Assembly: GCA_030530845.1 (NCBI GenBank)
Contig: JAUMUE010000008.1
Span: 1-53,799, forward strand
DNA length: 53,799 nt
Direction: 5' to 3'
Source: Limosilactobacillus sp.
GTDB lineage: Bacteria > Bacillota > Bacilli > Lactobacillales > Lactobacillaceae
Positions 1-53,799 of this stretch are shown here, in pieces. The number at the start of each line of letters is the position of its first letter. Within the stretch, counting starts at the first letter, position 1. The notes beneath the pieces were generated by a model, which saw only the letters and a list, made by a program, of their open reading frames with translations, ran no database searches and was not told the origin of the DNA. The translations under genes and the position numbers were made by a program.

Positions 1-18
1 ATAGCGCCTTTTTTAGTA

Positions 19-1317
19 TTACTTGTTGCGGAATGGTACAGCGTTTTCCTTGGTGATCTTAGTAACACCATGCATGTATGGTACTAAGACTTCTGGAATA
101 GTAACTGTTCCATCAGCGTTTTGGTAGTTTTCCAAGATCGCAGCAACAGTCCGACCAACAGCCAAACCAGAACCATTCAATGTGTGAACGTATTGGAGTT
201 GACCATCTTCGTCACGGTATTGAGTGTGCATACGACGAGCTTGGAAGTCGAGACAGTTAGAACAACTAGATACTTCACGGTACTTCTTTTGTGCTGGCAT
301 CCAGAGTTCCAAGTCGTGAGTTTCAGAAGCGGTGAAACTCATGTCACCAGTAGTCAAAGTGATGACGTGGTATGGAATTTCAAGCTTCTTCAAGATGTTT
401 TCTGCGTTTGCAGTCATCTTTTCCAATTCATCCCATGAATCTTGAGGCTTGCAGTACTTAACCATTTCTACCTTGTTGAATTGGTGCATCCGGATCAAAC
501 CACGGGTGTCACGACCGGCAGCACCGGCTTCAGAACGGTAACAAGGAGTCAAAGCAGTAACGTATACTGGCAATTCTTCTGCTGGGATAACTTCGCCACG
601 GTAGTAGTTGGTCAATGGAACTTCAGCAGTTGGGATCAGAGTCATGTCTTCACCGTTAACTTGGTAAACACCTTCCTTGAACTTAGGGAATTGACCAGTA
701 CCGTACATTGAGTCTGCGTTAACAATGTATGGTGGGATAACTTCGGTGTAACCGTCCTTCATGTGTTCATCAAGCATGAAGTTGTATACGGCACGTTCGA
801 GTTGGGCACCCATACCAAGGTAGTAAACGAAGCGGGCACCAGATACCTTACTTGCGCGGTCGAAGTCTAAGATACCGAGTTCTTCACCAATGTCCCAGTG
901 GTGCTTTGGTTCGAAGTCCATTTCACGGATCTGGCCGACCTTGCGAACTTCTACGGCACCGTCTTCAGTCAAGCTAACAGGAACACCTTCGTTTGGCACG
1001 TTTGGAAGGCGGGACATCTTGTCATTGAGCACCTTGTCGTTTTCTTCAACTTCAACGTCCAATTCCTTGATCTTGTCACCAAGTTCACGGGTTTCCTTAA
1101 CAGCATCTTCAGCGGATTCACCGTTCTTCTTAGCTTCACCAATCTTCTTAGATGCGGCGTTACGTTCAGCCTTCATTGCTTCGGTTTGTTGAAGCAATTC
1201 ACGACGCTTTTCATCGAGAGCGATGACTTCATCGATTTCTTCAGCCTTAACACCACGAGTAGCTAACTTTTCCTTGAAAAATTCAGGATCTTGACGAATC
1301 TTCTTAATATCTAACAT
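19..1317 (-). CDS. serS: Seryl-tRNA synthetase
   Basis: Charges tRNA-Ser with serine in the cytoplasm. The 432-residue product has the family's usual length, with an N-terminal charged coiled-coil arm (about residues 25-100) that grips the tRNA variable arm. The class II catalytic core follows: motif 2 is seen as [20 protein letters not shown] and motif 3 as [11 protein letters not shown] near the C terminus. I chose the ATG at 1317 (MLDIKK) because AGGAGG lies 8 bases upstream; the frame stays open a further ten codons into the leader. The gene is monocistronic as far as can be seen and sits behind a T-box leader, so expression should rise when uncharged tRNA-Ser accumulates. Its own terminator would lie outside the window. 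Confidence 0.97.
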
Positions 1318-1344
1318 CGTATATCCTCCTAACAAATAAAGAGC

Positions 1345-1562
1345 CATTCCATCCTCAATCTATTGGGACGAAATGGCTCTTGTTCCGCGGTACCACCCAA
1401 GTTTGACAAATAATTGTCACCCTCGTGATGTATAACGGTCATCAGCCGTGCGGAATTACCCGCCCACATAATTAACTGCACCGGAGTTTCGGTCAACTGC
1501 TTACACCAACCGCAGTCTCTCTTGACGACCTACTTGAAATGCATCCGTGTTTCATATTTGCA
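1345..1562 (-). promoter_or_regulatory. T-box riboswitch upstream of serS
   Basis: Read on the minus strand, the leader contains the T-box core TGGGTGGTACCGCGG (1385-1399), the sequence that pairs with the free NCCA end of uncharged tRNA. An intrinsic terminator of AGAGCCATT and AATGGCTCT arms follows (about 1342-1382), then a T-rich stretch. An AGAGA/GA motif of stem I lies near 1516-1525. A UCC serine codon near 1486 is a candidate specifier, but I have not modelled the specifier loop. Known role of the class: antitermination of aminoacyl-tRNA synthetase genes by cognate uncharged tRNA. Confidence 0.93.
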
Positions 1563-1565
1563 CTT

Positions 1566-1594
1566 ATAATATTACATTAATCTAATTTTGGCAA
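1566..1594 (-). promoter_or_regulatory. Promoter of serS T-box transcript
   Basis: On the minus strand TTGCCA (1589-1594) and TATTAT (1566-1571) are separated by 17 bases, placing the start of transcription just before the T-box leader. Confidence 0.6.
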
Positions 1595-1622
1595 TCCTAA
1601 TTTTAATCTTTTTCAAAATAAA

Positions 1623-1654
1623 ACGGCATCCCCTGTCAACCAAGGGATTACCGT
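1623..1654 (-). terminator. Terminator downstream of apbE
   Basis: Inverted repeat ACGGTAATCCCT / AGGGGATGCCGT (minus strand) followed by TTTTATTTTG, directly after the apbE stop codon. It separates the flavin cassette from serS. Confidence 0.8.
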
Positions 1655-2581
1655 CTATTTGAAGTTTACTTTTTCGATTGTTTCGTCATTGTGAACTAAG
1701 ACAGCGCCGTAATTGCCTTCTTGTTTGGCCCAATCATCAATCGGTGCGCCATTGAAGAAGATGCGCTTGGCTTCGATCTCGCCCATCACGGATTGCTCCG
1801 TAAAGACGGTCACACTACTGAGGTCCGTGTCGAGCGGATAACCCGTCCGTGGATCGAGCAGGTGGTGGTATCGCTTGCCGTCCTTGATCAAGAAACGCTC
1901 ATAGATACCCGACGTGACTGCGGAACATGCCGGATGAATCACCGTCTCCAGGTTCTCTCCCCGCTTTAATTGCGGATCCTGGACACCAATGATCCACTGT
2001 CCGTCTTCGCGCCGTGGTGAGTCACCGACGAAGAGGAGATTACCTCCGAGGTCGATAATTCCCGCTGGTACGCCCGCTTCGATCCAGAAATCACGGATAC
2101 GGTCAGCGATGTAACCCTTGGCAATACCACCCAAGTCGAGCTCCATCCCCGCCTCTTCCAGAAATACCGTCCGGCTCTCGTCATTAAGCAGGACCTTGTA
2201 AGGATCGATCAGCTTCATCCGTTCCTTAATCTCGGCATCACTAGGCACGTGCGCACCATCAAAACCGATCTTCCAGAGCTTCACCAGTGGTCCAATCAGC
2301 GCATTAAAGCCAAAGTTTTCCCGACTGTACTTCACCGCCAACTTGATCAAGTCATAGGTCGACTGTGAAACGATCTTCGGGATTTGGCCGGCAGCCTTAT
2401 TGACCGACATAACCTCGGATTCAGGCCGGTTCACCGTCAAACGGTCCTCGAATTCATCGATCATCCGCGTGGTCTTGCTGAGGAGTGGGAAATAGCGATC
2501 GCCGTAAATTGTCAGCGTGATCCGTGTCCCCAGAGCCCGGTGAATCATAATATGTTTTTGCGTCATTAATTCACTTGCCAT
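1655..2581 (-). CDS. apbE: FAD:protein FMN transferase, cytosolic ApbE type
   Basis: ApbE enzymes cleave FAD and attach FMN by a phosphoester bond to a Thr or Ser in target proteins, with Mg2+. Family marks seen: DLGGIAKGYIAD (149-160), IDLGGN (176-181), TSGIYERF (223-230) and RYHHLLDPRTGYP (237-249), the last holding the conserved His. The 308-residue protein has no signal peptide and no lipobox, so it should act in the cytoplasm, unlike the exported ApbE lipoproteins. The region after the core reads SVMGEIEAKRIF where many relatives have an Asp before GE; whether this affects metal binding is unclear. It starts 8 bases after the stop of the reductase upstream, which suggests translational coupling; an alternative ATG lies at 2566. 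The upstream gene product carries candidate target motifs, making it the likely substrate. Confidence 0.93.
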   Translation of the reverse strand: MASELMTQKHIMIHRALGTRITLTIYGDRYFPLLSKTTRMIDEFEDRLTVNRPESEVMSVNKAAGQIPKIVSQSTYDLIKLAVKYSRENFGFNALIGPLVKLWKIGFDGAHVPSDAEIKERMKLIDPYKVLLNDESRTVFLEEAGMELDLGGIAKGYIADRIRDFWIEAGVPAGIIDLGGNLLFVGDSPRREDGQWIIGVQDPQLKRGENLETVIHPACSAVTSGIYERFLIKDGKRYHHLLDPRTGYPLDTDLSSVTVFTEQSVMGEIEAKRIFFNGAPIDDWAKQEGNYGAVLVHNDETIEKVNFK

Positions 2582-2589
2582 AAGCGTAA

Positions 2590-3831
2590 TTAGTTTTCAG
2601 AAGCACCAGTTGTTGCGTCAGCAGTTTCGTCGTCAGCGTCAACACTGCCACTTTCAGAAGCGCCAGTAGATGCATCAGTAGTATCGTCTTCTGCAACGGC
2701 ACTAAATGCTGGAGCGACTGGTTCTGAAGAGGTTTGTTCTGCTGGTTCTGATTCGGATTCAGATGCACCAGTTGAAGCATCGGCTACTGGAGCGTCGTCG
2801 TTGTCTTCAAATACAGGTGCTGCTGGCATGTCAGCTGGTTTTTCACCCCAGGCGTTGTTTTCGAACAAGGCGAGGATGAATTCTACGCTACCAGTGAACT
2901 TGATGGTACCGAGGTAGTGACCGTCAATGTCGCGCAGAGCGTAGTATTGGATCAAAACACGTTCGCCATTCAGCCATACTGGGCGGTTCACGATGTCTTC
3001 TTCGCCGCTACGGAAGCTGTTGATGATCTTCATCACACCAGGAACGGACTTTGGTGAGTGCACTTGTGAAACTGGTTCGTTAAGTGATGCCAAAGAGTGT
3101 TCTTGCAGGCGGTGCTTGTTGTCAGAGAACCATGCAAAACGGTCAGAACTATCTACCAAGTCGATTTCAAATGGGATAGTGCTGAAGATTTGTTGTACTT
3201 CCCGTAAGCTCATGCGACCTGTTGGGAAATTAATGTATGCGTCTGAAATAGTAGGGCGTTTGTAAGCCATCTTGTCTCCTCCCTCGAAGTTCTTAAATAC
3301 TTGGATGTATTCGATAAAGTTAGTAAAGCTATCTTCTAAATTGTCACGCATTTCGTCGTTGATCAAGCGACCGTCCTTAGAAAATACACGGCTCGCACCA
3401 CCGATCAAGACTTCATGTCCTGGCAAGAGATTAGCATCGCAGTCCGGAGAAATCAAGATTTGGCGCATTTGAACTTGTGAACGTGCGGAAGCTTGACGAC
3501 CGTATGAAACACCGACAACCATACATGGCTTGTGCTTTAATACTTCGGTCTTGTATGACAACCATTCTGTCGCACTCTTCAAAGCTGCTGGGATACCGTG
3601 ATCGTATTCAGGAGTTGAGAATACGACACCGTCAGCTTCCTTGACCTTTTGCTTTAAGTTCCATACCTCAGTTTGTTCGGACAATGGCACGTCCACGCTG
3701 AAGGCAGGGAGCTTGCTGATTTCGTATACTTCGATATCAGCCATTTGATTAAAGTGCTTCTTCATGTAGTGGAGCAAAATTCGGTTATATGAGAAATTGG
3801 CGTTTGTACCAACTAAAGCCAGAATTTTCAT
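2590..3831 (-). CDS. NADPH-dependent FMN reductase fused to PAS/DUF438-like domain and flavinylation-motif tail
   Basis: Three parts can be read in this 413-residue protein. Residues 1-185 form a flavodoxin-fold NAD(P)H:FMN reductase (GTNANFSYNRILL near the N terminus; STPEYDHGIPAALKSATEWL at 72-91). Residues about 188-325 resemble the C-terminal PAS domain of DUF438 proteins (HSPKSVPGVMKIINSF at 258-273), a domain linked to haem or redox sensing in relatives. Residues 335-413 are a disordered acidic Ala/Ser/Glu/Asp-rich tail. The tail holds D351-ASTGA-S357, D386-ASTGA-S392 and D405-ATTGA-S411, each fitting the ApbE consensus Dxx(S/T)(G/S)A(S/T), where the last residue receives FMN. No FMN_bind domain is visible. 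The start overlaps the stop of the upstream reductase by one base (TAATG), and apbE follows after 8 bases. Inference: a soluble multi-flavin electron carrier; substrate and partner unknown. Confidence 0.85.
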   Translation of the reverse strand: MKILALVGTNANFSYNRILLHYMKKHFNQMADIEVYEISKLPAFSVDVPLSEQTEVWNLKQKVKEADGVVFSTPEYDHGIPAALKSATEWLSYKTEVLKHKPCMVVGVSYGRQASARSQVQMRQILISPDCDANLLPGHEVLIGGASRVFSKDGRLINDEMRDNLEDSFTNFIEYIQVFKNFEGGDKMAYKRPTISDAYINFPTGRMSLREVQQIFSTIPFEIDLVDSSDRFAWFSDNKHRLQEHSLASLNEPVSQVHSPKSVPGVMKIINSFRSGEEDIVNRPVWLNGERVLIQYYALRDIDGHYLGTIKFTGSVEFILALFENNAWGEKPADMPAAPVFEDNDDAPVADASTGASESESEPAEQTSSEPVAPAFSAVAEDDTTDASTGASESGSVDADDETADATTGASEN

Positions 3832-4409
3832 TACTTATCCTCTGCCTCCTTCTTCTTTGCGACCATGCCGTTGATAGCTTCAGCGTATAACTTAAAGCCA
3901 TCGATGCACTTGTTTAAGAACTTGACGGACATCTCGTCAGTCACATTACCTTCTTCGTCAATGATGTGAGCAACATCACTCATGAAGAATTCGCCACCTT
4001 GGTATACGTGGGCGTTGACACCTGGTGAAATCAGGATATCACGTAATTGGACTTGGGAACGGGAAGACCCTTGTTCGTGGGTAGAAGCACCGATGATCAA
4101 TACGGGCTTGTCTTCGAGTGGGTGTAACTCGTATGACAGCCATTCAACCACGCTCTTCAAAGCGGATGTGATTGAGTGGTTGTATTCAGGGCTGGCGATA
4201 ATAACTGCATCTGCAGCAGCCACGCGCCGGTCGATATCTGCGACGACTTCTGGAGTGTTACCCTTAAAGTTTTCGTTGAACATTGGTACCTTGCGGATAT
4301 CAATAACGTCAACTTCATCAGTATCCTTCAGATCTCTTGCGATAAACTCTAACAACATGCGGTTATAGGAGTGATTGGCATTGGATCCTGAAATTGCGGC
4401 AATCTTCAT
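3831..4409 (-). CDS. NADPH-dependent FMN reductase (flavodoxin-like)
   Basis: A 192-residue single-domain flavodoxin-like reductase that would bind FMN and pass hydride from NAD(P)H to flavins, quinones or other acceptors. Motifs seen: GSNANHSYNRMLLEF at the N terminus (phosphate-binding loop) and SPEYNHSITSALKSVVEWLSYE, the loop that packs against the isoalloxazine ring. It is a clear paralogue of the N-terminal domain of the next gene, with SRSQVQLRDILISPG matching ARSQVQMRQILISPD. The two genes probably arose by tandem duplication, one copy gaining the PAS domain and tail. It is first in the cassette and is translationally coupled to the fusion gene. A good ribosome-binding site (AAGGAAGTG) precedes the ATG. 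Confidence 0.88.
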   Translation of the reverse strand: MKIAAISGSNANHSYNRMLLEFIARDLKDTDEVDVIDIRKVPMFNENFKGNTPEVVADIDRRVAAADAVIIASPEYNHSITSALKSVVEWLSYELHPLEDKPVLIIGASTHEQGSSRSQVQLRDILISPGVNAHVYQGGEFFMSDVAHIIDEEGNVTDEMSVKFLNKCIDGFKLYAEAINGMVAKKKEAEDK

Positions 4410-4461
4410 TTTTTCACTTCCTTATTTACTTATGCAATATTTCACATAGTCATTTTACTAT

Positions 4462-4486
4462 ATTTTGGGACTATATACACCAAAAT
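4462..4486. promoter_or_regulatory. Candidate operator of the flavin cassette
   Basis: Inverted repeat ATTTTGG...CCAAAAT with an 11-base AT-rich spacer, in the likely promoter region about 55-75 bases upstream of the first reductase gene and between divergent genes. No regulator can be assigned; the call rests only on symmetry and position. Confidence 0.35.
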
Positions 4487-4628
4487 CGCCATATTTATCA
4501 TTAATATTTTATTTTTTAATAGCTTTCCAAAGGTTCACTTATGTCATTTGTTCAATACTTACCAAGCGAAATTTACCATCCAGATGTGCTAAAATGGAAG
4601 GACATCAATAATTGAACGGAGAAATAAG

Positions 4629-6020
4629 ATGGTAAAAGAAAAAACTACAGAAGGTGTTGAAGTAAATATCGGCGATCGCTTCCCACTGACAATCCGTCGT
4701 CTCGGAGTCAACGGTAGCGGGATCGGCTATTACAAGCACAAGGTCTGTTTCGTACCAGGTGCACTTCCTGGAGAAATCGTGGTCGCTGAAGCAACGCGGA
4801 TTCTTCCCCGTTTCTTAGAAGCTAAGATACACCGGATCCGCAAGCGTAGTAAGCACCGTGTGACACCTAAAGACTCATACGCAGACGTGGCTGGTGGTTT
4901 TGAACTCGCCAACCTCGCCTATCCGCAACAATTGGCCTTCAAGCGTCAGGTCGTCCTCGATAGCCTCGAGAAATTCCAACCATATGGATACCGCAACTAT
5001 GACGTCCGCAAGACCATCGCTGCACCAGAAGAATACTACTACCGCAACAAGGCCCAGTTCCAAGTGCGGATGGTCGATGGACACGTCGCTGCGGGTCTGT
5101 ACAAGCCAAATAGTCACGACCTCGTTGACATGCAAGAGTGTGCGGTTCAAATGCCACGAACGATGAAAGTGGTCCGTGCAGTGGTCAAAATGATTGAAGA
5201 GCTCGCTATCCCCGTATACAATGAGGAGATCAACAGTGGTATCATTAAGACCATCGTGGTGCGTGAATCCTGGACGACCGGCGAGATCCAACTGACTTTT
5301 ATCACCAACACGCCAAAGCTGATACACAAGCGTCAATTGCTCGAAATGATCGAAGCGCAATTGCCAGAAGTCGTGTCCGTGATGCAAAACGTCAATCCCG
5401 GCGACACTCCATTGGTCTGGGGTGATGAAATGATCCACCTTGCTGGCAAGGAAACGATCACCGAAAGCCTGATGGGACTGGATTTCGAATTGTCCGCCCG
5501 CTCATTCTTGCAGCTGAATCCGGAACAAACCGAGGTGCTGTACGAACTGGCTTCTGAAGCACTCGAACTGGACGAAAACGACACGCTGATCGATGCTTAC
5601 GCCGGCATCGGTACAATCGGTCTGTCACTCGCCTCACGCGTCAAGGAAGTCCGCGGTATGGAAGTGATTCCCGAGGCGGTCGATGATGCAAATAAAAATG
5701 CGAAATTAAACGGGATCGAGAACGCCCACTATGAAGTTGGTAAGGCCGAAGAAATCATGCCAAAGTGGCTCGACGAAGGCCTGAAATTCGACGCACTGGT
5801 TGTCGATCCGCCTCGTGCAGGATTGGACGACGAATTGATCAAGCAAATCCTCAAGGTAAAGCCACGCAAATTCGCCTATGTCTCATGTAGCATGGCCTCA
5901 CTTGCGCGGAACCTGCGTCGCCTCACCAGCGTTTACCACGTTGACTACATCCAACCAATCGATATGATGCCCCAAACTGCCCGCTGTGAAGCTGTTGTCA
6001 AGCTGTCACTGCGTCGGTAA
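4629..6020 (+). CDS. rlmCD: 23S rRNA (uracil-5-)-methyltransferase, RlmCD/RumA family
   Basis: Uses S-adenosylmethionine to methylate C5 of uridine in 23S rRNA. Order of parts: TRAM RNA-binding domain (about 12-75), central RNA-binding region, then a Rossmann methyltransferase domain. DAYAGIGTIGLSLA forms the SAM loop and VVDPPRAGLD is the family's DPPR motif. The nucleophile C420 lies in YVSCSMASLARNL, with E455 in a CEAVV motif near the end. The family usually reads SCNPATLARDL, so the two residues after the Cys (Ser-Met) are unusual. The four N-terminal Fe-S cysteines of E. coli RlmD are absent, as in the single enzyme of Gram-positives that modifies two sites. 463 residues is a normal length. 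A GGAG site precedes the ATG; the small membrane gene downstream starts 26 bases after the stop. Confidence 0.92.
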   Translation: MVKEKTTEGVEVNIGDRFPLTIRRLGVNGSGIGYYKHKVCFVPGALPGEIVVAEATRILPRFLEAKIHRIRKRSKHRVTPKDSYADVAGGFELANLAYPQQLAFKRQVVLDSLEKFQPYGYRNYDVRKTIAAPEEYYYRNKAQFQVRMVDGHVAAGLYKPNSHDLVDMQECAVQMPRTMKVVRAVVKMIEELAIPVYNEEINSGIIKTIVVRESWTTGEIQLTFITNTPKLIHKRQLLEMIEAQLPEVVSVMQNVNPGDTPLVWGDEMIHLAGKETITESLMGLDFELSARSFLQLNPEQTEVLYELASEALELDENDTLIDAYAGIGTIGLSLASRVKEVRGMEVIPEAVDDANKNAKLNGIENAHYEVGKAEEIMPKWLDEGLKFDALVVDPPRAGLDDELIKQILKVKPRKFAYVSCSMASLARNLRRLTSVYHVDYIQPIDMMPQTARCEAVVKLSLRR

Positions 6021-6046
6021 ATCTATAAGAAAGAAGTGAAAGAGAG

Positions 6047-6448
6047 ATGCAAAACCCTTTTGGCAACAATAACAATGATGACCAAAATCCGTTTAACTTA
6101 AACAATCTCCCTCTGCCACCAAATTACGCGAAAATCGTTAACGACCAAGGTGACATCCGAATCTCAAAAGTCGGAATTTCTTGGACAACACTGTGGTTTG
6201 GCCCACTGCCAGCCCTGTTCCGTGGCGATTACTACAATTTCATCTTGATGATCGTCTTAGATATGGATTATGTGCTGGTCGCAATGTTCTTCGGTCTCAA
6301 CTGGATGATCGAATTCCCATGGCCATCACTGTTCTTCGCCTTCTTCTACAACATGATGTTCTTCAGACATTCATTCAGAAAAGGTTACCGCCCCGCCGAT
6401 GAACGGTCACGGCAGATTTTGATGAACTCCAGATATTGGAAAGAATAA
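6047..6448 (+). CDS. Small membrane protein, DUF2628-like
   Basis: A 133-residue protein of unknown function. The N-terminal 25 residues are Asn- and Pro-rich and probably disordered. The centre (about 45-115) holds hydrophobic segments with SWTTLWFGPLPALFRGDYYNF, a pattern I associate with DUF2628/HrgC-like membrane proteins (SWxxxxFGxxxxLFRGD). The C terminus is hydrophilic and basic (FRKGYRPADERSRQ). Likely two or three membrane passes, with the small tail in the cytoplasm. It lies 26 bases downstream of the rRNA methyltransferase and ahead of a strong terminator, so it is probably co-transcribed, but no functional link is evident. Confidence 0.7.
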   Translation: MQNPFGNNNNDDQNPFNLNNLPLPPNYAKIVNDQGDIRISKVGISWTTLWFGPLPALFRGDYYNFILMIVLDMDYVLVAMFFGLNWMIEFPWPSLFFAFFYNMMFFRHSFRKGYRPADERSRQILMNSRYWKE

Positions 6449-6450
6449 TA

Positions 6451-6490
6451 AATAGCCCTGCAGGCATTGTGCTTGCGGGGCTATTTTTGT
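6451..6490. terminator. Bidirectional terminator between convergent genes
   Basis: AATAGCCC...GGGCTATT stem with internal TGCAGGC/GCTTGCG pairing followed by TTTTTGTG on the plus strand, and T-rich sequence on the minus strand. It serves the methyltransferase operon and pyrR. Confidence 0.8.
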
Positions 6491-6499
6491 GCTTTCGCT

Positions 6500-7140
<641 letters not shown>

Positions 7141-7158
7141 AAAGGGATATTTTATATT

Positions 7159-7187
7159 ATTCTAATTGCCATTCACTAGGCTGTCAA
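7159..7187 (-). promoter_or_regulatory. Promoter of pyrR
   Basis: Consensus TTGACA (7182-7187) and TAGAAT (7159-7164) on the minus strand, spacer 17 bases, about 20 bases before the PyrR-binding element. Confidence 0.8.
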
Positions 7188-7190
7188 ATC

Positions 7191-7991
7191 TTAGTTAGTG
7201 AAACTGCTCATGATGGATGAAACTTGTGAAGATACAGAATCCCAAATCTTGTTGAAACCTGATTCTTGCTTCAAGCTGTCGACAGCACTCAAACCATTTT
7301 CAGGAGATTCACGGACCTTTTCAATGGTATTCGTGATTTGCGTTGTGCTTTCACGAGTAGTGTTGTTGTTAGTTTGTGTTTGGAGTTGTGAAGTGCTTTG
7401 TGAAACTTGGTCGAGACGACGATTAAGGGCTTCACGGTCATGGTCACGTTGGTATTGCTTTACGGCACCACGCAATTCAGCGACCTGTGTAGCCAGCTTT
7501 TGGTTATCACTGCTCAGCTTGTCGATGCTGCTGGAGTTGTTGCTGATTTGACTGCTTTGTTCAGAGTTGTTGTCAGCTTGTTCTTGTTGTGCGCGGTTGT
7601 GAGCAGTAATTCCCCACCATGTCAAAATCAATACGATCACAGCGAGGAGAATGTAAATCCACTTGCGGTTCTTCTTGCCGTTCTTGTTCTTCTTAGCCAT
7701 ATCACTGGCCCCCTTTTGATCATCGAGTTTCACGCCCTTTGCGACATTAATCGTGGCGTTTTCTTGAACCGATTTTCCGGTCGAATCCATCACGGACATC
7801 ATCACAGGGTAGTGTCCGACCGTATCAACATCCACTTGAGTCATGTTGACAACGACCTTGCTTGTTAAATCTTCGCCGTTGCTTCCAGTTGCAGTCACGC
7901 CAAGCATTTGAATCAAAGTAGCTTGATCCATTTCCTTATGCAGTGGCCAATCCAAGTTGCGGCGGTTAGTAGTAATTTGTAACTTATTCAT
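7191..7991 (-). CDS. Unknown single-pass membrane protein with Ig-like N-terminal domain and coiled coil
   Basis: 266 residues, function not recognised. Residues about 25-92 look like one bacterial Ig-like/cadherin-type repeat of the kind seen in surface proteins (GEDLTSKVVVN...VDTVGHYPVMMSVMDSTGKS). A very basic stretch (KKNKNGKKNRK, about 100-110) precedes one transmembrane segment (IYILLAVIVLILTWWGI). The rest is a Gln/Asn/Ser-rich region with heptad-like periodicity (KLSSDNQKLATQVAELRGAVKQY, DREALNRRLDQV), suggesting a coiled coil, ending in a small hydrophobic tail. By the positive-inside rule the N terminus stays in the cytoplasm and the coiled coil faces outward, which would leave an Ig-like domain inside. 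A shorter protein starting at the Met near residue 99 is possible. It is monocistronic, downstream of the purA terminator. Confidence 0.75.
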   Translation of the reverse strand: MNKLQITTNRRNLDWPLHKEMDQATLIQMLGVTATGSNGEDLTSKVVVNMTQVDVDTVGHYPVMMSVMDSTGKSVQENATINVAKGVKLDDQKGASDMAKKNKNGKKNRKWIYILLAVIVLILTWWGITAHNRAQQEQADNNSEQSSQISNNSSSIDKLSSDNQKLATQVAELRGAVKQYQRDHDREALNRRLDQVSQSTSQLQTQTNNNTTRESTTQITNTIEKVRESPENGLSAVDSLKQESGFNKIWDSVSSQVSSIMSSFTN

Positions 7992-8116
7992 CGTAATTAC
8001 TCCATATCAAAAATTTACATTATTATTTTACGCTATTATTTGATCAAAATAAAAGGTCTATACAATTTTACGGGTGGGATTTAAGGCAATCTTCAAACAA
8101 TCCTACCTAACCCCAA

Positions 8117-8153
8117 AAAAGCTCCCCAAATCATTCCGATTTGAGGAGCTTTT
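8117..8153. terminator. Terminator downstream of purA
   Basis: Near-perfect 16-base inverted repeat AAAAGCTCCCCAAATC / GATTTGAGGAGCTTTT with flanking A and T runs, just after the purA stop. Confidence 0.88.
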
Positions 8154-8166
8154 ACTATATCTGATT

Positions 8167-9465
<1,299 letters not shown>

Positions 9466-9515
9466 TTAACTTTCACCTCATCAAGAATATTCGTAAAAGA
9501 CGTTTTTACTTCACT

Positions 9516-9544
9516 ATATTAATTGATTTACGAACATTCGTCAA
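9516..9544 (-). promoter_or_regulatory. Promoter of purA with operator in the spacer
   Basis: Minus-strand TTGACG (9539-9544) and TAATAT (9516-9521), spacer 17. The palindrome ACGAACATTCGT (9530-9541) lies in the spacer and overlaps the -35, a position fit for repression. Confidence 0.65.
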
Positions 9545-9597
9545 TGATATAATCGAACTATTTTCTGACACCCCTTTGAAATTGTACGATTTTATTG

Positions 9598-9626
9598 TTG
9601 ACGGAAATTTTATTATAGTGCATAAT
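9598..9626 (+). promoter_or_regulatory. Promoter of guaC
   Basis: TTGACG (9598-9603) and CATAAT (9621-9626) with a 17-base spacer, 35 bases before the guaC ATG. Confidence 0.6.
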
Positions 9627-9660
9627 TACATTCGGAATTTAACCACAAGGAGGCATTCCC

Positions 9661-10635
9661 ATGGAAATGTTTGACTATGATGATGTGCAACTCATCCCTA
9701 ACAAATGTGTGATTAAGAGCCGTAAAGAGGCTGACACCAGCGTAAAATTCGGCCCTCGTACATTTAAGATCCCGGTAGTGCCTGCCAATATGGAAAGTGT
9801 CATTGACGAGAACTTGGCCGTATGGTTGGCGCAAAACGGATACTACTATGTGATGCACCGTTTCCAACCTGAAGATCGTGCCGGATTCATCAAGCGGATG
9901 CACGAGAAAGACTTATTCGCTTCAATCTCCGTCGGCATCAAGGACTCCGAATACGACTTCATCGACCAGCTTAAGGCCGACAAGTTAGTGCCAGAATACA
10001 TCACGATCGACGTAGCGCACGGTCACTCCGACTACGTTATCAAGATGATCCAGCACATTAAGAAGCAACTGCCAGATTCATTCGTGACTGCTGGTAACGT
10101 TGCGACTCCAGAAGCTGTCCGTGATCTGGAAAATGCCGGTGCGGACGCTACTAAGGTCGGTGTTGGCCCCGGTAAGGCCTGCATCACCAAGCTCAAGACC
10201 GGTTTTGGTACTGGGGGTTGGCAATTAGCCGCCATCCGCCTCTGTGCCAAGGCTGCGCGCAAGCCAATCATCGCTGACGGTGGGATCCGCCACAACGGTG
10301 ATATCGCAAAATCCGTACGTTTCGGTGCATCCATGGTCATGATCGGTTCTCTGATGGCCGGTCACCTCGAATCGCCTGGCCACATGATCACTATTGACGG
10401 CAAGCAATTCAAGCAATACTGGGGTTCCGCCTCAGAAGTGCAAAAGGGTGCTTACAGAAATGTCGAAGGTAAGCAAATGCTCGTACCATTCCGCGGCTCC
10501 ATTAAGGATACCCTGATAGAAATGGAAGAAGACCTTCAATCATCAATTTCATACGCTGGTGGACGCGACCTCGAATCCATCCGCAGAGTCGATTACGTAA
10601 TTGTAAAGAACTCGATCTTAAACGGTGACTACTAA
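9661..10635 (+). CDS. guaC: GMP reductase
   Basis: Converts GMP to IMP and ammonia with NADPH, returning guanine nucleotides to the common pool. The 324-residue length and absence of a CBS insert match the Firmicutes GuaC2 group rather than IMP dehydrogenase (about 490 residues). The active-site loop with the catalytic Cys is [12 protein letters not shown], followed by [21 protein letters not shown] for phosphate binding. AGGAGG sits 6 bases before the ATG. Divergent from purA; together they steer IMP toward AMP when guanine nucleotides are in excess. Confidence 0.95.
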
Positions 10636-10639
10636 AAAA

Positions 10640-10676
10640 ACAGCTTACGAAGAGCAATTTTCGTAAGCTGTTTTTG
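10640..10676. terminator. Bidirectional terminator between guaC and relS
   Basis: ACAGCTTACGA / TCGTAAGCTGT stem with A-run before and T-run after, in the gap between the two convergent stop codons. Confidence 0.88.
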
Positions 10677-10679
10677 TGT

Positions 10680-11918
10680 TTAAACCCTTCGCAGAGAAAC
10701 CACGAAGGAAATCTTGTGACCGGAATACTTCACGGAGATCCGCCCATTGAAATTTTTCACCAGGCTCTGGGCCATCGACAGACCGATCCCGTATCCGGCT
10801 TTTTTCGTTAATGTCCGTGCTCGATCATTGCGGTAGAAGCGCTCGAAGAATCGGCTAGTATCGACCTTCTCACCATCCTTGTAGTCATTTGTGACGACCA
10901 GGTCGACGTTCTTCTTGTTTCTAGTGAGCGAAACCTCGACCGTCCCGCCAGGATCACAGTACTTATTGGCGTTATCGACCAGGATATTGATCAGCTCGTA
11001 GAAGTAATTTTCGTCGGCGCGAACCCGCAAATCTGGCTCAATCGACTGCTTAAATTCATGTCCATCAGTGCTGATGACGTTCTTAAAGCTTTCGGCAGAC
11101 CGTGAAACTAGCTGGCTGGCGTCGATGGTTTGGATATCGAGCTGGGGCTGTTCCTGCAGGCGCGCAAGTGAGACAAGGTAGTTGATCAATTCGGTCATCC
11201 GCTTCACCTGTTGCTTGGTGCTAGCGGTCAGTTCGTTGCCCCCATCCGTGATCTCCATCATTTCCGTATTCGCCGAAATGACAGCGAGTGGTGTCTTCAG
11301 TTCGTGACCGGCATTGGTGATGAATTCCTTTTGCCGTTCTTCACTCTGGATAATCGGCCGGATCGCACGCTGACTGAAGAGCAACAAAAGTATCGTGTAG
11401 ATCACCAGGCAGACGAAACCAAGGGCGACCCCGACGTAGATGATTTCCCATGCACGGGCCATCATCAGCGTTTCGTCGAGGAATACCACTGTGGTCTGGC
11501 TTGACGTCTTCTTGATCATGTATGCGTAGACGGTGTTGTTGTAGAGAACATAACCGCGTTTCGCACCCTTGCTAGCGACTTTTTTTGCAAGCTTGCGGAC
11601 GGTCTTTTGTGAAACCGCAAAGATGTGTCTGTTATCGACTTTGGTCCCGCCCTTCTTCAAGATCGTCGCCGAGAAGAAGCGGTACTGCATCATCGCATCC
11701 TTGTTGTAGTGCTGTTGTGGCAAAAAGCCAAGGTTATTTTTGTTTTGGTGTTGGGGAATCTGTCCCTCGTTTCGGCTCAGCGTTGTCAACACACCATTAA
11801 CTTCTTGGTGGGCACGGTAATAAGTGATGCCACTGATGCTTCCGACGATTGTGACGATCACCATCACCAGTGCCAACGTCGACATGATAACGAATTTTTT
11901 ACGGAAGTGTTGAATCAT
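10680..11918 (-). CDS. relS: Sensor histidine kinase, RelS-like
   Basis: 412-residue membrane kinase. TM1 is near residues 8-32, followed by an extracytoplasmic sensor of about 125 residues. TM2 is near 153-178 (YVGVALGFVCLVIYTILLLLF). The HisKA box is FITNAGHELKTPLAVISANTEM, with the phospho-accepting His. The ATPase domain shows LVDNANKYCDPGG (N box) and KKAGYGIGLSMAQSLV (G box). I place the start at 11918, where GGAGGTG lies 9 bases upstream; the frame extends to a TTG at 11924. It begins 7 bases after the response regulator stop. In Streptococcus mutans a relP-relR-relS operon has the same order, which is the basis for the name; the signal is unknown here. Confidence 0.85.
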   Translation of the reverse strand: MIQHFRKKFVIMSTLALVMVIVTIVGSISGITYYRAHQEVNGVLTTLSRNEGQIPQHQNKNNLGFLPQQHYNKDAMMQYRFFSATILKKGGTKVDNRHIFAVSQKTVRKLAKKVASKGAKRGYVLYNNTVYAYMIKKTSSQTTVVFLDETLMMARAWEIIYVGVALGFVCLVIYTILLLLFSQRAIRPIIQSEERQKEFITNAGHELKTPLAVISANTEMMEITDGGNELTASTKQQVKRMTELINYLVSLARLQEQPQLDIQTIDASQLVSRSAESFKNVISTDGHEFKQSIEPDLRVRADENYFYELINILVDNANKYCDPGGTVEVSLTRNKKNVDLVVTNDYKDGEKVDTSRFFERFYRNDRARTLTKKAGYGIGLSMAQSLVKNFNGRISVKYSGHKISFVVSLRRV

Positions 11919-11924
11919 CGGCAA

Positions 11925-12584
11925 CTACACCTCCAATACGTACGGACCACCCTTTTTACCCTGGATCTTGGTGGAGGATTGGATCGCGTCGAACTTATGG
12001 CGCAGGTAGCAGATACTGATCCAGACATCATCCGCCGCAGCATCCCCGTCCCACACGTGGCGCAAAAGGTACTGCTCGTCCATCTTCTTGCCGGCATTGC
12101 GGATCAGGTACTGCATGATCTTAGTTTCTTCCCGTGACAGGCTGATCGAATTATGGCTTTCCAGGACCTGGTCTTCGCTGTGGAGCTGGAGGTCATTGAA
12201 TTCCATCTGATCTTCTGCGTAGTCCCTACTCCGGCGCTCCAGTGAACGTAGCCGGGCCAGCAATTCCTTCAGTGAAAACGGCTTGGTCAGGTAATCGTCT
12301 GCCCCGGTGTCGAGCCCATTGACCCGGTCATCTTCTGCCGACATCGCCGTCAGCATAATCACATAGGTTTTATCACCATGCTCACGGATCTCGCTCAGGG
12401 CCTCAATCCCGCTCTTAATCGGCATCATGATATCCAAAATCATGACGTCATACGCGTTTTTCGCAGCCATCTCGACCACCTTTTGGCCATTATCGACCGC
12501 ATCGACTTCATAACCACTTGTCCTCATCGCCATTTGAATCACGTGAGACAAGTTCTTTTCGTCTTCAGCTAATAAGATTTTCAT
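11925..12584 (-). CDS. relR: Response regulator, OmpR/PhoB family, RelR-like
   Basis: 219-residue two-domain regulator. The receiver domain (1-115) has the acidic pair EDE at 7-9, the phospho-acceptor Asp in YDVMILDIMMPIKSG, Thr in IMLTAM and Lys in DDYLTKPFS. The C-terminal winged helix (about 125-218) ends in RHKFDAIQSSTKIQGKKGGPYVLEV, the hairpin wing. Its ATG overlaps the stop of the relP gene by four bases, so alarmone synthetase and regulator are translationally coupled. It should be phosphorylated by the adjacent kinase; targets cannot be read from the window, though autoregulation of the operon is common. Confidence 0.9.
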   Translation of the reverse strand: MKILLAEDEKNLSHVIQMAMRTSGYEVDAVDNGQKVVEMAAKNAYDVMILDIMMPIKSGIEALSEIREHGDKTYVIMLTAMSAEDDRVNGLDTGADDYLTKPFSLKELLARLRSLERRSRDYAEDQMEFNDLQLHSEDQVLESHNSISLSREETKIMQYLIRNAGKKMDEQYLLRHVWDGDAAADDVWISICYLRHKFDAIQSSTKIQGKKGGPYVLEV

Positions 12585-13201
12585 GACACACGGTCCCCTT
12601 CCTGTACGAGCTGTCGAATCGTCTGCATCTGCACGTCACAGGATGCAAGCTGGTCAGCACACCGTTTCAATTCCTTACCGATAAGCGCGGGGTCCTTTAC
12701 ATCATGCTTGTATTTAATCTCATGTTCCAAACTCGCCCAGGAGTCCATCGCAATCGTCCGGAGTTGCACCTCGACGAAGAAGTGCCCCGGCGTCTGTCCA
12801 TCGATGTCCACATACGGGGTGGTGACGTCGAGGATCAGGTGGTAGCTCCGATATCCATTGGGCTTAGCGTTGGTAATGTAGTCCTTTTCTTTTACGATCG
12901 TGCACCAGTCCGCCTGATTGAGTTGGTCCAAGCAGCGGTTGATGTCGCTGATGAAATTGCAGACAATCCGTAAGCCAATCGAATCCCGACACTTACGTAA
13001 TGCGGATTGTGCTGTCACCGGGTAATTCTTACGCCGGCATTTTTCTACCATACTGTCACTTGCTTTGACACGGCCAATTAAGTGCTCGTAAAGCTTTGGC
13101 TGCTTCATTTCTACTTGTCGTTGATTGAGTTCTTCAATACGCCTTTTCAAATCCTGGAGAATCGCATTTAAGCTTCCCTCATAAGGTCCATAAATTGACA
13201 T
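12581..13201 (-). CDS. relP: Small alarmone synthetase, RelP-like GTP pyrophosphokinase
   Basis: A 206-residue RelA/SpoT-synthetase-only protein that would transfer pyrophosphate from ATP to GDP or GTP, making (p)ppGpp. Motifs: ALRKCRDSIGLRIVC (substrate-binding helix), KPNGYRSYHLILDV (the family's G-loop YxSxH) and FVEVQLRTIAMDSWASLEHEIKYK (catalytic Glu region). There is no hydrolase domain, TGS or ACT, so it is a small alarmone synthetase. Start taken at 13201 (MSIYGPYEG) with AGGAG upstream. The linkage to a two-component system, with four-base overlap to relR, matches the RelP rather than the RelQ type. Synthesis of alarmone would thus be tied to a membrane-sensed stress. Confidence 0.9.
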   Translation of the reverse strand: MSIYGPYEGSLNAILQDLKRRIEELNQRQVEMKQPKLYEHLIGRVKASDSMVEKCRRKNYPVTAQSALRKCRDSIGLRIVCNFISDINRCLDQLNQADWCTIVKEKDYITNAKPNGYRSYHLILDVTTPYVDIDGQTPGHFFVEVQLRTIAMDSWASLEHEIKYKHDVKDPALIGKELKRCADQLASCDVQMQTIRQLVQEGDRVS

Positions 13202-13288
13202 AATGATCACTGCTCCTATCTTGGCTAAATATCTTAGCAGTGAATTGTGTCTAACTTTTGATGGAATTTTGTAGAATTGGTTAAGATT

Positions 13289-15031
13289 CTAAAGTGGAAT
13301 GACCATGATCGAGTCGAGTAGCTGCTTGGCGTATGAATTATGGTAAGTCAGCGCCCGGTTGAGTTCGACCAGGTTATCGGTGACGATGCCGTCGACGTGC
13401 TTGTCTACCAGCTGGTTCATCACACCCGGCTTTTCGACTGTCCACGCAAAGACGTCCTTGCCCTGCATGTGTGACCGGGTGATAAAGTCGTCCGTCAGAG
13501 TCGAGTATTCCATCGTGTAGCCACTAGCTGCGTGGTTGGGGTAGGCGAAATTGTACGGTTGGATATACATGACATTCAGGCGGGGATCCAATTTACGCAG
13601 GCGTTGCACCACACCATAGTCGAGTGTGTGAATCCGATCGTGGCGGGCAATCAAGGTCTGCGCGTAATGGCGGTCGAAGCGTTGCAACATGTCGGCCGAG
13701 TCGGTTGGGGTCGTCTTGATCTCAACAATCAGCTTTTGGTGCAATCTGTCGGCGACTTTCAGGTAGTCATCGAAACTAGCGATCTTGGCGGAATGACCGT
13801 TTTCGTGAGCGGTCAAGGCGGTCAGTTGTGCCAAGGTCAGCTGGCCGGGACGCTTGTCGACGCCGGTGAGCTTCTTGAGGTTTTCGTCGTGCATCACCAC
13901 GAATTGATGGTCCTTGGTCTCATGGAGGTCAATTTCGACGTAATCCGGGTGCAGGCGGTGAGTCTTCTCGAGTGCGGCGATCGTGTTTTGAACGCCGTTT
14001 TTATCCGCGACACCCCGGTGAGAGACGGTGACGGTGTGAACGTTGCGGTTAGCCACCGTCTGCATCCCCGTCCCCGCTACCGACACGACCACCAGCGCCA
14101 ACACAGCCAGCACCGTCGCCCATTTACCGCAACGACGCATCCGCTCAACTTCCGGCATGAAAAAGTACGACATGATGATCCTGCTGTAGAAGAAGAGGTT
14201 GAGGATCGTTGAGAGCACAAAGATGTAGAGGAGCTCGCTTCCGACATGCAGGAGAACTTGGTCAAAGAAATAGAAACCTAACGCGTGTGATGGCATCCCC
14301 GCATCGGCCAGACATTGGATCCCAACCACAACCGCATCAAACACTACTGCGGTAAGTGACGCAAAAATCAGTGTGATGATCAGATTGGTCATTTCACCAG
14401 AACCAAACTTGGTTAGTGCCCAACTCCTCTTGATCGAATCCTTTAACGACTCTGACCCAAAACTGTCCAGGGCGAACAAGAAGCGGAAGCCGAAGTACGC
14501 CATCAGCAGGTAGGCTACCACCGTGATGACGAGGATCCAGGGCTTGCGGGGCAGGAAATCGGCCATGAATTGCGGCAGCTGGATCTCATTGAAGAGTGGC
14601 GTACGGAAGAGGAGCGTATTGAACGGCAGCACCAGCATCCAGTACATCATCACCAGCAGCATTTTTCCGACCGTGATCTGCTTGAAGTTGTGCCAGACCG
14701 AAACGAAAGAGAATTTGGTCATCAGCCACATGCTCAACATGCCGTCCATGATCAGGACCATCAAATAGTACATGAAGAACATCCCCGCCACGATCTCCGC
14801 CAATAGCGCCAGGCAGAGCAGCGGGTGGGTCGTGATGATGATTCCGGTATTGCGCAGTGAGACGAACGGAATCTCCATCCCCTGCAGGATCCAGGTGTTG
14901 ACGAAGAAAAAGATCGGCAAGATGACAAAGCGCAGGACCAGGTCCACCGCCACCATAAAGGGCACGAACATGATCCCCTTCTCGCCAAAATCACTCACTC
15001 GATACATCAGTTGTTTGCACGCGTCTTTCAT
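13289..15031 (-). CDS. Membrane-anchored glycerophosphodiester phosphodiesterase
   Basis: 580 residues. The N-terminal 330 are a multi-pass membrane domain (about seven to eight segments) of the glycerophosphoryl-diester phosphodiesterase membrane-domain type. The C-terminal 240 form a GDPD TIM barrel with VSHRGVADKNGVQNTIAAL (catalytic His-Arg and Asn-Thr), YVEIDLHETKDHQFVVMHDENL (metal-binding Glu/Asp and second catalytic His) and VEIKT. It would hydrolyse glycerophosphodiesters or lipoteichoic acid backbone to glycerol-3-phosphate plus an alcohol, with the catalytic domain probably outside the membrane. Related LAB proteins are called GlpQ/YqiK-like; the exact substrate is not readable. 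Upstream of relP on the same strand with a 87-base gap. Confidence 0.88.
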   Translation of the reverse strand: MKDACKQLMYRVSDFGEKGIMFVPFMVAVDLVLRFVILPIFFFVNTWILQGMEIPFVSLRNTGIIITTHPLLCLALLAEIVAGMFFMYYLMVLIMDGMLSMWLMTKFSFVSVWHNFKQITVGKMLLVMMYWMLVLPFNTLLFRTPLFNEIQLPQFMADFLPRKPWILVITVVAYLLMAYFGFRFLFALDSFGSESLKDSIKRSWALTKFGSGEMTNLIITLIFASLTAVVFDAVVVGIQCLADAGMPSHALGFYFFDQVLLHVGSELLYIFVLSTILNLFFYSRIIMSYFFMPEVERMRRCGKWATVLAVLALVVVSVAGTGMQTVANRNVHTVTVSHRGVADKNGVQNTIAALEKTHRLHPDYVEIDLHETKDHQFVVMHDENLKKLTGVDKRPGQLTLAQLTALTAHENGHSAKIASFDDYLKVADRLHQKLIVEIKTTPTDSADMLQRFDRHYAQTLIARHDRIHTLDYGVVQRLRKLDPRLNVMYIQPYNFAYPNHAASGYTMEYSTLTDDFITRSHMQGKDVFAWTVEKPGVMNQLVDKHVDGIVTDNLVELNRALTYHNSYAKQLLDSIMVIPL

Positions 15032-15074
15032 TACTCTACTCCCAGTTTTTTCTAAATTTTATCACAACAAAAAA

Positions 15075-15096
15075 GGACGGCAGTGGTTCGCCATCC
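15075..15096 (-). terminator. Terminator downstream of the aldo-keto reductase
   Basis: GGATGGC / GCCGTCC stem (minus strand) followed by TTTTTTG. Confidence 0.75.
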
Positions 15097-15103
15097 TATT
15101 AGT

Positions 15104-15970
15104 CTAGAAGTCTACTTCGTCTGGGTCAGCACATTGTCCACCGAGGTTTGGCAGACGGTCGATTGTGGCCATGTCATCATCAGAGATAATAAAGTCAAAC
15201 AATTCGGTATTCTTGACCATCCGTTCCTTGTGAGTGGACTTTGGCAGTGGTAGTACACCGTGTTGGATTGCCCAACGCAAGCTGATTTGTGCAGGCGTCT
15301 TGCCGTACTTGTCAGCCAATTGGATCATCGTGGTGTTGTCCATTACGTGAGCGCCTTGGCCACCAAGAGGACCCCAACCTTCCACCACGATATTGTGGGC
15401 TTGCAGGTACTTGATTTCTTCCAAGTGCGTCCAGCCAGGGTGAACTTCGATTTGGTCAACTGCTGGTTCGATTTCTGCCGTCTTCATCAATTCTGCGATG
15501 TGGTGTGGCATGAAATTACTGAGACCAAGTGCACGGATCTTACCTTCGTGGTAGGCCTCTTCCATTGCACGCCATGATTCTGCGTTTAATTCAGCGGCTT
15601 GGTCGCCGAATTGCTTCTTGTTGGCAGGCCAGTGGATTAAATAAAGGTCCAGGTAGTCTGTTTGAAGGCGTTGCAAGGTTTCGTCGAGCGCTTCTTTTGC
15701 CTTCTTGTATCCACGGTGGTCATTCCAGAGCTTGCTGGTAAGGAAGAGACGGTGACGGTTGATACCAGATTGCTTGATCCCTGCGCCAACCCCTTCTTCG
15801 TTTCCGTAAACCGCAGCCGTGTCGATGTGGCGGTAACCTACTTCGATCGCATCAGCAACAGCTTGTTGAGCAACCTCATTTGGTGTCCGGAATGTTCCGT
15901 AACCGACACATGGGATTTGCACCCCGTTATTCATGCGGTACATTGAGTTGATATTAATTAAATCTGCCAT
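15104..15970 (-). CDS. Aldo/keto reductase (2,5-diketogluconate reductase-like)
   Basis: 288-residue NADPH-dependent carbonyl reductase. Family marks: GYRHIDTAAVYGNEEGVGAGI (catalytic Asp and Tyr), FLTSKLWNDHRGY (catalytic Lys), DLYLIHWP (His), LGLSNFM, and the NADPH-binding end LPKSTHKERMVKN. The TIM-barrel length is normal. Substrate cannot be assigned; relatives reduce methylglyoxal, diacetyl, xylose or keto-gluconates. It is monocistronic, with a terminator on each side. Confidence 0.92.
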   Translation of the reverse strand: MADLININSMYRMNNGVQIPCVGYGTFRTPNEVAQQAVADAIEVGYRHIDTAAVYGNEEGVGAGIKQSGINRHRLFLTSKLWNDHRGYKKAKEALDETLQRLQTDYLDLYLIHWPANKKQFGDQAAELNAESWRAMEEAYHEGKIRALGLSNFMPHHIAELMKTAEIEPAVDQIEVHPGWTHLEEIKYLQAHNIVVEGWGPLGGQGAHVMDNTTMIQLADKYGKTPAQISLRWAIQHGVLPLPKSTHKERMVKNTELFDFIISDDDMATIDRLPNLGGQCADPDEVDF

Positions 15971-16033
15971 CTAAATCACCTTTCTTAGCATCATACAAAA
16001 TCTATTTTATCGCAAAATCCGTGATATCAAAGC

Positions 16034-16061
16034 AAAAACCGGCGAGGAAAAACCTCGTCGG
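16034..16061 (-). terminator. Terminator downstream of pgmB
   Basis: CCGACGAGG / CCTCGCCGG stem with a TTTTTGC run on the minus strand, closing the maltose operon. Confidence 0.75.
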
Positions 16062-16108
16062 CTTCAAAACAAATAGCCTGTTATGGATAGTTGTGTGTGA
16101 TTGATAGG

Positions 16109-16771
16109 TTAAGCCATTTGTTCCTTGATTGCTGCCAATGAAACTTCACTGGTTTCGTTAAACTTAACATCGGCATCTTGCAGGGTAGATCCGAAGCCAA
16201 TAGAAGTTTCACCGGCACGGTTGATTGATTCGATACCTGCTTGGGCATCTTCTAAACCGGCCACTTGGTTAGCTGGCAGACCCATCAACTTAGCAGCTTC
16301 ACTGTAGATTTCTGGGTCTGGCTTACCATGTGTCAACTTCGCAGGGTCAACAATCCCTTCGAAGTAGTCAGTCAATTGGAGGTACTTGAGAACCTTTGGA
16401 GCATTCTTGGATGCGGATGCGAGAACGATGTGGTAACCATTGTCCTTTAATTCATCCAAAAGTTCCTTCATACCAGGAAGAATGTCAGCTGGAGTAAGAG
16501 TTTCAACTAACTTGATGTAGTTATCGTTCTTTTCGGTTGCCAAAGCTTCCTTTTCTTCTTGACTGTAGTCGTTTTCGTGACCGCCAGCCTTCAAGATCAA
16601 TTCTAATGAGTCCATTCGACTAACACCCTTCAAGGCATCAGCGAGTTCTGGAGTCCAAGTAGTACCGACCTTGTCAGCTAATTGGTGCCATGCCATACCG
16701 TGAAAACGTGCAGTGTCAGCGATAACACCATCAAGGTCAAAGGCGAATCCCTTTAAATCTTCAAACTTCAT
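16109..16771 (-). CDS. pgmB: Beta-phosphoglucomutase
   Basis: Interconverts beta-glucose-1-phosphate and glucose-6-phosphate through an aspartyl-phosphate. HAD-superfamily marks in the 220-residue protein: FAFDLDGVIADTARFHGMAWHQLA (nucleophile Asp and acid/base Asp), VLASASKNAPKVL (motif 2), KPDPEIY (motif 3 Lys) and GLEDAQAGIESINRAG (motif 4 acidic pair). It completes the pathway from maltose phosphorylase, whose beta-G1P product it consumes. Starts 18 bases after the malP stop, third gene of the operon. Confidence 0.96.
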   Translation of the reverse strand: MKFEDLKGFAFDLDGVIADTARFHGMAWHQLADKVGTTWTPELADALKGVSRMDSLELILKAGGHENDYSQEEKEALATEKNDNYIKLVETLTPADILPGMKELLDELKDNGYHIVLASASKNAPKVLKYLQLTDYFEGIVDPAKLTHGKPDPEIYSEAAKLMGLPANQVAGLEDAQAGIESINRAGETSIGFGSTLQDADVKFNETSEVSLAAIKEQMA

Positions 16772-16789
16772 TCTCTTCGCGCTCCTGTT

Positions 16790-19042
16790 TTACTTTAATT
16801 CAAGTTGCTTGCCATCAAGGTCGATGGTGATTGGGTCACCTGATACAAGAGTGATGTCAGTACCATTCTTATCAACCTTAACTTCTAAGATCCGACCACG
16901 GAATGTTTGACGGAACTTGTATGAATCCCACTTCTTAGGAAGGAATGGTGCATAGTGCAATTGGTCGTTGCGGACACGCATACCTGCGAAACCTTGAACG
17001 ATATCGAGCCATGAACCAGTCATTGAAGTGATGTGCAGACCGTCAGCAGTATCGTTGTTGTAGTTATCAAGGTCAAGACGTGCAGAACGTTCGTACATTT
17101 CTACGGCCTTGTCTTCGTAACCAATGTCGGAAGCGATGATTGAGTAAACTGAAGCGGAAAGGCTTGATTCGTGAACAGTGAATTGTTCGTAGAAGTCGAA
17201 GTTGTTCTTCTTTTCTTCGTAAGTAAAGTCATCAATGAAGTCCCAAAGACCTTGGATAACGTCCCCTTGCTTAACGTATGGTGAACGTAAGATCTTATCC
17301 CATGACCACTTTTGGTTCAGTGGAAGTTGGTCGCTTGGAATTTCGGAAACTGGAGTAAGGTCCTTGTCCAAGAAGCCATCGTTTTCTGGGAAGATGTCCT
17401 TTTGCTTGTCGTATGGAAGGTACATGTTGTCTGCGATACCCTTCCAACGGCGCTTTTCGTCTTCAGATACATTCAAGTCCTTAGCAACATCAGCGTCGAC
17501 TTCTTCGAGGATTTCAAGAGTGTACTTGAGAGTCCATTGGCAAAGAAGGTTAGTGTACCAGTCGTTGTTTACGTTGTTGTCGTATTCGTCTGGACCAGTT
17601 ACGCCGTGAAGCATGTACTTGTTTTGACGTTGTGAGTAGTGTACCCGGTCAGCCCAGAACCGTGAAATTTCGGTAAGGACCTTGGCACCTTCGTGAAGTA
17701 CGTAAGACTTGTCGCCAGTGTACTTAGTGTAAAGGTAGATAGCGTATGCAATATCCCCGTTACGGTGAATTTCTTCGAAGGTGATTTCCCATTCGTTGTG
17801 ACATTCGATACCGTTGAAAGTAACCATTGGGAAGAGTGCACCATCAAGGCCTTGTTCTTGGGCGTTGATGTAGGCACCGTCAAGTTGGTTGTAACGGTAC
17901 ATCAGTAAGTTACGAGAAATTTCTTGGTTGGCAACACCAAGGTAAACTGGGATACAGTATGCTTCAGTGTCCCAGTAAGTAGCACCACCGTACTTTTCAC
18001 CAGTGAATCCCTTTGGTGAAATGTTGAGGCGGTAGTCTTCACCGTAGTAAGTGGAGAATAGTTGGAACAGGTTGAAACGAATACCTTGTTGTGCACCTTC
18101 GTCACCGTTGATTTCAACATCTGACTTAACCCAACGATCTGCCCATTCCTTAACGTGTGGGTCGAGCAAGTCGTCAAAGCTTTGGCCGTCAAATTGGTCG
18201 CTTAATTCGTTCAAGCGGCTTTCGATCTTTTCTTGAGTATCGAAGTCACGTGAAGTTACGACAACAGTACGCTTTTCGAAGTTGATTTCAGCACCAGCAG
18301 CGATAGTACCTGCGAAGTTGTTGAAGGCTTCCTTTTCAGAAGTACCGTCACCAGTGTGTTCAAGGTCAGTCTTAGTAGTAGTTTGCATACCAACGATGAA
18401 TTGTGGAGTGCCGAAGTCGTTTTCCTTAGTCATGGAAGTAAGTTCTGCGTGTTCGCCGTCAGCCTTCTTACCCAAGACATTCCAGAATTGTTCGTCGTAG
18501 TTAGCGTCTTCGTTGTAAACATCGGCGTCAATTGCGCTGGTGATTTCTACCTTAGCGTCTGAGCTACCGAGGTTCTTAACGTGAAGGCGTTGGCCAACTA
18601 ATTCCTTTTGTACTGCTGAAACGAAGCGTTCGAATACGAATGATAATTCTGCGCCACCGAGTTCAACAGTGAATTCACGAGTCAAGATACCGCGCTTCAT
18701 GTCGAGGTCGAGCTTGAAGTCCTTAGGTGTTTGCTTAGCGAGGTCGAGTTGTTCGCCGTTTACCTTGATAACCATCTTCATGAAGTTGACAGCGTTGATC
18801 ATCTTACCGAAGTACTTAGGGTAACCGTTCTTCCACCAACCAACACGAGTCTTGTCAGGGAACCAAACACCACCGATGTATACACCTTGCATGTGGTCGC
18901 CGGTGTAACCTTCTTCAAAGAATCCACGCATACCAAGGTGTTCGTTAGCCAAACTGGTCATTGATTCTTGGATACGCTTGTCTTCTGGGGACCACTTTTT
19001 AGTGACAACATTCCATGGAGCAATTTCAAATGTTTGTTTCAT
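16790..19042 (-). CDS. malP: Maltose phosphorylase, GH65
   Basis: Inverting phosphorolysis of maltose to beta-glucose-1-phosphate and glucose in the cytoplasm, saving one ATP per maltose. 750 residues, the typical GH65 length: N-terminal beta-sandwich, helical linker, (alpha/alpha)6 catalytic barrel and C-terminal sheet. The catalytic acid Glu is in HGVTGPDEYDNNVNNDWYTN; GATYWDTEAYCIPVYL and VKQGDVIQGLW line the active site. The neighbours, an SLC45-like maltose permease upstream and beta-phosphoglucomutase downstream, fix the substrate as maltose rather than trehalose or kojibiose with good confidence. Sense-strand codon use is strongly biased (few rare codons), suggesting high expression. 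Confidence 0.95.
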   Translation of the reverse strand: MKQTFEIAPWNVVTKKWSPEDKRIQESMTSLANEHLGMRGFFEEGYTGDHMQGVYIGGVWFPDKTRVGWWKNGYPKYFGKMINAVNFMKMVIKVNGEQLDLAKQTPKDFKLDLDMKRGILTREFTVELGGAELSFVFERFVSAVQKELVGQRLHVKNLGSSDAKVEITSAIDADVYNEDANYDEQFWNVLGKKADGEHAELTSMTKENDFGTPQFIVGMQTTTKTDLEHTGDGTSEKEAFNNFAGTIAAGAEINFEKRTVVVTSRDFDTQEKIESRLNELSDQFDGQSFDDLLDPHVKEWADRWVKSDVEINGDEGAQQGIRFNLFQLFSTYYGEDYRLNISPKGFTGEKYGGATYWDTEAYCIPVYLGVANQEISRNLLMYRYNQLDGAYINAQEQGLDGALFPMVTFNGIECHNEWEITFEEIHRNGDIAYAIYLYTKYTGDKSYVLHEGAKVLTEISRFWADRVHYSQRQNKYMLHGVTGPDEYDNNVNNDWYTNLLCQWTLKYTLEILEEVDADVAKDLNVSEDEKRRWKGIADNMYLPYDKQKDIFPENDGFLDKDLTPVSEIPSDQLPLNQKWSWDKILRSPYVKQGDVIQGLWDFIDDFTYEEKKNNFDFYEQFTVHESSLSASVYSIIASDIGYEDKAVEMYERSARLDLDNYNNDTADGLHITSMTGSWLDIVQGFAGMRVRNDQLHYAPFLPKKWDSYKFRQTFRGRILEVKVDKNGTDITLVSGDPITIDLDGKQLELK

Positions 19043-19104
19043 TTTTGTAATTCCTTTCTTGAGTAATAGGGCTGCGGCAAAGAAGTCACAGCTCTATGGT
19101 AATA

Positions 19105-20451
19105 CTATTCTGCGTAAGTTTCCTTGATGGTAGTAACTGAAAGGGCACCTAATGCCATTACAATACCGGCAAGGATGAACATGTTAACTTGGGAACCGCC
19201 CAACATTGGGAACAATGCGAAACTGAGCAGTGAAGCAACGATTTGTGGGAAACAGATTGAACCGTTGAAGAGTCCAAGGTATGTACCCATGTGCTTACCT
19301 GACAATGCGTTAGTAACGATGGTCAGTGGGTATGTGTTCATACCAGCCCATGAAATACCAACGAGGATGTATGAGAGGATCAATGCGCTTTGTGAGTGGA
19401 TGAAGAAGATTGATACAAACCCAAAGGCACCGAGTAATAAACTACCTGCGTAACCGGCCTTGTGGTACTTGTTAGGAACCTTGGCAAGTACGTATGACCA
19501 TACAACAGCGGCGATTGATTGAACGGCAGCTAAGACACCGTACCAGTTACCAGCGGCTTGGTAACCTGCTGAAGTAGCGTTAGTGGTGTGCCATACGTTT
19601 TGAGCGATCGCACCAGCTGAGTAAGTCCAGAGGTATTGGAATGCAAACCAGCAGAAGAATTGAACCAGAGTAACAGTCCAGAATGCCTTTGGAGCATGCT
19701 TCAAAAGCGTCAACCAGTTACCACCTTGGGTATTATCTTCTTCAGAAATACCGTGGTACATAGCGTAAGTAGCTGGATCATATTCCTTAACACGGAACAC
19801 AGTGAATAAACTAGTGATAACTAACAGAACCGCACCAACGTAGAAGGAAATGATAACCGAGTTAGGAACGACACCCTTCTTTGCGGTGTTGGCAACCCCA
19901 AACCATGTCAGTAAGAATGGGAAGATGGCAGCCAAAACAGCACCGGTGTTAGATAAGAAACTTTGGATACCGTATGCGTAACTCTTTTGGTCATCATTCA
20001 CCATGTCACCAACCATCATCTTGAATGGTTGCATGGCAACATTAGATGACAAGTCCAGTAAGGCAACCGTAATGGCACCGAACCAGAGAGCCGAAAGTGA
20101 TGCATAACCGAATCCAAAACTACCTGAGTTTGGTAGCAGCATCATAACAATAACGGCAACAATCATACCTAAGAGCAGGTATGGAAGACGACGACCACCG
20201 AGCTTAGGTGCCCAGGTACGGTCTGAGTAGTAACCAACGATTGGTTGAACAACGATACCAGCAAGTGGTGGTAAGATGAAGAACCATCCGAGGTTGTTAG
20301 GGTCGGCACCAATAGTTTGGAAGATCCGACTCATTTGGGAACTTTGCAAAGTGAATGCGGTCTGTACACCTAGGAAACCAAAGTTAATCATCCAAATGGT
20401 TGACTTTGATAATGTAGGCAAGCCGGCCGTAGTAGACTTTTCTTGACTCAT
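19105..20451 (-). CDS. MFS maltose/sugar transporter, SLC45-like
   Basis: A 448-residue, 12-TM major facilitator. Marks include GYYSDRTWAPKLGGRRLPYLL in the first cytoplasmic loop (MFS motif GxxxDRxGRR) and DLSSNVAMQPFKMMVGDMV, the SLC45/GPH-related proton-sugar symport signature. Start placed at 20451 (MSQEKS) because AAGGAG lies 8 bases upstream. It is first in the operon with malP and pgmB, so maltose uptake by proton symport is the best call; in several lactobacilli the same trio occurs without a PTS or ABC permease. Confidence 0.88.
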   Translation of the reverse strand: MSQEKSTTAGLPTLSKSTIWMINFGFLGVQTAFTLQSSQMSRIFQTIGADPNNLGWFFILPPLAGIVVQPIVGYYSDRTWAPKLGGRRLPYLLLGMIVAVIVMMLLPNSGSFGFGYASLSALWFGAITVALLDLSSNVAMQPFKMMVGDMVNDDQKSYAYGIQSFLSNTGAVLAAIFPFLLTWFGVANTAKKGVVPNSVIISFYVGAVLLVITSLFTVFRVKEYDPATYAMYHGISEEDNTQGGNWLTLLKHAPKAFWTVTLVQFFCWFAFQYLWTYSAGAIAQNVWHTTNATSAGYQAAGNWYGVLAAVQSIAAVVWSYVLAKVPNKYHKAGYAGSLLLGAFGFVSIFFIHSQSALILSYILVGISWAGMNTYPLTIVTNALSGKHMGTYLGLFNGSICFPQIVASLLSFALFPMLGGSQVNMFILAGIVMALGALSVTTIKETYAE

Positions 20452-20494
20452 ATCAAACACTCCTTAAATAGAACAACTATCAATTTTGCGCTCA

Positions 20495-20510
20495 TGAAAA
20501 CGCTTTATCA
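20495..20510 (-). promoter_or_regulatory. cre-like site downstream of the maltose promoter
   Basis: TGAAAACGCTTTATCA resembles the CcpA catabolite-responsive element (12 of 14 positions of TGWAANCGNTNWCA). It lies about 8-23 bases after the predicted transcription start, where CcpA would block transcription in glucose. Confidence 0.55.
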
Positions 20511-20524
20511 ATTTTTACAAGATT

Positions 20525-20553
20525 AATATAGCAGAAAAGCAAAGTGTGTGCAA
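20525..20553 (-). promoter_or_regulatory. Promoter of the maltose operon
   Basis: Minus-strand TTGCAC (20548-20553) and TATATT (20525-20530), spacer 17, with an extended -10 TG. The -35 is embedded in the LacI-type operator. Confidence 0.7.
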
Positions 20554-20563
20554 CCGTTTGCAC
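20548..20563. promoter_or_regulatory. LacI/MalR-type operator
   Basis: Palindrome GTGCAACCGTTTGCAC with the central CG typical of LacI-family operators, overlapping the -35 of the maltose operon. The LacI-family gene at 21939-22877 is the obvious candidate repressor. Confidence 0.7.
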
Positions 20564-20600
20564 GAAATTATTTTAGCGTTTTACTTGAAAAATAATGAAA

Positions 20601-20632
20601 ATGCCATAACCAGTAGTGTTTGGTCACGGCAT
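20601..20632. terminator. Terminator downstream of the thiolase
   Basis: ATGCCATAACCA / TGGTCACGGCAT stem with a T-run on the plus strand and TTTTC on the minus strand. Confidence 0.75.
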
Positions 20633-20636
20633 TTTT

Positions 20637-21815
20637 TTAGCGTGTAATTAATGTTGCGGCACCCATTCCCCCACCGACGCAGAGGCTGGCGATACCAGTA
20701 TGTTTATTTTGAGCACGTAATTCGTGTACAAGGCTGACGAGAATCCGTGCACCGGAGCTCCCCAGTGGGTGGCCGAGCGCAAGTGCCCCACCATTTGGAT
20801 TCAACTTGTCGTCAGGAATCTTGAGCAAGTCTTGGCAAACGATGGATTGGCTCGCAAAGGCTTCGTTGATTTCAAACAGGTCGATGTCTGCAATCGTCTT
20901 ACCGGTGTTTTCTAGGAGCTTGTTGATCGCGTGATATGGTCCGATCCCCATCACTTCTGGGTCGAGTCCAACGAGTGATGCATCTTCCCACTTAGCCAGC
21001 GGTGTAAGTCCGTATTCTTCGACTGCTTCCGCTGACGCGAGCACCACTGCAGACGCCCCATCATTGAGCCCAGAAGCATTTCCGGCAGTAACAGAACCGT
21101 CTTCGGAGTATGAAGGGCGTAACTTGCCAAGAGCTTCCATCGACGTGTCTGGGCGGACTGCTTGATCTTGGGTGACGTCATATTCGGACTTACGTTGCTT
21201 TACATGAACGGGCACAATTTCGTCATCAAAGGCGTGATTTTCCTGCGCTTGAGTGGCCTTTTGGTGACTGCTGAGGGCGAATGCATCCTGTTGTTCCCGG
21301 GTGACGTGGTAACGTTCGTTGACGTTTTCCGCCGTCACACCCATGGAGTATCCGCCCCAGGCATCAGTCAGTCCGTCGTGTTGCATGGCGTCAATCAGTT
21401 TTCCTTCCCCGAACTTGTAGCCAAAGCGGGCCTTTTGCAGGAGATATGGGGCGTTAGACATGCTTTCCATTCCCCCGGCCACGATGACATTGGCTTGACC
21501 AGAACCAATCAAACTAGCGGCGAGATTGATGCTGGAAAGTCCCGAGGCGCAAACGTCATTAATGGTGATCGCTGGAACTCCGAAGTCAAGGCCAGCTGCC
21601 ACCGCTGCCTGCCGTGCCGGATTTTGTCCATTACCCGCCTGAATGACGTTTCCCATCAGGACCTGGTCAACGGCTGAAGTTTCGGCAAGGCCGGACTTCT
21701 TCAGTGCTGCAGAAATAGCCACTCCGCCAAGTTCAGCGGCAGTCAATGGTGCCAGAACGCCACCAAGCTTGCCGATTGGTGTTCGTTGGGCTGCAACAAT
21801 ATATACTTCTCTCAT
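20637..21815 (-). CDS. Acetyl-CoA C-acetyltransferase (thiolase)
   Basis: Condenses two acetyl-CoA to acetoacetyl-CoA (or the reverse), the entry to the mevalonate pathway in lactic acid bacteria. Three active-site blocks are intact: NDVCASGLSSINLA (nucleophile Cys), NEAFA with the GGALALGHPLGSSGARI block (His), and SLCVGGGMGAA (second Cys). The 392-residue product starts at 21815 (MREVYI), with GGAGG about 10 bases upstream; the frame stays open 13 codons further. Monocistronic, flanked by terminators. No other mevalonate gene is in the window. Confidence 0.93.
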   Translation of the reverse strand: MREVYIVAAQRTPIGKLGGVLAPLTAAELGGVAISAALKKSGLAETSAVDQVLMGNVIQAGNGQNPARQAAVAAGLDFGVPAITINDVCASGLSSINLAASLIGSGQANVIVAGGMESMSNAPYLLQKARFGYKFGEGKLIDAMQHDGLTDAWGGYSMGVTAENVNERYHVTREQQDAFALSSHQKATQAQENHAFDDEIVPVHVKQRKSEYDVTQDQAVRPDTSMEALGKLRPSYSEDGSVTAGNASGLNDGASAVVLASAEAVEEYGLTPLAKWEDASLVGLDPEVMGIGPYHAINKLLENTGKTIADIDLFEINEAFASQSIVCQDLLKIPDDKLNPNGGALALGHPLGSSGARILVSLVHELRAQNKHTGIASLCVGGGMGAATLITR

Positions 21816-21904
21816 CAAAGAAATTTCCTCCGTAATCACTGGTGTAACTCTCAAGTAGTTTACTGACTTCGCAACAAGAATGCAAATTTAATGCCCAAGC
21901 AAAA

Positions 21905-21932
21905 ACACCTGCTATCGCAAACTAACAGGTGT
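21905..21932 (-). terminator. Terminator downstream of the LacI-family regulator
   Basis: ACACCTG / CAGGTGT stem followed by TTTTTGC on the minus strand. Confidence 0.7.
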
Positions 21933-21938
21933 CTGTGT

Positions 21939-22877
21939 TTAGTCGAAAATTTCAAATTCAACGATGCGGTCATGTTCGCCAGGATTGAAGAGCAAGTTGA
22001 CTGCTTCAAGCCCGAGCTTACGTGGCATCATATCGATCCGGACGTTATCTCGCAACAACATCCCCACCAGGCGGGAATTGTTGAAGCTGGCGACCGGAAA
22101 GCCCATCGATTGGAGCTGGTCATTCAAGCGGACCGAGATCAAATCATCGGAGCAGACCAACGAATCGACGTCGGGGTGTTCTCGCAAGAAGTCCATAATC
22201 GTCTGACCGCCTTCGCGATATTTCCATACCAAGGCAGGCAGTTGACGTTCTTGCATGCAGTCGTAGAATCCGTCACGCCGAGCTTTTTCATATACCCAGT
22301 CATTATCGGTCTGGATGAATGCCGGCTGCTTGACGTTTCTCCGGTCTAGCAAGAATTCCGTCGCCGCCTTACCTGCCGCGACGTTGTCATTATCGACGAA
22401 ACGGTCAGGATGATTGCTAGTTGGGTGACCAATCACGACAAAATCCAATCCGTTTTCACGTAAGTAATGTGTGACCGGGTCATTTTCAGTCGTGTAGAAT
22501 ACCAGAAATTTGTGAACCTTGGACTGGTTGACCATTGATTCTACGCTTTCCAGCAATTCTTCCTTCGATGGTGCGATCGCTACAACCATTTCATATCGGC
22601 GAGGCTTCAGCGCAACACTGATTCCCCGCATCAAGTCAATGTGGAATGGGTTCGCAGGCGCAGTATCAGTGGTGACGGGGAATACCACGCCGACCATGTT
22701 TGATTCACCACGACTAAGGTTTTGGGCATTGTAATTAGGCTGGTATCCGAGCTCTTCGGCGATTTCCTTAACACGGAGCCTCGTCGTTAAGCTGATCCGT
22801 GGATTGTCGTTTAAGGCACGCGATGCTGTGGATACTGACACCCCAGCTCTCAATGCTATGTCCTTAATCGTCGCCAT
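21939..22877 (-). CDS. LacI-family transcriptional regulator, probable MalR
   Basis: 312 residues. The N-terminal helix-turn-helix and hinge helix read IKDIALRAGVSVSTASRALN and EELGYQPNYNAQNLS, followed by a periplasmic-binding-protein-like effector domain (about 60-312). Its best candidate site is the palindrome at 20548-20563 on the maltose promoter, 1.4 kb downstream; this pairing is inferred from proximity and family. The gene starts 22 bases after the addA stop on the same strand, so it may be partly co-transcribed with addAB unless a promoter lies within addA. Confidence 0.85.
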   Translation of the reverse strand: MATIKDIALRAGVSVSTASRALNDNPRISLTTRLRVKEIAEELGYQPNYNAQNLSRGESNMVGVVFPVTTDTAPANPFHIDLMRGISVALKPRRYEMVVAIAPSKEELLESVESMVNQSKVHKFLVFYTTENDPVTHYLRENGLDFVVIGHPTSNHPDRFVDNDNVAAGKAATEFLLDRRNVKQPAFIQTDNDWVYEKARRDGFYDCMQERQLPALVWKYREGGQTIMDFLREHPDVDSLVCSDDLISVRLNDQLQSMGFPVASFNNSRLVGMLLRDNVRIDMMPRKLGLEAVNLLFNPGEHDRIVEFEIFD

Positions 22878-22899
22878 CTCGCAAGCCTCCTACACAAAT

Positions 22900-25800
22900 T
22901 TATACAACAGGTATTATATCCTTAGATTTTACCAAATATAAGGCCTTTCTAACAACTGTCTTACCCATCGTCTTTAAAGCTTCATCGTAAAGGTTTAATT
23001 GCCCTGCGTACCGTGCAAGAATGATGTCCTTGTTGTGTGCTTCATCGGTCTTGTAGTCAATTAACGTAACCTTACCTTCGTCATCTTCGAGGTAACCGTC
23101 AATGATACCGTGGACGAGGATCTGTTCCCCTTCACTCGACTTGATGTCTTGGAAGAGTTCGTTCCCGTTCATGATCATTGCGAATGGTTCTTCACGGTGA
23201 TAACTGTTTGGGTTAGCGAGGATCTCTTGCCCAATTTCTGTTTGGAAGAATCCACTGATGCCCTCGTAGTCGATCTTATTGCTTTCCGCTTCCGTAATCA
23301 ACCCTTGTGCAACAAGACTTTGACCCGTTTGCTTAACACCATCGAGCGAAGTTCCTTCAGCAGTCAGGTCGACCTTCTGGAATACCAAGTGAGTGGCGGT
23401 ACCGACCTTAGCAGCTGGCGGCTCTGTTTCGGTTTGCTTGAGGAATTCTGGTTCTTCAAACTTGTCCTTCAGATATACCCCGCGTGATTGCTTGTTTGGT
23501 TGGATTTCACCGTAATTCCACCGTGATTCTTCCGAACTATCAGGATATTCAAACAGGTGCTTAACTTCAGAAACTGATTGGTAAGCCGTCGTCATGGTTG
23601 AGACAGAGTGGGCGTAGCGGTGGTTGAGGAGGGTGGTGAGGTCGCTCAGGTCTGCGACAACTTTCTTGTCATCCTGCTCTTCTTCCACGCTTTCATCTGG
23701 TCCACTAACCTTTTCCAATTCCTTTTCTACTTGGCGCTTGGTGTAGGTTTTTGCCTTAAACAATTCTTCTTTTGAATCCGGAGTTTCGTAAATCTTCTTG
23801 AATCGATCGAAGTAAACAAAATCGTCGCCGGATCCTTCTGTGTCGTCGTTGATTGCAAGGTTTTCGAATTCTTCGGACCGTGCTAAGGCGAGGCCGATGA
23901 GGTACATAAGGTTATCTGCTTTAATTCGAAGTGCTGTTCCAATCAGTTCAGATTCAGATTGTCTAGCTTTCCGACAGTTAGTGATAAATGGTTTCAAGCC
24001 GTTCTTTTGACCAGTCTCGTTATATGAGGCAGTGATAATTAATCGTTGCTGTGCACGTGTGACGGCCACATAAAGTATCCGCAAATCTTCTGCAAGCTGT
24101 GCTTTTTTGAGATTCCGAGATACTACTTGTTTTTGAAGAGTACCGTACTTCACCCGATTTGGATAAAGATATTTGTACTTTTCTTTGTCACCCTTCTGTG
24201 TGATGTAATCAATACCGATCATATTATCATTTACTAATACGCCATCAGTATAATCTTTCTTTGTCTCATGGTCAGAATCCACTAAGAACACTACCGGGAA
24301 TTCCAAACCTTTACTACTGTGAATTGTCATGACGTTAACTGAATTCTTATTAATTTCAGCTTGCGCCACTCCCAAGTCTTTATCATGTTCTTGTAGCTTT
24401 TGAACGAAGCGGACAAACTGATAAACACCTTTAAAGCTACTTTCTTCATACTGCTTAGCACGAAGATATAAAGCGTGCAGGTTTGCTTGGCGTTGAGGTC
24501 CACCAGGCATTGCGCCAACATAATCCAGGTAGCCAGTTTCGTTGTAGATCGTCCAAATCAAATCAACTATTGATTGTTGTTGAGCAATTTGGCGGAACGA
24601 ATTTAGTTGTTCCAAGAAATGCATAATCTTCTCGTATAAGCTCTTAATTTGCGCTTCTTCAAGCAAATTACTCTTTCGCAGTTGTCCTGCTAAATAATTG
24701 TTCGCAAATGACTTCAATGCACTGAAGTAATTATCTTCAGTATTTTGAAGATTGATAAACGCAAACTCATTTGTGGTCAGTCCTACAATTGGTGAACGGA
24801 GAACTGCAGCAAGAGGAATATCTTGTTCTGGATTATCAACCAACTTCAGAAGAGACAACATAATCCGAACTTCAGTGGTTTGAAAATAACTCTGAACATC
24901 TTTAACGTAGAGAGGAATATCCAACTTTGCAAATTCTTCCATCAAAGTACTGTTGATACTCTTGGTTCTAGAAAGAATCGCAATATCACCGTATTGGATT
25001 GCCCTCTCCTCTGGTCCGTCTTCGCCAACTTGGATGATCTTTTCCTTATTTTTGACCATTTGCTTAATTCGCATACCAATCATACGAACTTCACCGGTCA
25101 GTTTTTCATCCTCTTTGCCGTCACTATCGACACCTTTTAAAATTGCATTCTTTTCGACTGCATTGGCATCGTAAATCATTACTTCAGTTGGATTACCGCT
25201 ATTTTCTTCGCCGTAATATTTAGCCGCGAATTTCAAATATGCATCTTCGTCATAGTCAATTTCGCCAACTTCAGAATCCATCAATTGTTTGAAAAGCAGG
25301 TTTGTAAAGTTAACCACGTTCTTCATTGACCGGAAGTTTTCAGCTAAAACAATATTTTCCCCATGCTCTTTATTTGATTTGTAGTCCTTGAATTTTTCAG
25401 TGAAGATCGTTGAATCACCACCACGGAAACGGTAAATAGACTGCTTTACATCCCCTACCATGAACAGATTCTTTTTCTCTGGATCTGCCAATGAATTAAG
25501 GATTGATTCTTGGATGGGGTTAGTATCCTGATATTCATCAACCATAATTTGTTGGTAATGATTGCGAAGATTTGCGACCAAATCAGTCCACTCTTTGTTA
25601 TCTGCAGGAGGATTCAGAATTTGATAAGCGTAATGTTCAAGATCATTGAAATCTAACATATGTCTATTTAACTTATATTGTTGATATCTCTTGCCAAATT
25701 CCAGAACAACTTGAACTAACTTATTTACTAACCTTTTTGATTCCGTAGATAACTCTATCAGTTCTTCTTGTGAGCATGACCAATACTTCTTATTATCATT

Positions 25801-27078
25801 AAATTGTTTTTTTAATTGATCGCGTTTTTCCTTAATCGATACGAATTGTGGATAGAACTCTTCGTCCTTTTTTGGTCCCTTAATTGTGTCAAATTTTAAG
25901 TCGTTAAATTTTTGTCGAATGTCATTCCAAGATACATCCACAAATAAATTGCCTTCAATTTGCTTGATTTCCTCAATTTTACTATCAAGATAGTCTTTTG
26001 TTGTCTTACCAAACTTATTCTCTATAGATTTCTGTTTTATACTATCCATTCCTTCGACGAGTTGATTGATAGCAGAACGAGCTTGGTCGATAGTTTTTAA
26101 GCTACCTTTGTCAATTTCCCATTTATCAATTAATTCTGCCCATTCGTCATTCAGGTCCGTGTATACTTCCGATTTCTTTTTAGCGTCTGTTGCCGTTAAA
26201 TCATGATCTACCTTGTAAAGTTCAACTTGTAATCTTATGAGTTCAGCGGTATTAGAACCTGCGATTAAAAAGGAAAGAAGATTGTTAACTAATAGATAGT
26301 CATTGTACAGAACGTTTTGAGTCACAGAAAAATAATTCCCAGCCTCTTCACTTAATTGCTTAAAATCATTACTTAACTGCCCTAATTCTTGAAGAAGTAC
26401 AGGTTTTATCTGTTTTTGATAAATTGCCGAGTGGATTACATTATCGCCCATATCATAGAACGCTGGCAAAGACTTTAACCAATCTTCAGAATCAGCTCGA
26501 ATACTTGCCTTTTCGTACAAATTTAAAATCAAGTTCGTCAGACTGTTATCATTTTTCTCACCGGAGAAATTACGAGCTAATTGGCCGAATGAAGCCATAT
26601 CTTCTGTTTCTTCTTCAGATTTAGCATAAAGATCTTCTTCCAATTGACTCAAAACATCTTCTTTGATGAGTTGTTTTTCGGTGTCATCTGAGATTAAGCG
26701 GAATTGAGGATCCAGATCAATCAAAAAATAGTAGCGCTTAATCAACTTTGAACAAAAAGAGTGCAATGTACTGATATCAGCAAGCGGAAGACGGTTGATT
26801 TGTGATTTCAATCGATCTTGCATAGCACTATCTTTTTCTTCCTCAAGCGCCTCTAACAAACTTTTTCTGATCCGGTCCTTCATGTTCTTAGCAGCAGGAT
26901 CAGTAAAGGTAGCCATCATAATTCGATCGACATCGGCGTTACCTTCCTTGATCAGCTTAATAGCACGATTGACCAATACTGCAGTCTTACCGGAACCGGC
27001 AGAAGCGGAAACAAGAATATTCTTGTTACGTTCGTCAATCGCTGACTGTTGTGAGTCCGTGAATTTAATTTCCCCCAT
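22900..27078 (-). CDS. addA: ATP-dependent helicase/nuclease subunit A
   Basis: Helicase-nuclease subunit of the Chi-regulated double-strand-break processing complex. 1392 residues, longer than the B. subtilis protein (about 1230). UvrD-type motifs: ILVSASAGSGKTAVLVNRA (Walker A, about 20-38), VDEYQDTNPIQESIL (Walker B), VGDVKQSIYRFRGGD (motif III), MTIHSSKGLEFPVVF (motif V) and LYVAVTRAQQRLII (motif VI). The C-terminal RecB-like nuclease keeps LIDYKTDEA. It overlaps the rexB stop by 14 bases. The stretch from about 24.0 kb to the gene start is visibly more AT-rich than the 3' quarter and than most of rexB. Confidence 0.95.
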   Translation of the reverse strand: MGEIKFTDSQQSAIDERNKNILVSASAGSGKTAVLVNRAIKLIKEGNADVDRIMMATFTDPAAKNMKDRIRKSLLEALEEEKDSAMQDRLKSQINRLPLADISTLHSFCSKLIKRYYFLIDLDPQFRLISDDTEKQLIKEDVLSQLEEDLYAKSEEETEDMASFGQLARNFSGEKNDNSLTNLILNLYEKASIRADSEDWLKSLPAFYDMGDNVIHSAIYQKQIKPVLLQELGQLSNDFKQLSEEAGNYFSVTQNVLYNDYLLVNNLLSFLIAGSNTAELIRLQVELYKVDHDLTATDAKKKSEVYTDLNDEWAELIDKWEIDKGSLKTIDQARSAINQLVEGMDSIKQKSIENKFGKTTKDYLDSKIEEIKQIEGNLFVDVSWNDIRQKFNDLKFDTIKGPKKDEEFYPQFVSIKEKRDQLKKQFNDNKKYWSCSQEELIELSTESKRLVNKLVQVVLEFGKRYQQYKLNRHMLDFNDLEHYAYQILNPPADNKEWTDLVANLRNHYQQIMVDEYQDTNPIQESILNSLADPEKKNLFMVGDVKQSIYRFRGGDSTIFTEKFKDYKSNKEHGENIVLAENFRSMKNVVNFTNLLFKQLMDSEVGEIDYDEDAYLKFAAKYYGEENSGNPTEVMIYDANAVEKNAILKGVDSDGKEDEKLTGEVRMIGMRIKQMVKNKEKIIQVGEDGPEERAIQYGDIAILSRTKSINSTLMEEFAKLDIPLYVKDVQSYFQTTEVRIMLSLLKLVDNPEQDIPLAAVLRSPIVGLTTNEFAFINLQNTEDNYFSALKSFANNYLAGQLRKSNLLEEAQIKSLYEKIMHFLEQLNSFRQIAQQQSIVDLIWTIYNETGYLDYVGAMPGGPQRQANLHALYLRAKQYEESSFKGVYQFVRFVQKLQEHDKDLGVAQAEINKNSVNVMTIHSSKGLEFPVVFLVDSDHETKKDYTDGVLVNDNMIGIDYITQKGDKEKYKYLYPNRVKYGTLQKQVVSRNLKKAQLAEDLRILYVAVTRAQQRLIITASYNETGQKNGLKPFITNCRKARQSESELIGTALRIKADNLMYLIGLALARSEEFENLAINDDTEGSGDDFVYFDRFKKIYETPDSKEELFKAKTYTKRQVEKELEKVSGPDESVEEEQDDKKVVADLSDLTTLLNHRYAHSVSTMTTAYQSVSEVKHLFEYPDSSEESRWNYGEIQPNKQSRGVYLKDKFEEPEFLKQTETEPPAAKVGTATHLVFQKVDLTAEGTSLDGVKQTGQSLVAQGLITEAESNKIDYEGISGFFQTEIGQEILANPNSYHREEPFAMIMNGNELFQDIKSSEGEQILVHGIIDGYLEDDEGKVTLIDYKTDEAHNKDIILARYAGQLNLYDEALKTMGKTVVRKALYLVKSKDIIPVV

Positions 27079-30000
27079 TATCTACTTCTCCTTTCTTGCC
27101 AAATTTTTCTCTTAAATCTAGGAACATTTCATTCTCATCTACAGTAGAGATTCTGCGGTAGTTACGCTGATCTACCATGTTATCGAACTGGATGATGTCT
27201 TCATAATCTGAGTACTCTAACCCCGTGCTTAGATTGCTTCCATCGAGGTAACGATAAGGGCGAATTGCTACATCACCGTTTAAGATGCTATTTGCCGCAT
27301 TCGAAATAAGGTCCTCGTTCTTCTTTAATAACAGGAGCAGTTTTTGTTCTGTATACAGCTTTGTACCTTTTTGGCCTTCCATTGCCTTTCCGCCATCTTT
27401 GGTTTTAAGAGGGAATACAGTACCGCCTTTACCATTGACCTTTTTGTCCATTGCTTTCAAATAAGCAACATCATTAAGCAATATACCGGTGTATTTTGAT
27501 TTTTTCATCCCAATTTCTGTTAAATCAGGGTCAGCGCCATTTATCTTATCAAATTCAAGCTTTGGATTTTGCAGTTGCAAGTACGCCGCCCCACCCAAGT
27601 GCAGATCTCCTGATTGGTTACCGTACTTAGGCACTAAGAGGTCCATGTTGAATTCAAGGGCGTTGAGGTAGGTCAAAAGTTGCAGTGAAATACCGTTGAC
27701 CGCCTTGGTTAAGTCAAATCTCGTGTAACGGGACTTGTAATCGACGACATTTAGGTACTTTTTACCGTCGACGTCAGTAACATCCAGCCGGTCGATTCGG
27801 CCATTAACTTTGAGGTGGGCGTTATGGTCCTTGAGTGGCAAGTCAATCGCAAACAAGTCGTTGTCTCGCTTGTTACCGATACGACCAAACTGAATTTCGG
27901 TATCAGTTGGGCGTGATTGGGTGTATTGAGCCTGCCAGCACAGCAAGTTCGTCATGCGGTTGACAAGTTCTTTCAACTGGCCGTACCAGAAGGCAGATTG
28001 TGATGAGTTTTGGATCAAGTTGGCCAAATCAGGTTGGCCATTGGTTGCTTCTTGGATTGCGGAATCGAGGATCTGGTTGATGACTGGTTGGTTTTCATCG
28101 TAGCCATCCGCCAACTTTTCGAAACTGATTTGGCTATTGCCATTGACCTTGTTGACGAAGATTTCCATCACTCTGTGGAAGAAGGTCCCCATCCGGTCTG
28201 GTGACATGGACAATTCATCACGTTTTTTCAGCTTCAAACCGTACTCCAAGAAGAATTTGTAAGGGTTGGCATAGTAGCTTTCCAACTGGCTGATTGAGGA
28301 ACGCAGGACGTTTTGGCCGTGGTCGTGGGTCAAGTAGAGTTCGGCTGCGAGCTCTGGACTCAGGTTTTCGACCTGGTTCTTGTAACCAAATCCAGCATTA
28401 ACTAAAGCGAGCCGTTTCTGGAATCCCTCGTCGCTGGCTCCCTTTTCGAGTTCCTTGTAAATCTTGTTCCAGTCGGCACTCAATGGAACATTTTCGTCCT
28501 TAGCCTTGCGCAGTACTCGAACGTATTGGCTCAGGGTAGCTTCCGGAGTCGAGACGAAATCCATCGCAGATTCGCCGCTGAACGGATCTGTCACCTTGTC
28601 GATGTTCTTACCAAACTTCTTCGCCAGATCGAGCATGTAGTCTGACACGTTCTGTTCCTTTTCTTCCTCATCAGACATAGGAGCGGACATGATCAGCTTT
28701 TCGGTACCCGCCAGCATCCCCGAGTAATGGATCAGCGGTTCGGCCTTCATCACTTCGATCGCGCCGGTTGGAATGTACTGGGTGTCCTTGTCGATGAATT
28801 CCACCAAAATCTCCTTATCTTGGTCGGTAAAGAGCGTTTCGGCTTGGCTCATTTGTGGCATCACGTCGCTGGTGGAACCGATCAGGAAGACGACTTTGCG
28901 GTCCTGATTTTGGGTAATCCCAGTTTCGGAAATCATCACTTGGTCCAGTGTTGCCGGGATTTGTGAATAGGTCGCAGAGGCAAAACCAGCTTGGATCAGG
29001 TCTGAGAAGTTGGTCATGTCTTGAGCGAAACTCTCTTGGCCCACTGGAGAGTCACCGAGAATTTGGACGTATTCATCCAGAATTTGGCAGAACTTCACCC
29101 AAACTTGGTGAGGTTGTTGGGCGAGGTCGATGTCACGGCTGGCTTGGTATTCTTGCCAGTCCTTGAGACGCTTGGTGACACCATTGTCGACTAAGAACTT
29201 GTACAAAATTTCCGCAAGGTCGCGACCGGTCTTGGCCTTCTTCAGTTGATCGAAGAATGGGAAGATGTGATCGACAACGAAGCCTTGCACAGCATGGAGT
29301 TTGCCAGCTAATTCTTGTTGGCGTTGTTCGAGGTCACCGTCCGTGGAGACTGACTGGCGCTTGTCCTCGACGGTCCAGTACTTCTCCTTCTTCCACATGC
29401 TCTTGCCGTTGATCCCCTTCTTCAGGCACCAGTTTTCGGTCACAAATACAGCATCGGCATCCAAGGCGTTGAAATCACCGGTTGCTTCGCTTTGGACGGC
29501 GAATAACCAGGTCTTCAAAAGCTGCATGATATCTTCGGTCCGGTATCCGTAGAGTGGGAGTTTGAAAAGTGTTGAGATCAAGGTAGCGAGTGGGTGATCA
29601 CCCATGAAACGTTCATGATCATTGAAAATTGGAATGTTATTGGCCGCAAAAACTGGCGCAATCATGGTTTGATATCCCGCAAGTTTCCGAGTCAAAATCA
29701 GGAAATCACGGTAACGGTAGCCTTGTGTAGCCACCATCTTGTGAATCATCGTTGCGACACGTTCCAATTCTGCACGCCGGTTGCCGGCAGTGAAGAATTG
29801 CAGCTGCTCTTGTTCGTCTGCGTCCAGTTCCACCGTATTACCGTCGAGCGGTGCCTTGATGTACTTGGCAAAGATCTCGTCGACCTTGGTCAGAGCGGAA
29901 CTAACCCGGTCTTCTTGCGCCATTAAATCGTTGGCGACAATTTCCACCCCGTCTTCGTTGTTGGCAAACTTCCAGAGACGGTGGTATTGCATCGCTGATG

Positions 30001-30790
30001 GGTAAAAGAGGTCGTTGTCATCGGGAAGCTTGCTATCAGGATAAGCTTTATCGAGGACGAGTGACACTGATGTCGATGCGGCGTTCTTGATCATTGCTTC
30101 GACGACTTCTTGTTCACCCGGCGTAAATTGGGCGAAGCGATCGAGGAAGAAGTGCATACCCGCCACCGATTCATCAGTTTCGAGGAAGTTTGTGAGTTCG
30201 TGGAAGAGTGCGGCGTTGCCCAGGTATTCGCCGTTTACGCGGTCTTCATAGGCATGATAAATAAGCTCAACGTCGTGCATCTTGGCAAGCCATGACTGAT
30301 TTACCTTGTCGTCGCCCTTGGCCTTTTTGATAATCTCAGTCAGGTCATCTGCTGAGATGTTAGAGCCCGCAAGTTGGTTGAGTTGATCTGTTAATTTTTG
30401 GATGAAACCCTGTTGCTTGGCCTCGCTCGCATAAAGTTGTAGCTCATCAGCATGTTCTTGGACAACCTTAGCAACGAGCATCGTCAGCCCGATCTTTGAC
30501 AGCCGTGGTTTTTGCAGTGTCGCCGTATCCCGCAGCAAGTACCATGCCAACCGGCTCAAAGAAAGAATTTGTACCCGTGTCGTTGCGAAACGATCATCAG
30601 CGGTCTTGCCCCGTCGTTTGCGTAACATATCTAAAACTTCAATTTCAGTTTGAAACTTAATGTGGTTAGGCACGATGTAGAAAAAGCTGTCATTCTTTGG
30701 TGCTTTCTCCATCTGCTCCACGATCTGGTCAACCAATACTTTTTGGTGATCCTTAGACGCGGTACCTAACACGAAACCTATTTCGCCCAT
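27065..30790 (-). CDS. rexB: ATP-dependent nuclease subunit B, RexB type
   Basis: Partner of AddA in recombinational repair. The 1241-residue protein has an inactivated helicase-like fold: the first loop reads VLGTASKDHQKV, without the GxGKT of a working Walker A. It has a C-terminal RecB-family nuclease with YLNVVDYKSRYTRFDL (catalytic Asp and Lys). The four cysteines that hold a 4Fe-4S cluster in B. subtilis AddB are missing: the first position falls in SYYANPYKFF where AddB has NSCPF, and no Cys cluster follows the nuclease. This matches the RexB branch of Lactobacillales. First gene of the rexB-addA pair, with translation coupled by the 14-base overlap. Confidence 0.93.
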   Translation of the reverse strand: MGEIGFVLGTASKDHQKVLVDQIVEQMEKAPKNDSFFYIVPNHIKFQTEIEVLDMLRKRRGKTADDRFATTRVQILSLSRLAWYLLRDTATLQKPRLSKIGLTMLVAKVVQEHADELQLYASEAKQQGFIQKLTDQLNQLAGSNISADDLTEIIKKAKGDDKVNQSWLAKMHDVELIYHAYEDRVNGEYLGNAALFHELTNFLETDESVAGMHFFLDRFAQFTPGEQEVVEAMIKNAASTSVSLVLDKAYPDSKLPDDNDLFYPSAMQYHRLWKFANNEDGVEIVANDLMAQEDRVSSALTKVDEIFAKYIKAPLDGNTVELDADEQEQLQFFTAGNRRAELERVATMIHKMVATQGYRYRDFLILTRKLAGYQTMIAPVFAANNIPIFNDHERFMGDHPLATLISTLFKLPLYGYRTEDIMQLLKTWLFAVQSEATGDFNALDADAVFVTENWCLKKGINGKSMWKKEKYWTVEDKRQSVSTDGDLEQRQQELAGKLHAVQGFVVDHIFPFFDQLKKAKTGRDLAEILYKFLVDNGVTKRLKDWQEYQASRDIDLAQQPHQVWVKFCQILDEYVQILGDSPVGQESFAQDMTNFSDLIQAGFASATYSQIPATLDQVMISETGITQNQDRKVVFLIGSTSDVMPQMSQAETLFTDQDKEILVEFIDKDTQYIPTGAIEVMKAEPLIHYSGMLAGTEKLIMSAPMSDEEEKEQNVSDYMLDLAKKFGKNIDKVTDPFSGESAMDFVSTPEATLSQYVRVLRKAKDENVPLSADWNKIYKELEKGASDEGFQKRLALVNAGFGYKNQVENLSPELAAELYLTHDHGQNVLRSSISQLESYYANPYKFFLEYGLKLKKRDELSMSPDRMGTFFHRVMEIFVNKVNGNSQISFEKLADGYDENQPVINQILDSAIQEATNGQPDLANLIQNSSQSAFWYGQLKELVNRMTNLLCWQAQYTQSRPTDTEIQFGRIGNKRDNDLFAIDLPLKDHNAHLKVNGRIDRLDVTDVDGKKYLNVVDYKSRYTRFDLTKAVNGISLQLLTYLNALEFNMDLLVPKYGNQSGDLHLGGAAYLQLQNPKLEFDKINGADPDLTEIGMKKSKYTGILLNDVAYLKAMDKKVNGKGGTVFPLKTKDGGKAMEGQKGTKLYTEQKLLLLLKKNEDLISNAANSILNGDVAIRPYRYLDGSNLSTGLEYSDYEDIIQFDNMVDQRNYRRISTVDENEMFLDLREKFGKKGEVDNGGN

Positions 30791-30867
30791 ATAACTTCCT
30801 CCTCGTAAATATTATAGAAATAGTTTAACACATACCCGAACGTATATTCGCGGTTAGAGACAAAAAA

Positions 30868-30888
30868 AGCCAAGGAAACTCCTTGACT
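30868..30888 (-). terminator. Terminator of the serine dehydratase operon
   Basis: Short CAAGGA / TCCTTG hairpin, extended by AG/CT, with a TTTTTTT run on the minus strand; it overlaps the last codon of the upstream gene. Confidence 0.65.
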
Positions 30889-31201
30889 AGTGTAGACCGA
30901 GCATCAGTTTCGCAGCCCGGCTCATTTTATCCATTGTCCACGCAGGTTCCCAAACAAATTCAACATCAACATTGTTTACTTCCGGCACCTTCTTCACAGC
31001 GTCAACCACCATCTTTGCCAACAAGTTGGTCAATGGGCATCCCATCGTCGTCAGTGTCATTTCGACCAGACAAATTCCATCTTCGTCCAAGTCGATGCTG
31101 TAAACCAGACCGAGATTAACAATATCAACACCGAGTTCCGGATCAATCACGGTCATCAGTTGGTTGATAATGTCATCGCGAATGATTGTGTTATCCCGCA
31201 T
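30887..31201 (-). CDS. Metal-sulfur cluster assembly factor, DUF59/SufT-like
   Basis: 104-residue MIP18/DUF59 protein. Seen: VIDPELGVDIVNLGLVYSIDL, the family core, then MTLTTMGCPLTNLLAKMVVDAV with the conserved Cys, and VEFVWEPAWTMDKMS. Relatives (SufT, PaaD-like) help load Fe-S clusters into client enzymes. It starts 9 bases after the stop of the serine dehydratase alpha subunit, itself a 4Fe-4S enzyme, and shares the terminator. Inference: a dedicated or preferred maturation factor for SdaA. Confidence 0.88.
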   Translation of the reverse strand: MRDNTIIRDDIINQLMTVIDPELGVDIVNLGLVYSIDLDEDGICLVEMTLTTMGCPLTNLLAKMVVDAVKKVPEVNNVDVEFVWEPAWTMDKMSRAAKLMLGLH

Positions 31202-31210
31202 ATGGACCTC

Positions 31211-32098
31211 CTATACGTTGTCACCGAAAATCCGTGCAGTAATTGCCTGTCCTGTTGGTGTTCCAGCGAGGCCACCAATCCCCGTTTCACGCAGAGACGC
31301 AGGAAGACCACGTCCAACCTTGTTCATCGCTGAAATACATTCGTCGGCTGGAATCTTGGACACACATCCTGCCAGTGCCATGTCGGCGGCAATCAGTGCA
31401 TCCCCGGCCCCGATGGCATTCCGTTTCACACATGGAATTTCCACCAGACCAGCGATCGGATCACAGACCAGTCCCAACAGGTTGGAAATCGCAATCGATA
31501 AGGCGTGCGCAGATTGTTCTGGCGTTCCTCCAGCGGCTTCCACCGCCGCCGCAGCTCCCATCGCCGCCGCGCTCCCGACTTCAGCCTGACATCCCCCGGT
31601 CGCACCGGCAATCCCAGAGTGGTTAGCGATCACCATTCCGAATCCCCCAGCGGTAAAGAGGAAGCGGATCATCTGCTCTTCGGTGAGATCGAGCCGCTTT
31701 TCCAGCATAAAGAGCACACCTGGCATCGTCCCGGATGAACCGGCAGTTGGAGTTGCACAGACAACCCCCATCGCCGCGTTGACCTCATTCGTAGCCACCG
31801 CATCCTGGACCGCACACATCATCGCATCCCCGGACAACGTTTTTCCCGTTTCACGGTACTTCTTGATCTTGACCGCTTCACCACCAGTCAATCCAGTTGC
31901 GGAGAAGACACCATCACCTTTTTGGCCCCGTTCTACCGCAGCCCGCATGACTTCCAGGTTCTTGGCCATCTTGCGCCAGATTGCTTCACGTGAATTACCT
32001 GAAGTCCGGCATTCCTGTTCGATAATTAATTCAGATATTGGCTTGTCCTTTGCCTTAGCATCTTCGACAATTTCTTGAATGCTATCATAAATCTCCAT
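31211..32098 (-). CDS. sdaAA: L-serine dehydratase, alpha (Fe-S) subunit
   Basis: Deaminates L-serine to pyruvate with an oxygen-sensitive 4Fe-4S cluster. The 295-residue alpha subunit has SSGTMPGVLFMLEKR, GATGGCQAEVGSAAAMGAAA and cluster cysteines in LLGLVCDPIAGLVEIPCVKRN and LAGCVSKIPADECISAMNKVGRGLP. It is preceded by the beta subunit (10-base gap) and followed by a DUF59 protein (9-base gap). Normal length, intact. Confidence 0.95.
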   Translation of the reverse strand: MEIYDSIQEIVEDAKAKDKPISELIIEQECRTSGNSREAIWRKMAKNLEVMRAAVERGQKGDGVFSATGLTGGEAVKIKKYRETGKTLSGDAMMCAVQDAVATNEVNAAMGVVCATPTAGSSGTMPGVLFMLEKRLDLTEEQMIRFLFTAGGFGMVIANHSGIAGATGGCQAEVGSAAAMGAAAAVEAAGGTPEQSAHALSIAISNLLGLVCDPIAGLVEIPCVKRNAIGAGDALIAADMALAGCVSKIPADECISAMNKVGRGLPASLRETGIGGLAGTPTGQAITARIFGDNV

Positions 32099-32108
32099 CT
32101 TTTGTACC

Positions 32109-32774
32109 TCACTGAAGACAAATTAAGTTGTCAAAATCTGATTCGAGCTTTTTCATCGTCTCGTCGTTCATGTAGTTTTTAATGTCGTATTCGTAGACAT
32201 CACAATCGTCGGTCCGCATTGACTGCTTCCGGCTAAATGGCGCTAACTTTTCCATTTTCGCCGTCAGTTCCACAGCGTTTGGGTTCTTCTTGCCGTAATC
32301 GATGTAGATGACGATTGGCAATGGACCGGCTGGGTAAATCTCAACGTCTTCGATCACTAATTTACGGACCTCAATCGCCCCACCACCGATGGAACACCCT
32401 GCGACCTCGATCTTCTTGTGGTCGTTCCTGATATCGAGGATAGCAGTGTTTGGGTGGTGAATTGGGCTTGGTTCATCTTCTTCGACGTAACGCAGGTCAA
32501 TCCCTGAATTACGTGCGATTTGAGGTGCATCGGGAACACGTGAATCGTCTGCTTCCATCCCCAAAATCCCCGCCGCAATCGCATAGTCAGTCCCGTGACC
32601 CCGGTGCGTCTTTGCGAATGATTCGTAGTAGTGTACTGTCACTTTATTCATCGTCTCACCGAACAGCTTGTGTGCAACTCGTCCAATCGCTACGGCACCA
32701 GCAGTATGTGAACTCGATGGGCCAATCATAATCGGACCGATAATATCGAAAACACTGCGATATTTGGCAGTCAT
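32109..32774 (-). CDS. sdaAB: L-serine dehydratase, beta subunit
   Basis: 221-residue partner of SdaAA. The N terminus shows FDIIGPIMIGPSSSHTAGAVAIGRVA, the serine-binding SSSHTAG motif, and RGHGTDYAIAAGILGM follows. The C-terminal third (about 145-221) has the fold position of the ACT-like domain found in Firmicutes beta subunits. First gene of the three-gene operon. A terminator-like hairpin lies in the 120-base gap before it, so either cls ends there or sdaAB expression is attenuated. Confidence 0.94.
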   Translation of the reverse strand: MTAKYRSVFDIIGPIMIGPSSSHTAGAVAIGRVAHKLFGETMNKVTVHYYESFAKTHRGHGTDYAIAAGILGMEADDSRVPDAPQIARNSGIDLRYVEEDEPSPIHHPNTAILDIRNDHKKIEVAGCSIGGGAIEVRKLVIEDVEIYPAGPLPIVIYIDYGKKNPNAVELTAKMEKLAPFSRKQSMRTDDCDVYEYDIKNYMNDETMKKLESDFDNLICLQ

Positions 32775-32792
32775 GAAATTTCACCCCTTCAA

Positions 32793-32835
32793 AAAATAAA
32801 ACAGCACCGTTTTCGGACTCACTCCGGAAACGCTG
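32793..32835 (-). terminator. Terminator-like hairpin between cls and sdaAB
   Basis: Arms CAGCGTTTCCGGA and TCCGAAAACGGTGCTG on the minus strand, then TTTTATTTTTT. It ends 20 bases before the sdaAB ATG. A TGCTATAAT extended -10 at about 32873-32881 (minus) would start a transcript that includes the hairpin. Confidence 0.65.
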
Positions 32836-32893
32836 CCGTGATCGTCAGTCAATCAGAATAATATTGACCGTAATTATAGCATATAAACATAGC

Positions 32894-34363
32894 CTAGAGA
32901 ATAGGTGAGAATAGGCGAGAGAAGTATTGTTTGAACTTTAGCCACCGTGACTGTTCTTCAAATCTTTCGAGCGTCATCACCCGACAATTTCTGATGTCTT
33001 CCACAAAGATTTTTTCCAGTTGGTCAACCAGCTTAAGATCGTATACAAAAGCGTTGATTTCGAAGTTAAGCTTGAAGCTTCTGAAATCGAGGTTTGCGGA
33101 ACCAACTGAGGCCATCCGCCCGTCAATCATCATTGTCTTTGCATGCAGGAAACCTTCTTGGTATTTATAGATGGTTGCCCCTTCTGCCGCCAGGGTCTTA
33201 GCATAGAATTCCGTCGCCCGGTAGACAAATGGGTGGTCCGGCTTGCATGGAATCATGATCCGCACGTCGACACCGGAATGAATCGCAACCCGCAGCGCAT
33301 CCATAATACTATCATCTGGAATCAGGTATGGTGTCTGAATCCAAATGTGGTCTTGAGCCGCATTGATCAGCCGTAAGTAACCCAGCTTAATCTTTTCCAA
33401 GTCACCTTCAGGACCACTCGCCACCGTCTGCATAGCTACCGTGGACCCACCTTCGACCTTGATCTGTGGGAAGTATGGGTGGTAATGGTCGATCAATGAA
33501 GTCTTGTTCTTAACTGAGGCGTTCCAGTCACCGATGAAGCGACGTTGAAGCCCAAAGTTAGCGCCACCGATTACTCGCAAGTGGGTGTCACGCCATGGGC
33601 CAAACTTAGGAAGGCGTCCGAGGTATTGGTCACCGATGTTAAACCCACCGATATAGCCGATCTTACCGTCAATCACAACAATCTTTCTGTGGTTCCGGTA
33701 GTTGATCCGGAAATCGAAGAAGTTGCTTCTCGTCATCAAGAAAGGTGATGCGTATCCGCCGAGTTCACGGAGGTTGTCGTAGAAGCTTGGCTTAACCCCC
33801 ATCGAACCCCATGAGTCATAGAGGACCCGGACTTCGACACCCTCGGCAGCCTTTTGTTCCAAGAGCGTCCGGAGTTGGTTACCGATCTTATCGTTGTAGA
33901 TAGTGTAAAACTCCATGTGGATGCTCTGAGTAGCGTTGGAGATATCCTCAAACATTTGCTTGAAGAGCTCATTACCGTCAGTAAAAATTTCGACATGGTT
34001 GTGCCGGCTCAAGAAAGCTTCATCGATACTCTGGAAGAGAAGGATCGTCCGCCGGTAAATCTGGGTGATCGAAAACTTGGGCTTTGGCATGTTGATGAAC
34101 TGATTACGCTGGCGCTCCACAGCCTCTTTTAACTTCAGCCGTGTCTGTGACTTAATCCGTTCCATTCGTTTTTGTGTTGGTTTTCGCCCTAAGAACGCGT
34201 AAATGATGAAACCAATCACTGGGATCAAGGTCAGCACCAAAAGCCATGCCCAGGTCGCTGAGATATCTTTTCGTTCACGGAAGACGGTAAAGATGGCCGC
34301 GAGTTCGTTGATGAAAATGATTACGAGAAGTATTGTTCTGATAATATCCCAAGTCATTGCCAT
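32894..34363 (-). CDS. cls: Cardiolipin synthase
   Basis: Membrane phospholipase-D-family enzyme that joins two phosphatidylglycerols into cardiolipin plus glycerol. Two N-terminal membrane helices (about residues 4-60, including WAWLLVLTLIPVIGFIIYAFLG), then two HKD motifs: HRKIVVIDGKIGYIGGFNIGD and HAKTMMIDGRMASVGSANLD. Start set at 34363 (MAMTWD), with AAGGGGGTG upstream; the frame extends six codons more. 489 residues is a normal length. Confidence 0.94.
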   Translation of the reverse strand: MAMTWDIIRTILLVIIFINELAAIFTVFRERKDISATWAWLLVLTLIPVIGFIIYAFLGRKPTQKRMERIKSQTRLKLKEAVERQRNQFINMPKPKFSITQIYRRTILLFQSIDEAFLSRHNHVEIFTDGNELFKQMFEDISNATQSIHMEFYTIYNDKIGNQLRTLLEQKAAEGVEVRVLYDSWGSMGVKPSFYDNLRELGGYASPFLMTRSNFFDFRINYRNHRKIVVIDGKIGYIGGFNIGDQYLGRLPKFGPWRDTHLRVIGGANFGLQRRFIGDWNASVKNKTSLIDHYHPYFPQIKVEGGSTVAMQTVASGPEGDLEKIKLGYLRLINAAQDHIWIQTPYLIPDDSIMDALRVAIHSGVDVRIMIPCKPDHPFVYRATEFYAKTLAAEGATIYKYQEGFLHAKTMMIDGRMASVGSANLDFRSFKLNFEINAFVYDLKLVDQLEKIFVEDIRNCRVMTLERFEEQSRWLKFKQYFSRLFSPIL

Positions 34364-34495
34364 CTTTATCACCCCCTTCATGTGTTAATGTATATTTTAC
34401 CGCAAGATTTTTTTCAAAACTACAATCTCTCTTGATTGTCGGTTTTAATTCGGTAATAATTATAATTATTAATTATTCGAGATGAGGTCCGTCAT

Positions 34496-35092
34496 ATGAG
34501 CTTAATTTATTTACGTCGCACATATATGCATGATTTACCAGCTATAAAGCAAATCATCGCTGAAGCTAAGCAAGCATTGAAAGACGCTGGTAGTCCTCAA
34601 TGGCAAGACGGTCACCCCAACAACATCATGATTGTCAATGATATCGTCCACCACCTCTCATGGGCGCTGGTTGTTGATAACAAGATCGTCGGTGTCGCAA
34701 CCCTGCAAGCCGACCCGGAAGAAAGTTACAAGGACATCACGGATGGTGAATGGCACAATGACGATGACCGCTACATGACGATTCACCGCGTGGCTATCAG
34801 TAATGAATACCGGGGCAAGCACCTCAGCGACTTCTTATTCACCAACCTCCTGTCAATCGGCCAAGAACGTGGTTACCACAACTTCCGGATCGATACACAC
34901 GAAAAGAATACGGCAATGCGCGCTGTTTTGAAGAAGTTTGGCTTTGAATACCGCGGTATTGTCAACGTCAAAGACTGGATTGATACCAAGCGGATGGCAT
35001 TTGAATTGAACCTGCCTACCCACTCACTTCCCGTGGAACATCACGTCGACAACAATTTCATGAAGCCTATAATCAAGAAGGGCGACAAATAG
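34496..35092 (+). CDS. GNAT-family N-acetyltransferase
   Basis: 198 residues. The GNAT acetyl-CoA-binding motif A is seen as IHRVAISNEYRGKHLSDFLFTNLLSIGQERGY, followed by FRIDTHEKNTAMRAVLKKFGFEYRGIVNV (motif B, substrate side). Substrate unknown. The last 25 residues, after the GNAT fold, are a polar extension. It is monocistronic, with GATGAGG upstream and a terminator 2 bases after the stop. Confidence 0.88.
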   Translation: MSLIYLRRTYMHDLPAIKQIIAEAKQALKDAGSPQWQDGHPNNIMIVNDIVHHLSWALVVDNKIVGVATLQADPEESYKDITDGEWHNDDDRYMTIHRVAISNEYRGKHLSDFLFTNLLSIGQERGYHNFRIDTHEKNTAMRAVLKKFGFEYRGIVNVKDWIDTKRMAFELNLPTHSLPVEHHVDNNFMKPIIKKGDK

Positions 35093-35093
35093 C

Positions 35094-35128
35094 AATAGGG
35101 ATCGGATTTTCTCCGGTCCCTATTTTTG
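35094..35128 (+). terminator. Terminator downstream of the acetyltransferase
   Basis: AATAGGGATCGGA / TCCGGTCCCTATT stem followed by TTTTTGTG. Confidence 0.88.
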
Positions 35129-35144
35129 TGTTTCACGTGAAACA
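35129..35144. other. parS: parS, ParB-binding centromere site
   Basis: TGTTTCACGTGAAACA, a perfect 16-base palindrome identical to the bacterial parS consensus. It lies in the short gap between convergent genes, next to a terminator. Known role: ParB (Spo0J) loads here and spreads, guiding origin segregation and SMC loading. parS sites cluster near oriC in Firmicutes. Confidence 0.93.
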
Positions 35145-35145
35145 G

Positions 35146-36285
35146 TTATTTGCTTTTGATAATCCGAGCAATGTTTTCCGCGCAGATTGCCACGTCTTTT
35201 TTAGCATCCGCAATTGCCCGATTCAGCGACTTAGCCCCATTTGGCGTGGAGAAGATAGCGTCCATGATCCCGTCTTCGTAGAGCGAATCGACGCCCTTAC
35301 CGATGTAGCCGGCCAAAACGATCACGGGTGCATCTGGCGCCACTTGTTTCACGGTCGTCGCTACTCCATATGGTGTCTTCCCGAATTTAGTTTGGAAATC
35401 AATGCTTCCCTCACCCGTGAAACAGTAGTCAGTCCCGACTGCACGTTTAGCTAACTGGCTATATTCCAAGACGATGTCGACACCCTTTTTCATTGTTGAA
35501 TTCGTGAATGCCATCAGTCCGATTCCTAGTCCACCGGCAGCACCCGCACCTGGCACCATCTCGAGGTCCATCCCCAAGTCACGCTTGATAACTTCCGCAT
35601 AATGGTGGAGGTTGGCATCCAAGATTGTGACCATTTCTGGAGTCGCACCCTTTTGTGGACCAAAGACTGCGGCCGAACCATTTTTACCGGTCAGCGGGTT
35701 TGTGACATCAGATGCGATCAGCACTTTTACCTGTGAAACTTCTGGGGCAATTTGACTGACATCGATGCGAGCCAAGTCAGCGAGTGGTCCGCCGCCAAAG
35801 CCAATTTCCTGCCCGTTTGCGTCGAGCAGTTTGGCACCGAGCGCTTGGGCCATCCCCGCCCCGCCGTCAGTTGTCGCCGAGCCACCGATCCCGATGATAA
35901 TTTCGTCGACACCGCGCTTGATAGCATCGAGGATCAGCTCGCCAGTCCCGTAAGTCGTCGTGAGCAGCGGATTCTTCGTCTCGTCATTCACGTACTGGAT
36001 CCCGCTCGCCTCAGCCATTTCAATCACTGCGGTATTGGAGTTTCCCAGCAGGCCATAGTGCGCATCTACCAGCTGGTTGAGTGGGTTGTGAACGCTCTTA
36101 GTGACCAGCTCGCCGTTCGTTGCGTCGACTAGTGATTGAACGGTTCCTTCACCTCCGTCCGCCATTGGTACCAACTCATAATCGGCATCTGGAAATACCT
36201 TTTCGATTCCTGCCTTCATCGCTTGGGCGGCTTCCTTTGCAGTCAGGCTCCCCTTGAATGAATCAGGCGCAATTAGAAATTTCAT
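35146..36285 (-). CDS. Glycerate kinase
   Basis: Phosphorylates D-glycerate with ATP. 379 residues of the GlxK/GarK type: MKFLIAPDSFKGSLTAKEAA at the N terminus, PMADGGEGTVQSLVDA, IIGIGGSATTDGGAGMAQALG, and VPGAGAAGGLGIGL for the nucleotide and glycerate sites, TGEGSIDFQTKFGKTPYGVA near the end. Start at 36285; an in-frame ATG two codons earlier is also possible. Its stop is two bases from parS. Confidence 0.93.
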   Translation of the reverse strand: MKFLIAPDSFKGSLTAKEAAQAMKAGIEKVFPDADYELVPMADGGEGTVQSLVDATNGELVTKSVHNPLNQLVDAHYGLLGNSNTAVIEMAEASGIQYVNDETKNPLLTTTYGTGELILDAIKRGVDEIIIGIGGSATTDGGAGMAQALGAKLLDANGQEIGFGGGPLADLARIDVSQIAPEVSQVKVLIASDVTNPLTGKNGSAAVFGPQKGATPEMVTILDANLHHYAEVIKRDLGMDLEMVPGAGAAGGLGIGLMAFTNSTMKKGVDIVLEYSQLAKRAVGTDYCFTGEGSIDFQTKFGKTPYGVATTVKQVAPDAPVIVLAGYIGKGVDSLYEDGIMDAIFSTPNGAKSLNRAIADAKKDVAICAENIARIIKSK

Positions 36286-36330
36286 CGTCATCCCCCGCTC
36301 TTTTCTAATCAGTACCCTTATTATAACAAA

Positions 36331-36366
36331 AACAGGGCAGGAACCATTTCTGATCCCTGCCCCGTT
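36331..36366 (-). terminator. Terminator downstream of clpL
   Basis: AACGGGGCAGGGA / TCCTGCCCTGTT stem with TTTTTG on the minus strand. Confidence 0.82.
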
Positions 36367-36370
36367 CTAA

Positions 36371-38533
36371 TTACTTATCCTCAGGAGTTTGGTATTGGTC
36401 GCTGTCGTCTTTAGCAGCATCGTCAGCACTTACGATCACTAATTGACCATCCTTCATTTCGGCAACCAGGTGCTTTTCTTCGAGGTGGTCAAGGTAGTAA
36501 TCAGTTACCTTGTCACGAATTTCACGTTCGATGACCCGGCGAAGTGGACGTGCACCCATAGCTTCGTCGTATCCTTCATCGATCAAGTACTTCTTGGCTG
36601 TTGGAGTTACTTGAACGTCCATGCTCTTCTTTGCTAAAGTCTTGTTTACATCAGCCAACATCAGGTCAACGATTTCTTGAAGGTTTTCCTTAGTCAAGCT
36701 GTGGAACTCAACGATCGCATTGAACCGGTTCAAGAATTCTGGACGGAAGTAGTTGGTCAACTTCTTGATCAAGTCTTCTTCATCTTGGTCCTTGCCGAGC
36801 TTGATAGCAGCGTCGTTGGAGTAACCGGCGTTAGAAGTTGCGATGATGATGGTGTTCTTGAAGTCGATCGTGTTACCTTGTCCGTCAGTCAAACGACCAT
36901 CGTCCAAGACTTGGAGGAGCAAGGTGATCACTTGTGGGTTAGCCTTTTCAATTTCATCCAGCAAGATGATTGAGTATGGGTGACGACGAACCTTTTCAGT
37001 CAAGGTGTTGGAGTTGTCGTCGTAACCTACGTAACCTGCAGTGGTACCAATCAACTTAGAAACGGCTGTCCGGTCAGAGTATTCAGACATATCTAAGCGG
37101 ATGATGTCGTTCTTGGAGCCAAACATATCGAGTGCTAATTGCTTAGCGAGCTCAGTCTTACCAACCCCTGTAGGTCCTACAAAGAGGAAGCTGCCGATTG
37201 GTTGGTTACCTTCGTCAAATCCAGCACGGTTCCGACGAATGGCACGAGATACGGCTTCAACGGCCTTGTCTTGTCCGATGACCTTGCCTTCCAGACGCTT
37301 ATCCATGTCCTTCAAGCGTTCGATGTCACTAGCGCCGATCTTGGAAACTGGGATACCAGTCATTTGTTCCACAGCGTTTGCGACGTCTTCAGTGGTGGCG
37401 GTCACCTTTTCTTCCTTAGAGCTTTGGCCAAGTTGCTTCTTCAATTCAGCAATCTTTTCCTTTGCATCTTGTGCAGTTTGGTAGTCTTCCGCAGTTACCG
37501 CATCGTTTTGGATCTTTTCTTGCTTCTCGATTTCTTGTTCGATTTGCTTTTCATCGTGAACAGGGTGTTTTGCAGCCAAGTGTGCAGCGGTCATGTCGAC
37601 CAGGTCAATTGCCTTGTCTGGAAGAGAACGTTGTGGCATGTATTGAACTGAGTAGTCGACCGCAGCTTGGAGTACGTCGTCCGGCAACTTTACGTTGTGG
37701 TGACGTTCATACAAGTCACGGATACCCTTCAAGATAGCCATCGTGTCTTCCTTGCTTGGGGCATTGACAGTAACTTGGTTGAACCGCCGTGCTAAGGCTG
37801 CGTCCTTCATGATGGTGTTTCTGTATTCGTCTTGGGTGGTTGCACCGATCACAGTGATTTCACCACGAGACAATGCAGGCTTAATGATGTCGGCCATTCC
37901 CTTAGAACCGCTGGCATCCCCGGCAGAACCAGCACCAATAATCTGATGAATTTCATCGAAGAAGAGGATTATATTGCCGGCCTTCTTAATGTCATCAATC
38001 AGCTTTTGCATATTTTCTTCAAAGCTACCACGGTATTGCGTACCAGCTTCAAGTCCTGAAATATCAATGCTGATGATTTCCTTGTCCTTGATCGCAGCTG
38101 GGACGTTGCCTTCCACGATTGCCTGGGCCAAGCCTTCCACAACCGCGGTCTTACCTACACCAGCATCCCCGACAAGGACTGGGTTATTCTTCGTCCGCCG
38201 ACTCAAAATTTCAGCGGTCTCTTGAATTTCCTTATTCCGACCAATCACAGGGTCCAACTTGCCTTGACGAGCTTCTTCAGTCAAATTACGACCGAGCTTG
38301 GTCAAAATGCTGTCCTTGCCTGGAGCAACCTGTTGGCCAGTGCGAGCTTGTTGACCTGCACCGTCAGGCAATTTGCCATTTTGACGGTAGTAAGCAAACT
38401 CTTCTGGTGAAACTTCCCGACCGTTAATCATGTAACGCCGGTTTTCAGTGTTAAAACCATTCATCCCACCCATCAATTGGTTGAAGATGTCATTCATGTC
38501 ATTATCAAATGGACTCATTGGAATTTGTGCCAT
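36371..38533 (-). CDS. clpL: ATP-dependent chaperone ClpL
   Basis: Hexameric AAA+ disaggregase tied to heat and acid tolerance in lactic acid bacteria; it can act without DnaK. 720 residues: a short N-terminal region instead of the usual Clp N domain, AAA-1 with [18 protein letters not shown], a middle coiled coil (about 330-390, [29 protein letters not shown]), and AAA-2 with [15 protein letters not shown] and [11 protein letters not shown]. Start at 38533 (MAQIPM) after GGGAGGG. No CtsR or HrcA-type repeat was recognised upstream. It follows a small HTH gene on the same strand by 67 bases, without a terminator between. Confidence 0.92.
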
Positions 38534-38600
38534 AATAATCCCTCCCTGGACTGTATATTTCATCAGTTAGTAGTTATTAAATATAGATTTGCTACAGCGA

Positions 38601-38831
38601 CTAATCATCGTCACTCAAGTAGTCATTCTCCAACTCGCGGAGAACTTCCCACATCGCTCGGTGCTGAGCCTGCGCTAGTGCGTCGAGGTCGCGGAGATTG
38701 AGCGAAGTCGCTTGCGATTGCGGCTTATTGAATGATTTATGTAAAGTCGTGTAGCCGTAACCCGAACTCTTGGAAACTTGGTAGATCGTCAAGTTGTGTA
38801 CCTCCAAGTATCTTTTGATATCGATTTGCAT
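38601..38831 (-). CDS. Small HTH protein, XRE-like
   Basis: A 76-residue protein; its ATG at 38831 has AAGGAAGTG upstream. Residues about 5-35 (KRYLEVHNLTIYQVSKSSGYGYTTLHKSFNK, split here only by function) read as a helix-turn-helix with the TIYQVSKSSG...TTLHK pattern of small XRE-like proteins. The C-terminal half is helical and acidic (REL ENDYLSDDD). No effector domain. It is divergent from the araT leader and upstream of clpL. Its promoter is covered by four TGTGATATA-type half sites, so autoregulation is likely, and control of clpL by read-through is possible. Confidence 0.78.
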   Translation of the reverse strand: MQIDIKRYLEVHNLTIYQVSKSSGYGYTTLHKSFNKPQSQATSLNLRDLDALAQAQHRAMWEVLRELENDYLSDDD

Positions 38832-38854
38832 GCTACTCACTTCCTTATGCTTAA

Positions 38855-38882
38855 AGTATATCACATTTGTGTTATAGCGCAA
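38855..38882 (-). promoter_or_regulatory. Promoter of the small HTH gene
   Basis: Minus-strand TTGCGC (38877-38882) and TATACT (38855-38860), spacer 16, fully overlapped by the repeated operator. Confidence 0.6.
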
Positions 38883-38908
38883 GTGTGATATAGCAAAAAT
38901 GTGATATA
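38857..38908. repeat. Four-copy 9-base operator array with 16-base period
   Basis: Direct copies TGTGTTATA (38868-38876), TGTGATATA (38884-38892) and TGTGATATA (38900-38908) start exactly 16 bases apart. An inverted copy, TATATCACA (38857-38865), pairs with the first to make a palindrome with a 2-base centre. The array spans the -10, spacer and -35 of the small HTH gene. Confidence 0.8.
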
Positions 38909-38992
38909 TTTTTGAGATTTTTATGAGAAGGGTCCAAAAGCACCGAAAGCACGGCATTTTAGCGTCATTTGCAATTTACAGTAAATTTTTTC

Positions 38993-39020
38993 TTGACAAT
39001 AATTAGAAATCGATTAGAAT
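38993..39020 (+). promoter_or_regulatory. Promoter of the leader-araT operon
   Basis: Consensus TTGACA (38993-38998) and TAGAAT (39015-39020) with a 16-base spacer, giving a leader transcript of about 240 bases before the araT ATG. Confidence 0.85.
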
Positions 39021-39055
39021 GATTAACAATCAGTTAATTAAAGGAGAAATCGCCA

Positions 39056-39133
39056 ATGCTATTGCTTATGCAACAATCAAATACTGCATATGCCTTCTGG
39101 TTTAGTGGATTCACGTCCGCTAGCCAGCAGTGA
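39056..39133 (+). CDS. Aromatic-rich leader peptide
   Basis: A 25-residue reading frame with a strong AAGGAG ribosome site 9 bases upstream of its ATG and a TGA stop at 39131-39133. Residues 12-19 read YAFWFSGF: one Tyr, three Phe and one Trp in eight positions, using TAT, TTC, TGG, TTT and TTC codons. Five of 25 residues are aromatic and all are in this cluster. It lies just before a set of competing hairpins and a terminator, and in front of an aromatic aminotransferase gene. Inference: a sensor peptide whose translation speed reads the supply of charged Tyr, Phe and Trp tRNAs, or which stalls in response to a ligand. Too short for similarity-based naming. Confidence 0.75.
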   Translation: MLLLMQQSNTAYAFWFSGFTSASQQ

Positions 39134-39245
39134 TTTTGTCATTGGTGGTTCCCGGATTCTCACCATATCCGGGTATACTCCGCATCATACTCATTCCAAT
39201 CTGATGAAAGGACCTGGATATGGCAGAACCATTCCAGGTCTTTTT
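39124..39245 (+). promoter_or_regulatory. Attenuator of the araT operon
   Basis: Competing structures can be drawn. Hairpin 1:2 pairs CCCGGAT (39151-39157) with ATCCGGG (39167-39173). Antiterminator 2:3 pairs 39163-39174 with 39212-39223 over 12 base pairs with a single G-U. Terminator 3:4 pairs GACCTGGA plus ATGG (39211-39223) with CCAT plus TCCAGGTC (39229-39240), then TTTTTG. The 2:3 and 3:4 pairings exclude each other, as do 1:2 and 2:3. A further hairpin (39124-39132 with 39140-39148) overlaps the leader stop codon, so a ribosome there would melt it. Confidence 0.78.
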
Positions 39246-39268
39246 GTATTCTCAGGAGGGATTTTATT

Positions 39269-40453
39269 ATGCCAGAAACTAAAGCATCTATTATGAGTCG
39301 TTTGAACAAGAACTTCGCCAAGTTAACTCCAGTTGGTATTCGTGAATTCGATGAAAAAGTCAGTGGCGTTCCCGGAATTGTGAAACTGACGATCGGTGAA
39401 CCGGACTTCAACGTTCCTGATGCGATGAAACAAGCCGCTATCGACAGCATCACCAACAACGATTCCCACTACGCACCCGGCGCTGGTACATTAGCCCTGC
39501 GCCAAGCGATTTCTGACTTCTTGAAGGATCGCTACCAACTTGACTATAGTCCGGATGGTGAAATTGCGGTGACGATCGGTGCCACACATGGTATCTACGC
39601 CGTGTTGTCCGCACTGATCAACCCTGGTGATGAAATCCTCGTCGCTACCCCAACTTTCCCACTCTACATGGCTGTGGCCAAGATGTTGGGCGGTGATTAT
39701 GTGGAAATCGACACCAGTGACAACGGATTCGTGCTTTCACCTGAGAAGTTAAAGGAAACAATCGCTCAGCACCCAGATGCGAAGGCGCTGATCCTGAACT
39801 ACCCTTCCAACCCAACCGGTGTCACATATAGTAAGGAAGAAGTGAAGGCATTAGCCGATGCGGTCAAGGATACAGATTTAGTCGTGATTGCGGATGAAAT
39901 TTACTCCGAACTTGTTTACGATGGCGATCACACGTCGATTGCTCAATTCATCCCTGAACAAACTCTGATCTTAAACGGTGCTTCCAAGTCACACGCGATG
40001 ACTGGTTACCGGATCGGATTTATCGCGGGTCCAAAGCAATTGATGGGGCCGGTGGGTGGCCTGAGTGCCTTGATGGTCACATCTGCCACGGATTCCGCAA
40101 TGGCTGCGGCCGCTGCGGCATTCGGTACTGTTGCTGGTCACCAGGCAACTCTAGAAATGAAGGCTGCGTACAAAGAGCGGCGTGACTACTTGGCCGATGC
40201 TTTGCAAAAATTAGGTTTCGACCTCGCAACGCCAAATGGTGCCTTCTACATCTTCGCTAAAATTCCTGCAAGTGCCGGAACTGATGACGTCGCCTTCGCA
40301 ACCAAATTGGCTGAAGAAGGTAAAGTCGCAACTGTCCCTGGATCCTACTTCGGTGCCGGTGGACAAGGATACGTACGGCTCAGCTATGCCACAAGCATGG
40401 ACAACATCAAGCAGGCTGTCTCCAACATCGCTTCATACCTGAAGGAGGACTAG
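39269..40453 (+). CDS. araT: Aromatic aminotransferase, AraT/PatA-like class I
   Basis: PLP-dependent transaminase of 394 residues. N-terminal LTPVGIREFDEKVSGVPGIV and LTIGEPDFNVPDAMKQAAI match the Lactococcus AraT group. The cofactor site has NYPSNPTGV, VVIADEIYSELVYDG, and the Schiff-base Lys in LNGASKSHAMTGYRIGF. It would convert Phe, Tyr and Trp to phenylpyruvate, hydroxyphenylpyruvate and indolepyruvate with 2-oxoglutarate. It sits 4 bases before a D-2-hydroxyacid dehydrogenase, and its leader is aromatic-rich, both supporting the aromatic call. AGGAGGG precedes the ATG. Confidence 0.88.
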   Translation: MPETKASIMSRLNKNFAKLTPVGIREFDEKVSGVPGIVKLTIGEPDFNVPDAMKQAAIDSITNNDSHYAPGAGTLALRQAISDFLKDRYQLDYSPDGEIAVTIGATHGIYAVLSALINPGDEILVATPTFPLYMAVAKMLGGDYVEIDTSDNGFVLSPEKLKETIAQHPDAKALILNYPSNPTGVTYSKEEVKALADAVKDTDLVVIADEIYSELVYDGDHTSIAQFIPEQTLILNGASKSHAMTGYRIGFIAGPKQLMGPVGGLSALMVTSATDSAMAAAAAAFGTVAGHQATLEMKAAYKERRDYLADALQKLGFDLATPNGAFYIFAKIPASAGTDDVAFATKLAEEGKVATVPGSYFGAGGQGYVRLSYATSMDNIKQAVSNIASYLKED

Positions 40454-40456
40454 TAT

Positions 40457-41452
40457 ATGACAAAGATTTTAGTAGCAAACGTTCGTGAGTGGGAACTTTC
40501 CGATATTAAGACCTTCGAAAAGGAACACGAAATCGAAGTAATCACAACACCAAAGAATTTAGAAGATTCCACCGAATTATTGGCGGATGTCGATGGTGTC
40601 GCCATTCAACAACGTCAACCCCTCGATCCCGGCATCTATGCGAAGTTGAAGGAAAATGGAATCAAACAAATCGCCTCACGGACTGCCGGATATGACATGA
40701 TCGATGTTGAAAAGGCCCACGAAAACGGATTGGTCGTCACCAACGTTCCCGCATACTCACCACGATCCGTTGCGGAACACGCACTGACCCAAATTTTCCG
40801 CATGTTACGCAAGTCCTACTTGATCGATGCCCGGGCAGCCAATTGTGACTTTGGTTGGTACCCTGACGAACAAGCGACTGAAATTCACACTGCGACAATC
40901 GGTGTGATCGGTGTCGGCCGAATCGGTGGTGCTTTGGCCAAGATGCTCCATGCACTCGGCGCTGAAGTCCTGGGTTATGACGTTAAGCCACGAGAAGAAA
41001 TGAAGGGGATCGTCGAATACGTTTCTAAAGAAGAATTGCTGACGCGGTCCGACGTGGTTTCTCTTCACGTTAATTTGAACCCGACTTCAGAAAAGCTGAT
41101 CACTAAGGAAGATTTCGCATTGATGAAGCCAACTGCTGCCTTGGTCAACGCATCTCGCGGTCCAGTTGTCGTCACTGAAGACCTGGTCGACGCATTGGAA
41201 AAGAAGGAAATCGCAGCTGCCGCCCTCGATACATTCGTTGGCGAAAATGAAATCGTGCCAAAAGACCTCAGTAACACAGGCCTGGGTGATTTTCCATTGA
41301 TCGACAAGCTTCACAAAATGTACAATGTCTACCTCACTCCACACATCGCCTTCTTCACCAATATGGCCATCAAGAACATGGTCGACATCTCATTGACCGA
41401 CATCCTGACAATCTTGGATGGCAAGAAGTCTGAACACGAATTAGAGAGATAG
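40457..41452 (+). CDS. D-2-hydroxyacid dehydrogenase
   Basis: 331 residues, NAD-dependent D-isomer-specific family. NAD-binding fold ATIGVIGVGRIGGALAKMLHALGAEVLGYD; catalytic Arg in VNASRGPVVV, Glu in DTFVGENE and His in LTPHIAFFT; N-terminal SRTAGYDMIDVEKA. It resembles D-lactate and D-hydroxyisocaproate dehydrogenases. With AraT directly upstream, the fitting substrates are aromatic 2-oxo acids, giving D-phenyllactate, D-hydroxyphenyllactate or D-indolelactate and regenerating NAD+. The name by substrate is inference. Confidence 0.88.
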   Translation: MTKILVANVREWELSDIKTFEKEHEIEVITTPKNLEDSTELLADVDGVAIQQRQPLDPGIYAKLKENGIKQIASRTAGYDMIDVEKAHENGLVVTNVPAYSPRSVAEHALTQIFRMLRKSYLIDARAANCDFGWYPDEQATEIHTATIGVIGVGRIGGALAKMLHALGAEVLGYDVKPREEMKGIVEYVSKEELLTRSDVVSLHVNLNPTSEKLITKEDFALMKPTAALVNASRGPVVVTEDLVDALEKKEIAAAALDTFVGENEIVPKDLSNTGLGDFPLIDKLHKMYNVYLTPHIAFFTNMAIKNMVDISLTDILTILDGKKSEHELER

Positions 41453-41466
41453 TGGACGGTGATTCT

Positions 41467-42729
41467 ATGAGTACAGAAATTTATGGTTTCGTGCGCGATA
41501 AGTTCATTGAGTACGCCAAAATCAACACCCGCTCTGACATTAAAAGTGACGCGGTTCCAACAACTCCAGGTCAAGTCGAATTCCAGCGGGTGTTAGAGCG
41601 TGACTTGAAAGAAATGGGCCTAAGCGAAGTGAATTATTACCCGGCCGACTCCTACCTGGTGGCTAAGATTGCGGGGAATGAAAACCTGCCAAAGATCGGT
41701 TTCGTGGCGCACGTCGATACTGCCGATTACGAAAGTGGACACGTCAACCCACAAGTCTTTCCTGACTACGACGGCAGTGATATCCAGCTCAAAAATGACC
41801 ACTGCCTTTCCATCTCTGAGTTTCCATCATTGAAAAAAGCGGTTGGCAAAACCTTGATTACCAGCGATGGAACAACTTTGCTGGGAACCGATGATAAGGC
41901 TGGCATTGCTGCGACGCTGGGTTTTATCAAGATGCTAGAAAAGGAAAATATCGATCACGGTGACATCTACTTTGCCTTTGGACCGGATGAGGAAATCGGC
42001 AAGGGTGCCAAGAGATTCGATGTTTCACACTTCCCAGTCGATTTTTGCTACACACTGGATAATGGTGAAGTTGGTGATATTGCCTACGAGACCTTTAACG
42101 CCGCAAGCGCAGAAGTCACCATCGCCGGTGTTTCTGTTCACCCCGGTGAGGCCTATAATTTAATGGTCAATGCCAACCTTATCGCACACGAATTTATAGG
42201 CTACCTTCCCAAGGATTTCACTCCAGAAAACAGCCACGGATACGAGGGCTTCATCCTCCTACATACCCAAGAATCTACTGTTGACCATGCCACACTCCGG
42301 TTCATCATCCGTTCGTTTGATACCGCTAAGTTCAAGCAGCTCAAAAAACTCTTTGAAGATGCGACGGCTGACCTCAACCGCAAGTATCCCGGACGCATCA
42401 AACTTGTGTTAAAGGATCAATACTACTCACCCGGCGACACGATCAAAGCTGATCCCTACTGCGTGAACCTCGCGTTGAGGGCCTACGACGAGCTCGGAAT
42501 TACCAGCCGGATCGTCCCCTTCAGAGGTGGAACTGATGGCTGTTTCATCACCGAAAAAGGGATTCCTGCACCGAACCTCTTCAATGGTGGTGCCAACTAT
42601 CATGGTCCTTATGAATACGTAACCGTCGAAGAAATCGTCACACTTAGTCAGGTCATCATGAAAATCGTCCAACTCAACGCAACGTATAAGGGCGGTTTAA
42701 CCGATCCTTTGAAGCGTGCTCTGGTATAA
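41467..42729 (+). CDS. pepT: Peptidase T (tripeptidase)
   Basis: M20B zinc aminopeptidase that releases the N-terminal residue of tripeptides in the cytoplasm. 420 residues. Zinc and catalytic residues in FVAHVDTADYESG (His, Asp), LLGTDDKAGIAATL (bridging Asp), FGPDEEIGKGAKRFDV (Glu pair) and FRGGTDGCFITEKGIPAPNLFNGG. I place the start at 41467 (MSTEIYG); a GTG five codons earlier is open. It overlaps the dehydrogenase region closely (14 bases), so it is third in the leader-araT operon and would feed free amino acids to AraT. Confidence 0.92.
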   Translation: MSTEIYGFVRDKFIEYAKINTRSDIKSDAVPTTPGQVEFQRVLERDLKEMGLSEVNYYPADSYLVAKIAGNENLPKIGFVAHVDTADYESGHVNPQVFPDYDGSDIQLKNDHCLSISEFPSLKKAVGKTLITSDGTTLLGTDDKAGIAATLGFIKMLEKENIDHGDIYFAFGPDEEIGKGAKRFDVSHFPVDFCYTLDNGEVGDIAYETFNAASAEVTIAGVSVHPGEAYNLMVNANLIAHEFIGYLPKDFTPENSHGYEGFILLHTQESTVDHATLRFIIRSFDTAKFKQLKKLFEDATADLNRKYPGRIKLVLKDQYYSPGDTIKADPYCVNLALRAYDELGITSRIVPFRGGTDGCFITEKGIPAPNLFNGGANYHGPYEYVTVEEIVTLSQVIMKIVQLNATYKGGLTDPLKRALV

Positions 42730-42755
42730 TAAGGAAAAACTCTGGAGGTTGCCCG

Positions 42756-43193
42756 ATGGAATGGTTCGATAAGACATTTGATGAATTGAGCGCGCGGGAA
42801 ATATTTGCGATCTTGAAACTCCGGTGCGAGGTCTTCAATGGCGAGCAGGAATGCATTACGCCTGATCCTGATGATCAAGATTTAGCATGTCGCCACATTT
42901 TTTGCACCGATGACGGCAATCTGGTCGCATACGCACGATATTTCACGGAAGACGGCAACATAACATTTGGTCGGGTTGTAATTGCCAAAGATCACCGTGG
43001 AACCGGGATTTCCCAGACTCTGATGGAGAATATCATGGCCGGGATCAAGAATTATTTCCCGGGAAATAAAATCCTAATTCACGCTCAATATTACGTTCGT
43101 GGATACTATGCCAAGTATGGTTTCACTGAAGTCGGCGAGCCATTCATGGAGGCCGAACGTAAACACATCGCCATGGAACATCCTGCACTATAA
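42756..43193 (+). CDS. GNAT acetyltransferase, ElaA-like
   Basis: 145 residues: FDELSAREIFAILKLRCEVFNGEQECITPDPDDQDL, typical of the ElaA subgroup, then ITFGRVVIAKDHRGTGISQTLMENIM (acetyl-CoA loop) and YYAKYGFTEVGEPFMEAERKHIAM. Substrate unknown. It follows pepT after 26 bases with TGGAGG as ribosome site and may be the last gene of that operon, before a bidirectional terminator. Confidence 0.88.
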   Translation: MEWFDKTFDELSAREIFAILKLRCEVFNGEQECITPDPDDQDLACRHIFCTDDGNLVAYARYFTEDGNITFGRVVIAKDHRGTGISQTLMENIMAGIKNYFPGNKILIHAQYYVRGYYAKYGFTEVGEPFMEAERKHIAMEHPAL

Positions 43194-43197
43194 CAAA

Positions 43198-43224
43198 AAC
43201 CGTTAGCATTATCAGCTAACGGTT
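43198..43224. terminator. Bidirectional terminator between convergent genes
   Basis: Perfect 10-base stem AACCGTTAGC / GCTAACGGTT with A-run and T-run flanks, after the acetyltransferase and Rrf2 stops. Confidence 0.88.
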
Positions 43225-43226
43225 TT

Positions 43227-43649
43227 TTAATTGATTTCGTTTTTAACTTGGTCGATGATCGACTGCAGGCTAATTTGTGCCATCGCCTTCTCAGCAGCTT
43301 CTTGGACCTGGTCATAGGATCTCCCTAAGACATCAGGCATACAGCGGCCGAGGGGATCTGAATGGTTAACTTCTTGGTCAACATTCAAAAATTCAAGGTG
43401 GTCTTCTACAGCGTGGTAAATATCGCGCAGGCTCACTTCACTCGCTGGACGGGTCAGTCTAATGGTAATTTCACCACGGGGGCCTGAACGTTCCAGGATC
43501 CCCGCTTTAACCATAGCCGCTACCAACCGCCGGATCAGGCTAGGATTTGAATTGACACTGTCAGCGATTGCGGAGCTGCTATTACTACCGTGGATGTCTA
43601 AGTACACCAGGACGTGCACTGCATCACTTAAACGGTGCGAATATTTCAT
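43227..43649 (-). CDS. Rrf2-family transcriptional regulator
   Basis: 140-residue winged-helix protein: YSHRLSDAVHVLVYLDIHG, SSAIADSVNSNPSLIRRLVAAMVKAGILERSGPRGEITL-like recognition region (third residue from the end varies), then VSLRDIYHAVE. Only one Cys (GRCMPDVL) is present in the region where IscR-type members carry three, so an Fe-S cluster is unlikely; it fits the YwnA/YwgB group, which senses electrophiles or redox change. The target may be its own promoter; nothing else is evident. Confidence 0.85.
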   Translation of the reverse strand: MKYSHRLSDAVHVLVYLDIHGSNSSSAIADSVNSNPSLIRRLVAAMVKAGILERSGPRGEITIRLTRPASEVSLRDIYHAVEDHLEFLNVDQEVNHSDPLGRCMPDVLGRSYDQVQEAAEKAMAQISLQSIIDQVKNEIN

Positions 43650-43723
43650 GCTGTTACCCCCAATCGATCAATTTGATAATAATTCATTATACCCACGTTA
43701 CTCAGGAGTGGTCAAAACAACTT

Positions 43724-44683
43724 TTATAATTTCTTGTTCAGTCGGCGTTGGATCGCTGCGGTATTCCGTTCCCAAAAGATTCCGTTCGTGTATCCTTGGA
43801 TGTCGGTATCATAATCCGCAAGCTGGAGTCTGTGAACTCCCCAGGCGGTGTAAAGCTTACTTTGTTCGATTCCAACATAGTGACGACCGAGCTTCTTGGC
43901 GGTCACCAGGCTGGATCCAGCACCAGAGAATGGGTCGAGGATTACGTCACCGGGGTTGGAGCTGGCCAAAATCACCTTAGCCAGAAGCTTCTCCGGTTTT
44001 TGCGTTGGGTGACCGGTATTTTCCGGCATCGACCAGTATGGGATTGAAATATCGTCCCAGAAATTCGATGGCAGGGTATCTCTGAAACGTCCATCTTCCG
44101 ACTCTTGCCAGCCCTTAGCCTTGCCGTTTTCCTTATATGGTGCGATTACACGGCGACGCATCTTGACGTCCTCAACATTGAAGACATACTCGTCCTCGTC
44201 GTTGGTGACGAACCAGATGTCTTCCATGCTGTTCTTCCAGTTAGTCTTAGCGCCACGTCCTTTTTCGCGCTGCCAGGTAATTCGGTTGCGGATGGTGAAA
44301 TTCTTCTCGAGAACCGGCGCAATGGAAATGCTGGTTTGCCAATCTGAAAAGACGTAGAGGCTGGCGTTTTTCTTGAGCTTCGGCTTCACAAGATCAATCC
44401 AGCGCTGGGTATATTCCTGGTAGTCCTCATCGCTGATCTTGGAGAAACTCATCCCGTCGTAGCGCTTGTTCAAATTATAGGGCGGATCAACCAATGCCAA
44501 GTCGACAAAATTATCCGGAAGTTTTGCCAAGACCTTGAACGTGTCGCCATTGATACTTGTGTCGAGGACCTGATCGACAGTTTCCATCTTCGCATCTTCA
44601 GCGACGATCTGGTCAAGCACTCCATCAGGGACATGTTTGAGATCAAAATCGATTGTCTTGTTACGCTCAGATTTAGCCATCAT
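43724..44683 (-). CDS. Orphan DNA methyltransferase, beta-class amino-methyltransferase
   Basis: 319 residues. The catalytic motif IV comes first (LVDPPYNL, 66-69 DPPY) and the SAM motif DPFSGAGS (250-257) comes near the C terminus, the order of the beta class (adenine-N6 or cytosine-N4). GHPTQKPEKLL (224-234) is also typical. The target-recognition region lies between (about 140-215) and includes a basic stretch, VKMRRRVIAPYKENGKAKGW. No restriction endonuclease, specificity subunit or Vsr is adjacent; rlmH is upstream by 42 bases. It may be a solitary epigenetic regulator or protective methylase. Target sequence unknown. Confidence 0.9.
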   Translation of the reverse strand: MMAKSERNKTIDFDLKHVPDGVLDQIVAEDAKMETVDQVLDTSINGDTFKVLAKLPDNFVDLALVDPPYNLNKRYDGMSFSKISDEDYQEYTQRWIDLVKPKLKKNASLYVFSDWQTSISIAPVLEKNFTIRNRITWQREKGRGAKTNWKNSMEDIWFVTNDEDEYVFNVEDVKMRRRVIAPYKENGKAKGWQESEDGRFRDTLPSNFWDDISIPYWSMPENTGHPTQKPEKLLAKVILASSNPGDVILDPFSGAGSSLVTAKKLGRHYVGIEQSKLYTAWGVHRLQLADYDTDIQGYTNGIFWERNTAAIQRRLNKKL

Positions 44684-44725
44684 TTCACTATCCTTTCAAA
44701 GCAATCATTATTATAGCAAATGTCC

Positions 44726-45205
44726 CTACTTATGATATGGCAGTCCGTTAATAATCGTAAACGCACGGTAGATTTGTTCGGTCAAAACAAGTCGCATCAG
44801 CTGGTGTGGCAAAGTGAAGCGACCAAAGGAAATTTGCGCATCCGCACGCTTCAAGACGGCCGGACTAGTCCCCAAGGATCCTCCGATCACGAAGGTAATG
44901 TCGCTCTTTCCGTACGTTGCCAGTTGGTTAATTTCCTTGGCAAAATCTTCGGAGGTCCGTTCCTTACCTTTAATCGCCAAGACAAAGACATATTCACGGT
45001 CCTTGATCTTAGAGAGTATCCGTTCCCCTTCCTTTCCCATCACGTCATCCATTTCGGCTTGGCTGAGTGATTCGGGCGCCTTTTCGTCCGGTACTTCGAC
45101 AATTTCGAACTTACAGTAACGGCCCAGCCGCTTCGCATACTCCTCAATTCCCGCCTTAAAGTACTTTTCCTTCAATTTTCCGACACCAATAATCTTGATA
45201 TTCAC
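44726..45205 (-). CDS. rlmH: 23S rRNA pseudouridine-1915 N3-methyltransferase
   Basis: 159-residue SPOUT methyltransferase acting on pseudouridine 1915 of assembled ribosomes. [27 protein letters not shown] opens the protein; the knotted SAM site reads [18 protein letters not shown], and [28 protein letters not shown] is the C-terminal signature. In many Lactobacillales it lies beside htrA near the replication origin. Here a 577-base DnaA-box-rich region precedes it. Confidence 0.97.
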
Positions 45206-45782
45206 AGTTATCCACCACTTTCCACAAGTTATACACAGAGTTATCCACAGGAATTATGTTTGTGATTGAGTTATCCGAATGTTCGCATCTCAGATCGGTA
45301 AAATTCAGCTTTTTGCACCCTAACTTATCCACAGTTTTCCACAAAAACAATCGTTCGGTGTGGATTATCGAAATCGCTGGTATATCAACATTTCCAAAGG
45401 TCGAACACCAGGATTCTTCCACTTATTCACAACTTACCCACTAATTTGTGGATAACTTTTCAATTCCAAGAAAACCGTCATATCAACTTTTTTAGTTCTA
45501 ACAAAAAATTAGTCACAGTTTTCCACTGACTTATCCACAGTTTCCCACAGGTCCGTTTTTCATCATAATACTCTCCTAAAATAACACGTATCGTGGTATT
45601 TAGGCAACATCCCGTGGTGAGATGAATGATAAGTGAGTAGTTTTTGTAAATAATTCGCTTTTTAACGTGTTTTTTGTGAATTTTTACGTAAAGAAAAATA
45701 ACGGTTTTAAAGAAAAGTTTAAGTGACTTGTCCACACTTATCCACAGGCAAACAAAAAAGCTGGGGTTTTCCCCAGCTTTTT
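45206..45782. other. Gene-free DnaA-box cluster, possible replication origin or DnaA-binding locus
   Basis: Contains five perfect TTATCCACA boxes (45241-45249, 45325-45333, 45447-45455 on minus, 45531-45539, 45738-45746). It also has TTATACACA (45229-45237), TTATTCACA (45423-45431), TTTTCCACA (45335-45343) and several one-mismatch copies (45208, 45359, 45728). The stretch 45580-45725 is strongly AT-rich with T-runs, like an unwinding element. No open frame of note. A terminator for pgpA is at its right edge. dnaA itself is not in the window, so it may be oriC, a titration site, or a relic. Confidence 0.75.
45758..45779 (-). terminator. Terminator downstream of pgpA
   Basis: AAGCTGGGG / CCCCAGCTT stem, then a TTTTTTG run on the minus strand, right after the pgpA stop. 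Confidence 0.85.
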
Positions 45783-46280
45783 CTATGCATATTTGTGTGC
45801 AATCTTACCTGATACCGCCGCCACAATCGCTGCCAGAAGGTCGTCAATGAATGTGTTGACGTGTTCTGGATCAGTATCGAAGGAATCGATAATACCGTCC
45901 TTCTCGCGGTCGTAGAAGCCAAAGTTAGTGGTTCCGATCGTACCGTAGATGTTGGCGATTTGCAGGGCGAGCGTTTCATCAACCCCAAAGACCCCTGCAT
46001 CGTTTTTGATGATACTAGCCAGAGGTTCGGCGATTACCTTTTCCTGGGTCAGACGGTCTAATTCCAATGCCACCATCGCGTTATTCAGGAGTTCCCGCTT
46101 GTGCATGGTGTCTTCGAGGTACTGCTTGACCCGGTCCATGCTCAGGTTAGGTTCAAACTTCACTTGGGACTTGTAGATGGTCTTGGCGAGCTCATCAAAA
46201 TCAACGCCCCGCTCTTTCATCCGTTCCATCACGAAATTGTACGCCTTTGTGTCCGGATATTTAAATTGTCTATTCATCAT
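45783..46280 (-). CDS. pgpA: Phosphatidylglycerophosphatase A family protein
   Basis: 165 residues of the PgpA (PF04608-type) fold used by Firmicutes. The second half has KNDAGVFGVDETLALQIANIYG and DREKDGIIDSFDTDPEHVNTFIDDLLAAIVAAVSGKIAH, matching the family's acidic metal-binding helices. It would remove the 3-phosphate of phosphatidylglycerophosphate. The N-terminal half is more hydrophilic than in the E. coli enzyme, a known feature of the short Firmicutes proteins, some of which are annotated only by family. Monocistronic. Confidence 0.82.
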   Translation of the reverse strand: MMNRQFKYPDTKAYNFVMERMKERGVDFDELAKTIYKSQVKFEPNLSMDRVKQYLEDTMHKRELLNNAMVALELDRLTQEKVIAEPLASIIKNDAGVFGVDETLALQIANIYGTIGTTNFGFYDREKDGIIDSFDTDPEHVNTFIDDLLAAIVAAVSGKIAHKYA

Positions 46281-46342
46281 AATATTTCACCGTCCAATAA
46301 TGCATTTATAATATTCTACCACTCTTTTGTTTGCTAACAAAA

Positions 46343-46377
46343 AATCGGCCTAGACCTTACTGGGACATAGACCGATT
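46343..46377 (-). terminator. Terminator downstream of htrA
   Basis: AATCGGTCTA / TAGGCCGATT stem followed by TTTTTTG on the minus strand; closes the WalRK operon. Confidence 0.8.
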
Positions 46378-46383
46378 AATTAA

Positions 46384-47655
46384 TTATTCGCCTGATTCTT
46401 CCGTGCTTGAACTTGATGATGAATCGCTGGAAGCCGCCTTTGTCAGGTGCACTGTCAGCGTCTTTTGTGAGCCGTCACGGTAGACTGTGATCTTTGTGGT
46501 ATCGCCGACCTTGTACTTGTACAGAGCCGCACGTAATTCACTGGTGTTATTTACCTTGGTGTTACCAATCTTTGTGATCACGTCGTACTCCTTGATACCG
46601 GCAGTGTCAGAAACTGAACCACTGGCAACTTGTGCAACGACAACACCCTTGGTCACGCTTGATGGCAACTTCAGGATTGTAGAGCGTTGGTCAGATGAGA
46701 TGTTGCTTAAGTCGATCATCCCCAGGCCAAGTGCTGGATGCTTAATGCTACCGTTCTTGACGAGTTGGTTGATGATGCTTACGACTTCATTACTTGGGAT
46801 TGAGAAGCCCATCCCTTCAACTGATGAGCCATCTGAATTAGATGACAGTTTCATTGAGTTGATACCGATAACTTGACCGGCCATGTTGATCAGTGGACCA
46901 CCAGAGTTACCGGAGTTGATTGCGGCATCGGTTTGGATAACCGAGGTAATCGTACCGTCAGTCCCGGCTTTCAATGTCCGGTTCTTAGCAGAAATAATCC
47001 CCTTAGTTACGGTGTTAGCGTATTCGCTACCCATTGGAGAACCAATTGCTAAGACGTCTTGTCCGGCCTTGATGGAGTTAGAGTTACCAAATGATGCAAC
47101 TGCCTTCACGTCTGTAGAATTAATCTTCAGAACCGCCAAGTCGGTCGCAGAATCGGAACCAACCAGTGTAGCTTCGACCTTCTTACCGCTACTCAAAATA
47201 ACCTTGATCGCGTTAGATCCAGAAACCACGTGATTGTTGGTAACAATGTAGGCAGTATTACCAGACTTCTTGTAGATCACACCTGAACCTTCGCTGGCAG
47301 TTTGGAGCTTACTGCTACTTGAGGAACTGGAACTGTTGCCTGAGATACCAAACATGCTTTCCAGACTGTTGTCACTAGATGAGACTTTTTGTTCATTCAA
47401 GACACTAACAACCGCGTTTTGAACAGCAGTGTAAGCCTTCGTTGATTCGGTATTCAAGTTTGCCTTATTGCCGTTGACCTTAGTACCACCAGAGGCATTG
47501 GAACCACTTGGAACTTGGGTAGCGTTGTTTTCCCGGATACTTTGGATTACACCGTTTGCACCCAAAGAGACTCCACCACCAATCAGTCCGGAGACCAGGC
47601 CGACTGTTGCGACTTTTACCCAAAAACGATCAATATGAAACTTTTTCTCACTCAT
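46384..47655 (-). CDS. htrA: Membrane-anchored serine protease HtrA/DegP
   Basis: Surface quality-control protease, 423 residues. The N-terminal anchor helix VKVATVGLVSGLIGGGVSLGANGV is followed by a Ser/Asn-rich linker with a long Ser run (about 115-125). The trypsin-like domain has the triad in VTNNHVVSGS, DSATDLAVL and NSGNSGGPL, and the C-terminal PDZ domain is GVVVAQVASGSVSDTAGIKEYDVITKIG. The end is a Ser/Glu tail. Start at 47655 (MSEKKF), with GAGGGG upstream; a TTG eight codons earlier is open. Last gene of the WalRK cluster. Confidence 0.95.
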   Translation of the reverse strand: MSEKKFHIDRFWVKVATVGLVSGLIGGGVSLGANGVIQSIRENNATQVPSGSNASGGTKVNGNKANLNTESTKAYTAVQNAVVSVLNEQKVSSSDNSLESMFGISGNSSSSSSSSKLQTASEGSGVIYKKSGNTAYIVTNNHVVSGSNAIKVILSSGKKVEATLVGSDSATDLAVLKINSTDVKAVASFGNSNSIKAGQDVLAIGSPMGSEYANTVTKGIISAKNRTLKAGTDGTITSVIQTDAAINSGNSGGPLINMAGQVIGINSMKLSSNSDGSSVEGMGFSIPSNEVVSIINQLVKNGSIKHPALGLGMIDLSNISSDQRSTILKLPSSVTKGVVVAQVASGSVSDTAGIKEYDVITKIGNTKVNNTSELRAALYKYKVGDTTKITVYRDGSQKTLTVHLTKAASSDSSSSSSTEESGE

Positions 47656-47726
47656 ACTTGTCCCCTCAATCTTGTTCAATTTACTTCATCATACAAAACA
47701 TTTATGAAGAAAATATGAAACGAACC

Positions 47727-48533
47727 TTATAAGACCATAAAGCTGCTTGGCGTTTCTGGCTCAGTATCCTCGAGCTTAAAGTCTTGGTCCACTGCGAAGT
47801 CATGGTCTTCCATGATACTGGCGACGGTCAGGTGGGCCAGTGAACGCATGTTGTTGTGTTGACTCCGGTGGCCGAGGAAAATTTCCTTAGTCCGGTCACC
47901 GATCACGTTCATCAAGGCATCGGCACCCTCTTCGTTTGATAAGTGCCCTTCATCCCCGAGAATCCGCTGTTTTAGTGGCCAGGAGTATGGTCCCATCCGC
48001 AGCATTTCCGTGTCGTGATTACATTCCATCAAGTAAGCATCAGCATTCCTAATCGTCCCAGCGACCCGGTCAGAAACGTACCCGGTATCGGTGAGGATGC
48101 AGAAGGTCTTGTTGTCATGGTGAATTTGGTAGAACTGTGGTTGGGCAGCGTCATGGCTCACGGAGAAACTTTCGATGTCGAGATCACCGAATTCCTTAAC
48201 CGTATTTGGCGTGAAGATAAACTTCTGCTCGTCAGGAATATTTCCCACCTTGTTTACCATCGCTTGCCAGGTGCCTTCATTGGCGTAAACAGACATTCCA
48301 TAGCGCCGCGCTAAAACCCCGACACCGTGGCAGTGGTCCGTGTGTTCGTGCGTCACAAAGATCGCATCGACATCTTTAAGTGAGCGGTCAATTTGCGACA
48401 TCAGATTTTCGATTTTCTTCCCACTCAGCCCGGCATCGATCAAAATCCGGTGCTGGCTAGTTTCCAGATAAGTTGCGTTTCCAGTACTTCCACTAGCTAA
48501 AATACTGTAGCGTAACGGATCATTCTCAGTCAC
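47727..48533 (-). CDS. walJ: Metallo-beta-lactamase-fold hydrolase WalJ/YycJ
   Basis: 268 residues; GTG start at 48533 with AGGAG 7 bases upstream. Zinc ligands in VTHEHTDHCHGVGVL (HxHxDH), SHDAAQPQ and TDTGYVSD, with ECNHD and SNEEGADAL following. Relatives act as 5' exonuclease-like enzymes in DNA repair coordination with WalRK. It starts 12 bases after the yycI stop. Confidence 0.93.
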   Translation of the reverse strand: MTENDPLRYSILASGSTGNATYLETSQHRILIDAGLSGKKIENLMSQIDRSLKDVDAIFVTHEHTDHCHGVGVLARRYGMSVYANEGTWQAMVNKVGNIPDEQKFIFTPNTVKEFGDLDIESFSVSHDAAQPQFYQIHHDNKTFCILTDTGYVSDRVAGTIRNADAYLMECNHDTEMLRMGPYSWPLKQRILGDEGHLSNEEGADALMNVIGDRTKEIFLGHRSQHNNMRSLAHLTVASIMEDHDFAVDQDFKLEDTEPETPSSFMVL

Positions 48534-48545
48534 AATAATGCTCCT

Positions 48546-49379
48546 TTATTTAATGCTATCGACGTTGATTGTCGTTGAATTTGTCTTTATCACCGTACTG
48601 TTAAATGCGTTGACGTTTAGTCTTTGAACTGCTCCGGTCGTCTTCGTCCTGACGTTAACCATCCACGTAGGCGCGTATACAGCTTGGTCGTTATCGTTTG
48701 TCGTCAGCAGTCTCGTGTATCCCAAAATTGCCCAGCGAATCTGGGAGTTGTTTGGAATCTGATTGTGGCGGTAAAGCCAAACCACGGCACGTTGCTTACT
48801 GATCGCGGTCATCCGCTGTTGCAAGATCCGCGTCTTTTCAAGGTAACCCTGGTTGTATCCGGTCAGCTCGTTGTTAGCGTTGATGTGAAACTTAATTTGT
48901 CCATCTGCTGACAAGATTGGATGACCCTTGACCATTTGCGTGTACACGACCTGGTGCTTGTCGGATAATTGCTGGTTGTATTTGTAGTACTTACCCAGCG
49001 GAACGTTCCCCGACTTCTTGATCAGCTTGTCGATCCGGTAGTTCGGGTGTTTGGCGTTAATCTTGATTGGCTTTTCAAATGAGCTAATCATGATGTTGTT
49101 GTTAAAACGCGTTGTCTGTCCTTTCAGACTTTCTGCTTTTTGGGCTAAAACACCATTTTCACCAGACCGTGCGCCGGAAATGTAGAAGGCGTTGGGCTTG
49201 GTATTAGAGAGCTTGCCGTAGCTGATTGAGTCAGCCGTCATTTCCTTCAGCACCGCTTGCTTATTTTGTGCGCCGTTAGAAATCGTGAACCGGTTTTGGA
49301 ACAGCAATTGGCTTGCGACGATCACGTCAAAGATTACGAAGGCGACAAAAAAGATCCATTGAATACGTTTGAAATTCAT
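48546..49379 (-). CDS. yycI: WalK-regulating membrane protein YycI
   Basis: 277 residues with one N-terminal transmembrane helix (WIFFVAFVIFDVIVASQLLF) and an extracellular domain of the YycI fold, ending in the PepSY-like stretch KQRAVVWLYRHNQIPNNSQIRWAILGYTRL. In B. subtilis and relatives YycH and YycI form a complex that modulates WalK. Starts 12 bases after yycH. Confidence 0.9.
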   Translation of the reverse strand: MNFKRIQWIFFVAFVIFDVIVASQLLFQNRFTISNGAQNKQAVLKEMTADSISYGKLSNTKPNAFYISGARSGENGVLAQKAESLKGQTTRFNNNIMISSFEKPIKINAKHPNYRIDKLIKKSGNVPLGKYYKYNQQLSDKHQVVYTQMVKGHPILSADGQIKFHINANNELTGYNQGYLEKTRILQQRMTAISKQRAVVWLYRHNQIPNNSQIRWAILGYTRLLTTNDNDQAVYAPTWMVNVRTKTTGAVQRLNVNAFNSTVIKTNSTTINVDSIK

Positions 49380-49391
49380 TTGTCAGCCTCC

Positions 49392-50681
49392 TTACTTAGT
49401 TAAATCTTCGTAGTTGACCCATTCGCCGTGGTATTTGACGAAGTAAGTTGGCGTCAACTTAACCACATTTTTGTCGTCACTCTTCTTCCAGAGGTAACCA
49501 ACCCGCATCCGCTTGATATCCTTGTAGTGCTCACTAGAACGAAGCTGGTTGATAACAGTGCTACTTGATGGTAGCTTAACTGAATCTTGGTCAACAGGCA
49601 GTGGCACCTGCAGGGAGAAGCGACTCATCTTGATCCGTTCACTGCCGTTCTTGTACTGCATCACAATACTTGAGTAGCCCTTTTCATTGAAGACTGGGAA
49701 ACCGTAGACAAATGTCCGGTAGCTCAGTGAATGTTGGCTGTAATCCACCCCGTCAAAGCGGACATTATTCAGCTGTACCCCGGTCTTAACAAGGTAGTTG
49801 TAGAAGGTCGAGTATAAAGATTCGATTGAGTGCTTTTCGCTGTTCGGAGTTACATAGCTGTAATTAACCGTGTCATCACTCTTATTGTAAGTCATCTTGC
49901 GGTTATTACCGTTGGAGTAGATGACCTGGTTGCCACTCTTAGCAGAAGAGATGTTACTGCGGTGGTTGCTACTCAAAAGGTTAGTACTCAAGGTATCGAT
50001 ATTCATGTCAGTCACTTGGAAGGCAAAGGTTGGCAATGAAAAACTCTTTGTATAAGTCATTTCAGTCTTACCATTGACCAGCTTGAATTCGACCGGAATC
50101 TTGCGTGCATCCTTTTGCATCTTGATGATCTTATTTATGTTGCCCTTACTGATGCGGAGCCGACTGACGGTGTAATTCTTATCCGTCAGAAGGTAGACCT
50201 CATTCCGACCGTTCATCGGAATCAGGATGTGGTCAATCCGGCTAACTTGGTCGCTGTCGACTGATTGCGAGAAGGTTTCGTTGAAGACCATTGTTGGAAT
50301 TGCATTTTGGTAGCTCAGCATGATTGTGTTAGGCAAACGCAGGTAGCTGAGGTAAACGTCACTATTGTTTTTCTTAACCGTTGAGAGACGTCCTAACTTC
50401 CATGAGCGAATACTTTCTTTCATTTCACGGACGATGCTCTTTTCTGGGCTATAAAGTGAGTATTGTTTAGAATGCTTGTCAGAGCGGACGATTGTCGTTG
50501 GCAGGTACACGTCACCCATTGACTGGGTCGTGTATTGCTGCGAGCTCTTCATCAGGTTATCACGACGGACGCCCTTGTATTGGTAAGGATTCGTCCAGAC
50601 TAACCAAGACAGCAGTAAACTGATGATCACTACGACCGCTAAGGCCAGTGATAACCAATTATTCTTTAGATGCTTGATCAT
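49392..50681 (-). CDS. yycH: WalK-regulating membrane protein YycH
   Basis: 429 residues: one N-terminal helix (WLSLALAVVVIISLLLSWLVW) followed by an extracellular domain of mixed sheet and helix, poorly conserved but matching YycH in position, length and topology. Start at 50681 (MIKHLK) because AGGAGG lies 9 bases upstream; this makes a 23-base overlap with the end of walK. The frame stays open 24 codons further into walK. Confidence 0.88.
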   Translation of the reverse strand: MIKHLKNNWLSLALAVVVIISLLLSWLVWTNPYQYKGVRRDNLMKSSQQYTTQSMGDVYLPTTIVRSDKHSKQYSLYSPEKSIVREMKESIRSWKLGRLSTVKKNNSDVYLSYLRLPNTIMLSYQNAIPTMVFNETFSQSVDSDQVSRIDHILIPMNGRNEVYLLTDKNYTVSRLRISKGNINKIIKMQKDARKIPVEFKLVNGKTEMTYTKSFSLPTFAFQVTDMNIDTLSTNLLSSNHRSNISSAKSGNQVIYSNGNNRKMTYNKSDDTVNYSYVTPNSEKHSIESLYSTFYNYLVKTGVQLNNVRFDGVDYSQHSLSYRTFVYGFPVFNEKGYSSIVMQYKNGSERIKMSRFSLQVPLPVDQDSVKLPSSSTVINQLRSSEHYKDIKRMRVGYLWKKSDDKNVVKLTPTYFVKYHGEWVNYEDLTK

Positions 50682-52530
50682 CCCAGTCATCCTCCTCTTC
50701 ATAAGGTACGTATGGCAGTGAAATATAGAAAGTGGAACCCTTTCCTTCGACACTATCTACCCAGATTTGGCCACCCAGCATGTTAACAACTTCCTTGGAA
50801 ATAGCCAAACCAAGACCGGTACCACCCTGCTTACGGCTCCGGGCCTTATCAACACGGAAGAACCGGTCGAAAATCCGTCCCAGCGCCTTTCTTGGGATAC
50901 CAAGTCCCTGGTCGGTAACACTCAAGATCACGTGGTTGTGCGTTTCCAGCAGGCGAGTCGTGATCACACCACCATCAGGAGAGTACTTGATGGCGTTGTT
51001 CATGATGTTATCGATAACCTGGGTGAACTTGTCGGTATCGATTTCCACCCACAAGTCCTTATCGGTAAAGTGTCGTTCGATCGAGTATTTCTTGGTCGTA
51101 TCGTCATTTTCTTCATCGTTTTTGATGATCATGTCGAAACGATCCAGGATGTAGTTGAATAATTCTTTGATATTGACGTATTCGAGGTTGAGCTTCGTCG
51201 TACCGGAATCCATCCGTGACAGGCTCAAGAGGTCATTAATCATCCGGATCATCCGGTCAGTTTCGTTTTGGATCACAGTCAAGAATTGTGGAGCAATGTC
51301 CTTATCTTGCCATGCACCGTCGTTTAAGGCCTCGACATAGGAGTGAATACTGGTAAGCGGCGTCCGCAATTCATGGGAAACGTTGGATACGAAACGCTTA
51401 CGTTCACGCTCTTCCTTTTGTTGGCTCGTAACGTCATGAAGCACACAAACCAGACCGGAGATGAAGCCAGACTCGTGTTGGATTGGCGAGAAGTAGGCGT
51501 TCAAAATCAGGTCTGTACCGGCATTCGACATATCGAGGATGATTTCTTGCTGGTCAGTATCAATCAACTGACGAACAGTGTAATCGTGACGGATGTCCAA
51601 GACGTCGATGATCGACTTAGAGATCAATTCTTCTTCGCCATCGACCCCCAGAAGTTGCAGGGCCATGTTGTTGACGATGGTGACATTACCACGGCGGTCC
51701 GTCGCCAGCACCCCATCAGACATGTGGGAAAGGACGCTATCCAGACGGCGCCGTTCGGAATCAGATGACTTCTGTGCCTCTTCGACACGGATTGACAGGT
51801 TGTTAATCGCACCGGCCAGTTGACCTAATTCGTCATTTTCCGCAGCCTTCAGTTGACCAGAGAAGTCCCCGTTTGAGATTCGGACCGTTTGTTTCCGCAT
51901 CTTTTCGATTGGTCGAGTTATTTCCCGGGAAATAAATGTAGCCAAAACCATTGATAAAACAATCGTAATCAAGGCGGCTGATAGGTAAATCAGGGTGATG
52001 CTGTTGATGTTTGAGTAAACACCTTCCAGACTCGCCCGCATCAATAAAGCACCGACCACGTTGTTATTGTTATCGTTGAGTGGAACGACATTGACGTAAT
52101 AACGGGTCTGGTTGGAGCTGTCGTAAATATTTTCCGAGTGGGCCTGGTTATTCATGATCGCAGCTTTGACTGTGCTATCAGTGGTCTTTTGTCCGACGAC
52201 ATTTCTACTTTCGCTCGTACTAGTGCCACGGATAACGCCCTTGCTATCGATAACCCGGATTTCGGAAATATTGTTATTATCCACCTGGTTCAAAATCTCT
52301 TGGATCTTCTTATTAGCCTTCTTGGTGTTTGAGTGAGTCAGTTGTTCACTCAAAGAATTGCCGACGTGTGAAGGTAATTCAATGTTTTGCTTAAAGGTAT
52401 TAAGGTTTTGTGTCTCCAATTGACGCACAAAAACCGCCCCAACGCATTCGAGGGTTAACATCAACATTAACGCGAATACGAGGGCGATTTTCACACGAAT
52501 AGATTGATAAAATTTTAAGTTGCTATTCAC
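50659..52530 (-). CDS. walK: Essential cell-wall sensor histidine kinase WalK
   Basis: 623 residues. TM1 (about 12-32), an extracytoplasmic PAS-like sensor (about 35-180), and TM2 (ITLIYLSAALITIVLSMVLATFI). Next come HAMP (REITRPIEKMRKQTVRISNGDFSG), a cytoplasmic PAS domain (about 265-370) and HisKA with FVSNVSHELRTPLTSIHSYVEAL. The ATPase domain has IMNNAIKYSPDGG and RKQGGTGLGLAISKEVV. It controls autolysins and wall metabolism with WalR. All domains intact. Confidence 0.97.
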   Translation of the reverse strand: MNSNLKFYQSIRVKIALVFALMLMLTLECVGAVFVRQLETQNLNTFKQNIELPSHVGNSLSEQLTHSNTKKANKKIQEILNQVDNNNISEIRVIDSKGVIRGTSTSESRNVVGQKTTDSTVKAAIMNNQAHSENIYDSSNQTRYYVNVVPLNDNNNNVVGALLMRASLEGVYSNINSITLIYLSAALITIVLSMVLATFISREITRPIEKMRKQTVRISNGDFSGQLKAAENDELGQLAGAINNLSIRVEEAQKSSDSERRRLDSVLSHMSDGVLATDRRGNVTIVNNMALQLLGVDGEEELISKSIIDVLDIRHDYTVRQLIDTDQQEIILDMSNAGTDLILNAYFSPIQHESGFISGLVCVLHDVTSQQKEERERKRFVSNVSHELRTPLTSIHSYVEALNDGAWQDKDIAPQFLTVIQNETDRMIRMINDLLSLSRMDSGTTKLNLEYVNIKELFNYILDRFDMIIKNDEENDDTTKKYSIERHFTDKDLWVEIDTDKFTQVIDNIMNNAIKYSPDGGVITTRLLETHNHVILSVTDQGLGIPRKALGRIFDRFFRVDKARSRKQGGTGLGLAISKEVVNMLGGQIWVDSVEGKGSTFYISLPYVPYEEEDDWDDQASKE

Positions 52531-52543
52531 AATTGCTCAGCCT

Positions 52544-53251
52544 CTAATTTTGATCGGGATTTGCTAAGTAGTAACCGACACCACGACGAGTAATCAGCCA
52601 TTGTGGTTCACTAGGGTTGTCTTCGATCTTTTCACGTAAACGACGGACAGTAACGTCGACGGTCCGTACATCACCGAAGTAGTCGTAACCCCAAACAGTT
52701 TCAAGCAAGTGTTCACGATTGCTTACTTGGCCGATGTGTTGTGCCAGGTAGTGTAAGAGTTCAAATTCACGGTGGGTCAAGTTGATGTTTTCACCGCGTT
52801 TAGTAACCGTGTAGGCTTCGGGGTGAATAGTAATGTCACCGACTTGAATATCAGTGTTTGCTTCTTCTTCGGCAGGTGCTTGTGCAACAGTTTCCCGACG
52901 AAGGTTAGCCTTAACACGCGCAACTAATTCACGGTTTGAGAATGGCTTAGTAACGTAATCGTCTGCACCTAATTCCAGACCAAGGACCTTATCTAATTCA
53001 GAGTCCTTAGCAGTTACCATGATGATAGGAGTGGTACGCTTTGCACGAACTTGCTTAGCGACTTCCAGACCATCAATCTTTGGTAACATCAAGTCCAAGA
53101 TGATCAAATCAGGTTCTTCCTCTTCGACCTTTGCCAAGGCTTCTTCACCATCGAAGGCTACCACGACTTCATAGCCTTCCTTTTCAAGATTAAATTTGAT
53201 GATATCGGAGATGGGTTTTTCATCATCCACTACTAAGATTTTCTTTGCCAT
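52544..53251 (-). CDS. walR: Essential response regulator WalR
   Basis: 235 residues. Receiver: [20 protein letters not shown], phospho-Asp in [40 protein letters not shown]. OmpR-type winged helix: [33 protein letters not shown]. The linker (about 122-135) is Ala/Glu-rich. First gene of walR-walK-yycH-yycI-walJ-htrA, with tight spacing throughout. Confidence 0.98.
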
Positions 53252-53315
53252 ATCAATGCTCTCCTCCAGTATGTGTTGGTGATCATTTATTTCTACACTT
53301 TAATCAATTGTTACA

Positions 53316-53324
53316 ATTATAGCA
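53316..53324 (-). promoter_or_regulatory. Extended -10 promoter of the WalRK operon
   Basis: TGCTATAAT on the minus strand, about 65-70 bases before the walR ATG, without a good -35. Confidence 0.55.
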
Positions 53325-53352
53325 CAGATTCAGAGATTTTTTTAATTGACCG

Positions 53353-53381
53353 TTGACATGATTGGCCGATGATGGTAAATT
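53353..53381 (+). promoter_or_regulatory. Promoter of the first tRNA-Lys
   Basis: TTGACA (53353-53358) and TAAATT (53376-53381), spacer 17. Confidence 0.7.
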
Positions 53382-53407
53382 ATTAAAGTACCTTGTTAAA
53401 AGGATAT

Positions 53408-53480
53408 GGGCAGTTAGCTCAGCTGGCAGAGCAACGGACTCTTAATCCGTGGGTCCAGGGTTCGATCCCCTGACTGCCCA
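53408..53480 (+). tRNA. tRNA-Lys(CTT), copy 1
   Basis: 73-base cloverleaf: acceptor GGGCAGT/ACTGCCC, anticodon stem ACGGA/TCCGT with loop CTCTTAA (anticodon CTT, codon AAG), T stem CAGGG/CCCTG with TTCGATC loop, discriminator A. CCA is not encoded. Confidence 0.96.
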
Positions 53481-53487
53481 TCATATA

Positions 53488-53516
53488 GCACTTGCGATTT
53501 TCGCAGGTGCTTTTTT
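53488..53516 (+). terminator. Terminator of tRNA-Lys copy 1
   Basis: AGCACTTGCGA / TCGCAGGTGCT stem, then TTTTTT, 7 bases after the tRNA. Confidence 0.85.
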
Positions 53517-53567
53517 CTTTTCCAAAATACCCTAACAAAATATTTTTAATTTTTTTGCGAAAAGGGC

Positions 53568-53596
53568 TTGCTAAAGTTTAGAAATCTTGGTAACAT
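53568..53596 (+). promoter_or_regulatory. Promoter of the second tRNA-Lys
   Basis: TTGCTA (53568-53573) and TAACAT (53591-53596), spacer 17; so the second copy is its own unit. Confidence 0.6.
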
Positions 53597-53645
53597 AATT
53601 ATCGTTGTTGAAATGAGCTGTTACTTTTCAGCTCACAGACATTAT

Positions 53646-53718
53646 GGGCAGTTAGCTCAGCTGGCAGAGCAACGGACTCTTAATCCGTGGGTCCAGGGTT
53701 CGATCCCCTGACTGCCCA
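53646..53718 (+). tRNA. tRNA-Lys(CTT), copy 2
   Basis: Identical over all 73 bases to copy 1, 165 bases downstream, with the same anticodon CTT. Confidence 0.96.
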
Positions 53719-53724
53719 TCATAC

Positions 53725-53754
53725 AGCACTTGTGATTCTCGCAAGTGCTTTTTC
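53725..53754 (+). terminator. Terminator of tRNA-Lys copy 2
   Basis: AGCACTTGTGA / TCGCAAGTGCT stem, then TTTTTC; nearly the same as the terminator of copy 1, with paired changes in the stem. Confidence 0.85.
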
Positions 53755-53761
53755 TTTACCA

Positions 53762-53798
53762 AAAAGGCGGTGCTGAAACCAAATCAGTACCACCTTTT
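53762..53798. terminator. Terminator-like hairpin at the window end
   Basis: AAAAGGCGGTGCTGA / TCAGTACCACCTTTT, 15-base arms with one mismatch and one G-T, loop of seven. Probably the end of a gene beyond the window. Confidence 0.6.
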
Positions 53799-53799
53799 C

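Follow-up and report, generated by a model that had tools for sequence, protein, structure and literature searches.

A putative ribosome-mediated transcription attenuator with an aromatic leader peptide and a six-arm RNA relay ahead of an aminotransferase operon in lactobacilli

The locus and its genes

The window, meaning the whole stretch of 53,799 nucleotides analysed here, is a contig of a Limosilactobacillus genome (labelled G000; its leader is labelled L001). By aminotransferase identity, the nearest named loci are those of Limosilactobacillus viscerum (81%) and L. panis (78%). A promoter-like site and a short reading frame rich in aromatic codons precede a gene for a class I aminotransferase, which is followed by a D-2-hydroxyacid dehydrogenase gene and then by pepT (Table 1). 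The aminotransferase reaches 478 bits against its best NCBIfam model, below the model cut-off of 576; the name araT, which is that of an earlier interpretation of this DNA (the sequence-only reading), is therefore provisional as regards the substrate. The closest solved chain to the dehydrogenase is 4xkj. Its gene follows the aminotransferase gene in 23/23 Limosilactobacillus loci and was not found after it in five loci of the genus labelled g30 that keep the leader; hence, the leader associates with the aminotransferase.

The sequence-only reading had placed a promoter, a strong ribosome site and a 25-codon aromatic frame ahead of the gene, and all three are present, the frame being conserved as 52 distinct peptides among the loci compared below. 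Seven promoter-like sites occur in the surrounding 2.5 kb against 3.6 ± 2.0 in shuffles, so that the promoter site alone is not decisive. The best site has at least 10/12 matches upstream of 67/67 leader records, a count made without a shuffle control. Divergent from this promoter, a minus-strand frame of 118 aa (38601–38957) has no NCBIfam match and shows 64–84% identity in related Limosilactobacillus loci. Elsewhere in the window, tandem tRNA-Lys(CTT) genes at 53407–53482 and 53645–53720 have equal Rfam scores.

Table 1. Positions in the window of the leader, its RNA arms and the two operon genes.
Feature	Position	Strand	Remarks
Promoter, sigma-70-type TTGACA-16-TAGAAT	38993–39020	+	11/12 consensus matches
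Leader ribosome binding site AAAGGAG	39040–39046	+	Read from sequence
Leader peptide gene, MLLLMQQSNTAYAFWFSGFTSASQQ and stop	39056–39133	+	25 codons; ATG 39056, stop TGA 39131–39133
Aromatic run YAFWF	39089–39103	+	Within MLLLMQQSNTAYAFWFSGFTSASQQ
Arm A, CTGGTTTAGTGGA	39097–39109	+	Overlaps F-W-F-S codons; A:B from folding, cognate pairing and g30 covariation
Arm B, GTCCGCTAGCCAGCAG	39115–39130	+	Partner of A (OFF) or C (ON)
Arm C, TGGTGGTTCCCGGAT	39143–39157	+	Includes arm 1 of the sequence-only reading
Arm D, CCATATCCGGGT	39163–39174	+	Arm 2 of that reading; partner of C (OFF) or E (ON)
Arm E, ACCTGGATATGG	39212–39223	+	Arm 3 of that reading
Arm F, CCATTCCAGGT	39229–39239	+	Arm 4 of that reading; terminator 3′ arm
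T run of intrinsic terminator, five T	39241–39245	+	Read from sequence
Class I aminotransferase, 394 aa	39269–40453	+	Best NCBIfam model PRK07309
D-2-hydroxyacid dehydrogenase, operon gene 2	40457–41452	+	D-lactate dehydrogenase models, scores below cut-offs

The leader peptide and its distribution

The leader was scored as present where an aromatic short frame is followed by hairpins. Twenty-three distinct aminotransferase loci with at least 58% identity were seen in Limosilactobacillus, five of the 22 genomes of this genus having only more distant homologues, which were excluded from the counts. One locus (L006) is cut by a contig end and was left out; among the 22 evaluable loci, the leader occurs in 21, the exception being L011. 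In other Lactobacillaceae, loci with E values up to 1e-135 carry it in 20/33 cases, distributed by genus as 13/14 in g30, 5/5 in g52, 1/2 in g33, 1/1 in g21, and 0/11 in g17, g20, g32 and g53 together. A search of 397 genomes for the pattern FYFWYF, which misses the run form of Limosilactobacillus and the forms devoid of Trp, added a sixth leader genus (g47) and brought the g52 leaders to 21. The leader genera are thus Limosilactobacillus and five further Lactobacillaceae genera (g30, g52, g33, g21 and g47), a spread that is a lower bound given the identity and E limits to which loci were covered. The pattern was found at 55 places, 34 of them leader-type, and 34/34 of these lie before an aminotransferase homologue of the same family. 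Within the reach of this pattern, the idea that the leader also precedes other genes was considered and rejected, the other 21/55 places being judged not leader-like by reading; leaders of the forms that it misses may still precede other genes. On an aminotransferase tree from which outgroup paralogues and L006 were omitted, the leader label requires five changes, and the leaderless genera sit on long branches.

Several loci show peculiar arrangements. In L011 (genome G018), near its position 1501, the clpB-like gene and the small HTH-like gene share the strand of the aminotransferase gene, from which they diverge in the window; the HTH-like gene directly abuts the aminotransferase ATG, and neither leader nor promoter is left, an arrangement that a local inversion would produce. 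In L070 (G194, g30), the leader upstream of the aminotransferase gene is apparently decayed: the aromatic frame is no longer intact, but traces similar to the W-codon region persist, as does a terminator-like sequence that includes a T run. The aminotransferase gene of L055 (G081) contains two in-frame TAA codons, its leader being intact.

The 52 distinct peptides come from 67 leader records, in which four g52 genomes are represented twice. All have an ATG start, and an SD-like match of at least four bases is found in 53/67 records. The N-terminal part of the peptides drifts, while the aromatic run is shared. Common forms are AYAFWFS, AYYFWFS, AYDFWFS, NAFSYWFWNS and TYLAWFFFASA, together with SFYYFWYFA, FYFWYFG and SFYFWYFR, the last three ending at the stop. 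The best eight-residue stretch includes at least two Phe and at least one Tyr in all 52 distinct peptides, and Trp is absent from it in five. Leaders were recognized partly by the aromatic run, so that its universal presence is not an independent count, whereas the exchange of residues within it is. Aromatic residues interchange freely there, and Trp can be replaced by Lys with a compensated stem (columns 10–11 with 37–38 in g30). In the joint Tyr, Phe and Trp sensing proposed previously, Trp proves not to be essential; because of the five peptides without Trp, it was rejected as the main signal.

An aromatic-rich short frame is by itself rare but not unique. At least five aromatics in eight residues occur in 7/898 short frames of the window (4/526 on the plus strand, 3/372 on the minus strand), two of these seven having an SD-like site, and in 6/1553 short frames of 26 background loci, none with such a site. 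What excludes a chance frame is the conservation of the leader among orthologous loci.

T-boxes are common in Lactobacillales, and the T-box model gives 24 matches elsewhere in G000 at E 0.001, nine of them over the cut-off. Against this setting, a riboswitch or T-box RNA, binding a metabolite or tRNA and bearing an accidental frame, might be expected at the locus. This reading is hardly credible: the same model is silent at the leader, both at gathering and at E 10, and no other Rfam family matches there above gathering, matches at E up to 10 being at chance level only. In addition, the 52 peptides retain the frame with its start codon and the aromatic run, despite a drifting N-terminus. A T-box or other Rfam family was accordingly rejected.

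Six alternating arms in the leader RNA

The leader RNA of the window (39086–39250) folds at −62.4 kcal/mol, compared with −41.0 ± 4.1 kcal/mol in 200 shuffles (z −5.2; 0/200 as good). The sequence-only reading had drawn a classical attenuator with a hairpin 1:2, a 12-bp antiterminator 2:3 and a terminator 3:4. The terminator (E:F) is borne out at −20.0 kcal/mol (z −5.5) with five T after it; a simple terminator scan does not list it, its stem having a bulge. The 2:3 duplex does consist of 12 pairs, one of them G-U, in a stretch of −18.4 kcal/mol (z −3.1), and hairpin 1:2 is weak alone (−11.0 kcal/mol, z −1.4). Upstream, a B:C hairpin of −22.0 kcal/mol (z −5.5) lies as far from its shuffles as the terminator. 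Arms 1–4 and their alternation are therefore retained from the classical layout, and the count of four is not, since arms A and B make six. Two mutually exclusive forms result: A:B, C:D and E:F (OFF), and B:C and D:E (ON). The aromatic cluster and the 2:3/3:4 alternation, whose absence from orthologous leaders would have spoken against the attenuator as first drawn, are both kept there. Overall, the arms, both sets of pairings, and the frame with its aromatic run are supported by sequence, conservation and folding.

A relay of this kind would operate as follows. If translation of the leader proceeds to the stop, or does not take place at all, A:B (or a ribosome sitting on B) would separate B from C; C would then pair with D, E would be free for F, and transcription would end near 39245. 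A ribosome stalled on the aromatic codons would instead cover A and let B pair with C. The released D would pair with E, the terminator would be blocked, and the aminotransferase and hydroxyacid dehydrogenase genes would be transcribed. We infer here a real ribosome stall at the run and an end of transcription at E:F; the presumed trigger would be a shortage of charged tRNA-Phe or tRNA-Tyr, joined in most species by tRNA-Trp. The stop of the leader had been reported to lie 17 bases before arm 1, which left it unclear how a ribosome could act on 1:2. This distance is confirmed, and it need be no obstacle to ribosome control because the A:B and B:C pairings would relay the ribosome position to arm 1.

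For tests of cognate pairing and ribosome position, 15 leaders were chosen for divergence and their arms set by hand; automatic arm finding missed L007, L008, L016, L017, L036, L061, L062 and L074, and strayed in at least four more. For A:B, B:C, C:D, D:E and E:F, pairing is stronger between cognate arms than after swapping among leaders, with 0/20,000 permutations as good for each. The six skipping pairings show no cognate advantage or, for A:C and A:D, a weak one (of 20,000 permutations, A:C 252, A:D 1102, B:E 3094, and above 11,000 for each remaining pairing). Because these arms were hand-picked, the middle arms were also fixed solely by their outer pairings. In this retest, D:E was better than shuffles (p below 0.05) in 15/15 leaders and B:C in 10/15; with B trimmed to the partner of A, B:C fails in L001 (the window), L003, L012, L053 and L080.

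Covariation was scored within two genera, with the caveat that related sequences can beat shuffles without any structure. Among the 13 aligned g30 sequences, the share of cells that retain the pair is 96.6% for the OFF form (covariation 0.281 versus 0.202 shuffled; 0/500) and 94.2% for the ON form (0.298 versus 0.190; 0/500). Shifting the partner by one to three columns abolishes both signals; the number of further pair types is unexceptional, 75/500 and 446/500 shuffles being as high. Column 38 in arm B is U rather than A in five sequences, and its partners, column 10 in arm A and column 53 in arm C, change too. These five sequences are the ones in which Trp is replaced by Lys; they form a single clade of the aminotransferase tree and may represent one event.

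Fourteen Limosilactobacillus leaders were aligned, L012 and L054 being omitted after arm D was misaligned in a first alignment. For A:B and C:D, 96.8% of cells retain the pair and covariation is raised (0/500), with no surplus of pairs in which both partners changed (135/500 shuffles). The C:D arms of L001 are shifted by one register in this alignment, which counts against C:D there. B:C is kept in 98.2% of cells and its score is not exceptional (55/500 shuffles as high) because these arms hardly vary in the genus.

These weakest statistics among the Limosilactobacillus pairings, together with the reality of arms 1–4 (C–F), are what speaks for a four-arm trp-type attenuator as first drawn, in which A:B and B:C would be incidental. 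In such an attenuator only arms 1–4 would exist and arm 1 would overlap the leader frame; here, the stop precedes arm 1 and two more arms lie upstream. The stability of B:C is hard to reconcile with an incidental hairpin, arms A, B and C covary in g30, and without B:C a ribosome on the run cannot reach 1:2. A trp-type device is thus very unlikely.

The ribosome was modelled by hiding the 5′ part of the RNA up to 13 bases past the A-site codon, which describes equilibrium folding and not kinetics. For transcripts ending in E, a ribosome placed at the stop leads to C:D in nine of the 15 leaders, and in these nine its placement on most aromatic codons leads to B:C with D:E; the free RNA also forms C:D in seven of these nine, L013 and L016 being the exceptions. 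In the other six, D:E appears in every state (L001, L007, L012 and L057), the outcome is mixed (L003), or the switch goes the wrong way (L080). When elongation from E to F is averaged, 13/15 leaders have a best-stall D:E share more than 0.15 above that of both the free and the stop state, the margin being missed by L057 and L080. With one fixed stall position, 13/15 native leaders pass this margin (all except L007 and L080), in comparison to 13/180 copies with a scrambled arm B. Once F is complete, the window leader forms B:C and D:E for stalls at F3 and F5, and C:D and E:F as free RNA, with a stall at Y1 or with the ribosome at the stop. In L061, every state gives C:D and E:F at complete F, and the difference is confined to earlier transcripts, so that a kinetic decision must be assumed there. 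Taken as modelled, a stall over the aromatic codons would probably switch the operon ON.

L080, which alone represents g52 among the modelled leaders, carries an additional hairpin and fails the simple switch model. Throughout L118–L138 (g52), such a hairpin, GUGUUUGUGCC with GGUGCAAACAC or a close variant, lies between arms A and B.

Since the modelled ribosome over A favours the ON form in most leaders, any slow ribosome, for instance under an antibiotic, might open the operon, the aromatic run merely making the pause. A general sensor of translation stress of this sort is a remote prospect: the placement of all 34 leader-type FYFWYF matches before aminotransferases of one family points to an amino-acid signal.

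Precedents, trigger and role of the operon

The evidence strongly favours a translation-coupled attenuator whose leader is aromatic. Its preferred form, to which we give a probability of roughly two in three, is ribosome-mediated attenuation of transcription through a relay of six arms. The closest precedent is the his attenuator (hisL) of Escherichia coli and Salmonella, in which, according to the available part of PMC10989985, the AB, CD and EF pairings terminate and BC and DE allow read-through. As in hisL, regulatory codons stand in a row in the gene of a short leader peptide, and six arms in the same alternation and a U run follow. The lactobacillar leader shows the terminating form AB, CD, EF with its U run, the alternative BC, DE form with shared arms (BC not being exceptional inside Limosilactobacillus), and a translatable frame with a codon run for the sensed amino acids, a run that partly served to find the leaders. 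It differs from hisL in that mixed Phe, Tyr and Trp codons replace seven His codons, and in that it precedes an aminotransferase–dehydrogenase operon of Lactobacillaceae whose host is apparently unable to make the amino acids sensed. The likeness is one of presumed working; common descent is not claimed.

Peptide-based attenuation had been called rare in Firmicutes; it is uncommon there but known, with examples in the accessible portions of PMC2965389 and PMC5794164. In Staphylococcus aureus, the part of PMC5794164 at hand describes leucine-rich leader attenuation of ilv-leu and mentions that leaders have been predicted for branched-chain genes of Lactococcus lactis and Streptococcus, which belong to the same order as the lactobacilli. 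The ilv-leu leader resembles the present one in that a leader peptide attenuates an amino-acid operon of a Firmicute, and differs in its leucine signal and biosynthetic operon. Leader peptides of his operons are described for bacilli (PMC2965389) and other Firmicutes (PMC9413887), in the sections available of both; these likewise combine a peptide leader with a terminator and an antiterminator, and read His codons. For the histidine genes of Lactobacillales, the same portion of PMC9413887 reports T-boxes.

Thus, the mechanism class is already known, and a literature search of partial coverage, mainly in openly licensed papers, found no description of this leader, which would be a new member of that class. 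Aromatic regulation in low-GC Gram-positive bacteria was reportedly treated by Panina et al. in 2003.

The cause of the stall is a separate matter. In TnaC, free tryptophan arrests the ribosome, the stall occurs at the stop codon, and the peptide acts on Rho-dependent termination. As far as the available parts of PMC8429421, PMC3902921 and PMC10941005 describe it, this leader peptide of the tryptophanase operon switches the operon ON by stalling and, in PMC10941005, depends on conserved residues along the peptide. The lactobacillar leader is similar in preceding an operon related to aromatic amino acids (that of TnaC being catabolic) and in the ON outcome of a modelled stall. It is dissimilar in that its residues vary and its terminator is intrinsic.

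By analogy, the same relay could have the opposite trigger, an excess of free aromatic amino acid arresting the ribosome in the run and inducing disposal to phenyllactate-type acids. A modelled stall over the run gives ON whatever its cause, a transaminase with a hydroxyacid dehydrogenase looks catabolic in an apparent aromatic auxotroph, and in the g30, g47 and g52 leaders seen the run ends one residue before the stop. Even so, this trigger seems unlikely. Instead of fixed arrest residues, the first position of the run is F or Y, Trp changes to Lys and Tyr to Cys, the spacers are A, V, D, Y, S or L, and Trp may be missing altogether. The C-terminus and stop position vary in Limosilactobacillus, and a ribosome at the stop, where TnaC stalls, gives the OFF pairing C:D in 9/15 leaders. 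The interchange of residues suggests that codons are read rather than a fixed arrest sequence. Together with the loss of Trp under a compensated stem, it makes a shortage of charged tRNA the favoured trigger of the relay.

The metabolism of the host complicates this picture. Prephenate dehydratase (PF00800) was found in 0/52 chosen genomes versus 14/14 controls, chorismate synthase (PF01264) in 34/52, and prephenate dehydrogenase (PF02153) above cut-off in 28/52; three of 19 Limosilactobacillus genomes have both of the latter. G000, which is 95.9% complete, has no match to any of the three models, so that it likely lacks these aromatic biosynthesis genes, and the host is apparently unable to make Phe and Tyr. 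A biosynthetic role via prephenate was therefore rejected for this host; the operon is probably not a maker of Phe or Tyr from chorismate there. It lacks the typical trait of his attenuators, an operon making the sensed amino acid, and is not the usual biosynthetic operon induced by hunger. A switch that opens on a stall is puzzling in an apparent auxotroph, as a disposal operon would not be expected to open in hunger. A likely use would be the recovery of aromatic amino acids from keto or hydroxy acids in times of shortage.

It is an even bet that supplies of Phe and Tyr, usually together with Trp, are sensed jointly by one leader, that its his-type relay of six arms evolved independently in lactobacilli, and that its control of the operon defies textbook logic: either a hunger-type switch acts on an apparent disposal pathway in auxotrophs, or the same relay serves an arrest peptide of novel sequence type that responds to aromatic amino acids. 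If true, this would be a conserved peptide switch that reads several aromatic amino acids in a family better known for T-boxes. The enzyme types of the operon are those that make phenyllactic and indolelactic acids, and AraT is linked to 2-hydroxyacid production in Limosilactobacillus fermentum in the available part of PMC11432647. The leader would accordingly offer a handle on when gut and food lactobacilli make compounds of this kind. As for chorismate, the 28/52 genomes with prephenate dehydrogenase, in a set with 0/52 for the dehydratase, could form Tyr, but not Phe, from it.
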